Assembly: GCF_036345915.1 (NCBI RefSeq)
Contig: NZ_CP107785.1
Coordinates: 9,114,001 to 9,178,000, forward strand
Direction of reading: 5' to 3'
DNA from: Nocardia sp. NBC_00565
Lineage (GTDB): Bacteria; Actinomycetota; Actinomycetes; Mycobacteriales; Mycobacteriaceae
Length of the DNA: 64,000 nt
The notes under the pieces: generated by a model
What the model was told of the DNA's origin: nothing
What the model saw: only the letters and a program-made list of their open reading frames with translations
The model's database searches: none
Position numbers and translations under genes: made by a program
In this document: piece by piece, positions 1 through 64,000 of the stretch
How the letters are laid out: every line of letters starts with the position of its first letter
How positions within the stretch are numbered: position 1 is the first letter of the stretch

Positions 1-39
1 AGTGTGCTTTCGGTTGACAACCGGCGCGTCGCCCACGTG

Positions 40-282
40 TCATGGCCATTGATTGAGCCGAGAGCAAGACAGCTTCGGGCTTCCGTCCGGATTCGCCTCT
101 GATTCCGGCCAGTTGGCGGAGTCGCTGCCTTTGCACGCGCTGTTGTCGTTGTTGGGGTCGACGTGCCCGAACAGGCACGGTCCGTTGACCGGTGTCGGTG
201 CCGCGTCGGCTGGCGGGGTGATCGCACCGAACAGCGATGCGGTGATCGCGCACGCCGCGAGGGCGGCTCTGATGATCTTCAC
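40..282 (-). CDS. Small secreted protein of unknown function
   Basis: An 80-residue protein with a clear Sec signal peptide: Lys-Arg near the N-terminus, a hydrophobic stretch at about residues 6-20, and an Ala-x-Ala type cleavage site (PADA/APT) near residue 28. The mature part is only about 50 residues, polar and rich in Asn, Pro, Ser and Asp, with three Cys. The start is GTG, with a strong GGAGG ribosome site a few bases upstream. It lies downstream of a hairpin terminator on the same strand, so it probably has its own promoter in the short gap. I do not recognise a family; export is inferred from the signal peptide alone. Confidence 0.7.
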   Translation of the reverse strand: MKIIRAALAACAITASLFGAITPPADAAPTPVNGPCLFGHVDPNNDNSACKGSDSANWPESEANPDGSPKLSCSRLNQWP

Positions 283-312
283 TTGTTTCCTCCATCAGGG
301 ATTCCAAGAAGA

Positions 313-344
313 CGGCCCGGCCCTCACGCACGAGGGTCGGGCCG
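313..344. terminator. Hairpin terminator, probably bidirectional
   Basis: A 13-bp stem (CGGCCCGGCCCTC with GAGGGTCGGGCCG, one G-T wobble) encloses a 6-nt loop and is followed on the plus strand by TTTT. It separates the minus-strand operon at 386-1167 from the secreted-protein gene at 40-282. Confidence 0.7.
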
Positions 345-385
345 CCTTTTGGTGTTCAGAGCTACTACTTGTGGCTCGGCGGCAG

Positions 386-496
386 TTATCGCCCCCACGG
401 CCGAATTACGTCGTCGCCTCGGTCTTCGCGCGGGTCTTGATTCCAGTTGTCGTGGTTGTTGCCATCCGGTCCTGGGTCCTCCACTCGTGCCACCAT
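386..496 (-). CDS. Small acidic hypothetical protein (36 aa)
   Basis: A short reading frame of 36 codons plus a TAA stop. The ATG lies 11 nt after a GGGAGG ribosome site. The product is very hydrophilic, rich in Asp, Asn, Arg and Gly (for example DGNNHDNWNQDPREDRGDD), with no membrane segment. It sits 45 bp downstream of the resolvase-like gene on the same strand and ends 40 bp before the terminator hairpin, so it would be the last gene of that operon. A GTG inside the ribosome site could add four residues. Function unknown; support is the ribosome site, the position and the charge-biased composition. Confidence 0.4.
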   Translation of the reverse strand: MVARVEDPGPDGNNHDNWNQDPREDRGDDVIRPWGR

Positions 497-541
497 CTTG
501 TTGGTCACCTCCCTTCGAGCGTCGTTGCTTTCCAGCGGGGG

Positions 542-880
542 TTATGCACCGTCCACGTCGACAAACCGAAACGGAGCGTGTGGCGCGTAGGTCTCTGCGG
601 GGCTGACCGTGTTCAGCTCGCACTGCTGCACAAGTCGTTTCGGCACTTGGCCGCCGAAGTGTTCGAGACTCGGCGCGATCACCGCGTCGACATCGAGGGC
701 TTGGACCACGTTGACCAGCCGCCCCTCTGGGTCGACGGTCTCGGCACCGAACGTCACGGTCTTGGCGAGGTCGTAGCCGAGACGTTTTGCGCGGCTGCGG
801 ATTTGAATCTCATCCCAGTCTTGGGAGACACCTGAGATGTCCTTGCGCAGGTAACCGATCGCGGTGGGTGTTGCCCTCAC
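542..880 (-). CDS. Resolvase-like N-terminal-domain protein lacking the catalytic serine
   Basis: 112 residues. The opening TAIGYLRKDISG and the pattern of a beta strand followed by a helix (DEIQIRSRAKRLGYDL) match the N-terminal catalytic fold of serine recombinases, in which the first strand is normally followed by Y-x-R-x-S. Here the Ser is replaced (YLRKDIS), and there is no C-terminal DNA-binding domain. The later segment VVQALDVDAVIAPSLEHFGG also fits that fold (the usual position of an aspartate or arginine in the D-loop region). It is therefore probably a non-catalytic protein. The GTG start overlaps the stop of the upstream winged-helix gene (GTGA), so the two are translationally coupled. 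The role is unknown; regulation together with the winged-helix partner is only inference. Confidence 0.6.
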   Translation of the reverse strand: MRATPTAIGYLRKDISGVSQDWDEIQIRSRAKRLGYDLAKTVTFGAETVDPEGRLVNVVQALDVDAVIAPSLEHFGGQVPKRLVQQCELNTVSPAETYAPHAPFRFVDVDGA

Positions 881-1167
881 TGTCCTGCCCCGTTCATGCT
901 CACGATGGCAGCGCCGTCGCACGGCAGGAATTCGCGGTACGGCCGCGCGTTGATCACCGATCGCCCGCGATCGGTGATCCGCCAGCCAACCGGGACTGTG
1001 CGGGAACCGTGGGCGAGACCGGAGTCGGCGAGCCCTTGCAGCGCTGCCCGCGTGGCAGCCTCGGCGCGACCCGCGTGGCCGCACAGTTCGCGCACGGTCA
1101 GCGCTTGCGCGGGTTCCAGAATCGCCAGTGCGGCCAACACTTTGGCCTGTGGCTCAGTGAGCGCCAT
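877..1167 (-). CDS. Small winged-helix DNA-binding protein (MarR-like)
   Basis: 96 residues. Residues 5-80 read as a winged helix: MALTEPQAKVLAAL, then ALTVRELCGHAGRAEAATRAALQGLADSGL as helix-turn-helix, then a hairpin wing GWRITDRGRSVI. There is no ligand-binding domain. The ATG start is preceded by GGAGGG at good spacing; longer in-frame extension upstream lacks a comparable ribosome site. Its stop overlaps the start of the resolvase-like gene. It is transcribed divergently from the DUF6879/XRE trio across a 213-bp gap, so it may control either side. Known only at fold level; the target is not predictable. Confidence 0.65.
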   Translation of the reverse strand: MALTEPQAKVLAALAILEPAQALTVRELCGHAGRAEAATRAALQGLADSGLAHGSRTVPVGWRITDRGRSVINARPYREFLPCDGAAIVSMNGAGQ

Positions 1168-1380
1168 CTCGCACCCTCCGTCGTCGATGGTGAGGCAGCC
1201 CGCGACCGGGACTGGGCCCGGCCACGGGCGCCACCTCGGACGGTACGAATCCGGCCACCACCAGGGCCATGAGTTTGCAAAAATTTGGAAGAATTCGCGA
1301 TTTGCCAATCGGTTTCTTGCACAGGGCGGATGATCGGAAGGTGCGGAAACACCGCGCGATTCACAACTAAGGGGGCCGAC
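1168..1380. promoter_or_regulatory. Divergent intergenic region with an AT-rich core
   Basis: A 213-bp gap between divergent gene sets. The segment 1271-1320 is clearly AT-rich for this genome (TTTGCAAAAATTTGG, GAATTC, TTTGCC), which is usual for promoters and regulator sites. I cannot assign -35 or -10 boxes with confidence. Confidence 0.35.
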
Positions 1381-1719
1381 ATGCGGCTGACATTCCTTGG
1401 CAAGGGCGGGTCCGGAGATCGCGACTGCCCGACCCTGTACGCCACCGACCAGGACAGTTTTCTTGTCCAGGGATGGCAAACCGACCAGGCTGGCACTATC
1501 GAAATCCCTCACCTGCTACCAGGATTCGCCGATCCGGATACGTTCATCGGTGCGACGATGACCGATACCGGCCGCGGTACCTTCCGCCTGTCGGGCCGCC
1601 CCGTCACCGACGACGAAACACTCGGTCGGCTCACACTGGCCGTCGACGAGACCGCGATCGAGGTGCCGAAGCTAGAGAGGACGTTCTACGGTGCTGCTAG
1701 TCCACGGACCCGCCACTGA
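1381..1719 (+). CDS. Hypothetical protein partnered with DUF6879
   Basis: 112 residues, mostly beta-strand in character, with no signal peptide or membrane segment. The ATG at 1381 follows an AAGGGGG ribosome site at proper spacing. Its C-terminus overlaps the next gene by 29 nt, so the pair is tightly coupled. The segment GSGDRDCPTLYATDQDSFLVQGWQ resembles small proteins found next to DUF6879 and XRE/DUF5753 genes in Streptomyces and Nocardia, an assignment from memory. Those clusters are thought of as regulator plus accessory small protein sets. No catalytic motif is visible. Confidence 0.6.
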   Translation: MRLTFLGKGGSGDRDCPTLYATDQDSFLVQGWQTDQAGTIEIPHLLPGFADPDTFIGATMTDTGRGTFRLSGRPVTDDETLGRLTLAVDETAIEVPKLERTFYGAASPRTRH

Positions 1720-2218
1720 TGACCTGTTCCGCAAGTGTCGGCGCGAGGCATTTCACCTCGAGGTGCGCGACTCCTACGCGGTGGCGTCGGAATCGGAAGG
1801 CCTGAGACGGTTCCTCGCGGGCGAGCCCGACTCGACCGACTACGGCCAACGGCCGTGGGCGCAATTCATGCGGGAGACGGTCGGGCGCGGTGTCACAGTG
1901 CGTAGGGTGCGTGTCGTGACCGTCCCGCACTCCGACTATCAACGGTGGTTGCTGTCGATCACGGTGAGCAACGTCGCCGCCGGCGAAGACATCCGATATG
2001 TCCCGCGGCACCATGCCGGGGACGTTCCGCCCGATGACTGGTGGCTGTTCGACGACGAGCTCGTCGCGTTCAATCTCGTCGACCAGGACGGGCGGCCCGC
2101 GGGGATGGCCGTTACTTCTGACCTGGAGATCGTCGACCAGTGCCGGGGTGTACGAGACCGGTTATGGGCGCTGGCAACGCCGTACGCCGACTACCTCAAC
2201 TCCGTCGACACCAGGTGA
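1691..2218 (+). CDS. DUF6879 family protein
   Basis: 175 residues from a GTG start preceded by AGAGAGGA. Recognised family features are the N-terminal DLFRKCRREAFHLEVRDSY segment, the central RGVTVRRVRVVTVPHSDYQRW strand-helix, and the acidic DDWWLFDDELV followed by a C-terminal RDRLWALATPY helix. DUF6879 proteins are soluble, of unknown biochemical function, and commonly sit beside XRE regulators carrying DUF5753 in actinomycetes. The stop overlaps the GTG of the XRE gene (GTGA). By analogy with the DUF397-XRE pairs, it may be the partner or antagonist of the neighbouring regulator; that is inference. Confidence 0.75.
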   Translation: MLLVHGPATDDLFRKCRREAFHLEVRDSYAVASESEGLRRFLAGEPDSTDYGQRPWAQFMRETVGRGVTVRRVRVVTVPHSDYQRWLLSITVSNVAAGEDIRYVPRHHAGDVPPDDWWLFDDELVAFNLVDQDGRPAGMAVTSDLEIVDQCRGVRDRLWALATPYADYLNSVDTR

Positions 2219-3060
2219 CGAACGCCGCTCGAGATGCTCGGGAGGCTCTCGGCCAACGCTTGCGCGAGATTCGGCGTAGGGCAGGGCTTTCCGGGCGTCA
2301 GCTCGCCGCGCTGGCAGACTGGCACGAATCGAAGATATCCAAACTCGAATACGGCAAGCTGCGCGCCTCTGACGCCGACGTCCGCGCCTACTGCGCCCAT
2401 GCTGGTGCCGAGGATGAACTCGCGGACCTGCTCGCCACCCTGCACAACATCGACGCCGCCTACATGGAAATGCGACGCCTGCTCAGCACTGGGACCGGGC
2501 GCAGCCAAGATAAACTGGTCAAGCTGGCCGAGAAGACCCGGCTGACGCGTACCTATCAGAACGTCCTGATCCCAGGAATTTTGCAGACTCCCGAGTATGC
2601 GCGAGCGATCCTCGAGCGGTCTATCACGCGGCACCGACTCCCGGACGATATCGACGCAGGCATCGCCAAGCGCATGGAGCGTCAGCAATTCCTTTACCAC
2701 GGCGACCGCCGGTTTCACGTCCTGTTAGCCGAGCAGGCGCTACTGACCACCGTCGGCAACGATTCGGTGATGATCGGCCAGCTCGACCGCCTGCTCGTCG
2801 CCGCCGGCCTCCCGCGTGTCACCCTCGGCATCGTCCCGGCCGCCGCTGAGATTCCTCAGCAGACAACCAATTTCGTGATGTTCGACGACCGCATGACCAC
2901 CGTGGAAACCATCACGGCCGAGCTGACCATCACCCAGCCACGCGAGATCGCGACCTACGGGCGAACGTTCGACATGCTCGCCGAATTGTCCGTCACCGGT
3001 GACATTGCCCGCGCGTTGATCCTGGCCGCAGTCGATCGCAGACGAACGGCGTCTCAGTAG
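2215..3060 (+). CDS. XRE-family regulator with DUF5753 domain
   Basis: 281 residues. Residues 5-65 form the helix-turn-helix (LGQRLREIRRRAGLSGRQLA, then HESKISKLEYGKL), and residues about 95-275 are the DUF5753 effector domain with its usual EKTRLTRTYQNVLIPGILQTPEYARAIL opening. The GTG at 2215 overlaps the DUF6879 stop; the ORF could extend upstream but homologs start here. Proteins of this type control development or antibiotic genes in Streptomyces and usually work with a small adjacent protein. A good hairpin terminator follows, closing a three-gene operon. Confidence 0.85.
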   Translation: MTNAARDAREALGQRLREIRRRAGLSGRQLAALADWHESKISKLEYGKLRASDADVRAYCAHAGAEDELADLLATLHNIDAAYMEMRRLLSTGTGRSQDKLVKLAEKTRLTRTYQNVLIPGILQTPEYARAILERSITRHRLPDDIDAGIAKRMERQQFLYHGDRRFHVLLAEQALLTTVGNDSVMIGQLDRLLVAAGLPRVTLGIVPAAAEIPQQTTNFVMFDDRMTTVETITAELTITQPREIATYGRTFDMLAELSVTGDIARALILAAVDRRRTASQ

Positions 3061-3114
3061 CGCGGCACTCATCAGGGCCGCGCTGGAGCGCTGCGTCTGA
3101 CTCGAGCAAGCGAA

Positions 3115-3144
3115 AGCCCGATCCGGAAGGGACCGGATCGGGCT
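3115..3144 (+). terminator. Hairpin terminator after the XRE operon
   Basis: A perfect 12-bp stem (AGCCCGATCCGG with CCGGATCGGGCT) around a 6-nt loop, followed by CTCATACTTTAT, a weak T-rich tail. It lies 55 bp after the XRE stop and also faces the end of the convergent DUF4352 gene. Confidence 0.8.
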
Positions 3145-3196
3145 CTCATACTTTATCGATGTCAGGTCGGTTGTTGCCGCAATAACCTCAGCGCGG

Positions 3197-3901
3197 TTAC
3201 TTCAGAGCTACTCGGACACCGCCAGAAAACGCCGAATCGTGGAACTCGATGGCAGCGGGAACGGCTCCCTGAGGGACGTCGAAGGCGATGATCACCGCGA
3301 GCTTGTTACCGGGGTTGATGTCTGCGGAAAGTTGAGTGTTCAGATTGATCTCAGCCTCGACATCGTTGGTGAACTCGCGGCCCTGATCGTCGATCAGTTG
3401 CTGGTTACCGCCGAAATAGCTGCGAGGCTTGTCGCCGATGTTGCTGACCGTGACATGGATCAAGATGTATTCGCCCTGAGCTTCTTTCCGCAGGAATTGG
3501 TTGTCGCCCACAGCGTTCACCGGCGGATCGACTCGAGTCACGACGAATGCGAATTTGCCATCGCGAACCTCCGAACCTGGCGCGGCTACCGATGATGTGC
3601 CGGGAGCCTTGGTCGGTGCAGCCGCAGCCGGTGCTGGCTGACCCGGTGCCGTCACGCTCGAAGTGCCCGCGTCGGTTTTCGGGGAGTCTTTGGCCGATAG
3701 GCCGACGATTCCGAAGCACCCGCCGCAGAGCAGGATCACAGCACCGATGAGAATCCATGGCCATACGGGTGCCTTCTTGCGTGGCGGCTGCGGAGGTCGA
3801 TATCCGTATTGGGGTGGTGGCGGCCCGTACTGGGGTTGCCCATGGGGTGGCTGACCCTGGTTTGGCTGCTGGGGTGGATAGGGCTGGCTCGGTCCGGTCA
3901 T
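3197..3901 (-). CDS. Membrane-anchored DUF4352-type protein
   Basis: 234 residues. Residues 1-42 are a cytoplasmic Pro/Gln/Gly/Tyr-rich tail (repeated PPQ, PQYG), followed by RKK and one membrane segment at about 46-67 (WPWILIGAVILLCGGCFGIV). An extracytoplasmic low-complexity linker (Thr, Ala, Pro) leads to a C-terminal immunoglobulin-like DUF4352 domain at about residues 110-234 (KFAFVVTRVDPP, GEYILIHVTVSNIGDKPRSY, PGNKLAVIIAFDVP). Such proteins in actinomycetes are exposed at the cell surface, with unknown role. The ATG start follows AAGGGGG. It is a single-gene unit with a long upstream gap containing a perfect palindrome. Confidence 0.75.
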   Translation of the reverse strand: MTGPSQPYPPQQPNQGQPPHGQPQYGPPPPQYGYRPPQPPRKKAPVWPWILIGAVILLCGGCFGIVGLSAKDSPKTDAGTSSVTAPGQPAPAAAAPTKAPGTSSVAAPGSEVRDGKFAFVVTRVDPPVNAVGDNQFLRKEAQGEYILIHVTVSNIGDKPRSYFGGNQQLIDDQGREFTNDVEAEINLNTQLSADINPGNKLAVIIAFDVPQGAVPAAIEFHDSAFSGGVRVALK

Positions 3902-4364
3902 GTTGTCCCCCTTGCGGGTTGAGTTCGCGAGAGTGGGTGATCCCCCGCGATGACAGCCCGATTGCGGGCTGTTGGCTGGACATACACGTGCGGTCGAGTG
4001 CTGTTACGAGGCCCGTGGCGAGTCGATATCGACTCGCCGGGATTTGGATTTCAGGCGCCATGTCTCGTGAGCCGTGCAGTCGCGCGAGGAGACTCGGCGC
4101 AGAGCCATGGGGAGCCTCCTGTAGCTGTGGGCGCAGCTCGGACCGATCTCGTATCGTCATATGCGGCTGCGTGATGCTCGTCACTCGTGCGGGACGACTA
4201 TGCATCTTCGGAAGGTTCCGATGGCGGGGTCGCGCTGTGGCTCGGGCACGCGGATGCCGTCGTGACGGCGGGGATTGCACGCACTCCCAAGAGGATGCTG
4301 CGGTTGCAGCGGCGAAGACTTCGGGACAGGTTGTGTCATCGATGCCGGTCGAGCCGTGGAACGG
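3902..4364. other. Gene-free region upstream of the DUF4352 gene
   Basis: 463 bp without a convincing gene. It holds a short hairpin at 3953-3972 (ACAGCCCG, loop ATTG, CGGGCTGT) and a perfect 22-bp palindrome at 4017-4038. No ORF here has a ribosome site or believable composition. It should contain the promoter of the minus-strand DUF4352 gene. Confidence 0.5.
4017..4038. promoter_or_regulatory. Perfect 22-bp palindrome, candidate operator
   Basis: The half-site GGCGAGTCGAT is followed at once by its exact reverse complement, giving an 11+11 dyad without spacer. It lies 116 bp upstream of the DUF4352 start. A dyad of this length without a loop is poor as an RNA hairpin and fits a dimeric DNA-binding protein better. 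The protein is unknown. Confidence 0.45.
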
Positions 4365-4403
4365 AAAAGGCCCTGACCGGGAACATGCCGGTCAGGGCCT
4401 TTT
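4365..4403 (-). terminator. Strong bidirectional terminator downstream of tRNA-Arg
   Basis: A perfect 16-bp stem (AAAAGGCCCTGACCGG with CCGGTCAGGGCCTTTT) around a 7-nt loop. The A-run and T-run let it end transcripts in both directions. It begins 7 bp past the 3' end of the tRNA. Confidence 0.85.
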
Positions 4404-4409
4404 CAGATG

Positions 4410-4482
4410 TGCCCTCGGCAGGATTCGAACCTGCGGCCTTCTGCTCCGGAGGCAGACGCTCTATCCCCTGAGCTACGAGGGC
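4410..4482 (-). tRNA. tRNA-Arg (anticodon CCG)
   Basis: 73 nt, reading GCCCTCG for the 5' acceptor strand and CGAGGGC for the 3' strand, with discriminator A. The D arm is GCTC...GAGC, the anticodon arm is TCTGC-CTCCGGA-GCAGA with CCG at positions 34-36, and the T arm contains GGTTCGAATCC. The 3' CCA is not encoded. The strong hairpin directly downstream is its terminator. It decodes CGG, a frequent Arg codon in high-GC genomes. Confidence 0.95.
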
Positions 4483-4602
4483 GGGATAGATCTCGAACGG
4501 TGTGGCCGTTCGGGCGGGGCCAAGCGTATCGCATCGAGTGGCGTGTGCCAAAAAGTGTGTCGGGCCGGGGGGTTTCGCTTCCGCCCAGCCCGACACACCA
4601 GG

Positions 4603-5331
4603 TCAGTTCAGCGGTAGCGGTGTCGCGTTGCGGGCGGTGAGCATGGTGGTCATCAGTTGGGCTTCGCCGCGCTGAGTGGTCTCCATGGTCGCGGCCAGGG
4701 TGCGCACGGCGGTGGTTTCGGCGTGCTGGGCGGCGTACTGGATCATCGTGAGTCCGCCCTGGTGGTGGCGCAGCATCAACTGCAGGAACATCGTGTCCAG
4801 AGCAGTGCCGGTGGCCTGGCGCAGCGCGGTCATCTCGGCGGTGGTCGCCATGCCGGGCATGGTGGCCGACGGACCGGACATGGTGTGGCCGGAGGTGGCG
4901 CCCGCGCCGGAGTGCTCGTGGCCGGACTGTTCGGTCATCCAGCCCATGTAGCCGTCGATATTCTGATTCGGCTTGCCCCACAGCTGCAGCCAGCCCTGCA
5001 TGCGACCGATCTGGTTCTGCTGCGAGGTCAGGATGTCGTAGGCCAGCCGTCGCACATCGTTGTCGGTGGAGCCGATCAGCGCGACGCCCGCCATCTCCAC
5101 GGCCTGCGCGTGATGGGCGGACATGTCCTGGCTGAATCCGACGTCGACCGCGCTCGGATCGGGTTCGGTGCCGCTGTTCAGCGGCAGCCGGGCCAGTACC
5201 CCGATGGCGAAACCGATCAGCAGGATGCCGATCGCGCCGAGCACGAACAACGGTGTGCGCTGCCTGCGGGCCTGGGCGCCGAAACCCGTTTCGCTGTGCA
5301 CATTCGGCTCGATCTCGGTGTCGGCGGGCAT
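4603..5331 (-). CDS. DUF305 family His/Met-rich protein
   Basis: 242 residues. A membrane segment at about residues 28-47 (FVLGAIGILLIGFAIGVLA) anchors an exported domain. The two family signatures are present: DVGFSQDMSAHHAQAVEMA and MFLQLMLRHHQGGLTMI. Between them lies a His/Met-rich stretch (HEHSGAGATSGHTM, MPGM) of a kind often linked to copper or other metal binding. DUF305 has a ferritin-like four-helix character; metal handling is inferred, not shown. The ATG directly follows the TAG stop of the DUF3105 gene (TAG-ATG), so the two are co-translated; this pair recurs in Nocardia and Rhodococcus as far as I recall. Confidence 0.85.
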   Translation of the reverse strand: MPADTEIEPNVHSETGFGAQARRQRTPLFVLGAIGILLIGFAIGVLARLPLNSGTEPDPSAVDVGFSQDMSAHHAQAVEMAGVALIGSTDNDVRRLAYDILTSQQNQIGRMQGWLQLWGKPNQNIDGYMGWMTEQSGHEHSGAGATSGHTMSGPSATMPGMATTAEMTALRQATGTALDTMFLQLMLRHHQGGLTMIQYAAQHAETTAVRTLAATMETTQRGEAQLMTTMLTARNATPLPLN

Positions 5332-6237
5332 CTACTGGCCTTCCGCGGGTTGCGTCGGGACTCCAGGAATGCTGGGCACACCGGGGATATCGGGCATCCC
5401 GGGAACGCCGCCGGGCATCCCGCCGCCGCTGAGCTCGGTCTGATCCTGCTGCAGCCCCTTACCGTCCATCGGCACCGCATTGGGTCCGGGCGGTGTCGGG
5501 TCGTACGGCAACGGGTTCTCGGCGTCGAAGGTCGGGTTCGAGCAGCTCGCGCCGACCTCGGGGTAGACGCCGTACGAGTTCTCCCGCAACGCGGTGATGA
5601 ACTGGTTGATCCGCTTGTCGTCGGCGCTGTCCAGCTTCAACTGGTGGCCCCACGATTGCAGCGACACCGCCGACTGCAGGCCGGGGAACGGCGACATCAG
5701 CGTGTAGCCCTTCCCGACGACCTTCTGCTTCAGCGTGTCGATACCGGCCGCGTCGACCTTGTCGGGGTTGTAGGTGATCCACACCGCACCGTGCTCCAGC
5801 GAGTGCACTGCGTTCTCCACCCGAATCGGCTTGCTGTAGACGATGCCCATGCAGTTCGCCCACGCCTGGTCGTGCGGTCCGCCGAACGGCGGCGTCTGGT
5901 CGTAGGCCACCCGCTGCGTACCCGAGACGTGCAGGCCGGCCGGATACTCCTTCTTGGTGACCCCGGGGATCTGATCCGACGGGTCCTTCTTCTGCGCGGT
6001 CGGCGTGTACTTCTCGAGCTCGGCCTTGTCCCGGTATTTCGGGACCAGACTGAACGCGAGGGCCCCGATCAGCGCGACGATCACCACGGCGGCGCCGATG
6101 ACCAGCCACGGAATCTGGCGTTTCTTCAACGGGCCCTTGCCCATCGGAACCTTGCCGCCGTCTTTTTTGCGGGACGGCGAGACCTTCCCTGCGGCCCGGA
6201 CGGCCTTGGCCGATTTGGCGCTCGTGCTGCTCGGCAT
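5332..6237 (-). CDS. DUF3105 family membrane-anchored protein
   Basis: 301 residues. A basic N-terminus (residues 1-45, many Lys) leads to a single membrane segment at about 48-70 (IPWLVIGAAVVIVALIGALAFSLV), then the DUF3105 domain with its marks GPHDQAWANCMGIVYSKPIR, NAVHSLEHGAVWITYNP and a Pro/Gly-rich tail (PGVPGMPDIPGVPSIPG). The domain is outside the membrane; its biochemical role is unknown. I start it at the ATG of MPSSTSAK; another ATG 33 bases upstream (MDLHVERAQRA) is possible, but neither has a strong ribosome site. It is the first gene of a two-gene operon with DUF305 and is divergent from argS. Confidence 0.8.
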   Translation of the reverse strand: MPSSTSAKSAKAVRAAGKVSPSRKKDGGKVPMGKGPLKKRQIPWLVIGAAVVIVALIGALAFSLVPKYRDKAELEKYTPTAQKKDPSDQIPGVTKKEYPAGLHVSGTQRVAYDQTPPFGGPHDQAWANCMGIVYSKPIRVENAVHSLEHGAVWITYNPDKVDAAGIDTLKQKVVGKGYTLMSPFPGLQSAVSLQSWGHQLKLDSADDKRINQFITALRENSYGVYPEVGASCSNPTFDAENPLPYDPTPPGPNAVPMDGKGLQQDQTELSGGGMPGGVPGMPDIPGVPSIPGVPTQPAEGQ

Positions 6238-6335
6238 AGCTCGCTGTGCTCTTTCCACGTGTAGATCCATGGCGCTGGGTGGTTGCGGAGGGCTCCGCCG
6301 AGGTGCCCACTCGAGGCGTTCACCTGCCCAGACCA

Positions 6336-6341
6336 TAGGAT
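6336..6341 (+). promoter_or_regulatory. -10-like hexamer (TAGGAT) directly before argS
   Basis: TAGGAT ends 8 nt before the argS GTG and no ribosome site is visible, which fits a leaderless argS transcript. The -35 box is not clear. Confidence 0.45.
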
Positions 6342-6349
6342 AGAGACTC

Positions 6350-8008
6350 GTGACTCCAGCTGACCTTGCAGATCTCCTTCGCGCGACCGCGGCGAAGGTG
6401 CTTGTCGAACGTGGACTGGACCCAGCGGTCCTGCCCGACGAGGTCAACGTGGAGCGCCCCCGTAATCCGGAACATGGCGACTATGCCACGAATGTGGCCA
6501 TGCAGGTAGGTAAGAAGGCCGGAACGAATCCGCGCGAGTTGGCGACCTGGCTCGCCGAGGCGCTCGCCACCGCCGATGCCGTCGACACCGCCGAGGTCGC
6601 CGGTCCCGGTTTCCTGAACATCCGCCTCGCCGCCTCCGCGCAGGGCGCGATTCTGCAGCAGGTGTTGACCGCGGGTGCGAGCTACGGCACCTCGGACACC
6701 CTGAAGGGCACCCGGATCAACCTGGAATTCGTCTCGGCCAATCCGACCGGTCCGGTGCATCTGGGCGGTACCCGCTGGGCCTCCGTCGGTGACGCACTCG
6801 GCCGAATTCTGGCCGCCCAGGGCGCCGAGGTGACCCGCGAGTACTACTTCAACGATCACGGCGCGCAGATCGACCGTTTCGCCAAGTCGCTGGTCGCCGC
6901 CGCCACCGGCGCGCCGACCCCGGAGAACGGTTACGCGGGCGAGTACATCGGCGAGATCGCCGCCAAGATCGTCGCTACCCATCCGCAAGCGCCGACGCTG
7001 CCGGAACAGGAGCAGTTGGAGCTGTTCCGCGCCGAGGGCGTCGAGTTGATGTTCGCCCACATCAAGGAGTCGCTGCACGAGTTCGGCACCGACTTCGACG
7101 TGTACTTCAATGAGAGTTCGCTGTTCGAGTCCGGCGCGGTCGAGCAGGCCGTCGCCAAACTCAAGGACTCCGGCGATCTCTACGAGAAGGACGGGGCCTG
7201 GTGGATCGCCAGCTCCGAATACGGCGACGATCAGGACCGCGTGGTCCTCAAGAGCGACGGCAATGCCGCCTACATCGCCGGTGATATCGCCTACTTCCAG
7301 AACAAGCGCTCGCGCGGCTTCGATCTGTGCATCTATATGCTCGGCGCCGACCATCACGGCTACATCGGCCGGTTGAAGGCCGCCGCGGCCGCGTTCGGCG
7401 ACGATCCGGCCACCGTCGAGGTGCTCATCGGCCAGATGGTGAATCTCGTCAAAGACGGTGTCGCCGTGCGGATGAGTAAGCGCGCAGGCACCGTGGTGAC
7501 CCTCGACGATCTGGTCGAGGCGATCGGCATCGATGCCTCGCGGTACTCGCTGGTGCGCAGTTCGGTGAACTCGAGCATCGATATCGACCTGAACCTGTGG
7601 ACCAGTCAGAGCAACGAAAACCCGGTCTACTACGTGCAATACGCGCACGCGCGCACCGCGTCCATCGCGCGCAACGCCGCCGAATTCGAATACGACACGG
7701 TGACACCGGATTTCGGTCTGCTCACCGCCGACGAAGAGGGCGAACTCATCCGCACCATCGGCGAGTACCCGCGTGCACTCGCCAGCGCCGCGAGCCTGCG
7801 CGAACCGCACCGGGTGGCCAGGTATCTGGAGGAATTGGCCGGTGCCTACCACCGGTTCCAGACCAACAAGAACCTGCGCGTACTGCCGCTCGGCGACGAA
7901 CCCGTCACCCCGACCAATGCCGCCAGGCTCGCCCTGGCCAATGCCACCCGTCAGGTGCTGAGCAACGGCCTCGCGCTGCTCGGCGTTAGTGCACCGGAGC
8001 GCATGTGA
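6350..8008 (+). CDS. argS: Arginyl-tRNA synthetase
   Basis: 552 residues, a class I synthetase that charges tRNA-Arg in the cytosol. The N-terminal additional domain covers about residues 1-110 ([13 protein letters not shown] motif). The Rossmann catalytic domain starts with [19 protein letters not shown], where HLGG (137-140) is the HIGH signature. The KMSKS loop reads RMSKRAG, and the C-terminal anticodon-binding domain carries [12 protein letters not shown]. Length is normal (M. tuberculosis about 550). The GTG start has a -10-like TAGGAT 8 nt upstream instead of a ribosome site. It opens a cluster that continues through lysA, hom, thrC and thrB; argS next to lysA is standard in actinobacteria. 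Confidence 0.97.
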
Positions 8009-8235
8009 TCGAGCGAAGCGAGACAATGGGCACAGCGCCTGGGGCGGTCGCGATGGAGCCGAGCGTTGGCGAGGTGGAGTCGATCGAGCGAAGCGAGACA
8101 ATGGGCACAGCGCCTGGGGCGGTCGCGACGGAGCCGAGCGTTGGCGAGGTGGAGTCGATCGAGCGAAGCGAGACAATGGGCACAGCGCCTGGGGCGGTCG
8201 CGACGGAGCCGAGCGCTAGCGAGGTGGAGTCGTGA
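8005..8235 (+). CDS. Repeat-encoded peptide bridging argS and lysA
   Basis: A 76-residue frame built entirely from three copies of a 25-residue unit ([19 protein letters not shown] then VGEVES). Its GTG overlaps the argS stop (ATGTGA) and its TGA overlaps the lysA GTG (GTGA), so a ribosome could pass from argS through it to lysA. The unit tail GAGGTGGAGTC gives lysA its ribosome site. Whether the peptide itself matters is unknown. It is very acidic and Ser-rich with no known fold; it may simply be a spacer that keeps translation coupled. A diverged copy in the same frame and geometry lies between thrC and thrB. Confidence 0.4.
8007..8231 (+). repeat. Three tandem 75-bp repeats
   Basis: Units at 8007-8081, 8082-8156 and 8157-8231. 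They are nearly identical: the first has GATGGAG where the others have GACGGAG, and the third has GCTAGC where the others have GTTGGC. The unit length is a multiple of three, so the frame is kept whatever the copy number. Each unit contains GAGCGAAGCGAG and ends in GCGAGGTGGAGTC. Confidence 0.95.
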
Positions 8236-9650
8236 GTGCCCACCCGGCCGGTCCCCGGCATGCTGAAATCCCGCACGCGCCCAGCCTCGCCGAGCGTCCG
8301 AGCGATCCCGAGCAGATGATCGATCTGCCCGCGAATGTATGGCCGCGCAACGCTTCTCGCGACGCCGACGGCGTCGTGCGGTTGGCTGGTGTGCCGGTAC
8401 CCGAACTCGCCGCCCAATACGGCACCCCGCTATTCGTGGTCGACGAGGACGACTTCCGTTCGCGCTGTAGGGATATGGTCGCCGCGTTCGGTCCGGACGC
8501 GCGAGTGCATTACGCCTCCAAGGCATTCCTGTGCGGTGAGATCGCCCGCTGGATCCGCGATGAGGGCCTGTCCCTCGATGTGTGCTCCGGCGGCGAACTG
8601 GCCGTCGCACTGCACGCGGGCTTCCCGGCGAACCGAATCGCGTTGCACGGCAACAATAAATCGGCCGTCGAGCTGGCCTCGGCGGTGGAGGCGGGTGTCG
8701 GTCACGTGGTGGTCGACTCGCTGATCGAAATCGAGCGGCTCGAGGCCATCGCGGGCCGCGCCGGTGTGGTGCAGGATGTGCTCGTCCGCGTCACCGTCGG
8801 TGTGGAAGCCCATACCCACGAATACATTTCGACCGCGCATGAGGATCAGAAGTTCGGCTTCTCGATCGCCGGCGGCGACGCCATGGAGGCGCTGGCCCGG
8901 GTCTTCGAGGCCGATAATCTTCGACTTGTCGGTCTGCACAGCCACATCGGTTCGCAGATCTTCGAAATCGATGGTTTCGAGATCGCCGCGCGCCGGATGC
9001 TCGGTCTGCTGCGCGAGGCCATCGACAAGTTCGGCATCGAGCGCACCGCACAGATCGCTACCCTGGATCTCGGTGGCGGACTTGGTATTTCGTACCTGCC
9101 CAATGACGATCCGCCGCCGTTGGACGAATTCGCCGCGAGCCTGCGCAAGCTGGTCGCCACCGAGGCGAGCCGCGCCGGACTGCCGGAGCCGAAGATCGCG
9201 GTCGAGCCCGGCCGCGCCATCGCTGGTCCGGGCACCGTCACCCTCTACGAGGTCGGCACCATCAAGGATGTCTCGCTCGACGGCGGACTACGCAGGCGCT
9301 ATGTCAGCGTGGACGGCGGCATGAGCGACAACATCCGCCCGGCGCTGTATCAGGCCGACTACGACTGCCGCTTGGTTTCGCGCTCCTCCGACGCCGCGCC
9401 GGTGGTCGCCCGGGTCGTCGGAAAGCATTGCGAGAGTGGGGATATCGTCATCCGCGACACGTGGATTCCTGCCGATGTCAGGCCCGGCGACCTGGTCGCC
9501 GTCGCCGCGACCGGCGCGTACTGCTATTCGATGTCCAGCCGGTACAACCAGCTGACTCGTCCGGCTGTCGTTGCGGTGCGCGATGGTGTGCCGCGGCTCA
9601 TTCTGCGCCGAGAAACGGTTGCGGACCTGCTCAGCTTGGAGGTGGAATGA
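8232..9650 (+). CDS. lysA: Diaminopimelate decarboxylase
   Basis: 472 residues, fold-type III PLP enzyme for the last step of lysine synthesis (meso-diaminopimelate to lysine plus CO2). The PLP lysine is K97 in [10 protein letters not shown]. Other signatures are [18 protein letters not shown], the glycine loop [19 protein letters not shown], and the C-terminal GKHCESGD cysteine shared across the dimer. The first 30 residues ([15 protein letters not shown]) match the N-terminus of the mycobacterial enzyme as I recall it, supporting the GTG at 8232. The start overlaps the stop of the repeat ORF, and the stop overlaps the hom start. Confidence 0.97.
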
Positions 9651-11052
9651 ATTCCGTATCGCGTAGCGATTCGATCAGGGGTGGTGGCCAGGTGGCGGGT
9701 GGGCCGGATGCAGCGAAGTTCGGTGTATGGGGAACCGATCGTCCGATCGGAGTCGCGGTCCTCGGCATGGGCAATGTCGGCACCGAGGTGGTCCGCATTC
9801 TGCGCGACCACGCCGAAGACCTGCGGGCCCGCGTCGGTGCGCCACTGGTGCTGCGCGGTGTCGCGGTGCGCAACCTCGAGATCGATCGCGGTCTCCCGAC
9901 CGAGCTGCTGACTACCGATGCGGACGCGCTGGTCGCCCGCGACGATGTCGACCTGGTGGTCGAGGTCATCGGCGGCATCGATCCCGCCCGCCGCCTCATC
10001 CTGGCCGCGCTGAACACCGGCAAATCCGTGGTGACCGCCAATAAGGCCCTGCTGGCCGACTACACCGGCGAACTCGCCGCCGCCGCCGAGCGCAACCGCG
10101 CCGACCTGTACTTCGAGGCCGCCGTCGCCGGTGCCATCCCGGTGGTGCGCCCGCTGATCCAGTCGCTGTCCGGTGACCGGGTGAACCGGGTAGTCGGCAT
10201 CGTCAACGGCACCACCAATTTCATCCTCTCCGCGATGGACGAGACCGGCGCGGACTACGAGGTGACCCTGAAGGAAGCCACCCGGCTCGGCTACGCCGAA
10301 TCCGATCCGACCGCCGACGTGGAGGGCTACGACGCCGCCGCGAAGGCCGCGATCCTGGCCTCGCTCGCCTTCCACACCCGGGTGACCGCGGCCGATGTGT
10401 ACCGCGAAGGCATCTCCAAGATCACTTCCGAGGATCTGCAGACCGCGTCCGCGCTGGACTGCACGGTCAAGCTGCTCGCCATCTGCGAGCGGGTCGCCGC
10501 CGGCCCCGGCGAACCGGGTCCGGACGAGGGCGGCAAGGAGCGCGTCTCGGTGCGCGTCTACCCGGCCCTGATCCCGCGCAAGCACCCGTTGGCCGCCGTC
10601 ACCGGCGCGTTCAACGCTGTGGTCGTGGAGGCCGAGAACGCCGGTCGGCTGATGTTCTACGGTCAGGGCGCCGGCGGCGCTCCGACGGCCTCGGCGGTGC
10701 TCGGCGATCTGGTGATGGCCGCGCGCAACAAGTTCTACGGTGGCCGGGCTCCGGGTGAGTCGGTTTATGCTGAGCTACCGATCGCGCCGATCGGCGATAC
10801 GCCCACGCGTTACCACGTGAACCTGCAGGTCGCGGACCGACCAGGTGTGCTGGCCAAGGTGGCGGGCGAATTCGCCAAGCATGAGGTGAGCATCTCCACC
10901 GTCCGTCAGGAAGGGCACGGCGAGGGTGCGCGCCTGGTCGTCGTCACCCACCATGCTGCGGAGTCGGCGCTCGCGGACACCGTCGCCGCCCTGGCGGAGA
11001 TGGCGTCCGTCACATCCGTGACCAGCGTTTTAAGATTGGAAGGCACCAAAGA

Positions 11053-11056
<4 letters not shown>
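9647..11056 (+). CDS. hom: Homoserine dehydrogenase
   Basis: 469 residues. It reduces aspartate semialdehyde to homoserine at the branch to threonine and methionine. The NAD(P)-binding motif is [15 protein letters not shown]; the substrate domain has [14 protein letters not shown] and [17 protein letters not shown]; an ACT regulatory domain forms the last 90 residues ([26 protein letters not shown]), which usually binds threonine for feedback control. The ATG at 9647 overlaps the lysA stop and follows TTGGAGGTGG. That gives an N-terminus about 25 residues longer than the M. tuberculosis enzyme; an inner GTG ([10 protein letters not shown]) is an alternative. Its stop overlaps thrC. Confidence 0.95.
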
Positions 11057-13252
<2,196 letters not shown>

Positions 13253-13265
13253 CGGCGAGTCCGCC

Positions 13266-13295
13266 TTGCCGAGGTTCACGGTTGCCAGCTATCCT
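13266..13295 (+). promoter_or_regulatory. Candidate housekeeping promoter for rho
   Basis: TTGCCG (13266-13271) and TATCCT (13290-13295) with an 18-bp spacer. It would give a transcript with a leader of about 285 nt before the rho GTG. Confidence 0.5.
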
Positions 13296-13589
13296 GAGCA
13301 CGTCCGTACATCGTGCGCATCAGACGCCGGTGCTTCATCAGGGCAATCGCTCCAGCAGGCTCGAGCCTCCAGGCCATGGGGGTGCTGCGTAGCTGCGCAA
13401 CTGGAATGATCTCTCCCACCTTTCAGGAACTGGTGGCGAAGCCGCCGGTCCCGGCGGGGCAGGTGATACGGCAAAAGCGCCGGTCCGGACTTATGTTCGG
13501 CCCTCGCATCCGTGTCCGGTACAACGTCCGGACAGCGGGAAGAACCCTCGAAACAGCACACGGCACATCGAGGGAAGGAAAGGATTTCC
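13296..13589 (+). other. Long untranslated leader of rho
   Basis: About 290 nt between the thrB-rho gap promoter and the rho start without a coding signal. It contains CG-rich inverted segments (GCCGCCGGTCCCGGCGG at about 13440-13460, GTCCGG repeats at 13510-13535). Rho mRNAs in other bacteria are autoregulated through their leaders, which could explain the length; no specific element is recognised. Confidence 0.35.
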
Positions 13590-15665
13590 GTGACAGATAC
13601 GGACCTGCTCGCGACACCCGGGGTGGTTTCCAACCCCGAGGGGGACCGCGAAAGTGAATCCGGACAGATTTCGAAGATGAGCGAACAAACCGACGTCGCA
13701 CGATCGGGGCTGACTGGAATGTTGTTGCCGCAGTTGCGCGCGCTCGCGGGGGAGCTCGGTATCCGAGGCACCTCCGGAATGCGCAAAGGCGATTTGATCG
13801 CCGCCATCAAGGAAAATCAGGCCGGAAAGTCGGCGAAGGCGGAAAAGTCCGCGCGTGGCGAGGTGAAGTCCGATGCGGACGCCGCCAAGGCGGCGCCGGT
13901 AAAGGCGGAGCAGGGCACCCTCGACGTGACGCCCGTCGCTGCCGCCCCGGTCGAGGCCGCCCCGGCGAAGGAGGCCCCGGTAAAGCAGGCTGTGGCGCAA
14001 GCCCCCGTCGCCGAATCCGCTCCGTCGAAGGCCGCAGAGCCCAAGGCCGACCAGGCGCAGGCCGAGTCCGCGCCGTCCGAGACCACCGAGGATGCCGGCC
14101 GCGAGGCCGGTCAGCGCGGTCGCGGCAGGCAGCGCCGCGGTCGTGACCAGGCGCGCGCCGGCGGCGAGGCCCCCGCGGGCGAGACCCGTGGCGAGGAGTC
14201 GAAGCCGGAGCAGGACCAGGGCGAACGCCGCCGCGAACGCAACCAGGGCGGTGAGCGTAACCAAGGCGAACGCAACCAGAACGGCAGCGGCGGCGGCAAC
14301 GCCAATGGCGGCCGTGGCGGCGAGAGCAGTGGCCGTGGCGGCGAGACCGGTGGCCGTGGCGGCGAGAGCGGTGGCCGTGGCGATGCCAACCGTGGCGGTG
14401 ACGAGGACGAGGGCGGTCGCGGACGGCGGGGACGTCGCTTCCGGGAACGTCGTCGTGGTCGCGACCGCGAGGGCGGCACCGGTGGCGGTGAGGCGCGCGA
14501 GCTCGAGATCCGCGAGGACGACGTCTTGCAGCCGGTCGCGGGCATCCTCGACGTGCTGGACAACTACGCCTTCGTGCGCACCTCGGGTTACCTGGCCGGG
14601 CCGAACGACGTCTACGTCTCGATGAACCTGGTCCGCAAGAACGGCCTGCGCCGCGGTGACGCGATCACCGGTGCGGTGCGCGCTCCGCGCGACGGTGAGC
14701 AGAGCAACCAGCGCCAAAAGTTCGATCCGCTGGTGCGCCTGGACACGGTCAACGGCGGTGAGGTCGAGGCGGCCAGGCGTCGTCCGGAGTTCAGCAAGCT
14801 CACCCCGCTGTACCCGAATCAGCGGCTGCGGCTGGAGACCCAGCCGAACAAGCTGACCACCCGCGTCATCGACCTGATCATGCCGATCGGTAAGGGCCAG
14901 CGCGCCCTCATCGTCTCCCCGCCCAAGGCGGGTAAGACCACGATCATGCAGGACATCGCGAACGCCATCGCCATCAACAACCCCGAGGTCTACCTCATGG
15001 TCGTGCTGGTCGACGAGCGTCCGGAAGAGGTCACCGATATGCAGCGCTCGGTGAAGGGCGAGGTCATCGCCTCGACCTTCGACCGTCCGCCGTCAGATCA
15101 CACCTCGGTCGCCGAACTCGCCATCGAGCGCGCCAAGCGCCTGGTGGAGATGGGCAAAGACGTTGTGGTGCTGCTCGACTCGATCACCCGATTGGGCCGT
15201 GCGTACAACAACTCCTCGCCCGCCTCGGGCCGCATCCTCTCCGGTGGTGTCGATTCGACCGCGCTGTACCCGCCCAAGCGGTTCCTCGGCGCGGCGCGCA
15301 ATATCGAGAACGGCGGCTCGCTCACCATCATCGCGACCGCCATGGTCGAGACCGGTTCCACCGGCGACACGGTGATCTTCGAGGAGTTCAAGGGCACCGG
15401 CAACGCCGAGCTCAAGCTGGACCGCAAGATCGCGGAACGGCGCGTGTTCCCGGCCGTGGACGTCAACCCGTCCGGCACCCGTAAGGACGAACTACTGCTC
15501 AACCCCGACGAGGCCGCGGTGCTGCACAAACTGCGCCGCGTACTGTCCGGCCTGGACTCGCACCAGGCGATCGATCTGCTGATCGACCGTCTGAAGAAGT
15601 CCAAGAACAACCTCGAGTTCCTGATGCAGGTCAGCAAGACCGCACCGGGTGCGCTCGACGAGTAG
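13590..15665 (+). CDS. rho: Transcription termination factor Rho
   Basis: 691 residues, a hexameric RNA-dependent ATPase that ends transcription. The start is GTG after GAAGGAAAGGA, and the N-terminus VTDTDLLATPG agrees with mycobacterial Rho. Residues 45-85 form the Rho N helical domain (LLPQLRALAGELGIRGTSGMRKGDLIAAI). Residues about 90-300 are a disordered insertion, first Ala/Lys/Glu-rich, then Arg/Gly/Asn/Glu-rich with RGGE repeats. The cold-shock-like RNA domain (VAGILDVLDNYAFVRTSGYL) and the ATPase follow: Walker A VSPPKAGKTTIM, VVLVDERPEEVTDM, DSITRLGRAYNN, GGSLTIIATAMVETGS. The large insertion is typical of actinobacterial Rho and helps use structured GC-rich RNA. Its own hairpin terminator follows. 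Confidence 0.96.
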   Translation: MTDTDLLATPGVVSNPEGDRESESGQISKMSEQTDVARSGLTGMLLPQLRALAGELGIRGTSGMRKGDLIAAIKENQAGKSAKAEKSARGEVKSDADAAKAAPVKAEQGTLDVTPVAAAPVEAAPAKEAPVKQAVAQAPVAESAPSKAAEPKADQAQAESAPSETTEDAGREAGQRGRGRQRRGRDQARAGGEAPAGETRGEESKPEQDQGERRRERNQGGERNQGERNQNGSGGGNANGGRGGESSGRGGETGGRGGESGGRGDANRGGDEDEGGRGRRGRRFRERRRGRDREGGTGGGEARELEIREDDVLQPVAGILDVLDNYAFVRTSGYLAGPNDVYVSMNLVRKNGLRRGDAITGAVRAPRDGEQSNQRQKFDPLVRLDTVNGGEVEAARRRPEFSKLTPLYPNQRLRLETQPNKLTTRVIDLIMPIGKGQRALIVSPPKAGKTTIMQDIANAIAINNPEVYLMVVLVDERPEEVTDMQRSVKGEVIASTFDRPPSDHTSVAELAIERAKRLVEMGKDVVVLLDSITRLGRAYNNSSPASGRILSGGVDSTALYPPKRFLGAARNIENGGSLTIIATAMVETGSTGDTVIFEEFKGTGNAELKLDRKIAERRVFPAVDVNPSGTRKDELLLNPDEAAVLHKLRRVLSGLDSHQAIDLLIDRLKKSKNNLEFLMQVSKTAPGALDE
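14307..14387 (+). repeat. 21-bp repeats encoding RGGE-type residues inside rho
   Basis: About 3.9 copies of a 21-bp unit (GGTGGCCGTGGCGGCGAGACC) at 14307, 14328, 14349 and 14370, translating to GGRGGES, SGRGGET, GGRGGES, GGRGDA. They lie in the disordered insertion of Rho and are prone to length change without frameshift. Confidence 0.85.
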
Positions 15666-15959
15666 GTCGACCAGCAGTTTCACTGTCGAAGGGGCTCCGC
15701 GTAAGCGGGGCCCTTTCGGCGTTCGGGGGCTGAAGAAGGCCAGGCCGATGCCTGCCGCGCCCGCGATCATGAAGGCCAGGATGATCGCCGTCGTGGCGGC
15801 CGGACTACCGGTGCTCGCGGCGGAATCGGCCGGATCGAACTGTGCGGCAGTGGGTTTCGCGTACGCGTAGGGGTCCGGGCGATCCGGAGCGGCGAACCAG
15901 CCGACCGCGACAGTGAGAATCAACGAAACGAAGACCGCCAGAGCAACGCGGCTGTTCAT
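15492..15959 (-). CDS. Small membrane protein with C-terminus antisense to rho
   Basis: Up to 155 residues. The ATG follows an excellent AGAAAGGAG ribosome site. Residues 5-23 (VALAVFVSLILTVAVGWFA) are a membrane or signal segment, a Pro/Ala/Asp-rich loop follows (PDRPDPYAYAKPTAAQFDPA), and a second membrane segment lies at about 58-77 (TTAIILAFMIAGAAGIGLAFF). After residue 90 the frame continues with no stop through the rho terminator and antisense to the last 174 bases of rho; that tail may be an accident of GC-rich sequence, so the true protein may be shorter in function. No family recognised. Confidence 0.5.
   Translation of the reverse strand: MNSRVALAVFVSLILTVAVGWFAAPDRPDPYAYAKPTAAQFDPADSAASTGSPAATTAIILAFMIAGAAGIGLAFFSPRTPKGPRLRGAPSTVKLLVDLLVERTRCGLADLHQELEVVLGLLQTVDQQIDRLVRVQAGQYAAQFVQHRGLVGVEQ
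15689..15716 (+). terminator. Hairpin terminator of rho
   Basis: AAGGGGCTCCGC pairs with GCGGGGCCCTTT (one mismatch and one wobble) around GTAA, ending in TTT. It begins 24 bp after the rho stop. Confidence 0.65.
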
Positions 15960-16159
15960 AGGGTTCTCCTTTCTGTCTCGGCACGCCGATGTGCATCAGG
16001 CCTCACACTTTATGAACAGTGGTGTTCGTATCCACGAGTAGCGGACTACCCGAATTAAGGGTTCCGTAAGAACACGATCGACGCGTGCCAGTAGTTCAAT
16101 TGGCAATGAGACTTGGGGGACTACCTAGGGGCGGGAACAAACCGGGGGCCGGGGGTGTT
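15960..16159. other. Divergent gap between the membrane-protein gene and rpmE
   Basis: 200 bp, the first part of a 340-bp gap. It should carry the promoter of the minus-strand membrane-protein gene; ACTTTATGAAC at 16007-16017 gives TAAAGT on the minus strand as a possible -10. G-rich sequence at 16120-16160 leads into the rpmE promoter. No gene seen. Confidence 0.3.
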
Positions 16160-16189
16160 TTGGGAGCGTAACCGCTGTTCTGGCATACT
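16160..16189 (+). promoter_or_regulatory. Candidate promoter of rpmE
   Basis: TTGGGA (16160-16165) and CATACT (16184-16189) separated by 18 bp, placed just upstream of the structured leader. Confidence 0.5.
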
Positions 16190-16299
16190 GAACGGTCGTT
16201 GCGTCTGCTCTGCTGAGCAGACCTCCCGCCTAGTCGGCTCCGGTTCACGTCCTCGCGATCTGCGCGGGCGACCCGGCGGCCAATATCGAGAGGACACCC
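16190..16299 (+). promoter_or_regulatory. Possible L31 ribosomal-protein leader
   Basis: About 110 nt between the candidate promoter and the rpmE ATG. It holds a perfect 8-bp hairpin GTCTGCTC-TGCT-GAGCAGAC at 16203-16222 followed by CTCCCGCC, and further downstream GCGATCTGCGCGGGCGACCCGGCGG. Rfam describes L31 leader RNAs in Actinobacteria that bind L31 and shut down rpmE; position and the hairpin fit, but I could not check against the covariance model. Confidence 0.4.
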
Positions 16300-16536
16300 A
16301 TGAAGGCAGGAATCCATCCGGCGTATGTCGAGACCACGGTCGTCTGTGGTTGCGGCAACACCTTCCAGACTCGCAGCACCAAGGAGTCGGGACACATCAC
16401 CGTCGAAGTTTGCTCGCAGTGCCACCCGTTCTACACCGGCAAGCAGAAGATTCTCGACACCGGTGGTCGCGTGGCCCGCTTCGAGGCTCGCTACGGCAAG
16501 CGCGCGGGCAAGAAGGCCGACGCCGAAAGCAAGTAG
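16300..16536 (+). CDS. rpmE: 50S ribosomal protein L31 (zinc-binding type)
   Basis: 78 residues. The opening [20 protein letters not shown] and the later [31 protein letters not shown] are diagnostic of L31. The cysteines in CGCGN and CSQC form the zinc site, so this is the zinc-dependent form that cells may replace under zinc limitation by a cysteine-free paralog. The start ATG follows GAGAGGA. A structured leader precedes it and a strong terminator follows. Confidence 0.97.
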
Positions 16537-16544
16537 CTTCCCCG

Positions 16545-16580
16545 CCGACGCCCGGTCCTGCTCAGCAGGCCGGGCGTCGG
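16545..16580 (+). terminator. Hairpin terminator of rpmE
   Basis: A perfect 11-bp stem (CCGACGCCCGG with CCGGGCGTCGG), with further pairing inside the loop (CCTGCT, AGCAGG), then CGCTTTT. It lies only 40 bp before the prfA start, so prfA may depend on read-through or its own promoter. Confidence 0.85.
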
Positions 16581-16619
16581 CGCTTTTGTGTGGCCAGTAC
16601 GGGTAAGAGAGGAAGCACG

Positions 16620-17690
16620 GTGACGCAACCGTCCGCGATCGATGACATTCTGGCCGAGCACGCGGGCCTGGAGACGCAGCTCGCCGATCCGGCGCTGCAC
16701 AGTGATCCGGGCGCCGCGCGTCGGGTCGGCAAGCGGTTCGCCGAGCTTGCCCCGGTCATGGCCACCTACACCAAGCTGAAGTCCGCGCGTGAGGATCTCG
16801 CCGCCGCACAAGAACTCGCGGCCGACGACTCGTCCTTCGCGGCCGAGGTGCCCGACCTGGAACAACAGGTGGTCGAGCTGGAGCAGACCCTCGCGGATCT
16901 GCTCGCCCCGCGCGATCCGCACGACGGCGACGACGTGGTGCTCGAGGTGAAATCCGGTGAGGGCGGCGAGGAATCGGCGCTGTTCGCCTCGGATCTGGCC
17001 CGCATGTACGTCCGCTACGCCGAGCGGCACGGGTGGAAGGTCGAGATTCTCGACGCGAACATCTCCGACCTGGGCGGATACAAGGACGCGACCATTTCGA
17101 TCAAGAGCCGCGACGCCGCGCGCGACGGCGTCTGGTCGCGCTTCAAATTCGAGGGCGGCGTGCACCGCGTCCAGCGCGTTCCGGTGACCGAATCGCAGGG
17201 TCGTATCCACACCTCGGCGGCCGGTGTGCTGATCTACCCGGAGCCCGATGAGGTCGAAGAGGTGCAGATCGACGAAACCGATCTGCGCATCGACGTCTAT
17301 CGCTCCTCCGGCAAGGGCGGCCAGGGCGTCAACACCACCGACTCCGCGGTCCGCATCACCCACCTACCCTCGGGCATCGTCGTGACCTGCCAGAACGAAC
17401 GTTCCCAGCTGCAGAACAAGGCCCGTGCCATGCAGGTGCTCGCGGCTCGGCTGCAGGCGCTCGCCGAGGAACACGCCGATCAGGAGGCTGCGGCGGGCCG
17501 GGCCAGCCAGATTCGCACTGTCGACCGCTCCGAGCGGATCCGCACCTACAACTTCCCGGAGAACCGGATCACCGACCACCGCATCGGCTTCAAGGCGCAC
17601 AACCTGGACGCCGTGCTCGACGGTGATATGGACGCATTGCTCGACGCACTCGGCAAAGCGGATCGCGAAGCCAGAATGGCCGCGGAGTAA
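16620..17690 (+). CDS. prfA: Peptide chain release factor 1
   Basis: 356 residues, recognises UAA and UAG in the ribosomal A site. The GGQ motif (233-235, in [17 protein letters not shown]) is the hydrolysis loop, whose Gln is methylated by the product of the next gene. The N-terminal coiled domain (AHEH...[16 protein letters not shown]) and C-terminal [23 protein letters not shown] are typical. The GTG start follows GAGAGGAAG. It is 25 bp upstream of prmC, its modifying enzyme, in one operon. Confidence 0.97.
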
Positions 17691-17715
17691 GCACGGTTCG
17701 GGCAGAGTCGAGGTC

Positions 17716-18594
17716 ATGTCCCAGACCCGGGTGGCATTGCGCCCAGCCATCAACCAGGCCGTCGAAACCCTGCGGGCGGCGGGGGTGCACAGTCCGCAGA
17801 CCGACGCCGAGCATTTGGCCGCCCATCTGCTCGGTGTCGATCGGACCCGGCTGGCATTGACGCCGCTCGTCGCGCCCCAGATGCTCGACGAGTACCGAGC
17901 CCTGGTGGCCCGGCGCGCGCAACGAATTCCCTTGCAGCACCTGACCGGTACCTCCGCGATGGGCGAGATCGACCTGGTTGTGGGCCCCGGCGTCTTCGTG
18001 CCGCGCCCGGAGACCGAACTGCTGTTCGCCTGGGCGCTGGCCCAATTGGAGGCGCTGCCGCACGACCACACGCCGGTCGTCGTCGACCTGTGCACCGGTT
18101 CCGGCGCACTCGCACTGGCCATCGCCCAGGCCCGTCCGGACGCGGACGTGCACGCGGTCGAGATCGATCCCGCGGCCCTGCAATGGGCTCGCCGCAATGC
18201 CGACCTGCGCATTGCCGAGGGCGATACCCCGATCACCCTCTACGCCGACGATGTCACCGACCCGAATCTGCTCACTGAGCTGAACGGCAAGGTCGACCTC
18301 ATCGTCGCCAACCCCCCGTACATCCCCGAAGACGCGCGACTGGATCCCGAAGTCGCCGATCACGACCCCCATCTGGCGCTGTTCGGCGGCCCCGACGGCC
18401 TGGACGTCATCCGGCAGATGATCCCCACCATCACCCGCCTGCTGCGCCCCGGCGGTGCCGCCGCTATCGAACACGACGACACCAACGGCTCGGATCTCGC
18501 CGCCTTGCTGGCGAAACCGGGTGACTTCACCGAGATCGTCGAACATCCCGACCTCGCAGGCAAGCCCCGTTTCGTCGCCGCCACCCGCACCTGA
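17716..18594 (+). CDS. prmC: Release-factor glutamine N5-methyltransferase
   Basis: 292 residues, SAM-dependent enzyme that methylates the GGQ glutamine of release factors. The N-terminal five-helix domain ends with RIPLQHLTGTSAMGEIDLVVGPGVFVPRPETELL, the release-factor binding region. SAM motif I is VVVDLCTGSGALALA (124-130), and the catalytic NPPY is at 199-202. The ATG at 17716 follows CGAGGTC, 25 bp after prfA. The end of the Rossmann fold (GGAAAIEHDDTNG) is normal. Confidence 0.95.
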   Translation: MSQTRVALRPAINQAVETLRAAGVHSPQTDAEHLAAHLLGVDRTRLALTPLVAPQMLDEYRALVARRAQRIPLQHLTGTSAMGEIDLVVGPGVFVPRPETELLFAWALAQLEALPHDHTPVVVDLCTGSGALALAIAQARPDADVHAVEIDPAALQWARRNADLRIAEGDTPITLYADDVTDPNLLTELNGKVDLIVANPPYIPEDARLDPEVADHDPHLALFGGPDGLDVIRQMIPTITRLLRPGGAAAIEHDDTNGSDLAALLAKPGDFTEIVEHPDLAGKPRFVAATRT

Positions 18595-18685
18595 CCGACT
18601 CGCCTCGGCCACATCGGTAGGCATGCGAGCCGGTGTGCGCGAGTTACCGGCCCCCCGGGATGGTGGTCCCGAGACCATCGCGTGA

Positions 18686-18691
18686 CAGGAT
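18686..18691 (+). promoter_or_regulatory. -10-like hexamer (CAGGAT) before the Sua5 gene
   Basis: CAGGAT ends 7 nt before the GTG start. It keeps the A at position 2 and T at position 6 of TANNNT. It may mark a leaderless start, although GGGGG next to it could also be a weak ribosome site. Confidence 0.25.
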
Positions 18692-18698
18692 GGGGGCC

Positions 18699-19364
18699 GT
18701 GAGTACCGTCTACGACTGCGCGGATCCCGATTCGCGCGCCGCCGGACTGACCGCGGCCACCAGCGCCCTGAAATCCGGACGCCTGGTCGTGCTGCCTACC
18801 GACACGCTGTACGGCCTCGCCGCCGACGCGTTCGACTCCGCTGCGGTAACCGATCTGCTCGCCGCCAAGCGGCGCGGTCGGGATATGCCGGTGCCGGTGC
18901 TGGTCGGCTCGTGGCACACCATCGATGGCCTGGTCTTCTCGGTGCGCCCGCAGGCCCGCGAGCTGATCCGGGCGTTCTGGCCCGGTGGGCTGAGTCTTGT
19001 TGTGCAGCAAGCGCCTTCGCTCGCGTGGGACCTCGGTGACACGCGTGGCACGGTGATGCTGCGGATGCCGCTGCACCCGGTCGCGCTGGAACTGCTGCGC
19101 GAGGTCGGCCCGCTGGCGGTCTCCAGCGCCAACGTCTCCGGGCAGCCGCCCGCCACGACGGCCGCTGACGCGCGTGCTCAGCTCGGCGATCTGGCCGGGG
19201 TCTACCTCGACGGCGGCGCCGCCGAACATGCCGTCGCCTCCACCATCGTCGATCTCACCGCGGATCAGCCGCGGGTGCTGCGCGAGGGCGCGGTATCGGT
19301 CGGCGATATCGCCGATGTGCTCGGAATGTCACCGGAGGCGCTGACCAGCGCCGTGACGCGGTGA
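18699..19364 (+). CDS. L-threonylcarbamoyladenylate synthase (Sua5/YciO/YrdC family)
   Basis: 221 residues. It makes threonylcarbamoyl-AMP from threonine, bicarbonate and ATP for the t6A37 modification of ANN-decoding tRNAs. Family marks are SGRLVVLPTDTLYGLAADAF, AAKRRGRDMPVPVLV, FWPGGLSLVV, RMPLHPVALELLREVGPLAVSSANVSG, and STIVDLTADQPRVLREGAV. The GTG at 18699 gives VSTVYDCADPDSR, matching the mycobacterial N-terminus as I recall it. It follows prmC by about 100 bp and precedes wecA, the same order as in M. tuberculosis. Confidence 0.93.
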   Translation: MSTVYDCADPDSRAAGLTAATSALKSGRLVVLPTDTLYGLAADAFDSAAVTDLLAAKRRGRDMPVPVLVGSWHTIDGLVFSVRPQARELIRAFWPGGLSLVVQQAPSLAWDLGDTRGTVMLRMPLHPVALELLREVGPLAVSSANVSGQPPATTAADARAQLGDLAGVYLDGGAAEHAVASTIVDLTADQPRVLREGAVSVGDIADVLGMSPEALTSAVTR

Positions 19365-19384
19365 TCTCGGGACGCAGTGATCGT

Positions 19385-19408
19385 ATGGCGGATCAGATAA
19401 TCGGATGA
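19385..19408 (+). CDS. Possible 7-codon leader ORF overlapping wecA
   Basis: ATG GCG GAT CAG ATA ATC GGA TGA: its stop overlaps the wecA ATG (ATGA). It may couple ribosomes into wecA, which has no good ribosome site of its own. Too short to exclude chance. Confidence 0.2.
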   Translation: MADQIIG

Positions 19409-20547
19409 TCGGTTCGGGCGCGGTAGTTCCGTTGCGCGAGCTGCTGCTCGTGCTCCTCATCTCGGCCACGGTGACCTTTTTGGCCACCGGCGGAATTCGG
19501 GTGCTGGCCATCGCATTCGGCGCTGTCGCGGTGCCACGCGAACGTGATGTGCACGTCAAGCCGATTCCGCGGATGGGCGGGGTCGGCATGTACACCGGGG
19601 TGGTCGCGGCTGTGCTGTTCGCGCACCAATTGCCCGCGTTGCGCCGGGGTTTCGATTACGCACCGGATATTCCGGCGGTGCTGGTCGCGGCCACGCTCAT
19701 CGTGCTCGTCGGCATTGTCGACGATCGCTGGGGCCTGGACGCGCTGACCAAATTCGCCGGTCAGGTGACCGCCGCGGGTGTGATGGCGGTGATGGGCCTG
19801 AGCTGGTACGTCATCTACAACCCGTTCAGCGACACCACGGTGGTGCTGGACGCGCTGCAGGGCGGGCTGGTCACGGTCGGCATCACGGTGACCCTGGTCA
19901 ACGCGATGAATTTCGTCGACGGACTCGACGGGCTCGCGGCCGGGCTCGGTCTGATCTGCGCGGGCGCGGTCTTCGTTTTCACCGTCGGCCTGCTCTACAA
20001 CCAGGGCGGTTCGGTCGATACATATCCGCCCGCGCTGCTCGCCGCCGCGCTCGCGGGCGCGTGTCTGGGATTTCTGCCACACAACTTTTCGCCCGCCCGG
20101 ATATTCATGGGCGATTCCGGTTCGATGTTGATCGGGCTCATGCTGGCCGCGGTTTCGACGGGCGCTTCGGGCCGGATCAATTTGGCGGGTTACGGACCTC
20201 GCGACATCGTCGGTCTGCTTTCGCCGCTGCTGCTGGTCGGTGCGGTGATGTTCATTCCGGTGCTTGATCTGCTGTTGGCGATCGTGCGCCGGGTGCGCGC
20301 CGGGGTGAGTTTCTCCACACCGGACAAAATGCACTTGCATCACCGGTTGTTGCAGATCGGACATTCGCACCGCCGCGTGGTGCTGGTGATCTATTTATGG
20401 GTCGGCGTGCTCGCCTTCGGCGCGGTCGGTACCTCGCTGATCCACGATCGGCGGATCGTCGTGCTGATGATGGCGGGCGGACTGGTTTTCGCCCTGGTGG
20501 TGACCGCGATACCGGGCCTGCGCCGCAAGGAGCCCGCGGATCCGTAA
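19405..20547 (+). CDS. wecA: UDP-GlcNAc:decaprenyl-phosphate GlcNAc-1-phosphate transferase
   Basis: 380 residues, polytopic membrane enzyme of the MraY/WecA family. It starts the lipid-linked linker that joins arabinogalactan to peptidoglycan in Mycobacteriales. The substrate-binding loops are present: PRERDVHVKPIPRMGGVGMY, VGIVDDRWGLDALTKF (the DDxxD-like aspartates), NAMNFVDGLDGLAAG, FMGDSGSM, and the HLHHRLLQIGHSHRR loop. About eleven hydrophobic segments are visible. The order Sua5-wecA-atpI-atpB is conserved with mycobacteria. The start ATG lacks a strong ribosome site. Confidence 0.93.
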   Translation: MIGSGAVVPLRELLLVLLISATVTFLATGGIRVLAIAFGAVAVPRERDVHVKPIPRMGGVGMYTGVVAAVLFAHQLPALRRGFDYAPDIPAVLVAATLIVLVGIVDDRWGLDALTKFAGQVTAAGVMAVMGLSWYVIYNPFSDTTVVLDALQGGLVTVGITVTLVNAMNFVDGLDGLAAGLGLICAGAVFVFTVGLLYNQGGSVDTYPPALLAAALAGACLGFLPHNFSPARIFMGDSGSMLIGLMLAAVSTGASGRINLAGYGPRDIVGLLSPLLLVGAVMFIPVLDLLLAIVRRVRAGVSFSTPDKMHLHHRLLQIGHSHRRVVLVIYLWVGVLAFGAVGTSLIHDRRIVVLMMAGGLVFALVVTAIPGLRRKEPADP

Positions 20548-20559
20548 ACCACGCCCAGG

Positions 20560-20565
20560 TAAAGT
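20560..20565 (+). promoter_or_regulatory. -10-like hexamer (TAAAGT) directly before atpI
   Basis: TAAAGT ends 7 nt before the atpI GTG, with no ribosome site between. A leaderless transcript starting at or next to GTG is likely. Confidence 0.45.
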
Positions 20566-20572
20566 TCCGGTC

Positions 20573-21022
20573 GTGAGTCTCACTAACCCGGTCCCTGGTC
20601 CCGATGCCCCGCTGAAGGCGGCGCTGCGCTACGGCGTGATCGGGTTGGCCGTGCTGGTGGTGCTGTCGGTGGCCATCGCCACCGCGGTGGCCGGCCTGCC
20701 CGGGCTCTGGGGCGCGCTGCTCGGCGCGGCCATCGGCGGCGGCTTCATCCTCACCACCGCGGCGGTCGTGCTGTTCGGCGCGAAGCTGCCACCGAGCACC
20801 GCTGGCCTGGTCATGTTGGTGAGTTGGGTGGGCAAGCTGCTGGTCGCGATGATCGTGATCGCGGTGCTGCAGAACTTCGAGTTCTACGACCGGATGGCGT
20901 TGTTCCTGACCGTGGTCGGGTCCCTGCTCATCGTGCTCGGGGCGGAAACGTATGGCGTTCTGCGGCAGAAGGTTCCGTACGTAACCGTACCGACCGACAG
21001 GTCCGATTCGGCTTCTGATTAG
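20573..21022 (+). CDS. atpI: ATP synthase-associated AtpI-like membrane protein
   Basis: 149 residues, four membrane segments at about 20-40, 43-66, 72-92 and 102-125. It sits immediately upstream of atpB, the standard place for atpI, whose product helps assemble the c-ring. Sequence conservation in this family is low and the call rests mostly on topology, size and position. The C-terminus is a short polar tail. Confidence 0.8.
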   Translation: MSLTNPVPGPDAPLKAALRYGVIGLAVLVVLSVAIATAVAGLPGLWGALLGAAIGGGFILTTAAVVLFGAKLPPSTAGLVMLVSWVGKLLVAMIVIAVLQNFEFYDRMALFLTVVGSLLIVLGAETYGVLRQKVPYVTVPTDRSDSASD

Positions 21023-21293
21023 GAATAATCCCACCCACCTACACGCTGTCGTAGATAACTTGGTAAAGTGTTGGTAAGCAAGCGACCAAGACAGGGGGGA
21101 TCACCTGGATCCCAACCAACTGCCGCTATGCTTACTGCCGTGCCGGGCTCCGAGGGGTTCCGGTTCTGCATGTCGACGAACGTCGCCGACACTACGACAG
21201 ACGCCCATGCGGGTTGCCGCACAGCTGCTGACGAATTTCGAGCCGACCTCAGTCGACCCAAATTGATCGTCAATGTCCGATCGAACCGCGGGA
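21023..21293 (+). promoter_or_regulatory. Leader region of the atp operon
   Basis: 271 bp between atpI and atpB. The segment at 21049-21080 is AT-rich (GTAGATAACTTGGTAAAGTGTTGGTAAG) and likely carries a promoter; TAAAGT at 21063-21068 is a possible -10. AGGGGGG follows at 21093-21098. The stretch to 21293 is open in frame 2 but shows no ribosome site or homology. Confidence 0.35.
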
Positions 21294-22121
21294 ATGACCG
21301 TACCCGCGGCCCGAACACGGGAGAGAACGCTGAGCGTCACCACTTTGGCGGGCGAGTTCCACGCGCCATCGCTGTCCGACTTCTTCCCTCCAGCAGTGCT
21401 GTTCGAGGGTACGCCGTTCGAACTCGACCGTTTGATGTTGATCCGGCTGCTGATGACCGCCGTGCTGGTGCTCGTCATGGTGCTGGCATTGCGCAATCCT
21501 CGCATCGTCCCGAGTCGCCTGCAGAACATCGCCGAAACCGGTTTGGTGTTCGTCAAGGATCAGATTTGCGATGAGGTGCTCGGTAAGGAATCCGGTCGCA
21601 AGTACTTCCCGTTGATCGCGACGATCTTCTTCGCGGTTCTCTTTCTCAACTTCTCCGGCATCATTCCGGGGCTGAACATCTCGTCGAACGCCCGAATCGG
21701 CATGCCGCTGGTGCTGGCCCTGATCGCGTACCTCACGTTCAACTACGTGGGTATCAAGAAGTACGGGTTCGTCACCTACATGCGCAGCAGCATCGTCGTT
21801 CCGAATGTTCCGCCCGCGTTGCACGTGTTGCTGATTCCGATCGAGTTCGTCTCGACATTCATCCTGCGCCCGTTCACGCTGACCGTCCGACTCATGGCCA
21901 ACATGCTGGCCGGTCACATCATGCTGGTGCTGTTCTTCAGCGCCACCTGGTTCTTCCTGTTCGACGCCGCGGCCTGGATGAAGGTTTTCTCGCCGTTCTC
22001 GCTGCTCGCCGGACTCGGGTTCACGCTGTTCGAACTGCTGGTCATCTTCCTGCAGGCCTACGTTTTCGCCCTGCTGACCGCCGTTTACATCGGACTCGCG
22101 CAGCACGCTGATTCGCACTGA
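21294..22121 (+). CDS. atpB: ATP synthase F0 subunit a
   Basis: About 265-275 residues. Five to six membrane segments. The proton-channel helix RPFTLTVRLMANMLAGHIM contains the essential arginine, and the last helix has FELLVIFLQAYVFALLTAVY. The start is unclear. I give the ATG at 21294, but the likely mature N-terminus SVTTLAGEFHAPSLSDFF begins further in. A strong GGGAG ribosome site at 21319-21323 is 6 nt before a CTG at 21330, suggesting a rare CTG start; ATG 21273 and TTG 21345 also exist. It is the first structural gene of the synthase operon. Confidence 0.92.
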   Translation: MTVPAARTRERTLSVTTLAGEFHAPSLSDFFPPAVLFEGTPFELDRLMLIRLLMTAVLVLVMVLALRNPRIVPSRLQNIAETGLVFVKDQICDEVLGKESGRKYFPLIATIFFAVLFLNFSGIIPGLNISSNARIGMPLVLALIAYLTFNYVGIKKYGFVTYMRSSIVVPNVPPALHVLLIPIEFVSTFILRPFTLTVRLMANMLAGHIMLVLFFSATWFFLFDAAAWMKVFSPFSLLAGLGFTLFELLVIFLQAYVFALLTAVYIGLAQHADSH

Positions 22122-22439
<318 letters not shown>

Positions 22440-22443
22440 GTTT

Positions 22444-23007
22444 GTGATGAACACGCTTTCTTTGCTCGCCGCGGGGACCGGGGAGGACATCAATCCCCTT
22501 ATCCCCGAGACCTACGACATCGTTTGGTCGGTGGTCTGCATTGCGATCATCGGCGTCGTTTTCTACAAGTACGTCGTCCCGCGCCTCATGAAGGTGTTGG
22601 ATGAACGTGCGGACAAGATCGAGGGTGGTATCCAGCGGGCCGAGGCCGCACAGGAAGAAGCCCAGCTGACGCTGCAGCAGTACCAGCAGCAGTTGGCCGA
22701 CGCCCGGCTCGAGGCCGCGCGCATCCGTGAGGACGCACGCACCCAGGGCCAGCAGATCCTCGCGCAGATGCGCGCGGAAGCCCAGGCCGAAAGCGACCGA
22801 ATCGTCGCCGCCGGTCACCACCAGCTGGAAGCTCAGCGCCAGCAGATCCTGACCGAGCTGCGCGCCGAAGTCGGCAAGACTGCCGTCGATTTGGCCGAAA
22901 AGATTATCGGACAGTCGGTTTCGGACGAAGCTAAGCAGGCGGCATCGATCGACCGGTTCCTCGCCGAACTGGATCAGTCGGATGCCGGCATCGGGGTCGG
23001 AAGGTAG
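22444..23007 (+). CDS. atpF: ATP synthase F0 subunit b
   Basis: 187 residues (GTG, or ATG three bases later). One N-terminal membrane helix (about 26-46, [22 protein letters not shown]) followed by a long charged coiled coil rich in Gln, Glu, Ala and Arg, which forms the peripheral stalk. It starts 4 bp after the atpE stop. Here b and delta are separate genes; in mycobacteria the delta subunit is fused to a second b-like protein. Confidence 0.95.
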
Positions 23008-23026
23008 CGACGCGAAAGTGAGAAGC

Positions 23027-23836
23027 ATGTACGCAGCGAGCCGCGAGGCAAGCTCCCGGGCACGGGAGGCGCTTCGGGCCGCTCTGACCGGAAGCGACAG
23101 TGTTGCGGCCACGACGGGGTCGGAACTGTTCGCCGTTGTCGCCGTGCTGGATGACCAGCGTTCGCTGCGTGTTGCGCTCGCGGACGTGTCGGTGGCCGGC
23201 TCGGTGCGCGCCGAACTCAGTGAGCGGGTCTTCAGCGGCAAGGTCAGCCCCGCCACCCTGGCGGTGCTGACCACCGCGGTGGCCCAGAACTGGTCGCGCA
23301 CCGCCGATTTGGTCGACACCCTGGTGTTGCTCGGCCAGGAGGCGCTGCTGGAGTCGGCGGCCGACAGCGGACGACTCGGGGCGGTCGAGGACGAATTGTT
23401 CCGGCTCGCCCGGATCGTCGGTGACAATCCCGATCTGGAGCAGGCGCTTTCGGATCGCGCGAAGCCCGCCGTGGCCAAGCGCGAGTTGATCCAGCGGCTG
23501 CTCGCGGGCAAGTCCGAGGCCATCACCCAGACCCTGGCGGACCAGGTGGTCACTCGGTCCAAGACGAGCATCGGCGACGCGTTCGACGAGTTGTCCGATC
23601 TCGCCGCCGCCCGGCGCGACCAGATCGTCGCGCATGTGCGCGCCGCGGTCGCGCTGACCGACCAGCAGCGGGACCATCTCGCGGCGTCGTTGCAGCGCAT
23701 CTATGGCAAGCCGGTCACGGTGCACGTGCAGGTTGATTCGACTCTGTTGACCGGCGTCGTTGTAACAGTCGGCGACGACCTGATCGACGGCAGCGCCACC
23801 GGCCGACTGGAACGGCTGCGTCGGGCTCTGGCCTGA
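23027..23836 (+). CDS. atpH: ATP synthase F1 subunit delta
   Basis: 269 residues. Subunit delta links the b stalk to the alpha/beta head. It starts [16 protein letters not shown], a typical opening, and ends with the conserved [32 protein letters not shown]. The chain is longer than the roughly 180 residues of other bacteria, as usual in actinobacteria, because of extra helices. The ATG at 23027 is preferred; a GTG 9 bases upstream is possible. Confidence 0.95.
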
Positions 23837-23885
23837 CAACCCAACCACCCCGACATTCAGACCAGACAGCGAGAGCAGGAAAACT

Positions 23886-25523
<1,638 letters not shown>

Positions 25524-25578
25524 TCGGGTCTGCCATGCGCTATTCGATTCTGGCGAATGAGGGGAGTGTGAACCGCTG

Positions 25579-28010
<2,432 letters not shown>

Positions 28011-28016
28011 TCACCC

Positions 28017-28394
28017 ATGGCGGAGATGTCAGTTGATCTCGTCGCTGTCGAGCGTTTGCTCTGGTCCGGCCAGGCAACGTTCGTCAGCGCGCAGACCACC
28101 GAGGGCCAGATCGGCATCATGTCGGGTCATGAGCCGTTGCTCGGCCAGTTGGTCGAGGGCGGCATCGTGAGCATCGTGCCCACCGAGGGTGAGCGGATCA
28201 CCGCGGCGGTGCACGGTGGGTTCTTCTCGGTGACCGCGACCTCGGTCCGGGTGCTCGCCGAGTCCGCGGAGTTCGCCGATGAGATCGACATCGAGGTGGC
28301 CCGTCGGGTGCTGGCCGATGCCGACGCCACCGACGAACAGAAGGCGGCGGCCGAGGGCCAGGTGCGCGCGGTCGAGGCGAACGCGAACGCGTAA
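28017..28394 (+). CDS. atpC: ATP synthase F1 subunit epsilon
   Basis: 125 residues. An N-terminal beta sandwich ([53 protein letters not shown]) is followed by a short helical hairpin ([25 protein letters not shown]). It is the regulatory rotor subunit and closes the atp operon; a strong hairpin lies 27 bp downstream. Confidence 0.96.
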
Positions 28395-28420
28395 GCACCA
28401 CTTCGAGATTGCGTACGGCG

Positions 28421-28456
28421 CTGTCGGCGGCGAGGGTTTCCCTTCGCCGCCGACAG
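28421..28456 (+). terminator. Hairpin terminator of the atp operon
   Basis: A perfect 13-bp stem (CTGTCGGCGGCGA with TCGCCGCCGACAG) around a 10-nt loop, followed by TGGTATTTC; the T-tract is weak, as is common in this group. Confidence 0.8.
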
Positions 28457-28574
28457 TGGTATTTCGGGTCGGATCTCACCGGAGACATGGCCCCGCCATT
28501 TGTAAACTCGAGTCCGTGGTTGAATGACCGCGAGGTGTCGTCGAAACGGCGGCGGAGCGAAGGGACGAACGGCA

Positions 28575-29009
28575 TTGCAGACCGGGATGGTTCTCCTGAT
28601 CATTCTGGTGCTCACGCTCGTTCTTCTGGCATTGGCCTCCACTTACCGGCTGATCATGTTGCGCCGCGGTGGGACCGCCGCGATCCTGCGGGTGCTGCCC
28701 GCGCGCGGCGGTCAGGGTTGGCGGCACGGCCTGATTCGCTATGACGAGGATCGCCTCGTCTTCTACAAACTCTCCAGCCTCAAGCTGGGCCCCGATTCCA
28801 GCATTCGACGCCGGGGCATCGAGATCGGTGATCGGCGCGGCCCGCGTGGTGACGAATACGACATCATGACCGACGAGATCGCCGTGACCGCGGTTTCCGA
28901 TAATGACGGCAACTATGAACTCGCCCTGGACCGCGGTTCACTGGCCGCCTTCCTCTCCTGGGTCGAATCCCGGCCATCGGACCGCACCAGGCGCCTGCCC
29001 GGCCTCTAG
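28575..29009 (+). CDS. DUF2550 membrane-anchored protein
   Basis: 144 residues from TTG at 28575. One N-terminal membrane helix (GMVLLIILVLTLVLLALASTYRL) is followed by a cytoplasmic domain with WRHGLIRYDEDRLVFYKLSSLKLGPD, RRGIEIGDRRGPRGDEYDIMTDEI and FLSWVESRPS, all conserved in the mycobacterial Rv1312-like proteins as I recall. TTG has AAGGGAC at good spacing; ATG at 28587 and 28524 are alternatives. It always sits between atpC and the cobalamin adenosyltransferase gene in this order of bacteria. Function unknown. Confidence 0.85.
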   Translation: MQTGMVLLIILVLTLVLLALASTYRLIMLRRGGTAAILRVLPARGGQGWRHGLIRYDEDRLVFYKLSSLKLGPDSSIRRRGIEIGDRRGPRGDEYDIMTDEIAVTAVSDNDGNYELALDRGSLAAFLSWVESRPSDRTRRLPGL

Positions 29010-29012
29010 GGT
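29007..29012 (+). promoter_or_regulatory. -10-like hexamer (TAGGGT) before the adenosyltransferase gene
   Basis: TAGGGT overlaps the DUF2550 stop codon (TAG at 29007-29009) and ends 6 nt before the next GTG; no ribosome site lies between. Candidate leaderless promoter. Confidence 0.4.
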
Positions 29013-29018
29013 GTAGTC

Positions 29019-29612
29019 GTGAGTGTGCATTTGACGCGGATCTACACGCGTACCGGGGACGACGGAACCACCGGGCTCAGCGATTTCTCGCGGGTGGCCA
29101 AGACCGATCCCCGATTGGTCGCTTACGCCGACTGTGACGAGACGAACGCCGCCATCGGCGTGGCCGTCGCGCTCGGGGATCCCGCACCGGAGTTGCTGAC
29201 GGTGCTGCGTCAGGTGCAGAACGACTTGTTCGACGCCGGCGCGGATCTGTCTACCCCGGTTGTCGAGGAGCCGAAATATCCGCCGCTGCGGATCAGCCAG
29301 GCCTACATCGACCGCCTCGAAGGCTGGTGCGATGAGTTCAATGCCGAACTGCCGGCACTGAATTCGTTCATCCTGCCCGGCGGCACGCCATTGGCCGCCC
29401 TGCTGCACACCGCTCGCACGGTGGCGCGGCGCGCCGAGCGTTCCGCATGGGCCGCCGTCGAGGCCCATCCGGACGACACGAATATCCTTCCGGCGAAATA
29501 CTTGAACCGCCTGTCCGATCTGCTCTTCATCCTCAGTCGTGTCGCCAACCCGGGCGGAGACGTGTTGTGGAAGCCGGGCGGCGACCACAACACTCAGAAC
29601 CTGGACAACTGA
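29019..29612 (+). CDS. Cob(I)yrinic acid a,c-diamide adenosyltransferase, PduO type
   Basis: 197 residues. It transfers the adenosyl group of ATP to cob(I)alamin, making coenzyme B12 for enzymes such as methylmalonyl-CoA mutase. The ATP-binding N-terminal motif is YTRTGDDGTTGLSDFSRVAKTDPR, then YADCDETNAAIGVAV, and the C-terminal catalytic RTVARRAERSAW and LNRLSDLLFILSR. GTG at 29019 (a second GTG lies 6 bases later). A 27-bp tandem duplication covers its stop codon. The link to methylmalonyl-CoA epimerase at 40.2 kb is metabolic, not an operon. Confidence 0.93.
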   Translation: MSVHLTRIYTRTGDDGTTGLSDFSRVAKTDPRLVAYADCDETNAAIGVAVALGDPAPELLTVLRQVQNDLFDAGADLSTPVVEEPKYPPLRISQAYIDRLEGWCDEFNAELPALNSFILPGGTPLAALLHTARTVARRAERSAWAAVEAHPDDTNILPAKYLNRLSDLLFILSRVANPGGDVLWKPGGDHNTQNLDN

Positions 29613-29661
29613 TTTCGTGCGAACATGGGTAACGACTGATTTCGTGTGAACATGGGTAACT
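29608..29661 (+). repeat. 27-bp tandem duplication across the adenosyltransferase stop
   Basis: Copy 1 at 29608-29634 and copy 2 at 29635-29661, core CTGATTTCGTG then GAACATGGGTAAC, differing at two positions. The TGA stop lies in the first copy, so the protein is not changed. Possibly the start of a mobile or regulatory element, or simple slippage. Confidence 0.85.
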
Positions 29662-29870
29662 CGTGAGGGATGCCCAGACATAACCTCTACTCGACCGACG
29701 GCCCACGACGCTGCTGATGGTCAGGTTCGCCGCACGACGCGACACGCGAAAGTTGCTGGACACCCGGAAACACCCGTCAGCTACCTGGATATAACCCGGC
29801 ACCGCTACCAGCGGCCCGCAACGCAACTATCCTTTGCACCAACAGTGCGCCGAATACGCGGAGAGGCGGC

Positions 29871-31130
29871 ATGGAACGGTTTTTGGTTACTGGCGGGAAT
29901 CGACTCGTCGGTGAGGTCGCGGTTGGGGGTGCGAAGAACAGCGTCCTCAAGTTGATGGCGGCTGCCTTGCTGGCCGAGGGCACGACCACCATTACGAACT
30001 GCCCGGACATCCTCGATGTGCCGTTGATGGGTGATGTGCTGCGCGGCCTCGGCTGCGACGTCACGATCGACGGATCGGTCGTCACCATCGATACGCCGGC
30101 CGAGCCCAAGTACCACGCGGACTTCCCCGCGGTGACGCAGTTCCGCGCGTCGGTCTGTGTGCTCGGTCCGCTGATGGCGCGGTGCAAGCGGGCGGTCGTC
30201 GCACTGCCCGGCGGTGACGCGATCGGTTCGCGCCCGTTGGATATGCATCAGGCCGGCCTGCGCCTGCTCGGCGCGACCAGCGAAATCGAGCACGGTTGTG
30301 TGGTCGCCCGCGCGGATGAACTACAGGGTGCGCGGATCCGGCTGGACTTTCCTTCGGTGGGCGCGACCGAGAACATCCTCATGGCGGCCGTGCTGGCCGA
30401 GGGGGAGACGGTGATCGATAACGCCGCCCGCGAACCCGACATCGTCGATCTCTGCAACATGCTCGTCCGGATGGGTGCGCGGATCAGTGGTGCGGGCACC
30501 TCGGTACTCACCATCCAGGGTGTCGAGCGCCTCGAGCCAACGACGCACCAGGTGATCGGTGACCGGATCGTGGCGGCCACCTGGGGGATCGCCGCGGTGA
30601 TGACGATGGGCGATATCCGGGTCACCGGGGTGAATCCCAAGCATCTGTCCCTCGTGCTGGACAAGCTGCGTTCGGCCGGTGCGCGTATTTCATTCGAACC
30701 GGATGGCTTCCGGGTGATCCAGGCCGACCGGCCGCGCGCGGTCAATTTCTCGACCCTGCCGTTCCCCGGTTTCCCGACCGACCTGCAGCCGATGGCCATC
30801 GGTCTCGCGGCGATTGCCGACGGCACCTCGATGATCACCGAGAACATCTTCGAGGCGCGGTTCCGTTTCGTAGAGGAGATGATCCGGCTCGGCGCCGACG
30901 CACGCACCGATGGGCACCACGCGGTGGTGCGCGGAATTCCGCGGTTGTCGAGTGCACCGGTGTGGTCGTCGGATATTCGGGCGGGCGCCGGTTTGGTACT
31001 CGCCGGTCTGGTTGCCGATGGCACCACCGAAGTGCACGACGTCTTCCACATCGACCGTGGCTATCCGAATTTCGTCGAGCAGCTGCAGGCGTTGGGTGGT
31101 CAGGTGGAGCGAGTCGGCGTCGCGGATTGA
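29871..31130 (+). CDS. murA: UDP-N-acetylglucosamine 1-carboxyvinyltransferase
   Basis: 419 residues, first committed step of peptidoglycan synthesis (enolpyruvyl transfer from PEP to UDP-GlcNAc). Family marks are [64 protein letters not shown] and FPTDLQP. The active-site position that is Cys115 in E. coli is Asp116 here, which is the known cause of natural fosfomycin resistance in mycobacteria and relatives. ATG after GAGAGGCGGC; TATCCT at 29827-29832 may be the -10. It precedes the rRNA operon, as in M. tuberculosis. Confidence 0.97.
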
Positions 31131-31188
31131 TCATGTGAACAGCAGGCGACGATCTCGTTTCGTTGAAAACCATTCCTGACCAGGCGAT

Positions 31189-31217
31189 TTGACATCGTGC
31201 ACGCCGACACGTAACTT
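31189..31217 (+). promoter_or_regulatory. rRNA promoter 1
   Basis: A consensus -35 TTGACA (31189-31194), 17-bp spacer and -10 TAACTT (31212-31217), about 420 nt upstream of mature 16S. The best sigma-70-type promoter in the window. Confidence 0.8.
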
Positions 31218-31351
31218 TATTCGAGTCAGAGCGACACGGACACCGACCCGGGGCCCGCAGTGCTGAGCGGAAACGCTGAGTGAGGGACCAGGGAAACGAG
31301 GTAGGACGTCGAGCGCCTGGCGATCACACTAGCTCGAACGAGACCCCGATT

Positions 31352-31380
31352 TTGGATTGGGTTCACGGCTGAGCTAAGCT
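31352..31380 (+). promoter_or_regulatory. rRNA promoter 2 (candidate)
   Basis: TTGGAT (31352-31357), 17-bp spacer and TAAGCT (31375-31380). It lies closer to the NUT site than promoter 1, an arrangement seen in mycobacterial rrn operons. Confidence 0.55.
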
Positions 31381-31434
31381 AGATAAGTTGCCTCACCGAT
31401 CAACCGGGGTCAAACCCGCGAGATGGTGTGTGCG

Positions 31435-31457
31435 TGTGTTCTTTGAGAACTCAATAG
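31435..31457 (+). promoter_or_regulatory. NUT-type antitermination site (boxA) in the rrn leader
   Basis: The sequence TGTGTTCTTTGAGAACTCAA matches the conserved boxA/boxC block of mycobacterial rRNA leaders; a related block recurs in the 16S-23S spacer at 33455-33470. It recruits NusA/NusB-type factors so that polymerase reads through rRNA. Confidence 0.7.
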
Positions 31458-31634
31458 TGTGTCGATGAATGTCAGTGCCAAATGTTTTATTTGGTTCCGG
31501 CTCCTTAAACCCCCGTTTGGGTGGGTCGGACATTTTTGTCAGCAAATATTTTTTGCTGGCGTTTTGTTTTGCCAAGGTTTTCGGACTCTGGTTAATTCTT
31601 CTGATTCGCCCTTTTGGGGTTGTTTCAAGAGTCT
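31458..31634 (+). other. 16S rRNA 5' processing region
   Basis: AT-rich leader with short hairpins such as CAGCAAATATTTTTTGCTG at 31541-31559 and GGCGTTTTGTTTTGCC at 31558-31573. It should pair with the region after 16S to form the RNase III stem; no gene. Confidence 0.5.
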
Positions 31635-36627
<4,993 letters not shown>

Positions 36628-36763
36628 AAGAAGCTACGCGTCCACTGTGCGGTATCTGAAACAACACACAGACACTGCGGCAGACACAAGGTCTGCAACC
36701 CCTTTTTTCTTTTGGGGTTGTCGGGTTTTGTGTCAGCGCTGTTGTGTGGATAGTTTCATAGAG
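36628..36763 (+). other. 23S-5S spacer
   Basis: 136 nt with a hairpin CAACCCC, T-rich loop, GGGGTTG at about 36697-36720, probably a processing signal. No tRNA. Confidence 0.6.
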
Positions 36764-36880
36764 TTACGGCGGCTATAGCGGTGGGGAAACGCCCGGTCCC
36801 ATTCCGAACCCGGAAGCTAAGGCCACCTGCGCCGATGGTACTGCACTCGACAGGGTGTGGGAGAGTAGGACACCGCCGGA
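36764..36880 (+). rRNA. rrf: 5S ribosomal RNA
   Basis: About 117 nt beginning TTACGGCGGC and ending ACACCGCCGGA, which pair as the terminal stem. Internal CGCCCGGTCCCATTCCGAAC and CCGGAAGCTAAG are conserved. Last gene of the rRNA operon. Confidence 0.96.
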
Positions 36881-36891
36881 ACATCCTTGCG

Positions 36892-36922
36892 AAAGGCCCC
36901 CAACTATGTTGGGGGCCTTTTT
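36892..36922 (+). terminator. Terminator of the rRNA operon
   Basis: A perfect 13-bp stem (AAAGGCCCCCAAC with GTTGGGGGCCTTT) around TAT, followed by a run of T ending at 36922. A textbook intrinsic terminator. Confidence 0.95.
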
Positions 36923-36943
36923 GCGTTTCGTAGCAATCTCACA

Positions 36944-36968
36944 GGGAACAACTAGGATGGATCGTGTT
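36944..36968 (+). promoter_or_regulatory. Possible ECF-type promoter upstream of the rhomboid-like gene
   Basis: GGGAAC, 16-nt spacer, GTT resembles the SigE/SigH class consensus, which tolerates about 16-19 nt. It lies 70 nt before the start codon. TAGGAT at 36954-36959 is a competing sigma-70-like element. Weak. Confidence 0.25.
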
Positions 36969-37038
36969 CGAACTGTGATGATGGAAGAAGACAGCAGAAC
37001 GTCGTCGGCGCGCAGGAGCCGACACAACGGAGGTGTTG

Positions 37039-37770
37039 ATGGTCGCAGCGACGACAACCGCAGACCGCGCGCCGGTCGATCCCCTCAGTCCGCTCCGCCC
37101 ACGCTGGCTGCGGCCGAGGTTACCGGCAACGTTCGGGTATCTCGCGGCTCTCGTCGCTGTCACCGCGGTCTTCTCGGCCCTCAGTGATTCCGCGCAGACG
37201 AGGATGGTGCTGCATGCCAGCACGAACCTGCACAATCTACTGAGCGGCCGTATCGGCACCGTGTTCTCCAGTGCACTGGTGATCGGTGACGCCAGCGCCG
37301 CGTGGGTGATCATCCCGCTGCTCGGTTGCCTGCTGGCGCTCGCCGAGCTGCGCTTCGGTGCTGTGCACATGGTGCACGTCTTCATGGCCGGTCATATCGG
37401 AGCCACGCTCCTGGTCGCGGGCGGACTCTGGATTGCCATCGAGGCCGACTGGCTGCCCGCTAGTATCCGCTGGACTCAGGACGTCGGCGTCAGCTACGGC
37501 GCCATGGCCTTGATCGGCGCGATCGTCGTCGCCATTCCGCATCGGTGGCGAATCGCCTGGGCCACCGCGTGGTTCATCGTCGCCGCCGAGGGCGTCCTGA
37601 TCGAGCAGACCTTCACCAACGTCGGCCACCTGCTCGCCTTCTGTATCGGAACGGCCGTCGGCTTCGGCATGCTCCACACCAAGGCCGCGTCCACCCGCAG
37701 GCTCACCCGAGTCGAATCCGCCCTGCTCGCCGTGAGCGCGTTCCTGGCGGCAATCCTCCTCATGGGCTGA
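37039..37770 (+). CDS. Rhomboid-like membrane protein
   Basis: 243 residues with six hydrophobic segments. The fourth carries [11 protein letters not shown], a GxSYG motif like the rhomboid serine, and the sixth has [17 protein letters not shown], placing a histidine as in the rhomboid Ser-His pair. This suggests an intramembrane serine protease, though the family of such actinobacterial proteins is diverged and activity is unproven. ATG at 37039 has CGGAGG upstream. First gene after the rRNA operon. Confidence 0.75.
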
Positions 37771-37816
37771 CGGCAGCTGCGACAGGGCTGACGCCAGGCG
37801 GGACCTGGCACTCGCC

Positions 37817-37822
37817 TACAGT
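37817..37822 (+). promoter_or_regulatory. -10-like hexamer (TACAGT) before nucS
   Basis: TACAGT ends 6 nt before the nucS GTG. No ribosome site. Candidate leaderless promoter. Confidence 0.4.
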
Positions 37823-37828
37823 GCTTGG

Positions 37829-38515
37829 GTGCGCCTAGTGATTGCTCGCTGTCAGGTCGACTACGTGGGGCGACTCACCGCCCATCTTGCGATGGCCCGC
37901 CGATTGCTGCTGATCAAAGCGGATGGTTCGGTCCTCGTGCATTCCGACGGTGGCTCGTATAAGCCGTTGAACTGGATGAGCCCGCCGTGCTGGTTGGATG
38001 AGCGCGACGTCGACGCGGTGCCCGAGGGGGCGAAGGCCTTCTGGGTGGTCACCAACAAGGCGGGTGAGGAGCTGCGCATCACCATCGAGGACATCGAGCA
38101 CGACTCCGCACATGAGCTGGGTGTGGACCCCGGTCTGGTGAAAGACGGTGTGGAAGCCCACCTTCAGGAACTCCTGGCCGAGCACGTGCAGACCCTCGGC
38201 CCCGGCTATACGCTGATCCGCCGCGAGTACATGACCGCCATCGGCCCCGTCGACCTGCTCTGCCGCGACGCAGACGGCTCCACCGTGGCCGTCGAGATCA
38301 AGCGCCGCGGCGAGATCGACGGCGTCGAACAGCTCACCCGCTACCTCGAACTCCTGAACCGCGACCCCCTCATCGCCCCGGTAGCCGGCGTCTTCGCCGC
38401 CCAGCAGATCAAGCCCCAGGCCCGCACTCTCGCCGAGGACCGCGGCATTCGCTGCCTGACCCTCGATTACGACGCCCTACGTGGCACAGAGAGCAACGAA
38501 TTCCGCCTCTTCTAG
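37829..38515 (+). CDS. nucS: Mismatch endonuclease NucS (EndoMS)
   Basis: 228 residues. NucS performs the non-MutS/MutL mismatch repair of actinobacteria by cutting both strands at G-T, G-G and T-T mismatches. The N-terminal dimerisation domain has [25 protein letters not shown] and [10 protein letters not shown]. The C-terminal restriction-like nuclease core has [36 protein letters not shown], with the D...ExK triad. The C-terminus NEFRLF is the sliding-clamp binding motif. GTG start with a -10-like element just upstream. Confidence 0.95.
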
Positions 38516-38659
38516 CTTCGCGGCCCGCGGTTTGGTTCCGTGCACCGATTCGCCTCTCATGCACCTTTCCCTTGATTTAGTGCGCGGCATGCCAGGAGGT
38601 GCGCAGGATGCTCGCGGGGGGACCGAAGCTGAGACGAGCCACGTTTTACGCTTGGTGGC

Positions 38660-38968
38660 ATGCCCCGACGGAAGCCGCGCACAGAACGCCAGGTGGATCG
38701 CTCGCAAGCGGGTGGCTCGCCGATCGGTGATGTGTTCGGTCGGCGGGAGGCCGGGCCGGATAGCGACGAGATGTATGTCGTGCGGACCATTCCGGGGAGT
38801 CGGGCGGTCAAGACCTACCGTTGCCCGGGGTGTGATCACGAAATCCCGCCTGGCGTAGCGCATATCGTCGCGTGGGCGGTCGATGGTGGTGAGGACGACC
38901 GCAGGCACTGGCATCGGGGTTGCTGGAATAGCCGTCGGACACGGCGGATTACGCGCCGCTGGTCCTGA
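38660..38968 (+). CDS. Small zinc-binding-type protein downstream of nucS
   Basis: 102 residues. N-terminus is basic and disordered (PRRKPRTERQVDRSQ). The core YRCPGCDHEIPPGVAHIVAW, then RRHWHRGCW, has paired Cys/His that look like a zinc ribbon. A homolog of the same layout is found after nucS in Streptomyces and mycobacteria, often labelled ATP/GTP-binding protein without evidence. The association with nucS is suggestive of DNA metabolism, no more. C-terminus very basic. Confidence 0.75.
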   Translation: MPRRKPRTERQVDRSQAGGSPIGDVFGRREAGPDSDEMYVVRTIPGSRAVKTYRCPGCDHEIPPGVAHIVAWAVDGGEDDRRHWHRGCWNSRRTRRITRRWS

Positions 38969-39142
38969 ATGTAAGCTATGATTGTGTCCTGATCGTTACG
39001 AATGTCGTTGTGGCGGTGCATGTCCCGCGCATCGGGAAGGTCCGGGTACTGCGCGCATTAGGAAGGCCGCCCCGCATCCGGGACGGCCTTCGGTGTGAAT
39101 TCGGTTGGGTTGTTGCGTTTGTCGCCGCTCAGCCCGCCGTTG
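38969..39142. other. Convergent gap with TATGAT and a hairpin
   Basis: 174 bp. It is AT-rich at 38969-39010 and contains a -10-like TATGAT at 38977-38982, then a GC-rich hairpin at 39062-39091. No gene; see the findings for a possible small RNA. Confidence 0.3.
39062..39091. terminator. Hairpin terminator between convergent genes
   Basis: GAAGGCCG pairs with CGGCCTTC, with an inner CCCG-CGGG stem. It can serve both the plus-strand zinc-type gene and the minus-strand DivIVA-like gene. Confidence 0.65.
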
Positions 39143-40147
39143 TCAGTTGGTGATTTCGGCGTTCTCGCGCTCGTCGGCGTCGATATCGTCTTCCTCGGTC
39201 GCGACCTCGGGGATCGCCTTGGTGCGCGAACCGCTGGTCACCGACTTGGTGCCGCCGCCGATCGACTTGCGCTGATCCGGAACCCCGTCCAGCAGTTCGC
39301 TTTCCCGGTTGACCGCGGCGAGCATCGCGGGCACCGAGTCGAGCTGGCCGCGGATACCGAGCAGCTGGGCGAGCACCCGGCCGCGCAGCACGCGCATCTC
39401 CTCGGCGAGTTCCTTCGCGTGCGCGATCTTGCGCTCGGAGGTCTGGGTGGCGGAGGTGATGAGGCGGTTGGACTCGTCGGTCGCGTCCTTGATCCGCTGA
39501 GCGGCCTCGGCGCGGCTGGTGGCCTCGAGCTCCTCCATAGCACGGGTGAGCTTGGTACGACGCTCCGCCATGGTGGCCTCGAAGTCCTGCTGGGTCGCCT
39601 TGCGCTTGGCATCGGCTTCCTTGCCGAGGCGGTTGGCCTCGGCCTGAGCGGCCTCGATGATCTTGGCGGACTCGGTACGCGCATTCGCCAGGGTCTGCTC
39701 GAATTCGATCTCGAGCGCCTCGCGCTTCTCCTTGGTTTCGGCGAGCAGCGATTCGTACTTACCACGCATTTCGGTGGCCTGCTGCTCGGCGATCGACACC
39801 ATTTCCGCCGCCTCGGCCTGCGCCAGAGCGCGCACCTCCGAGGCCTCGTCGGAGGCCAGCCGCAGCATCCGAGAGATGCGATCGGACATGCCTTCGGCAG
39901 TAGTTGGCGGAACCGAAAGGCGATCGACTTCCTTACGGAGCTCGTCGATCTCGTCCCGCGCGTCCTCCAGCTGGCTGGCGAGGTTACGGGCTTGCGCCGC
40001 AGCGGCATCCCGATCTGTGGCGGTGACTCTTAACTCGGCATCGAAACGGTCGAAGTAGTTGCGTACCTCGTCTTGCGCATAACCCTTGCGCACAACGGTG
40101 AAGGGCAGTGCCACGAAGCGATTGCGATCGGACTCGGGTGACGACAT
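39143..40147 (-). CDS. DivIVA-like coiled-coil protein
   Basis: 334 residues. The N-terminal FVALPFTVVRKGYAQDEVRNYFDRFDAELR is the DivIVA/Wag31 membrane-targeting type domain, and almost all of residues 45-270 is coiled coil rich in Ala, Glu, Arg and Lys, followed by a short acidic tail. It is not Wag31 itself, which lies near ftsZ; such paralogs probably help organise the cell pole or envelope. The ATG gives MSSPESDRNRF; TAGTTT 7 nt upstream may be a leaderless -10. Single gene. Confidence 0.85.
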   Translation of the reverse strand: MSSPESDRNRFVALPFTVVRKGYAQDEVRNYFDRFDAELRVTATDRDAAAAQARNLASQLEDARDEIDELRKEVDRLSVPPTTAEGMSDRISRMLRLASDEASEVRALAQAEAAEMVSIAEQQATEMRGKYESLLAETKEKREALEIEFEQTLANARTESAKIIEAAQAEANRLGKEADAKRKATQQDFEATMAERRTKLTRAMEELEATSRAEAAQRIKDATDESNRLITSATQTSERKIAHAKELAEEMRVLRGRVLAQLLGIRGQLDSVPAMLAAVNRESELLDGVPDQRKSIGGGTKSVTSGSRTKAIPEVATEEDDIDADERENAEITN

Positions 40148-40154
40148 GGCACAC

Positions 40155-40160
40155 AAACTA
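40155..40160 (-). promoter_or_regulatory. -10-like hexamer (TAGTTT) before the DivIVA-like gene
   Basis: On the minus strand TAGTTT ends 7 nt before the ATG, without a ribosome site. Confidence 0.4.
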
Positions 40161-40233
40161 CAGCCTACTTGCACCTCATGGTGACTCGACCGCGAATGTG
40201 ATTCCGACGAGTTTTTCGGGCCCGATCTTGATA

Positions 40234-40707
40234 CTAGTGCGTAACATTCGCGTTCGGCTCGACCAACTCGATCAGCACACCGCCAGCATCCTTGGGGTGG
40301 ATGAAATTGATGCGGGAATCGGCGGTTCCGTGCCGAGGTGCGTCGTACAGCAAACGCAGACCTTGATCACGAAGATACGTGGAGACGGCGTCGATATCGG
40401 TGACCCGATAGGCGAGTTGCTGCAGTCCCGGCCCGCTGCGGTCGATGAACTTGGCGATCGTCGAGTCCGCGTTCAGGGGTGCCAGCAACTGCAGAGCAGT
40501 CGCGCCGTCGGGTGCGCCGGGCAACGAGAGCATCGCCTCGTGCACGCCTTGGGCCTCATTGACCTCCCGATGGGTCTCGATCATGCCGAGATTCTCGGCG
40601 TACCAGGCGATTGCGGTATCCAGGTCAGGCACCGCGATGCCGACGTGGTCGACGGCGACGACGTAGTCGCCGGGGATGAAGTTCGACGAGTCCATAACGT
40701 TGCTCAC
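40234..40707 (-). CDS. mce: Methylmalonyl-CoA epimerase
   Basis: 157 residues, a glyoxalase-fold enzyme that converts (2S)- to (2R)-methylmalonyl-CoA between propionyl-CoA carboxylase and the B12-dependent mutase. Metal ligands sit in VDHVGIAVPDLDTAIAWY, in LPGAPDGATALQLL, in LQQLAYRVTDIDA and the final VLIELVEP. The GTG at 40707 is chosen because TACCTT ends 6 nt upstream; ATG at 40695 (MDSSNFIPG) is an alternative. Divergent from the thiolase gene by about 200 bp, same order as in M. tuberculosis. Confidence 0.92.
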   Translation of the reverse strand: MSNVMDSSNFIPGDYVVAVDHVGIAVPDLDTAIAWYAENLGMIETHREVNEAQGVHEAMLSLPGAPDGATALQLLAPLNADSTIAKFIDRSGPGLQQLAYRVTDIDAVSTYLRDQGLRLLYDAPRHGTADSRINFIHPKDAGGVLIELVEPNANVTH

Positions 40708-40713
40708 CACTCG

Positions 40714-40719
40714 AAGGTA
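40714..40719 (-). promoter_or_regulatory. -10-like hexamer (TACCTT) before mce
   Basis: On the minus strand TACCTT ends 6 nt before GTG 40707. Candidate leaderless promoter. Confidence 0.4.
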
Positions 40720-40901
40720 GCGCCTGATCGGACACAGTCGGCCGGAAGGCCGTCGGCCGGGCCTCGGCGCGGGCACCGCGCACCTGGTAAAGGTCGGTCG
40801 AGCGGGGCAAGCTACCGTTGAGTACAAAGGTTGACGCCGCGCATGCTTCATCCAGCAGGTGGTGCGCGGCGCTGTTCCGATCAATGAATGCGAGGCTCGT
40901 C

Positions 40902-42080
40902 GTGACCACAACCGTGATCGTCTCCGGTGCGCGTACCCCGGTCGGTCGGCTGCTCGGGGGGCTGAAGGACTTCACCGGTTCGGACCTGGGCGGTTTCGCC
41001 ATCAAGGCGGCATTGGAAAAGGGCGGCGTCGCACCGGAGCAGGTCGACTACGTGATCATGGGCCAGGTGCTCACCGCAGGCGCGGGGCAGATCCCGGCCC
41101 GGCAGGCCGCGGTCGCGGCGGGTATCCCGATGGATGTGCCCGCGTTGACGCTGAACAAGGTGTGCCTGTCGGGCATCAACGCGATCGCGCTGGCCGATCA
41201 GCTGATCCGTGCCGGCGAGTACGAGATCGTGGTCGCCGGTGGCCAGGAATCGATGAGCCAGGCTCCGCATCTGCTCGAAAAGTCCAGGGAGGGCTTCAAA
41301 TACGGTGATGTGACGATGCGCGACAGCATGGCCTACGACGGCCTGCACGACATCTTCACCGACCAGCCGATGGGCGCGCTCACCGAACAGCGCAACGACG
41401 CCGAGCCGGTCAGCCGCGAAGACCAGGACGCGTTCGCGGCGGCTTCGCACCAGCGTGCCGCGGCGGCGTGGAAGAACGGCGTCTTCGACAACGAGGTCGT
41501 GCCGGTCGCGGTGCCGCAGCGCAAGGGCGACCCGATCCTGGTGAGTGCCGACGAGGGCATCCGGGCGGACACCACCGCCGAATCGCTGGCCAAGCTGCGT
41601 CCGGCATTCCGCAAGGACGGCACCATCACCGCGGGTACCGCCTCGCAGATCTCCGATGGCGCGGCCGCGGTGGTCGTGATGAGCAAGGCCAAGGCCCAGG
41701 AGTTGGGGCTGAGCTGGATCGCCGAGATCGGCAAGGCCGGTGTGGTCGCCGGACCGGATTCCACGCTGCAGGATCAGCCTGCCAACGCGATCGCGAAGGC
41801 ATGTGCGCGCGAAGGCATTTTGCCCGCCGAACTGGATCTGGTCGAGATCAACGAGGCATTCGCGGCGGTCGGTATCGCCTCCACCCGCAAGCTGGGCATC
41901 GATCCGGAGAAGGTGAACGTCAACGGCGGTGCGATCGCCATCGGACACCCGCTCGGCATGTCGGGCGCACGCATCCTGTTGCACCTGGCGCTGGAACTGA
42001 AGCGCCGCGGCGGCGGTATCGGCGCGGCCGCCCTGTGTGGCGGCGGCGGTCAGGGTGACGCCCTCATCATCAAGGTGTAA
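40902..42080 (+). CDS. Acetyl-CoA C-acetyltransferase (thiolase)
   Basis: 392 residues. It condenses two acetyl-CoA to acetoacetyl-CoA or works in reverse in degradation. The nucleophile is C88 in [14 protein letters not shown]; near the C-terminus are the catalytic [21 protein letters not shown] and CGGGGQGDA. The GTG at 40902 ([15 protein letters not shown]) is the normal thiolase start; ATG 18 bases upstream is less likely. Its neighbours match the fadA4 locus of M. tuberculosis. Confidence 0.94.
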
Positions 42081-42168
42081 CTGACGTCCCGGCATATACC
42101 GGGACTTCGGGGTCCATGGGCCGAGGTGTGACCAGTTCAACTACGACCCGTCGTAGGAGTCCGGCACA

Positions 42169-42546
42169 ATGGTGGCCATGGGCAATTTCTTCGACTTGAG
42201 CACCGTGGCCAAGCGCTTCCGCTTCATCGCCGTGCTGGAGGCGATCTCCTGGGTTTTCCTGATCGTCGGCATGGTGTTCAAGCGCCTCCCCGAACCGGTC
42301 ACCTGGCCGGTCAAGGTGTTCGGGATGACGCACGGCATCATCTTCATCCTGTTCGTGATCATCGCGATCCTCGCGGCGCGCGAACTGGCCTGGAACGCCA
42401 AGACCACGGTGCTCGCGCTGCTGTCGAGCATTCCGCCGTTCTGCACCGTGCTCTTCGAGCTGTGGGCGGTGCGCGCGGGCCGGCTCGGTGAGCTGAGCGA
42501 CACCACTTCCGTCGACTCCGGCGCTCCGGCCTCGGTCACGCCGTGA
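42169..42546 (+). CDS. DUF3817 integral membrane protein
   Basis: 125 residues with three hydrophobic helices. The motif FRFIAVLEAISWVFLIVGMVFKRL and VKVFGMTHGIIFILFV is the DUF3817 signature. Function unknown; family members are small inner-membrane proteins. ATG after TAGGAGTCC; an ATG three codons on is an alternative. The C-terminal 25 residues are polar. Confidence 0.85.
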   Translation: MVAMGNFFDLSTVAKRFRFIAVLEAISWVFLIVGMVFKRLPEPVTWPVKVFGMTHGIIFILFVIIAILAARELAWNAKTTVLALLSSIPPFCTVLFELWAVRAGRLGELSDTTSVDSGAPASVTP

Positions 42547-42559
42547 CAAACTGGAAGCC

Positions 42560-43456
42560 GTGACTCGTCCCGCTGCACGCCGTCCTTCGCCAGCTGCCGC
42601 CGCCGCTATGTCCGGCGCGGTCGATCTGTCCAGCCTGAAGCAGCCCCCGGCCGGTGCGCCGGGCGGGGGAGGCGGCGATTACGCCGTCTCCGAGGCGGAT
42701 TTCGAAGCGAAGGTGCTGCGCCGATCGACCCAGGTACCGGTGGTCGTGGTGCTGTATTCGCAGCGCAGCCCGGGCAGTGTCGAGTTGGTTCGGACGTTCG
42801 AGCGGCTGCTCGAAGAGGACGCGGGCGTTTGGGACCTGGCGACGGTCGAGGCCGAGGCCAATATGCGGATCGCGCAGGCCTTCGGCGTGAAGGGCATTCC
42901 GACGGTGATCGCGGTGGCCGGTGGTCGCCCGCTCGCGGACTTCGAGGGCGCGCAGCCCGAGCCGCAGGTCCGGCAGTGGCTGAGCGCGGTCATCGAAGCG
43001 GTCGGCGGTCAGCTCGAGGGCAGCGAGCCCGAGCCGCAGCCCGTCGAGGACCCGCGTTTCACGGCCGCGGAGTCCGCGCTGGAGCGCGGTGACATGGCCG
43101 GGGCCGAGGCGGCCTACGAGGCCATCATCGCCGCGGAGCCGGGCAATGAGGAGGCCAAGAGCGCGCTGCGGCAGTTGCGCTTCCTGTCCCGGGCCCAAGC
43201 GGTCCCGGACTCCGCGATCGCCACCGCGGACGCCGATCCGGCCAACGTCGACGCGGCACTGGACGCCGCCGATGTGGAAATGCTGAACCAGCAGCCGGAC
43301 GCCTCGTTCGACCGGTTGATCGCCGTGATCAAGAAGACCGCGGGCGACGACCGCACGAAGGTTCGCACGCGGCTGCTCGAACTCTTCGAATTGTTCGACC
43401 CCGCAGAGCCTTTCGTGGTCGCGGCGCGTCGGAAGCTGGCTGCCGCGCTGTACTGA
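42560..43456 (+). CDS. Thioredoxin-like TPR protein without the redox cysteines (CnoX-like)
   Basis: 298 residues. Residues about 40-150 form a thioredoxin fold (VPVVVVLYSQRSPGSVELVRTFERL, then FGVKGIPTVIAVAGGRPLADFEGA with the cis-Pro), but the CxxC is replaced by QRSPGS, so it cannot be a thiol oxidoreductase. Residues about 165-298 are TPR-like helices (FTAAESALERGDMAGAEAAYEAII). This domain pair matches CnoX/YbbN chaperone-type holdases and M. tuberculosis Rv1324. GTG start; CAAACT ends 7 nt upstream. The N-terminus (residues 1-40) is Ala/Pro/Gly-rich. Confidence 0.85.
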   Translation: MTRPAARRPSPAAAAAMSGAVDLSSLKQPPAGAPGGGGGDYAVSEADFEAKVLRRSTQVPVVVVLYSQRSPGSVELVRTFERLLEEDAGVWDLATVEAEANMRIAQAFGVKGIPTVIAVAGGRPLADFEGAQPEPQVRQWLSAVIEAVGGQLEGSEPEPQPVEDPRFTAAESALERGDMAGAEAAYEAIIAAEPGNEEAKSALRQLRFLSRAQAVPDSAIATADADPANVDAALDAADVEMLNQQPDASFDRLIAVIKKTAGDDRTKVRTRLLELFELFDPAEPFVVAARRKLAAALY

Positions 43457-43504
43457 CCCGCCGACCACGCAGGACTGGCCGGACGCTGCTGACTCGCAGG
43501 GGCG

Positions 43505-45661
43505 CTAGTGTTCGGGCGTCAGCCAGACGGCGCTGTTGGGTGCCAAGGCGACGGTGGCCGAGGCAGGGCGGCCGTGCCATGGTTCGTCGGTCGCCTTGAC
43601 GCCGCCCAGATTCCCGATGCCGGAGCCGCCGTAGGCGACGGCGTCGGTGTTGAGGATTTCGCGCCAGGTGCCGGTCGATGGCAGGCCGACGCGGTACTCG
43701 CCGTGCACGGAGCCGGCGAAGTTGAAGACGCAGGCGATGACCGAACCGTCGGAGCCATAGCGCAGGAAGGCGAGGACACTGTGCTCGCGGTCGTCGGCCT
43801 CGATCCAGGAGTAGCCGCCCGGGGCGGTGTCCTGGCTCCAGAGCGCGGGATGGGCGCGGTAGACCGCGTTCAAATCCCGGATGGCGGTGGTAATGCCTTG
43901 GTGCAGGGGGTTTTCCAGTTCGTGCCAGTCCAGGCCGCGATCGTGCGACCACTCCCGGAACTGCCCGAAATCCTGGCCCATGAACAGCAATTGCTTACCG
44001 GGATGCGCCCACATATAGGCCAGCAGGGCGCGTACGCCCGCCGCCTTGGCGAAGTCGTCGCCGGGCATTCTGGTCCAGAGCGTGCCCTTGCCGTGCACAA
44101 CCTCGTCGTGACTGATCGGCAGCACGAAGTTCTCGCTCCAGGCGTACATCAGCGAGAAGGTCATCTCGTTGTGGTGCCATGAGCGGTGGATCGGGTCCCG
44201 GCCCAGGTAACCGAGGGTGTCGTGCATCCAGCCCATATTCCACTTCATGGTGAAGCCGAGACCGCCGACATCGGTGCCGCGCGTGACGCCGGGCCAGCTG
44301 GTGGACTCCTCCGCGATGGTGACGACGCCGGGATGGTATCGGTGCACGGTCTCGTTGAGGTCCTGCAGGAAGTCGACGGCCTCCAGGTTCTCCCGGCCGC
44401 CGTGCACGTTGGGCTCCCAATCGCCCTCGGCGCGTGAGTAATCCAGGTACAGCATGGATGCGACGGCATCGACGCGCAGGCCGTCGATATGGAACTCCTC
44501 GATCCAGTAGCGCGCGTTGGCGACCAGGAAGTTGCGCACCTCGTTGCGGCCGAAGTCGAAAATGTAGGTGCCCCAGTCGAGTTGCTCACCGCGGCGCGGA
44601 TCGGCGTGCTCGTAGAGCGGGGTGCCGTCGAAGCGCGCCAGGGCCCATTCGTCGCGCGGGAAGTGGGCAGGCACCCAGTCCAGCAGCACACCGATACCCG
44701 CGGCGTGCATGCGATCGACGAAGACGCGGAAGTCGTCGGGGGCGCCGAAGCGCGCGGTCGGGGCGTAGTAGGAGGTGACCTGGTATCCCCAGGAGCCGCC
44801 GAACGGGTGCTCGGCGATCGGCAGCAGTTCGATATGGGTGAATCCGGCCGCGCGCACGTAATCGGCGAGTTGGTCGGCCAATTCGCGGTAGCCGAGCCCG
44901 GGCCGCCAAGAGCCGAGGTGGACCTCGTAGACGCTCATCGGGGCACGCGTGGGATCGGTGCGTTCACGGGCCGCGATCCAATCGCCGTCGGACCACCCGT
45001 AGTTGCTCTCGGTGACCACCGATGCCGTGGCCGGTGGCAGCTCCGTCGCGAAGGCGAGCGGATCCGCGTGATCCACCGTGCGTCCGTCCGCGCCGTGCAC
45101 ACGGAACTTGTACTTGGTGCCGACGCCGACCCCCGGCACGAACACCTCCCACACCCCGGAGGACCCGAGCGCACGCATCGGCGCGGTGTGCCCGCTCCAG
45201 CCGTCGAAATCCCCGATTACGGTGACGCCCCTGGCATTCGGCGCCCACACGGCGAACGACGTACCGTCCACCTCGCCGTCGAGGGTGGTGTAGTGGCGTG
45301 GGTGCGCGCCGAGCACATCCCAGAGGTGTTCGTGACGGCCTTCGCCGATGAGGTGCAGGTCCAGCTCGCCGACACTGGGCAGAAAACGATAGCCGTCCGC
45401 GCTGATGATCGTCTGCCCGCCTCGGTAATTGGTGACGATCCGATAGTCCATCAGGTCGGGATGCGGTACGACGCCGGCGAAAACGCCGTGCCCCAACGAT
45501 TTCAGCGGATGGTCTACGCCGCCGATACGGGCGCAGACCGTATCGGCATGCGGGCGCAGCACTCGGATGACCGTGCCGTCCGGATGCGGGTGCGCGCCGA
45601 GCACGGTGTGTGGGTCGGCGTGCGTGCCCGCCGCGAGCAACATCAGATCGCGGCGTTTCAT
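43505..45661 (-). CDS. glgB: 1,4-alpha-glucan branching enzyme
   Basis: 718 residues, GH13 family. It makes alpha-1,6 branches on linear alpha-glucan, either in glycogen or in the GlgE product. The N-terminal CBM48 modules ([43 protein letters not shown]) precede the barrel with [16 protein letters not shown], the nucleophile aspartate in [19 protein letters not shown], the acid glutamate in [12 protein letters not shown], and [14 protein letters not shown]. The ATG overlaps the glgE stop (ATGA) and follows GGAGG. Operon glgE-glgB. Confidence 0.97.
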
Positions 45662-47661
45662 CGAAACGTCCTCCGGTAGGCCAGTTCCGCGCGGGCCTGC
45701 TGCGGTACCGCGGGCAGGGTGATGATGTGGGCGACCGCGTGCGCCGGATCCAGTCGCACGTAATTCGTCTGCGCCCAGTGGTATTCCTCGCCACTGACCT
45801 CGTCGAACACCAGCGGATGGTCATGCCATTCGCGCCCGATCGCGGGCAGGTCCAGGGAGATGAAACCGTGTTCGGCGCCATAGGGATTCAGGTTCACCAC
45901 AACGAGTACCGCATCGCCGCTGACCGGATCGATCTTCGAATAGGCGAGCAGCGCGTCGTTGTCGACGTGATGGAAGTGGATGCAGCGCAGTTGCTGCAGC
46001 GCGGGGTGCGCGCGGCGGATCTCGTTGAGCCGAGTGATCCAGGGCTCCAACGATTCTCCGCGCGACAACGCCTCGGCGAACGGCCGCGGCCGCAGCTCGT
46101 ACTTCTCCGAATCCAGGTACTCCTCGCTGCCCGGCCGCACCGCCTGGTGCTCGAACAGCTCGAATCCGGAGTAGACGCCCCACGCCGGGGCCATGGTTGC
46201 GGCCAGCACCGCGCGGATGGCGAACATGCCGGGTCCGCCGTGCTGCAGGCTTTCGTGCAGGATGTCGGGGGTGTTGACGAACAGGTTCGGTCTGGCCTCA
46301 TCGGCCTTGGCGGCCAGTTCGTTGCCGAATTCGGTCAGCTCCCATTTGGCGACGCGCCAGGTGAAATACGTGTAGGACTGGCTGAATCCGCGGCGGGCCA
46401 GACCGTAGAGCCGGGCGGGTCGCGTGAAGGCCTCGGACAGGAAGATCACATCGGGATCGGTGCGCCGCACGGTCGCGATCAGCCATTCCCAGAAGTCGGC
46501 TGGCTTGGTGTGCGGGTTGTCGACGCGGAAGATCTTGACGCCCGCGCTGATCCAGTGCCGCACGACGCGCAGGACCTCCGCGTACAGTCCGTCCGGATCG
46601 TTGTCGAAGTTGACCGGGTAGATGTCCTGGTACTTCTTGGGCGGGTTTTCGGCGTAGGCGATGGTGCCGTCCGGGAGTGTGGTGAACCACTCCGGGTGGG
46701 CGGCGACCCACGGATGGTCCGGTGCGCACTGCAGTGCCAGGTCGAGCGCCACCTCGAGACCGAGTTCGGTTGCGGTGGCAACGAATTCGGCGAAGTCGGA
46801 CTCGGTGCCGAGTTCGCGATGGATCGCGTCGTGCCCGCCGTCGTTGGAGCCGATCGCCCACGGGGAGCCGACGTCATCCGGTTCGGCGGCGAGTGCGTTG
46901 TTGCGGCCTTTGCGGTTGATCTCGCCGATCGGGTGGATGGGCGGCAGGTAGATCACGTCGAAGCCCATGCCGGCGATGCGCGGCAATTCCTTTGCGGCGG
47001 TAACGAAATTGCCGTGGATCGGGTTGCCCTCGGCATCGCGACCGCCCGTCGAGCGTGGGAAGAACTCGTACCACGAGCCGTACAGTGCGCGTTGACGTTC
47101 CACCTGCACGGTGTGCTGCGGGCCGCGAGTGACCATGTCGCGCAATGGCGTAGCGCGCACGATCTCGGCGACCTCGGTGCCGAACGCGGGCGCGACGCGC
47201 GCGGGCAACTGCTCATCGCTGCGCAGCGCCGCCACGGCCGCGCGCAACCGCTCGAACTGCTTCTTGGGTACGGCCTGCGCGGCCCGTTCGAGCAGCCGGG
47301 CGCCGAGTTCGAGATCATTGTCCAGATCGGCGGCGCTCTGCCCGACGGCCAGTTTCGCCTCCACCGCCGCCCGCCAGGTGGCGATCGGATCGCTCCAGCC
47401 CTCGATGCGGTAGGTCCAGGCACCGGGCAGATTCGGGACGAACGTGGCATTGAACACGTCGGGTTCGTAATCCGGCGTCATCCGGATCCGGGTGATCCGG
47501 GACGAGCCGGGCCCGCGCACCGCCAGCGTCGCGGCGACCGCGTCATGGCCCTCGCGCCAGACCACGGTGCGCACCGGGAAAACCTCGCCGACGACGGCCT
47601 TGGCCGGTCGGCTGCCCGCGATGGACGGGGCAGTGTCATCGATAGCGATGCGGCCGGTCAC
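45658..47661 (-). CDS. glgE: Alpha-1,4-glucan:maltose-1-phosphate maltosyltransferase
   Basis: 667 residues, GH13_3. GlgE extends alpha-glucan from maltose-1-phosphate, derived from trehalose in the TreS-Mak-GlgE route. Key parts are the N-terminal beta domain, then [34 protein letters not shown], the catalytic aspartate in [19 protein letters not shown], the acid glutamate in [11 protein letters not shown], and [12 protein letters not shown]. The GTG at 47661 is supported by TAGGTT 7 nt upstream. In M. tuberculosis glgE loss is lethal through maltose-1-phosphate build-up. Confidence 0.96.
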
Positions 47662-47668
47662 GTCGACC

Positions 47669-47674
47669 AACCTA
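47669..47674 (-). promoter_or_regulatory. -10-like hexamer (TAGGTT) before glgE
   Basis: On the minus strand TAGGTT ends 7 nt before GTG 47661. Candidate leaderless promoter for glgE-glgB. Confidence 0.4.
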
Positions 47675-47700
47675 CCGGCAACCGACCTCGGACCACGCAC

Positions 47701-48342
47701 TCAGCGTGCGTCGGCCGCGAGGCCGAGACCGAGCGCGACGAGGATCGCGCCGAGCGCCCGTTCCATCCGCTGCCGGACGCCGGTCCGGCGCAGCCAGGAT
47801 CCGGCCCGATCGGCGGCCAGCACCACCCCGACGCACCAGGCCGTGTCGATGACCAGCTGAATGGCCGCGAGGATGAATACGGTCGGCAGCACTGGGCCGC
47901 TGGATGGCAGGAACTGCGGCAGGATCGTCAAGCCGAACACTGCCGCCTTCGGATTCGCGGCGATCGAGATCAGCGAGGCGCGGAAGGCCGCGGTGGGGGT
48001 GCGGCCGGTCGGCAGCATCTTGGTCATGGTGCTGCCGAATTCGTCGTCGCCGTGCGCCCCGCGCCAGGCCTGCACGCCGAGCCAGATCAACACCAGTGCC
48101 CCGATGACGTGCACCGCGGTGTTCATGAATCGGTTCGCGACCAGCAGCACCGACAACCCCGCGCCACCGGCGAGCGTCCACCCGAACACACCTATCTCGT
48201 TCCCGACCACCGCGGCCAGACCTGCCGCGCGACCGTCACGCACCGAGCGCTGGAGGAACAGCGCGGTCGCGGGTCCGGGGAGAGCGGCCAGAATAAGGCA
48301 GGCGACAAGGAACTGTGGGAGCACATCGATCCAGTGCGGCAT
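47701..48342 (-). CDS. LysE/RhtB-family exporter
   Basis: 213 residues, six hydrophobic helices. The LysE signature LPGPATALFLQRSVRDGRAAGLAAVVGNEIG is at residues 21-51; the second half has ANPKAAVFGLTILPQF, also conserved. These proteins export amino acids or related compounds; the substrate cannot be told. It lies 40 bp upstream of glgE on the same strand, so co-transcription is possible. ATG start with CAGCAT 6 nt upstream. Interruption of the glg block by a transporter is a local feature. Confidence 0.88.
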   Translation of the reverse strand: MPHWIDVLPQFLVACLILAALPGPATALFLQRSVRDGRAAGLAAVVGNEIGVFGWTLAGGAGLSVLLVANRFMNTAVHVIGALVLIWLGVQAWRGAHGDDEFGSTMTKMLPTGRTPTAAFRASLISIAANPKAAVFGLTILPQFLPSSGPVLPTVFILAAIQLVIDTAWCVGVVLAADRAGSWLRRTGVRQRMERALGAILVALGLGLAADAR

Positions 48343-48547
48343 CAGCTGATGCTGTCATCTGCGCAGGGTTGCCGCGACCGGATATTCCGGTCTGTGAGCG
48401 GCGGCGTAGCGGTGGCTGCTCATGTGTTGCACCGGTTCCGAGAGGCTTGGCAGGAGTAGGCCCGTCGTCAGGTCCGCACGCGGATCCGCCGGTACGCGTA
48501 GACGCGTGACCTGGGTCGCTGAGGCGACCTGGGCACGCGGCATTCGG

Positions 48548-48553
48548 TAGGGT
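48548..48553 (+). promoter_or_regulatory. -10-like hexamer (TAGGGT) before glgP
   Basis: TAGGGT ends 7 nt before the glgP GTG, without a ribosome site. Confidence 0.45.
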
Positions 48554-48560
48554 TCCGCAC

Positions 48561-51131
48561 GTGAAGGCACTCCGTCGTTTCACCGTCCGTGCCCATCTGC
48601 CCGAGCGTTTGGCGGCCCTGGGCGAACTGTCCACGAATCTGCGCTGGTCGTGGCATTGGCCGACGCAGGATCTATTTGCCGAGCTCGATCCGGAGTTGTG
48701 GCGCGAGGTGGGCCGCGATCCGGTGCGGATGCTGGGGGAGGTGCCCGCGGCGCGGCTGGACGAGTTCGCCGCCGACGCGAACTATGTCGGCCGGGTGGAC
48801 GCCGTGGCCGCGGATCTGCGTGACTATCTGACCCGGCCGGGCTGGTTCCAGCGACAGACCGACGAGCCGGTGCGCGGTATCGCCTACTTCTCGATGGAGT
48901 TCGGCGTCACCGAAGTACTTCCGAACTATTCGGGGGGGCTCGGGATTCTTGCCGGTGACCATCTGAAGGCCGCCTCCGATCTGGGGTTGCCGTTGATCGG
49001 CGTCGGCTTGCTGTACCGCTCCGGCTATTTCCGGCAGTCGCTGACCGCGGACGGATGGCAGACCGAGCACTATCCGGCGCTCGACCCGCAGGGGCTGCCG
49101 CTGCGGTTGCTGACCACCGATGGCTCGCCGGTGCTGATCCATGTGGCGATGCCCGACCAGCGGGTGCTGCGGGCGCGGGTGTGGATCGCGCAGGTCGGGC
49201 GGGTGCCGCTGCTGCTACTGGATTCCGATATCGCCGAGAACGATCCGGAGTTGCGCGCGGTCACCGACCGGCTCTACGGCGGTGATCAGGACCATCGGAT
49301 CAAGCAGGAGATCCTGGCCGGTATCGGTGGTGTGCGGGCGGTGCGCGCGTACACACGTGCCGCCGGACTGCCGGATCCCGACGTGTTCCATATGAACGAG
49401 GGCCACGCCGGATTCCTCGGAGTCGAGCGGGTCCGTGAATTCGTATCGACCGGACTCGATTTCGATACGGCGCTGGCCGCGGTGCGGGCGGCGACGGTGT
49501 TCACCACGCATACGCCGGTGCCCGCGGGCATCGATCGGTTCCCGATGCCGTTGGTGCGCAGGTACTTCGGCGGCGGCCACGGCGAATCCGAATCCGCCAT
49601 GCTGCCCGGGCTTTCCATCGATCGGATCGTGGCGCTCGGTCGCGAGGCCGACCCGTCGGTGTTCAATATGGCGCATATGGGTCTGCGACTCGCCCAGCGC
49701 GCCAACGGTGTTTCCAAACTCCACGGCGAGGTCAGCCGCGCCATGTTCGCGCCGCTGTGGCCGGGGTTCGACGCGTCCGAGGTGCCGATCGGTTCGGTCA
49801 CCAACGGTGTGCACGCCCCGACCTGGGCAGCGCGCGAATGGTTCGACAAGGCACGCGAATACATCGGTGCCGAGTTGGTCGAGGAGGCGCGTGGCTGGGA
49901 GAAGCTGCGCGATGTCGACCTGGGTGAGCTGTGGTCGACCCGGAATACGTTGCGCGCCACCCTCGTTGCCGAGGTGCGCCGGCGGGTCCGGGCGTCCTGG
50001 CTGCAGCGGGGTGCCGCATCGGCCGAATTGGGTTGGGTCGATACCGTTTTCGATCCGAATGTGCTGACCGTCGGATTCGCCCGCCGGGTGCCGACCTACA
50101 AGCGGCTGACCCTGATGCTGCGCGATCCGCAGCGATTGCGTGCGCTGCTGTTGGATCCCGAGCATCCGGTGCAGCTGGTCGTCGCGGGTAAGAGCCACCC
50201 GGCAGACGACGGCGGCAAGGCGCTGATTCAGCAGGTCGTTCGCTTCGCCGACGATCCGGAGGTGCGCCACCGCATCGTCTTCCTGCCCGACTACGACATA
50301 TCCATGGCCCGCTACCTGTACTGGGGTTGCGATGTCTGGCTGAACAATCCGCTGCGCCCGCTCGAGGCATGCGGCACCTCCGGGATGAAGTCGGCGCTCA
50401 ACGGCGGCCTCAACCTCTCCATCCGCGACGGCTGGTGGGATGAGATGTACGACGGCGAAAACGGGTGGGCCATCCCGACCGCCGACGGCGTCTCCGACGA
50501 ACACCGCCGCGACGATCTGGAGGCCGGCGCCCTCTACGACCTCTTCGAACGCACCGTGGCACCGCGCTTCTACGACCGCGATCTCTCCGATATGCCGGTG
50601 CGCTGGGTCGAGATGGTGCGCCACACCCTGCAAACCCTCGGACCGAAGGTGCTGGCCTCCCGCATGGTCCACGACTACTCCGTGGAGTACTACGCGCCCG
50701 CCGCGGCCGCCGGGCAACGCGCGAGCGCCGACGAATTCGCCGGCGCCCGAGCGATTTCGGAGTACCGCCGCCGCGTCGAGGCCGCCTGGCCCTCGGTAAA
50801 GGTGATCCAGGTCGACAGCGCAGGTCTGCCGGACACCCCGATCATCGGCGCGCAGCTCTCCCTCGCCGCCCGCATCGACCTCGGCGGCCTCACGCCCGCC
50901 GATGTCACGGTGCAGGCGGTACTCGGCCGCGTCTCGCCGACCGACGACCTCACCGAGACCACCGCATTCCCGATGGCGCACACCGGATCCGACTCCGGCG
51001 TGGACCATTTCACCGTCGAAACCCCGGTCCCGCTGTCGGGTGCCGTTGGCTACACGGTGCGGGTGCTGCCCCACAACGAGTTGCTCGCCAGCGACGCAGA
51101 ACTGGGCCTGGTCATCGCACCGAGCGCCTGA
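48561..51131 (+). CDS. glgP: Alpha-glucan phosphorylase
   Basis: 856 residues. It releases glucose-1-phosphate from alpha-glucan using phosphate and PLP. It opens with the DUF3417 domain (LGELSTNLRWSWHWPTQDLFAELDPELW) typical of the actinobacterial short form. The phosphorylase core has AYFSMEFGVTEVLPNYSGGLGILAGDHLK, FHMNEGHAGFLGVER, GFARRVPTYKRLTL and the PLP lysine in ACGTSGMKSALNGGLNLS. GTG at 48561 preceded by a -10-like element. It faces away from glgE-glgB; together they balance synthesis and breakdown of glucan. Confidence 0.95.
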   Translation: MKALRRFTVRAHLPERLAALGELSTNLRWSWHWPTQDLFAELDPELWREVGRDPVRMLGEVPAARLDEFAADANYVGRVDAVAADLRDYLTRPGWFQRQTDEPVRGIAYFSMEFGVTEVLPNYSGGLGILAGDHLKAASDLGLPLIGVGLLYRSGYFRQSLTADGWQTEHYPALDPQGLPLRLLTTDGSPVLIHVAMPDQRVLRARVWIAQVGRVPLLLLDSDIAENDPELRAVTDRLYGGDQDHRIKQEILAGIGGVRAVRAYTRAAGLPDPDVFHMNEGHAGFLGVERVREFVSTGLDFDTALAAVRAATVFTTHTPVPAGIDRFPMPLVRRYFGGGHGESESAMLPGLSIDRIVALGREADPSVFNMAHMGLRLAQRANGVSKLHGEVSRAMFAPLWPGFDASEVPIGSVTNGVHAPTWAAREWFDKAREYIGAELVEEARGWEKLRDVDLGELWSTRNTLRATLVAEVRRRVRASWLQRGAASAELGWVDTVFDPNVLTVGFARRVPTYKRLTLMLRDPQRLRALLLDPEHPVQLVVAGKSHPADDGGKALIQQVVRFADDPEVRHRIVFLPDYDISMARYLYWGCDVWLNNPLRPLEACGTSGMKSALNGGLNLSIRDGWWDEMYDGENGWAIPTADGVSDEHRRDDLEAGALYDLFERTVAPRFYDRDLSDMPVRWVEMVRHTLQTLGPKVLASRMVHDYSVEYYAPAAAAGQRASADEFAGARAISEYRRRVEAAWPSVKVIQVDSAGLPDTPIIGAQLSLAARIDLGGLTPADVTVQAVLGRVSPTDDLTETTAFPMAHTGSDSGVDHFTVETPVPLSGAVGYTVRVLPHNELLASDAELGLVIAPSA

Positions 51132-51424
51132 CGCACGGTGCTGCCCGGGTAGGTGCTCGCCGCCGCGGGGAGACTGCTTTCGAGTTGGACCGAACCCTCG
51201 GGGTCCCAGGGGCCGGTGTCGAAGTTGCCTTCTTCCGGCTGATGAGGGTGTCGCCGAGCCTTGCTCTCCGCGACGTAGCCCGGGTCGTCGGTGTCTGTCC
51301 GAGATGGCCATCGTGACGCTGATCATGACAATCGCGGCTGCTGCATATGCCGAGTTCTCTGGTTCAGTGAATTGTCGGCTACCGTGCCCTGGCACCCCCG
51401 TACCCATTTTCGACTGGAGAGCTC
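51132..51424 (+). other. Gap upstream of the purine permease gene
   Basis: 293 bp. A GGAGAGCTC ribosome site sits just before the ATG at 51425. The end of the gap is AT-richer (51310-51380) and likely carries the promoter. I see no purine riboswitch-like structure and no gene. Confidence 0.35.
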
Positions 51425-52786
51425 ATGGTCACCGACGTGCTGACGCGAACCCGAGGACGCCTCGACGCGTACTTCGGCATCAGTTCGAACGGTTCGACCA
51501 TCAAGCGCGAACTGATGGCCGGGACGATCACGTTCCTCGCCATGTCCTACGTGCTCGCGGTGAACCCGTCGGTACTCGGTGACGGCGGCGCGCTCGGCGC
51601 CAAGGGCATCCCCATGCAGGCGGTCTTCACCGCGACGGCCGTCGCCGCGGTGTTCGGCACGGTGGTCATGGGTGTGTGGGCCAGGTATCCGATCGCGCTC
51701 GCGCCGGGCATGGGCCTCAACGCCTTCTTCGCCTATTCGGTGGTGCTCGGGATGGGGATTCCGTGGCAGGTGGCGCTCTCGGGAACCTTCCTCTCCGGAG
51801 TGATCTTCTTCGTGCTCGCGATCACCAAGGTGCGCGAGCGAATCCTCAATGCCATCCCGTTGCAGATGAAGTTGGCCGTCGGCGCGGGCATCGGCATGTT
51901 CGTGGCATTCCTGGGGCTGAAGAACGCGGGCATCGTGGTCAACAGTGACGCCACCCTCGTCACGCTCGGCGATTTCACCAAGGGCACCACGCTGCTCGCG
52001 CTGTTCGGCCTGGTGGTGACCATCGTTTTCCTGGTCATCGGCTGGCACGGCGCGGTGCTGTACGGCATCGTGCTGACGGCGCTCGTTGGCGTCATCAGCG
52101 GTCTGGTCGATCTGCCCAAGGGCGTCGTCGCGATGCCGAAGGGCCTCGAGCACACCTTCGGTCAGGCGATCATCCATCTGCCGGACGCGTTCACGGGGCA
52201 GATGGCCGTCGTCGTGCTCACCATGCTGTTCGTCGACTTCTTCGACTGCTCCGGCACCCTGATCGGCGTGGCCAACCAGGCCGGGCTGCTCGACAAGGAC
52301 GGCAAGCTACCGCGCGCGGCCAGCGCACTGGCCGCCGACTCGGTGGGCACCATGGCGGGCGCGGTCATCGGCACCTCCACCACCACCGCCTATGTCGAAT
52401 CGACCGCGGGCGTCTCGGCGGGCGGGCGAACCGGCATGACCGCCGTGACCACCGCGGGCTGGTTCCTGATCGCCATGTTCTGCTACCCGATCTTCGCTGT
52501 CGTCGCGGGCTCGGCGGCCATCACCGCGCCCGCGCTGATCGTTGTCGGGGTGCTCATGTCCCGCGCGCTCGGCGAGATCGACTGGAACCGGCTGGAGTAC
52601 GCGATTCCGGCCTTCATCACCGTCATCATGATGCCGCTGACCTACTCGATCGCGAACGGGCTGGCGTTGGGGATGCTGTTTTATCCGATCGTCATGGCCG
52701 CGAAGGGGCGCGTCAAAGAGGTGCATCCGGCGATGTGGGCGCTGATGGTGATGTTCCTCGGATATTTCTTCTTCCTGGCGCAATAG
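51425..52786 (+). CDS. NCS2-family purine permease (AzgA type)
   Basis: 453 residues, about 12-14 hydrophobic segments. Family motifs are FLAMSYVLAVNPSVLGD, ARYPIALAPGMGLNAFFAYSVV, FVDFFDCSGTLIGVANQAG and VIGTSTTTAYVESTAGVSAGGRTG, which line the substrate site. This subgroup takes up hypoxanthine, guanine or adenine with protons. ATG after TGGAGAGCTC. Stand-alone gene. Confidence 0.93.
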   Translation: MVTDVLTRTRGRLDAYFGISSNGSTIKRELMAGTITFLAMSYVLAVNPSVLGDGGALGAKGIPMQAVFTATAVAAVFGTVVMGVWARYPIALAPGMGLNAFFAYSVVLGMGIPWQVALSGTFLSGVIFFVLAITKVRERILNAIPLQMKLAVGAGIGMFVAFLGLKNAGIVVNSDATLVTLGDFTKGTTLLALFGLVVTIVFLVIGWHGAVLYGIVLTALVGVISGLVDLPKGVVAMPKGLEHTFGQAIIHLPDAFTGQMAVVVLTMLFVDFFDCSGTLIGVANQAGLLDKDGKLPRAASALAADSVGTMAGAVIGTSTTTAYVESTAGVSAGGRTGMTAVTTAGWFLIAMFCYPIFAVVAGSAAITAPALIVVGVLMSRALGEIDWNRLEYAIPAFITVIMMPLTYSIANGLALGMLFYPIVMAAKGRVKEVHPAMWALMVMFLGYFFFLAQ

Positions 52787-52816
52787 CGTCGCTGATCGCG
52801 CGGTTGGCCTGCACTG

Positions 52817-52839
52817 TGCGATAATCGGACCACAGTCCG
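52817..52839 (+). promoter_or_regulatory. Extended -10 promoter with overlapping dyad before doxX
   Basis: TGC-GATAAT (52817-52825) is an extended -10. Directly after it is the inverted repeat CGGAC-CACA-GTCCG (52826-52839), placed where a repressor would block open-complex formation or early elongation. Operator function is inferred. Confidence 0.5.
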
Positions 52840-52898
52840 CTTCATTGCCGAGGCTAAACAGTCACTGTTCACGACCGACTGCAGGGATGAGGACCAGC

Positions 52899-53444
52899 AT
52901 GACCACCCACAGCGCATTAGAACGCACCACCAACCCGAGCGCCACGACGCTCGACGACTCCGCCACCGATATCGGCCTGCTGCTGCTGCGCGTCGTCTTC
53001 GGCGGCCTGCTCGCCGCGCACGGCAGCCAGAAACTGTTCGGCTGGTTCAGCGGCATGGGCTGGAGCGGCAATGCCGCCAGCTTCGACGCCATGGGCTACA
53101 ACCCGGGCAAACTGTTCGGCACGCTCGCCGGACTCAGCGAATTCACCGGCGGCATCCTGCTGGTGCTCGGTCTGCTGACGCCGCTGGCCTCGGCCATCGT
53201 GCTCGGCACCATGATCAACGCGATCAACGCCACTTGGAGCGGCGGCCTGCTGACCGGCAAGGGCTATGAAATGCCGCTGCTGTTCGCCGCCGTCGGCGCG
53301 GTCGTCGCCTTCACCGGCCCCGGCCGGTTCTCCCTCGACGCCGGCCGCCCGTGGCAGCGTCAGGGTGTCGTGTGGGGTGTGGCCGCGATCGTGCTCGCCG
53401 TGGTCGCCGCGGTTCTCACGCTGATCCTCAAGTGGGTGCTCTGA
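52899..53444 (+). CDS. DoxX-family membrane protein
   Basis: 181 residues, four membrane helices. The signature is LLLLRVVFGGLLAAHGSQKLFGWF and GLSEFTGGILLVLGLLTPLASA. DoxX proteins are small membrane proteins; some work with thiol metabolism in mycobacteria, but this one cannot be assigned. The ATG at 52899 has GAGGA just upstream; ATG 52887 is less good. Preceded by an extended -10 promoter with dyad, and ended by a long hairpin. Confidence 0.88.
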   Translation: MTTHSALERTTNPSATTLDDSATDIGLLLLRVVFGGLLAAHGSQKLFGWFSGMGWSGNAASFDAMGYNPGKLFGTLAGLSEFTGGILLVLGLLTPLASAIVLGTMINAINATWSGGLLTGKGYEMPLLFAAVGAVVAFTGPGRFSLDAGRPWQRQGVVWGVAAIVLAVVAAVLTLILKWVL

Positions 53445-53473
53445 TCTCGCCGCACAACTGAAACCTGGGCGCG

Positions 53474-53504
53474 CGGCGCGGTGACCAAGGGGGTCGCCGC
53501 GCCG
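53474..53504. terminator. Hairpin terminator between doxX and the convergent pseudogene
   Basis: A 13-bp stem CGGCGCGGTGACC with GGTCGCCGCGCCG (one G-T), 5-nt loop. It serves both directions; TTGTCATAT follows on the plus strand. Confidence 0.7.
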
Positions 53505-53507
53505 TTG

Positions 53508-53935
53508 TCATATCTGGTCCGTGCCGCCCGGGTGGGAGTGCAAAACGAGGACAGTCGTTGCGCCGTGGTGGAATTCGTATCCGGTTTCCCGGAGTGTGGA
53601 GCGGATTCCCTTGTCGTGCAGCTCCGTTCGCAGGTGGGCGACCAGATCGTCTTGGCGGGCGCCGATGTGGTCGACGAGTGGGTAGAGGCGGGTTTCGCCG
53701 GCGGGTACTCGGGAGAGTTCGAGCAGGGCGGCGAGATGGAAATCGGGTCCGCCGCAATGACCGCGGCACCGAGTTCACTTGCCTCCGTGGTGAAACTTGC
53801 TGCGCCGCCTGGACAGTCGAGGATGCGTCCGTCGAGGTCGGCTTCGGTGAGTGCGAAGATCGCGCGATACTCGGCCAAAGATCTTGCGCTGATCAAGAAT
53901 TCGCCGAGGGTGTCGATTTCTGGCTGGTGCGTCAT
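53508..53935 (-). pseudogene. Broken SAM-dependent methyltransferase gene
   Basis: The first 65 codons from ATG 53935 read as the start of a class I methyltransferase: TLGEFLISARSLAEYRAIFALTEADL, then ILDCPGGAASFTTEASELGAAVIAADP with SAM motif I. Near position 53744 the frame changes and the homology jumps: another frame reads DFHLAALLELSRVPAGETRL, then YPLVDHIGARQDDLVAHLRTELHDKGI and YEFHHGATTVLVLHSHPGG to a TGA at 53508. About 100 codons of the middle of the family are missing. An internal deletion that also shifts the frame explains this. Not a functional enzyme as sequenced. Confidence 0.75.
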
Positions 53936-54141
53936 TGTGAAACGGTCTCATGTGCGGACCGGACGCGGCAGGGGTTTGTGGTGTCCCCGCGCCGCGTGCA
54001 GGGCTTGGCGCGGGGATCGCCGATACATCCGGTGTGGGAATTGGGATCCCACCGAAGTATCAGATCTCAATTTACTTCTGTCTGGAAATAATGGCGCGTT
54101 TTGTGAGTGGTGTCACAGTATGACCAGGTCCGACGGGGTGT
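53936..54141. other. Gap between the pseudogene and the helicase gene
   Basis: 206 bp with no gene. AT-rich at 54060-54120 (ATCTCAATTTACTTCTG, AATAATGGCGCG); possibly the old promoter of the pseudogene. Confidence 0.3.
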
Positions 54142-56187
54142 TCAGGCATTCGCGGCGGTCAGCCGCCGCAGTGCCTTCGTCACCACTTCCGGGTCGGCGG
54201 TCTCCCAGTACGGCGGCAGTGTGGCCCGCAGATAGCCGCCATAGCGCGCGGTCGCCAAGCGGGAATCGAGAATCGCGACGACACCGCGGTCATCGACGCT
54301 GCGCAACAGCCTGCCGGTGCCCTGGGCCAGCAGTAATGCGGCGTGGTTCGCCGCGACGGTCATGAAGCCGTTGCCGCCGCGCGACTCCACGGCCCGTTGC
54401 CGCGCGGTCAGCAGCGGATCGTCGGGACGCGGGAACGGGATCCGATCCAGGATCACCAGACTCAGCGACGGGCCCGGCACATCGACGCCCTGCCACAGCG
54501 AGAGCGTGCCGAACAGCGAGGTTTCCGGGTCGTCAGCGAACTTGCGGACCAGTGCGCCGGTTGCGTCGTCCCCTTGACACAAAACCGGCGTGTTCAGCCG
54601 CTCGCGCAGTGCCTCGGTGGCTGCCTTCGCGGCGCGCATCGAGGAGAACAGACCGAGCGTGCGGCCGCCCGCGGCGGTGATCAGCCGCTCGATCTCATCG
54701 AGATAGGCGGGCGCCAACCCGTCGCGGCCGGGTGCGGGCAGATGTTTGGCGACATACAGAATGCCGGACTTGGCATGGTCGAACGGCGAGCCGACATCGA
54801 GCGAACTCCAGCGCACGGTCTCCACGTCCGAGGGCGCCTGGGCGCCGTTGGCGGTGGCCGTATCGCTGCGGCTCGCCGTTTGCGCGGGCAGGCCCCAGGT
54901 GATCGCGAGTCCGTCGAAGGAACCGCCGATCTGCAGGGTCGCCGAGGTCAGCACGACGGTGGCGGTGCCGAAGAGTCTGCTGCGCAGTAGTCCACCCACC
55001 GAAAGCGGTGCCATCCGCAGGGTGCGCCGGGTGACGCCGCGGATCTCGTCGGCGGCGAGCCAGATGACATCGTGACGTTTGGCCGGATCGGGTTCGTCGA
55101 AGGCGGTCAGCGCGCGCACCGCGCTGTCGTGCACCTCATCGATGGCGGCCAGCGCCTGGGTGCGGGCGGCGGCGCTCTCCGGATCGCCCTGCGCGGTGGT
55201 GCCGCCCTGCGGTGCGAGTGCGGTGCGTGCGTTCCACGCGGCGTCGCGGACCAGCGCGAGTATCGGCGCGATGCCGTCGGGCAGCGCGTCCCAGCGGGCG
55301 GCGGGCAGTTCGTCCAGCACGGTGTCCCAGGCCTCGGCGGCCTCCTCGAGCCGGTCCACCTCCTGCTGGTCGATGAGTTTGGCGCAGCGCCGAGCGGCGG
55401 CGCTGACCGCCGAGGGCGCCAGTTCGGCGGTGGCCACGCCGGTGACCCGGTCGACCAGCTCGTGCGCCTCATCGATGACGACCACATCGTGTTCGGGCAG
55501 CACCTGGATGCCGCTGATCGCGTCGATGGCGAGCAGGGCGTGATTGGTCACCACCACATCGGCCTGTGCCGATTCCGCCCTGGCGCGCTCGGCGAAACAA
55601 TCCTGGCCGAAGGGACAGCGCGACTTGCCCAGGCATTCTCGCGACGACACGCTGACCTGCCGCCACGCCCGGTCGGTGACGCCGGGGACGATCTCGTCCC
55701 GGTCGCCGGTCTCGGTATCGGAGGCCCACTCGTTGAGCCGCTGCACCTCCCGGCCCAGCCGCGAGATCGCGAACGCGTCGAAGAGCTCGGCCTCCTGCGG
55801 CTCGTCCGGAATCACGCTATTGATCTTGTTCAGGCACAGATAGTTGTTGCGCCCCTTGAGGATCGCGAACTTCGCCGCGCGCCCGAGCGGCTTGCTCAGC
55901 GCCTCGGCCAGCCGCGGCAGATCCCGATCGACGAGCTGGCGCTGCAGCGCGATCGTCGCGGTCGACACCACCACCGTGCGCCCGGTCCGCACCGCGTGGC
56001 GCAGGCTCGGCACCAGATACGCCAGCGACTTCCCGGTCCCGGTGCCCGCCTGTACGGCGAGGTGCTCCTTGGTGTCGATCGCGTGGTCCACCGCCGCCGC
56101 CATCGTCACCTGCCCGACACGCTCCTTCCCGCCGAGCGCATGCACAGCGGTGGACAAAAGCTCGGGTACGGGAGGCAGTTCGGGCAC
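54142..56187 (-). CDS. dinG: DinG/XPD-type ATP-dependent DNA helicase
   Basis: 681 residues, superfamily 2 helicase. Walker A is AGTGTGKS (47-54), DEAH at 239-242 (VVVIDEAHELVD), and motif VI QGTGRLLRSVDDRG near the C-terminus. Four cysteines C118 (YLC), C185 (REC), C191 (RCPF) and C197 (QDC) are placed to bind a 4Fe-4S cluster as in XPD and DinG. It unwinds 5' to 3' DNA, including forked and R-loop structures. The GTG at 56187 has TAGGCT ending 6 nt upstream. Convergent with nothing; adjacent to pncA. Confidence 0.93.
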   Translation of the reverse strand: MPELPPVPELLSTAVHALGGKERVGQVTMAAAVDHAIDTKEHLAVQAGTGTGKSLAYLVPSLRHAVRTGRTVVVSTATIALQRQLVDRDLPRLAEALSKPLGRAAKFAILKGRNNYLCLNKINSVIPDEPQEAELFDAFAISRLGREVQRLNEWASDTETGDRDEIVPGVTDRAWRQVSVSSRECLGKSRCPFGQDCFAERARAESAQADVVVTNHALLAIDAISGIQVLPEHDVVVIDEAHELVDRVTGVATAELAPSAVSAAARRCAKLIDQQEVDRLEEAAEAWDTVLDELPAARWDALPDGIAPILALVRDAAWNARTALAPQGGTTAQGDPESAAARTQALAAIDEVHDSAVRALTAFDEPDPAKRHDVIWLAADEIRGVTRRTLRMAPLSVGGLLRSRLFGTATVVLTSATLQIGGSFDGLAITWGLPAQTASRSDTATANGAQAPSDVETVRWSSLDVGSPFDHAKSGILYVAKHLPAPGRDGLAPAYLDEIERLITAAGGRTLGLFSSMRAAKAATEALRERLNTPVLCQGDDATGALVRKFADDPETSLFGTLSLWQGVDVPGPSLSLVILDRIPFPRPDDPLLTARQRAVESRGGNGFMTVAANHAALLLAQGTGRLLRSVDDRGVVAILDSRLATARYGGYLRATLPPYWETADPEVVTKALRRLTAANA

Positions 56188-56193
56188 GCGACG

Positions 56194-56199
56194 AGCCTA
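56194..56199 (-). promoter_or_regulatory. -10-like hexamer (TAGGCT) before the helicase gene
   Basis: On the minus strand TAGGCT ends 6 nt before GTG 56187; no ribosome site. Confidence 0.4.
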
Positions 56200-56295
56200 C
56201 TGGTTCGGACCGACAGAGATCGCCGCCCTTTCCGGTCATTGTGGGGCCGTCGCATACCGCGTGGACACGACCTCGGCGTGTCGTGCGGCAGGTCG

Positions 56296-56862
56296 CTACT
56301 TGGCGACCGAACCCTCGAGGTCGACGCCCGCCATGCGCATGCGGTCGAGCGCGGCGATGGTGGTGCCGGCGTCGACTCCGGCGGTGAAGTCCAGCAGGAC
56401 CCGGGTGTCGAAGCCTTCGATGCGGGCATCCAGCGCGGTCGCGCGCACACAGTGATCGGTCGCTATCCCGACGATGTCGAGTTCATCGACGCCGTGCTCG
56501 CGCAGCCAGTCCGCGAGGCCCGTGCCATCCTCGGTCGCGCCTTCGAAACCCGAATAGGCGGCGGAGTATTGACCCTTGGAGAAGATCTCTCGGATCGGCG
56601 CGGTATCCAGGTTCGGGTGGAAGTCCGCGCCCGACGTGCCGACCCGGCAGTGCGGCGGCCACGTGTCCACGTAATCGGGGTTTTCGGAGAAATGGCCGCC
56701 CGGATCGATGTGGTAGTCGCGGGTGGCCACGACCACGCTGTAGTGCGCGGAGTTCAGGTATGCACTGATCCGGCGGGCGACCCTGGCCCCACCACTGACG
56801 GCGAGTGATCCGCCCTCGCAGAAATCGTTCTGCACGTCGACGATGATCAACGCCCGGTTCAT
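56296..56862 (-). CDS. pncA: Nicotinamidase
   Basis: 188 residues, hydrolyses nicotinamide to nicotinate in NAD salvage; it also activates pyrazinamide in mycobacteria. Catalytic triad D9 (IIVDVQNDF), K96 (FSKGQYSA) and C138 (ATDHCVRAT). Metal ligands D49, H51, H57 and H71 (TRDYHIDPGGHF, PPHC). ATG at 56862 with GGAAGGTGAGG upstream. It is 84 bp from pncB, whose product uses nicotinate, on the same strand; in M. tuberculosis the two genes are far apart. Confidence 0.95.
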   Translation of the reverse strand: MNRALIIVDVQNDFCEGGSLAVSGGARVARRISAYLNSAHYSVVVATRDYHIDPGGHFSENPDYVDTWPPHCRVGTSGADFHPNLDTAPIREIFSKGQYSAAYSGFEGATEDGTGLADWLREHGVDELDIVGIATDHCVRATALDARIEGFDTRVLLDFTAGVDAGTTIAALDRMRMAGVDLEGSVAK

Positions 56863-56945
56863 GTCGACCTCACCTTCCAAGATGTGAGCGCCGAGATGTA
56901 AACGTTCGGGCTCCTGTCTGTGGATTACATTGTGCCGCCTGATCG

Positions 56946-58319
56946 TCAACTCAGAAATGTTGTCGGAATCGCGGGCTCCCCATCCGACAGTTTCAGGCCC
57001 TCCCACGGCAGGCTGACCAACCCGCGCGAGACCAATTTCCGGCTGTCCGCGAGCGTGGCCACGCCATCGACCGGCTCGCCGCCGCGCACCAGCGGCACCA
57101 ACAGCTCGCGCGCCTCGAATCCGTTGGCGGCGGGCGGAGTCCCGAGGGCCGGGTAAACGATCTCCTCGACCACGGTGCCGGTTCGGCGCGCCAACCGAAC
57201 CGCCTTCTTGGTGCCCCCGCGCGACTCCTTGTGACTGCTGCGCTTGGCGACCGGCAGCCCGTCCACTTCGACCAGCTTGTAGACCATGCCCGCGGTTGGC
57301 GCACCGGATCCGGTGACCAGCGAGGTGCCGACGCCATAGGCATCGACGGGTTCGGCGCGCAGTGCGGCGATCGAGTACTCGTCGAGATCGCCGGAGACCA
57401 CGATGCGGGTGTTGGTCGCGCCGAGTCGGTCGAGTTGGTCGCGCACCTGCCTGGCCAGCACGCCGAGATCACCGGAATCGATACGCACACCGCCCAATTC
57501 GGGCCCGGCGACCTCGATGGCGGTGGCCACGCCCTGGGTGATGTCGAAGGTGTCGACCAACAGCGTGGTGCCGATGCCGAGCGCCTCGATCTGACTGCGG
57601 AACGCGGCCGCCTCGTGCGCGCCGTCGGCGGCACTGTGCAGCAGGGTGAACGCGTGCGCGCTGGTACCCGCGCCCGGCACGCCGAAGCGGCGCACCGCCT
57701 CCAGATTCGAGGTCGCGTCGAAGCCGGCCAGATATGCGGCGCGCGAACTGGCCGGCGCGGCGAGTTCGTGGGTGCGGCGCGAGCCCATCTCGATCATGCG
57801 GCGGCCCGCGGCCGCGCTCACCATGCGGGCCGCGGCCGAGGCGATCGCGCTGTCGTGATTGAGAACCGATAGGGCCAGAGTCTCCAGCAGGACGCATTCG
57901 GCGAAGCTGCCCCGGACCGAAAGGATCGGGGAGCCCGGGAAATACAGCTCGCCCTCGGCATAGCCGTCGATATCGCCGGTGAAGCGGTAGTCGCGCAGCC
58001 ATTCGACGGTCTTCGCGTCCAGGAAGCCCGCCGCGATCGCCAGCTCCGGTTCCTCGAAACGGAACTGCGTCAGCGCCTCGAGTAGTCGGCCGGTGCCCGC
58101 GACCACGCCGTAGCGGCGACCGTGGGGCAAGCGTCGGGCAAACACCTCGAAGGTGCACCGACGGTGCGCCGAGCCGTCGCCGAGCGCGGCGGCGAGCATG
58201 GTCAGTTCGTACTGATCGGTCAGCAGAGCTGTGTTGTTTCCAGCGACCTGCGAGCAGTCGCCAGCGGTGTTGTTTCCAGCGGCCTGCAAGCCGTCGCCAA
58301 CGGTGTTGCGCACGTCCAC
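56946..58319 (-). CDS. pncB: Nicotinate phosphoribosyltransferase
   Basis: 457 residues. It makes nicotinate mononucleotide from nicotinate, PRPP and ATP. Family marks are LLTDQYELTMLAAAL, FEVFARRLPHGRRYGVVAGTGRLLEAL, MIEMGSRRTHE, AYLAGFDATSN, AFTLLHSAADGAHEAAAF, and VRIDSGDLGVLARQVRDQLD. GTG at 58319 chosen because TACAGT ends 7 nt upstream. The first 34 residues are unusual: two copies of a 12-residue repeat (NTVGDGLQAAGN, NTAGDCSQVAGN) before the family N-terminus. Divergent from clpS. Confidence 0.95.
   Translation of the reverse strand: MDVRNTVGDGLQAAGNNTAGDCSQVAGNNTALLTDQYELTMLAAALGDGSAHRRCTFEVFARRLPHGRRYGVVAGTGRLLEALTQFRFEEPELAIAAGFLDAKTVEWLRDYRFTGDIDGYAEGELYFPGSPILSVRGSFAECVLLETLALSVLNHDSAIASAAARMVSAAAGRRMIEMGSRRTHELAAPASSRAAYLAGFDATSNLEAVRRFGVPGAGTSAHAFTLLHSAADGAHEAAAFRSQIEALGIGTTLLVDTFDITQGVATAIEVAGPELGGVRIDSGDLGVLARQVRDQLDRLGATNTRIVVSGDLDEYSIAALRAEPVDAYGVGTSLVTGSGAPTAGMVYKLVEVDGLPVAKRSSHKESRGGTKKAVRLARRTGTVVEEIVYPALGTPPAANGFEARELLVPLVRGGEPVDGVATLADSRKLVSRGLVSLPWEGLKLSDGEPAIPTTFLS
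58231..58302. repeat. 36-bp tandem duplication in the 5' end of pncB
   Basis: Copy A 58231-58266 and copy B 58267-58302, 31 of 36 bases alike, with a partial third copy at 58303-58310. Unit is 12 codons, so frame is kept. Adds length to the N-terminus of PncB. Confidence 0.8.
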
Positions 58320-58326
58320 GCAAGCC

Positions 58327-58332
58327 ACTGTA
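58327..58332 (-). promoter_or_regulatory. -10-like hexamer (TACAGT) before pncB
   Basis: On the minus strand TACAGT ends 7 nt before GTG 58319. Candidate leaderless promoter, identical hexamer to nucS. Confidence 0.4.
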
Positions 58333-58398
58333 GACAGCGGTCGCGCGCATGATAGGCCGCCGCACTCGGGATGTCCCCGAAACATGGTTGGACGGGTG

Positions 58399-58426
58399 TT
58401 GTGTATCCGGAGTCGAGTCGTACCCT
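58399..58426 (+). promoter_or_regulatory. Candidate promoter of clpS
   Basis: TTGTGT (58399-58404), 16-bp spacer, TACCCT (58421-58426), which ends 7 nt before the clpS ATG. Fits a leaderless transcript. Confidence 0.5.
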
Positions 58427-58433
58427 GAGTGTT

Positions 58434-58754
58434 ATGGGCTTGTGCAAAGCGAACGCGACACTGTCGGCGGCACAGGCGACTCCGGAGGCGGTGGAGTACA
58501 CCGAGATCCTGGAGGCCGAGGACCGTCCATGGGTCACGGTGGTGTGGGACGATCCGGTCAACCTCATGCACTACGTCGCGTACATCTTCCAGAAGCTGTT
58601 CGGCTACAGCAAAGCGAAGGCGACCGAATTGATGCTCAAGGTGCACAACGAGGGCAAGGCGGTGGTGTCGTCGGGTTCGCGGGACAAAATGGAACAGGAC
58701 GTGCGTCGGCTGCACGCCGCGGGACTCTGGGCGACCATGCAGCGAGACGACTGA
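58434..58754 (+). CDS. clpS: ATP-dependent Clp protease adaptor ClpS
   Basis: 106 residues. ClpS brings N-degron substrates to the ClpC1/ClpA chaperone for ClpP. The core is [72 protein letters not shown]; the DDPVN and HNEGKA motifs form the residue pocket. ATG 58434 with a -10-like TACCCT 7 nt upstream. Followed by DUF2017 and a P1 peptidase, the standard order in mycobacteria. Confidence 0.95.
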
Positions 58755-58764
58755 CCGGTACGAC

Positions 58765-58770
58765 TACCCT
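58765..58770 (+). promoter_or_regulatory. -10-like hexamer (TACCCT) before the DUF2017 gene
   Basis: TACCCT ends 7 nt before the GTG start, the same hexamer and spacing as for clpS. Confidence 0.45.
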
Positions 58771-58777
58771 GACGTCA

Positions 58778-59347
58778 GTGCGTAAGTGGAGCCGGAAGAA
58801 CTCGCTGAGCGGCCTCAAACTGCGATCCGAGATGGATGCGCGTGAGGCGAGTGTGCTGCGGTCGCTGGTCGGCGCGGTCTCCGGGCTGCTGACCGACCGG
58901 GCCCAATCCGCACCGGACGACGAGCTCGCCGAGCTCACCGGGCTGCGGAGCGGCAACACCGACCCGCCCGACGATCCCCGGCTGCACCGGCTGCTGCCGG
59001 ACTTCCATCGCAGCGAACCCGGATCCCCCGACGCCGACCGCGCCGACCTCAACAGCGCGCTGCGCGGTCTGCACGAGCCGGAGATCATCGACGCCAAGCT
59101 GGCCGCGGGGTCAGTGGTGCTGAATACGGTGCCCACCGACGGTGGGAAGATCGTGCTGACCCCCGAACAAGCCGACGCCTGGTTGACCGCGCTCACCGAT
59201 GTGCGGTTGGCGCTGGGCACGGTGCTCGAGATCGACGCGGAGACACCTGATCAGCTCGAACCCGATGACCCGCGCGGGCCGCATCTGGATGTCTACCACT
59301 GGCTTACGTGGATGCAGGATTCGTTGCTGCAAGCCCTGGCGCCCTGA
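58778..59347 (+). CDS. DUF2017 family protein
   Basis: 189 residues, soluble. It opens VRKWSRKNSLSGLKLRSEMDAREASVLRSLVGAVSGLLTDR, with a helical middle and the C-terminal LTPEQADAWLTALTDVRLALGTVLEI and VYHWLTWMQDSLLQAL, which are conserved across Mycobacteriales. Always directly after clpS; a link to proteolysis is inferred from context only. GTG start with a -10-like element. Confidence 0.88.
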   Translation: MRKWSRKNSLSGLKLRSEMDAREASVLRSLVGAVSGLLTDRAQSAPDDELAELTGLRSGNTDPPDDPRLHRLLPDFHRSEPGSPDADRADLNSALRGLHEPEIIDAKLAAGSVVLNTVPTDGGKIVLTPEQADAWLTALTDVRLALGTVLEIDAETPDQLEPDDPRGPHLDVYHWLTWMQDSLLQALAP

Positions 59348-59372
59348 CGGCCGTCGTCCCCGCGAAAGCCGG

Positions 59373-59534
59373 ATGACGCAGCAAGGATCGGCGGCGCGCA
59401 GTACCGGGCCGAAACAGGTTGGGGCGCAAGGAGCTGCGCAGACCGGACTGAACACTTCTTTTGTGGAGACCGGATCGAAGCCGAGCCGGAGGTCGGTGCG
59501 ATTCGTGACGAGTAGTCAGGAGCTGCAGCGGTGA
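59373..59534 (+). CDS. Possible bridging small ORF before the P1 peptidase
   Basis: A 53-residue frame (MTQQGSAARSTGPKQVGAQG...) whose TGA overlaps the downstream GTG (GTGA), and whose last codons hold the AGGAG ribosome site of that gene. It is the same arrangement as in the argS-lysA and thrC-thrB gaps but unrelated in sequence. It lies just after an inverted repeat GTCGTCCCCGCG/AAAGCCGGATGAC (59353-59377). A coding role is uncertain. Confidence 0.25.
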   Translation: MTQQGSAARSTGPKQVGAQGAAQTGLNTSFVETGSKPSRRSVRFVTSSQELQR

Positions 59535-60589
59535 ATACACAAGCGGGACAGCGGAATTCGCTCACCGATGTCGCTGGGCTGTTGGTCGGGCATCATCACG
59601 TGCTCGATCCGGACGCCACGCTGGGTTCCGGCCCGGCGACCGGCTGCACGGTGGTGCGCGTGCCGGGCGGCGCCATCGCCGCCGTCGATGTGCGCGGGGG
59701 CGGGCCGGGGACCAGGGAAACCGATCTGCTCGATCCGGGTAACACTGTGCGCCAGGTGAATTCGATCCTGCTCACCGGCGGCAGCGCGTATGGACTCGCG
59801 GCCGCCGATGGCGTGATGCGCTGGCTGGAGGAACATCGCGAGGGTATCCCGATGGATCCGACCGACCCGAGTCGCGTGGTGCCGATCGTCCCCGCCGCGG
59901 TGATCTTCGATCTTCCGGTGGGAGAGTGGCGGATTCGGCCCACCGCCGACTTCGGATTCCTGGCGGCCGAGGCGGCGGCGGTCGAGTTCGAGCGCGGTTC
60001 CGTCGGCGCTGGGGTCGGCGCGCGCGCCGGTTCGATCAAGGGCGGTGTCGGCACCGCGAGTGTGGTGCTCGGCGAGGGTCCCGCCGCGGGCGTCACCGTA
60101 TCGGCGCTGATCGTCGCCAATCCCGTCGGTTCGGTCTTCGACCCGCGCACCGGCCTGCCCTGGGGTAGCGGCACCGACGGTCCCGGCCATTTCGGCTTAC
60201 ATCCGGCAACCCTCGATCAGTTGGCCGTTGCCAACGCCCTTCCGGTCAAGGGCACAGTTCTCAACACGACCATCGGTGTGGTCGCCACCGATGCGCCCTT
60301 GGACCCCATGGGCTGCAAACGCATGGCCACCACCGCCCACGACGGCCTCGCCCGCGCGATTCGCCCCGCCCACTCACCCCTCGACGGCGACACCCTTTTC
60401 GCCCTCGCCACCGGCACCGCACAGATCCCGGACTTCCCGATGCCGCCCGCCTTCCCCGCGGACCTGCTCCTCCTGGACGCCGTCTGCACCGCCGCCGCCG
60501 TCTGCGTCGAGCGCGCCATTGTCGACGCCATTCTCTCGGCGCAATCCGTCGCTGGCATCCCCGCCTACTCCGACCTCTTCCCCCGCTGA
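59531..60589 (+). CDS. P1-family aminopeptidase (DmpA/peptidase S58 type)
   Basis: 352 residues. These Ntn-like hydrolases cleave themselves before the nucleophile. The expected site is in KGTVLNTTIGVVATDAPLD, giving T246 as the new N-terminus. Other marks are VGHHHVLDPDATLGSGPATGCTVV, LTGGSAYGLAAADGVMRWLEE, GVGARAGSIKGGVGTAS, and GCKRMATTAHDGLARAI with a conserved motif. Substrate unknown. GTG with AGGAGCTG upstream. Part of the clpS-DUF2017-peptidase-mec-cysO-cysM run. Confidence 0.9.
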   Translation: MNTQAGQRNSLTDVAGLLVGHHHVLDPDATLGSGPATGCTVVRVPGGAIAAVDVRGGGPGTRETDLLDPGNTVRQVNSILLTGGSAYGLAAADGVMRWLEEHREGIPMDPTDPSRVVPIVPAAVIFDLPVGEWRIRPTADFGFLAAEAAAVEFERGSVGAGVGARAGSIKGGVGTASVVLGEGPAAGVTVSALIVANPVGSVFDPRTGLPWGSGTDGPGHFGLHPATLDQLAVANALPVKGTVLNTTIGVVATDAPLDPMGCKRMATTAHDGLARAIRPAHSPLDGDTLFALATGTAQIPDFPMPPAFPADLLLLDAVCTAAAVCVERAIVDAILSAQSVAGIPAYSDLFPR

Positions 60590-60835
60590 CGGCGCGCTGG
60601 TCTGGCGAATCGGGTCTCCGCACATTTTCGCGAGTTGGCGCACACCTTCGTGGGTCCGCGCACATCGACTCACCGCGCGACACGCCGAGCTGAAAACGCG
60701 AAAGTCTGCGCGAGCCTGGTGAACAGCGCTGGTACGGGCGCGGATGGCGGTAACTCCCGGTCGCCGGCACCCGATCGCCCGTCGTTGCAGCACCGGGATT
60801 GCAGCCGCGGAAAGGGTACCGCCCGACAGGGCGCT
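60590..60835 (+). other. Gap upstream of mec
   Basis: First 246 bp of a 325-bp gap. CG-rich with short repeated CGCACA and GCGCG words at 60615-60665 (TCCGCACATTTTCGCGAG, TCCGCGCACATCGACTC) but no gene seen. It ends at the SigR/SigH-type promoter. Confidence 0.35.
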
Positions 60836-60862
60836 GGGAATAGCCGAATATTCTGGGTCGTT
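60836..60862 (+). promoter_or_regulatory. SigR/SigH-type promoter of mec-cysO-cysM
   Basis: GGGAAT (60836-60841), 18-nt spacer, GTT (60860-60862) is an exact match to the SigR consensus of Streptomyces and the SigH type of M. tuberculosis. It lies 52 nt before the mec GTG. The sigma factor responds to thiol oxidation, which fits a cysteine pathway used under oxidative stress. Confidence 0.65.
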
Positions 60863-60914
60863 GTCGGGTGCGATAGATCGGCAGCAGCGTGCCGAATTGC
60901 GGAAGGGTTTACTC

Positions 60915-62614
<1,700 letters not shown>

Positions 62615-62726
62615 GCCCGGCCGGTTTCGTCGGCCGCTCGGTCGTTGTATCCCGGTACTCTCGAAAGAGCGGGCTCGTGGTCGAGTGCAGCTGTCGACGG
62701 CGTGACCGCTCGACGAGGAGGTTGCG

Positions 62727-63458
62727 ATGACCGGTGGTTCGGGAATCGGTTCGTCGTTCGATCCGGAGCGGATCGCCGCACTGCGGGCCCAGTTGGGGCA
62801 GCCGGTCGGTTCGACGCCCGGCGTGCCGCCCCCCGGCACGCCGACCAAGCCGAACAACTTCGCCCCCGTCAAACAGCTCTGGCTGCGCGCGGGCATCACC
62901 ATCACCGCATTCGTCGCCCTGCTCTACGGCATCGAGGGCGTCGATGAGCTCGACGACAACAAACTCGACTACTCCGGCATCGAGCCACGCGAGGCGGACG
63001 GTCTGTGGGGCATCCTCTGGGCCCCGGTCTTGCACCACGGTTGGGACCATCTGTTCGCCAATACGCTCCCGGTGCTGGTCCTGGGTTTCATCACGCTGCT
63101 GGCGGGCATCGGGCGCGGGTTGGCGGCGACCGCGATCATCTGGATCGTGGCCGGCGTGGGCGTCTGGCTCACCGGCGCCACCGGATCGGTGCATCTCGGC
63201 GCGTCCTCGCTGATCTTCGGCTGGTTGACCTTCCTGATCTCGCGCGGCTGGTTCGCCCGCAATATCGTGCAGATCGGCATCGGCCTGGTTGTACTGGCGA
63301 TTTACGGCTCCGTGCTGTGGGGTGTGCTACCCGGACAGCCCGGAATCTCTTGGCAGGGACATCTTTTCGGGGCGGTGGGTGGAGTGCTTGCCGGTTGGGT
63401 ACTCTCCGGAGATGAACGTCGACACCGTCGCGGGGAACGAGCCGGAGTCAATGCGTAG
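62727..63458 (+). CDS. Rhomboid-family intramembrane serine protease
   Basis: 243 residues. Cytosolic N-terminal tail (residues 1-50, Pro/Gly-rich), then six hydrophobic segments. The HxxxN oxyanion motif is HLFAN (H108, N112); the catalytic serine is S160 in VHLGASSLIFGW; the histidine is H212 in ISWQGHLFGAVGG. ATG preceded by GAGGAGG. It matches the M. tuberculosis gene after cysM. Substrate unknown. Loops L1 acidic (DELDDNKLDYSGIEPREADG). Confidence 0.92.
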   Translation: MTGGSGIGSSFDPERIAALRAQLGQPVGSTPGVPPPGTPTKPNNFAPVKQLWLRAGITITAFVALLYGIEGVDELDDNKLDYSGIEPREADGLWGILWAPVLHHGWDHLFANTLPVLVLGFITLLAGIGRGLAATAIIWIVAGVGVWLTGATGSVHLGASSLIFGWLTFLISRGWFARNIVQIGIGLVVLAIYGSVLWGVLPGQPGISWQGHLFGAVGGVLAGWVLSGDERRHRRGERAGVNA

Positions 63459-63524
63459 TCGCGGTATTCGTGCGACTGGCAGCCGAATGTGGGGGATCGG
63501 TTCTTGACTGAGAAATCGTCGTGG

Positions 63525-63530
63525 CAGCAT
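63525..63530 (+). promoter_or_regulatory. -10-like hexamer (CAGCAT) before the MBL-fold gene
   Basis: CAGCAT ends 6 nt before ATG 63537, and GGGGGA lies between them, which could also act as a ribosome site. Ambiguous. Confidence 0.25.
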
Positions 63531-63536
63531 GGGGGA

Positions 63537-64000
63537 ATGCGCCTTACCGTCCTCGGGTGCTCGGGCAGCGTGTCCGGCCCGGACTCCCCTGCGTCGGGCT
63601 ACCTGCTGAGCGGGCCGGATATGTCGCCGGTGGTCATCGATTTCGGGCCCGGTGTGCTCGGCGCGCTGCAGCGCTACGCCGATCCCGGTGAGATCGATAT
63701 CTTCCTCACGCATCTGCACGCCGACCACTGCCTGGATCTGCCCGGGCTGCTGGTCTGGCGGCGCTACCATCCGACACCACCGGTGGGGCAGGCGATCGTG
63801 CGCGGTCCGTCCGACAGCCCACAGCGCATCGGCAATGCCTCCGCCGAGATCGGTGGTGAATGCGACGACTGGTCCGACGTCATCGATCACCAGCCGTGGG
63901 TCGACGGCGCGGCGGTCGAATTCGGTCCGGGCCATACGGTGCTCGCGCGCCGGATGTATCACCCGCCGGAGTCCTACGGCCTGCGCATCGGCACGGCGGC
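63537..64000 (+). CDS. Metallo-beta-lactamase-fold phosphodiesterase (partial)
   Basis: 154 complete codons are visible before the window ends. The start MRLTVLGCSGSVSGPDSPASGYLLSG, the metal motif LTHLHADHCLDLPG (HxHxDH) and ARRMYHPPESYGLRIG match the RNase Z-like family containing M. tuberculosis Rv1339, which degrades cAMP. It follows the rhomboid gene by 78 bp. In M. tuberculosis murI lies between these two; here it does not. ATG with GGGGGA close upstream. Confidence 0.85.
   Translation, partial: MRLTVLGCSGSVSGPDSPASGYLLSGPDMSPVVIDFGPGVLGALQRYADPGEIDIFLTHLHADHCLDLPGLLVWRRYHPTPPVGQAIVRGPSDSPQRIGNASAEIGGECDDWSDVIDHQPWVDGAAVEFGPGHTVLARRMYHPPESYGLRIGTA

Follow-up and report, generated by a model that had tools for sequence, protein, structure and literature searches.

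A three-unit array between argS and lysA of Nocardia, probably amplified from a MIRU-like, dispersed insertion element

The region between argS and lysA of Nocardia sp. NBC_00565 contains a tandem array that we interpret, with a probability of about 0.8, as a tandemly amplified copy of a dispersed insertion element, which resembles the mycobacterial interspersed repetitive units (MIRUs) and is proposed to hand ribosomes over from one gene to the next. Its relatives are scattered over the genome, end in RTGA and fall largely into one frame class; several of them face empty sites in a related genome, their predicted stems covary, and their copy number changes between species. Elements of the MIRU kind are already known, and what is new is a larger (77-83 bp) and structurally elaborate family in Nocardia.

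Results

The array between argS and lysA

Coordinates refer to the window, the whole stretch of 64,000 nucleotides that was analysed. The 223-nt gap between the argS stop codon (8006-8008) and the lysA start codon (8232) is wholly occupied by three 75-bp units, for which TRF reports a period of 75, 3.0 copies and 98% matches at 8007-8232, confirming the first-pass annotation of this region. The same is true of its open reading frame of 76 codons, which has GTGA at both ends, so that its GTG lies on the argS stop and its TGA on the lysA GTG. The features are as follows:

6350..8008, + strand: argS (arginine-tRNA ligase), upstream gene (TIGR00456, 397.7 bits), whose stop TGA (8006-8008) lies inside the 5' GTGA
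8005..8008, + strand: 5' RTGA (GTGA), holding the GTG of the element ORF and, overlapping it, the argS stop (sequence)
8005..8235, + strand: element ORF, GTG to TGA, 76 codons, fused across three units (ORF list)
8005..8081, + strand: unit 1, GTGA plus the remainder of the 77-bp element (TRF; profile match 8005-8081)
8082..8156, + strand: unit 2, 75 bp, internal RTGA lost (TRF; profile match 8082-8157)
8157..8231, + strand: unit 3, 75 bp (TRF; profile match 8159-8235)
8013..8019, + strand: GCGAAGC, GNA-loop mini-hairpin core of the unit 1 5' hairpin, recurring in units 2 and 3 (family-wide G-N-A loop)
8199..8234, + strand: predicted 3' hairpin of unit 3, CGCGAC pairing with GTCGTG, which holds the lysA GTG (family covariation; minimum-free-energy fold z only -0.84)
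8232..8235, + strand: 3' RTGA (GTGA), where the lysA start and the stop of the element ORF overlap with -4 spacing (sequence)
8232..9650, + strand: lysA (diaminopimelate decarboxylase), downstream gene (TIGR01048, 483.2 bits)

Counted from GTGA to GTGA, the unit at the level of insertion measures 77 bp. At both inner junctions the dinucleotide GT has been lost (TCGATC in place of TCGTGATC), which accounts for both the 75-bp period and the single fused frame. The openness of this frame is weak evidence in itself, because most or all of the array can also be read without a stop in a second plus-strand frame (7989-8219) and in minus-strand frames, and 77 of 79 copies across the wider family have no stop codon in one antisense frame. 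We therefore dropped frame openness as evidence. More informative are both RTGA overlaps and, in addition, the length class, which hold throughout the family.

Further downstream, lysA and the next gene, presumably hom, overlap by ATGA (9647-9650) without an element, representing an uninvaded site in the same gene cluster. Other tandem repeats in the window lie at 29608-29660 (27 bp, 2.0 copies, 96%) and 58227-58308 (36 bp, 2.3 copies, 89%).

A dispersed family with RTGA ends and a preferred frame class

When used as a DNA query, the 75-bp unit gave at least 41 matches in the 9.71-Mb genome (40 of 92 candidates scored), while R1, a sequence-only model derived from 30 of 36 elements delimited between RTGA sites (alignment A1), identified at least 114 places at E values up to 0.01 (150 best candidates scored). 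A second alignment (A2) comprises 110 matches with E values up to 1e-5 from 91 sources, excluding L014, whose elements are covered by L181. These matches correspond to 92 places, namely 75 single copies, 16 doubles and a single triple, the argS-lysA array, with element lengths mostly in the range of 77-83 bp. The initial view of the repeat as a device specific to argS and lysA has thus given way to that of a family with 92 places in the genome, inserted elsewhere on pre-existing RTGA. A second place within the window, at 12216-12296 (+ strand), holds a single 77-bp unit that reaches from ATGA to ATGA and sits on the start of thrB (TIGR00191). Fusion of units in one frame is not the rule either, since most junctions of tandem pairs among the delimited elements retain RTGA.

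The 3' end is complete in 94 of the 110 copies and consists of RTGA in all of them (60 ATGA, 34 GTGA), which is in part a consequence of how the model was constructed. Another 16 copies, including array units 1 and 2, stop short of the 3' end, and in seven, including array unit 3, RTGA is absent around the expected 5' end; altogether, 23 copies, the array units among them, lack RTGA at one end as delimited. RTGA is present on either side of 87 copies; of these, 73 show the coupled arrangement, in which the TGA of the element ORF overlaps the downstream RTG with -4 spacing, six are fused in frame with a gene or another unit, seven contain an early stop and one runs on. Their length modulo 3 is 2 in 75 cases, 0 in six and 1 in six, although these counts, as well as the covariation counts given below, come from related copies and are not independent, so that comparisons with shuffles, in which kinship remains, do not represent probabilities. 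In a control set of 986 RTGA pairs from these loci, with a spacing of 55-85 nt and the elements themselves counted in, 192 are coupled.

A similar picture emerged for a second species (G009), where 33 of 39 classifiable elements are coupled, four fused and two otherwise arranged, with one of the remaining matches (43 in total) lacking the 5' RTGA and three being incomplete at the 3' end. Seven matches in G005 comprise three coupled, one fused and one prematurely terminated element and two that are not classifiable. The outcomes set beforehand as speaking against a coupling element, i.e. copies in random frame, without overlap with a downstream start or with frequent stop codons, were not what the copies displayed. 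Of the hand-over design suggested by the first-pass annotation, the arrangement is thus borne out (73/87 and, in G009, 33/39), and from it we infer coupled translation itself.

An ORF of at least 100 codons starts downstream of 67 of the 87 elements, compared with 1074 of 3925 RTGA motifs in these loci, and an ORF of this size ends at the 5' TGA of 38. Among ten elements picked for long neighbours on both sides, nine downstream and seven upstream ORFs gave Pfam hits. At L011, L020 and L030, the element has a length of 0 mod 3 and reads in frame into the downstream gene; these elements may be annotated as N-terminal extensions.

Empty sites and copy number at orthologous positions

The flanks of the 92 places were compared with 800 kb of a relative (G023), in which 13 sites could be aligned on both flanks (14 rows, with L207 appearing twice). 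Seven of these sites (thrB, L022, L030, L174, the first L181 site, L176 and L015) are empty in the relative and hold a single RTGA, which is ATGA at thrB and a 4-nt stop-start overlap at L022. At six of the seven, RTGA flanks the element or array on both sides in the present genome; at L015, the left RTGA is lost. A remnant or diverged element was found in the relative at argS-lysA, the second L181 site, L186 and L187, and the comparison was not clear-cut at L188 and L207. Since a single RTGA at the empty site is doubled around the element here, the unit appears to be an insertion that targets start codons. The R letter is not the same at both ends in 11 of 59 single copies, so that the doubled RTGA may reflect either a strict 4-bp target duplication or a right-hand RTGA borne by the element itself.

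Copy number varies at several orthologous sites, as anticipated, although it is equal at four. The argS-lysA junction holds three units here, one in G009, one full and one partial unit in G005, two in G008, a single diverged unit in G023 and one each in two named species. Among 44 rows of an argS-lysA survey, in which a few genomes are apparently present twice under different locus ids, seven (own locus counted) gave a core match and 37 have no intact core; five further rows show remnants by eye and none are evident in the others. Between the present genome (G000) and G009, the copy number is two versus one at L013, L030 and the first L181 site, one versus two at L026, L184 and L193, and equal at L024, L168, L170 and the second L181 site, with L162, L204 and L208 unscored. 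This comparison leaves out the 25 of 40 G009 and G005 loci that have no orthologous junction among the loci of the present genome. At L026 and the orthologous site of G009 (L319), the central unit sequence differs, as if one had replaced the other.

At argS-lysA loci outside Nocardia, the argS stop and the lysA start overlap by RTGA in 58 of 66 cases, as predicted for the empty site. In the same survey, such an overlap was scored in one of 14 Nocardia loci, and here the lysA start more likely lies later, as judged by eye. Most Nocardia relatives have a spacer between the two genes and no RTGA overlap, which is why a direct insertion on GTGA at this junction is inferred from other genera.

Predicted hairpins at both ends of the element

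RNAalifold applied to A1 predicts a 3' hairpin in which CAYGNC pairs with GNCRTG, with RTG representing the downstream start codon; the inner loop of this hairpin has the sequence GNNA and a closing G-C, with GA facing it. Three of five pair measures for this stem exceeded all shuffles on A1 and two lay within them, and all five were beyond the shuffles on A2 (0 of 500), with 96.9% of cells paired versus 88.6 after shuffling, 112 double changes versus 42.7, and a covariation of 0.318 versus 0.176. Versions of the A2 stem slid along the alignment reached at most 46% paired cells and a covariation of at most 0.086, but the version slid by one column has just as many pairs in which double changes occur as the stem itself (8 each). 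In the elements of G009 and G005, the varying pairs of this stem gave 0, 24 and 0 of 5000 shuffles. A central hairpin has arms that match each other more closely than they do after swapping (z about 7-8).

The 5' end follows the pattern RTGA-XY-GA-GC-GNA-GC-GA-Y'X'-GAA-R'. In 66 distinct elements (19 others with an incomplete 5' end were skipped), the R of the 5' RTGA forms a Watson-Crick pair with position 23 in 50 cases (G-C 33, A-T 17), compared with 33.4 after shuffling (0 of 5000), and similar deviations were seen for pairs 5-19 (0 of 5000), 6-18 (6 of 5000) and 9-15 (0 of 5000). Among 42 elements from G009 and G005, the R-23 pair is found in 30 (21.1 shuffled, 2 of 5000), with 5 of 5000 for 5-19, 0 of 5000 for 6-18 and 262 of 5000 for 9-15, which barely varies. 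In the argS-lysA array, three bases are missing from the 3' arm of the 5' stem, which is therefore weaker there.

Since G.T combinations outnumber A.C combinations in the 3' hairpin (66 versus 8, with the start-codon T excluded and 27 of the 66 G.T cells coming from one pair), the mRNA-sense strand appears to be the one that folds. Single sequences gave fold z values of -0.84 (argS-lysA), -0.88 (thrB), 0.20 (L022) and -2.08 (L160), the first three being no more stable than shuffles, and orthologous copies of the present genome and G009, viewed by eye, offered too few pairs for assessing compensatory changes in situ. Rfam returned no match at E values up to 1 for window positions 7900-12500. 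Collectively, the alignments point to predicted hairpins at both element ends that include RTG and show compensatory changes across copies.

Distribution and candidate mobiliser

In one sample, element matches were present in 32 of the 36 genomes that belong to the genus and in two of 24 others, with 77 candidates scored per genome, so that high counts are to be read as "at least". In a family-wide sample with 30 candidates per genome, 11 of 151 genomes had matches, ten of them from the same genus and one from another. G050, which belongs to a different family within the order, gave 11 weak matches, and a single one was obtained in G055. By profile comparison in both directions, the elements of G050 are homologous to the Nocardia unit (nhmmer E values of 1.4e-8 and 4e-9) and share its RTGA ends and size (about 80 bp). 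Unlike the Nocardia elements, several of them (L338-L347) have 5' stems that, as judged by eye, are fully Watson-Crick paired (GTGAGC..GCTCAC, GTGACC..GGTCAC, GTGATC..GATCAC and GTGAAC..GTTCAC), with compensatory changes around the start codon.

The Y1 transposase domain PF01797 is present in 10 of 60 genomes. No match to it was found in G005, G008, G017 and G022, despite 72, 41, 70 and 30 element copies, respectively, among the matches listed. We have therefore rejected Y1 transposases as the mobiliser, and the element does not seem to require them. A full-length Y1 (IS200-like) domain is encoded at G000:C1:8035241-8035606 (L291), about 300 bp from the element L011 at 8035899, a proximity that we take to be due to chance.

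Relationship to MIRUs and other known systems

MIRUs (Supply et al., 1997, as cited in PMC12548453 and PMC2734929) are described in PMC2734929 as dispersed repeats of 40-100 bp with variable copy number, used as typing markers in tuberculosis, and in PMC12548453 as apparently mobile units that insert at start codons and carry an ORF coupled with -4 spacing. The Nocardia unit has the same properties, being a short repeat dispersed over many places, inserted at start codons with its ORF in the coupled-type arrangement at -4 spacing (73/87; single RTGA at 7 of 13 comparable sites), and varying in tandem copy number among related genomes, in this case between species. The initial impression that no family of this kind had been described was thus mistaken as regards the kind of element, whose architecture matches that of MIRUs as described in PMC12548453.

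A MIRU core used as a query matched 13 of 20 named genomes, and a reversed control gave no hit. In 30 mycobacterial loci, it yielded 49 matches, 37 of them with RTGA on both sides, 30 with a length of 53 bp (2 mod 3) and 29 coupled, although overlapping loci enter these counts twice and the number of distinct units is 19. At 53 bp, MIRUs are smaller than the Nocardia unit (77-83 bp), which carries a predicted central hairpin and a predicted 3' hairpin that includes the downstream RTG. The sole sequence likeness is an 11-nt core, GAGCGNAGCGA, with a free N inside. In 31 distinct MIRU contexts, its middle base is C in 14, A in 12, G in 3 and T in 2, with the loop G constant and the loop A kept in 30. 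R1 produced only three matches in the 30 mycobacterial loci (E values of 1.5-5.7), one of which (L238, E value of 5.7) overlaps a MIRU, and among the best six hits of each nhmmer search between MIRU and the Nocardia or G050 profiles, none had an E value below 0.14, with a 17-nt stretch of a G050 element matched at 0.74. As the profiles give no significant match either way, membership in the MIRU family by sequence was rejected: the element works like a MIRU but is not one by sequence.

Small, dispersed, hairpin-bearing units with tetranucleotide ends are also found among the REP/BIME elements associated with RAYT proteins and the MITEs derived from IS200/IS605. These elements are mobilised by Y1 transposases, and in IS200/IS605 and RAYT systems the tetranucleotides at the ends, next to terminal hairpins, are recognised through internal base pairing. 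They differ in this need for a Y1 transposase from the Nocardia element, for which PF01797 gave no match in the four copy-rich genomes, and we know of no start-codon targeting by REP/BIME or IS200/IS605-derived MITEs.

Genes VII-IX of phage f1, as presented in PMC12548453, provide a precedent for translational coupling by RNA unfolding. They share with the Nocardia unit a hairpin near the downstream start and the -4 spacing, but represent a native gene pair, whereas the Nocardia arrangement is carried by a dispersed element. No earlier description of the Nocardia family was found in the open-licence literature, as judged from titles and abstract openings for part of the matches, and the word "repeat" is absent from the accessible part of a paper on Nocardia ncRNAs (PMC5543724).

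Discussion

It is tempting to picture the element as a relay for ribosomes. A ribosome finishing argS would reinitiate at the GTG of the element, translate its short ORF, open the predicted 3' hairpin in which the lysA start would be hidden, and then reinitiate at lysA. Because the ribosome would be passed on through the element, insertion and later changes in copy number would cost little, and such tolerance may be the very reason for the design. At the argS-lysA junction, two tandem duplications would have lost the internal RTGA, leaving three units that read as one 76-codon ORF.

Several other readings need to be weighed against an amplified insertion element. The array may have been favoured as a regulatory coupler that sets the ratio of lysA to argS, with its copy number serving as a rheostat. 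Consistent with this idea, the junction carries between zero and three copies across Nocardia, and an M. tuberculosis transcript, fpg1, fell with a shorter upstream repeat (PMC2734929). However, the same family occupies 92 places in the genome, 37 of the 44 argS-lysA rows (own locus counted) have no intact core, and nothing specific to lysine or arginine was seen, which makes this scenario improbable. A functional small protein with the consensus SERSERTxxTAP..EPSASEAES would explain why the frame is kept, either coupled or fused, in 79 of the 87 copies, but the three codon positions are about equally variable (0.236/0.196/0.218 in 77-mers and 0.172/0.176/0.202 in 80-mers), suggesting that translation rather than the peptide is important, and the 76-aa ORF has no NCBIfam match at E values up to 0.1. 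We have therefore rejected selection on the peptide; it is probably irrelevant, even though the hairpin constraint acting on the same bases blurs the test, and a functional product seems highly unlikely. Least credible of all is a plain, immobile minisatellite that grew by slippage and owes its frame to the high G+C content. Such an origin would fit the tandem copies, the several open frames of the array and the antisense frame, which is uninterrupted in 77 of 79 copies. It would not account for copies that are dispersed yet share their ends, for empty sites that hold one RTGA, or for RTGA overlaps and a frame class far above the RTGA-pair control.

A more serious alternative, albeit still an unlikely one, is that the hairpins serve transposition or act as an RNA regulator, for instance in protein binding or RNase processing, with the ORF being merely tolerated. 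GNA and GNNA loops closed by G-C are signatures of DNA mini-hairpins, which, according to PMC4686876, are extraordinarily stable when they have at least two G-C pairs, and the argS-lysA array itself contains such a sequence, GCGAAGC. Moreover, RTGA pairs inside the element at both ends. On the other hand, RNA and one DNA strand would explain the G.T tolerance on the mRNA-sense strand equally well, Rfam gave no match in window positions 7900-12500, and four genomes for which 30-72 copies are listed yielded no Y1 domain.

Returning to the amplified insertion element as our preferred reading, it is conceivable, if rather doubtful, that the Nocardia units, their G050 relatives and MIRUs form a single class of single-strand hairpins based on GNA/GNNA mini-hairpins, in which internal bases pair with the target RTGA and the same hairpin, once transcribed into mRNA, hides the downstream start. 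One structure would then provide both targeting and tolerance, with only a ribosome arriving from upstream being able to open the hairpin.

How MIRUs move and what places them at start codons are questions that a second, larger and covarying family, found in another genus and facing empty sites in a relative, makes testable outside a dangerous pathogen. This family provides a structural model with named base pairs as well as an explicit prediction of coupling for lysA, thrB and other housekeeping genes. It also carries a warning for annotation, as the ORF of an element can be mistaken for an N-terminal extension of a true gene.
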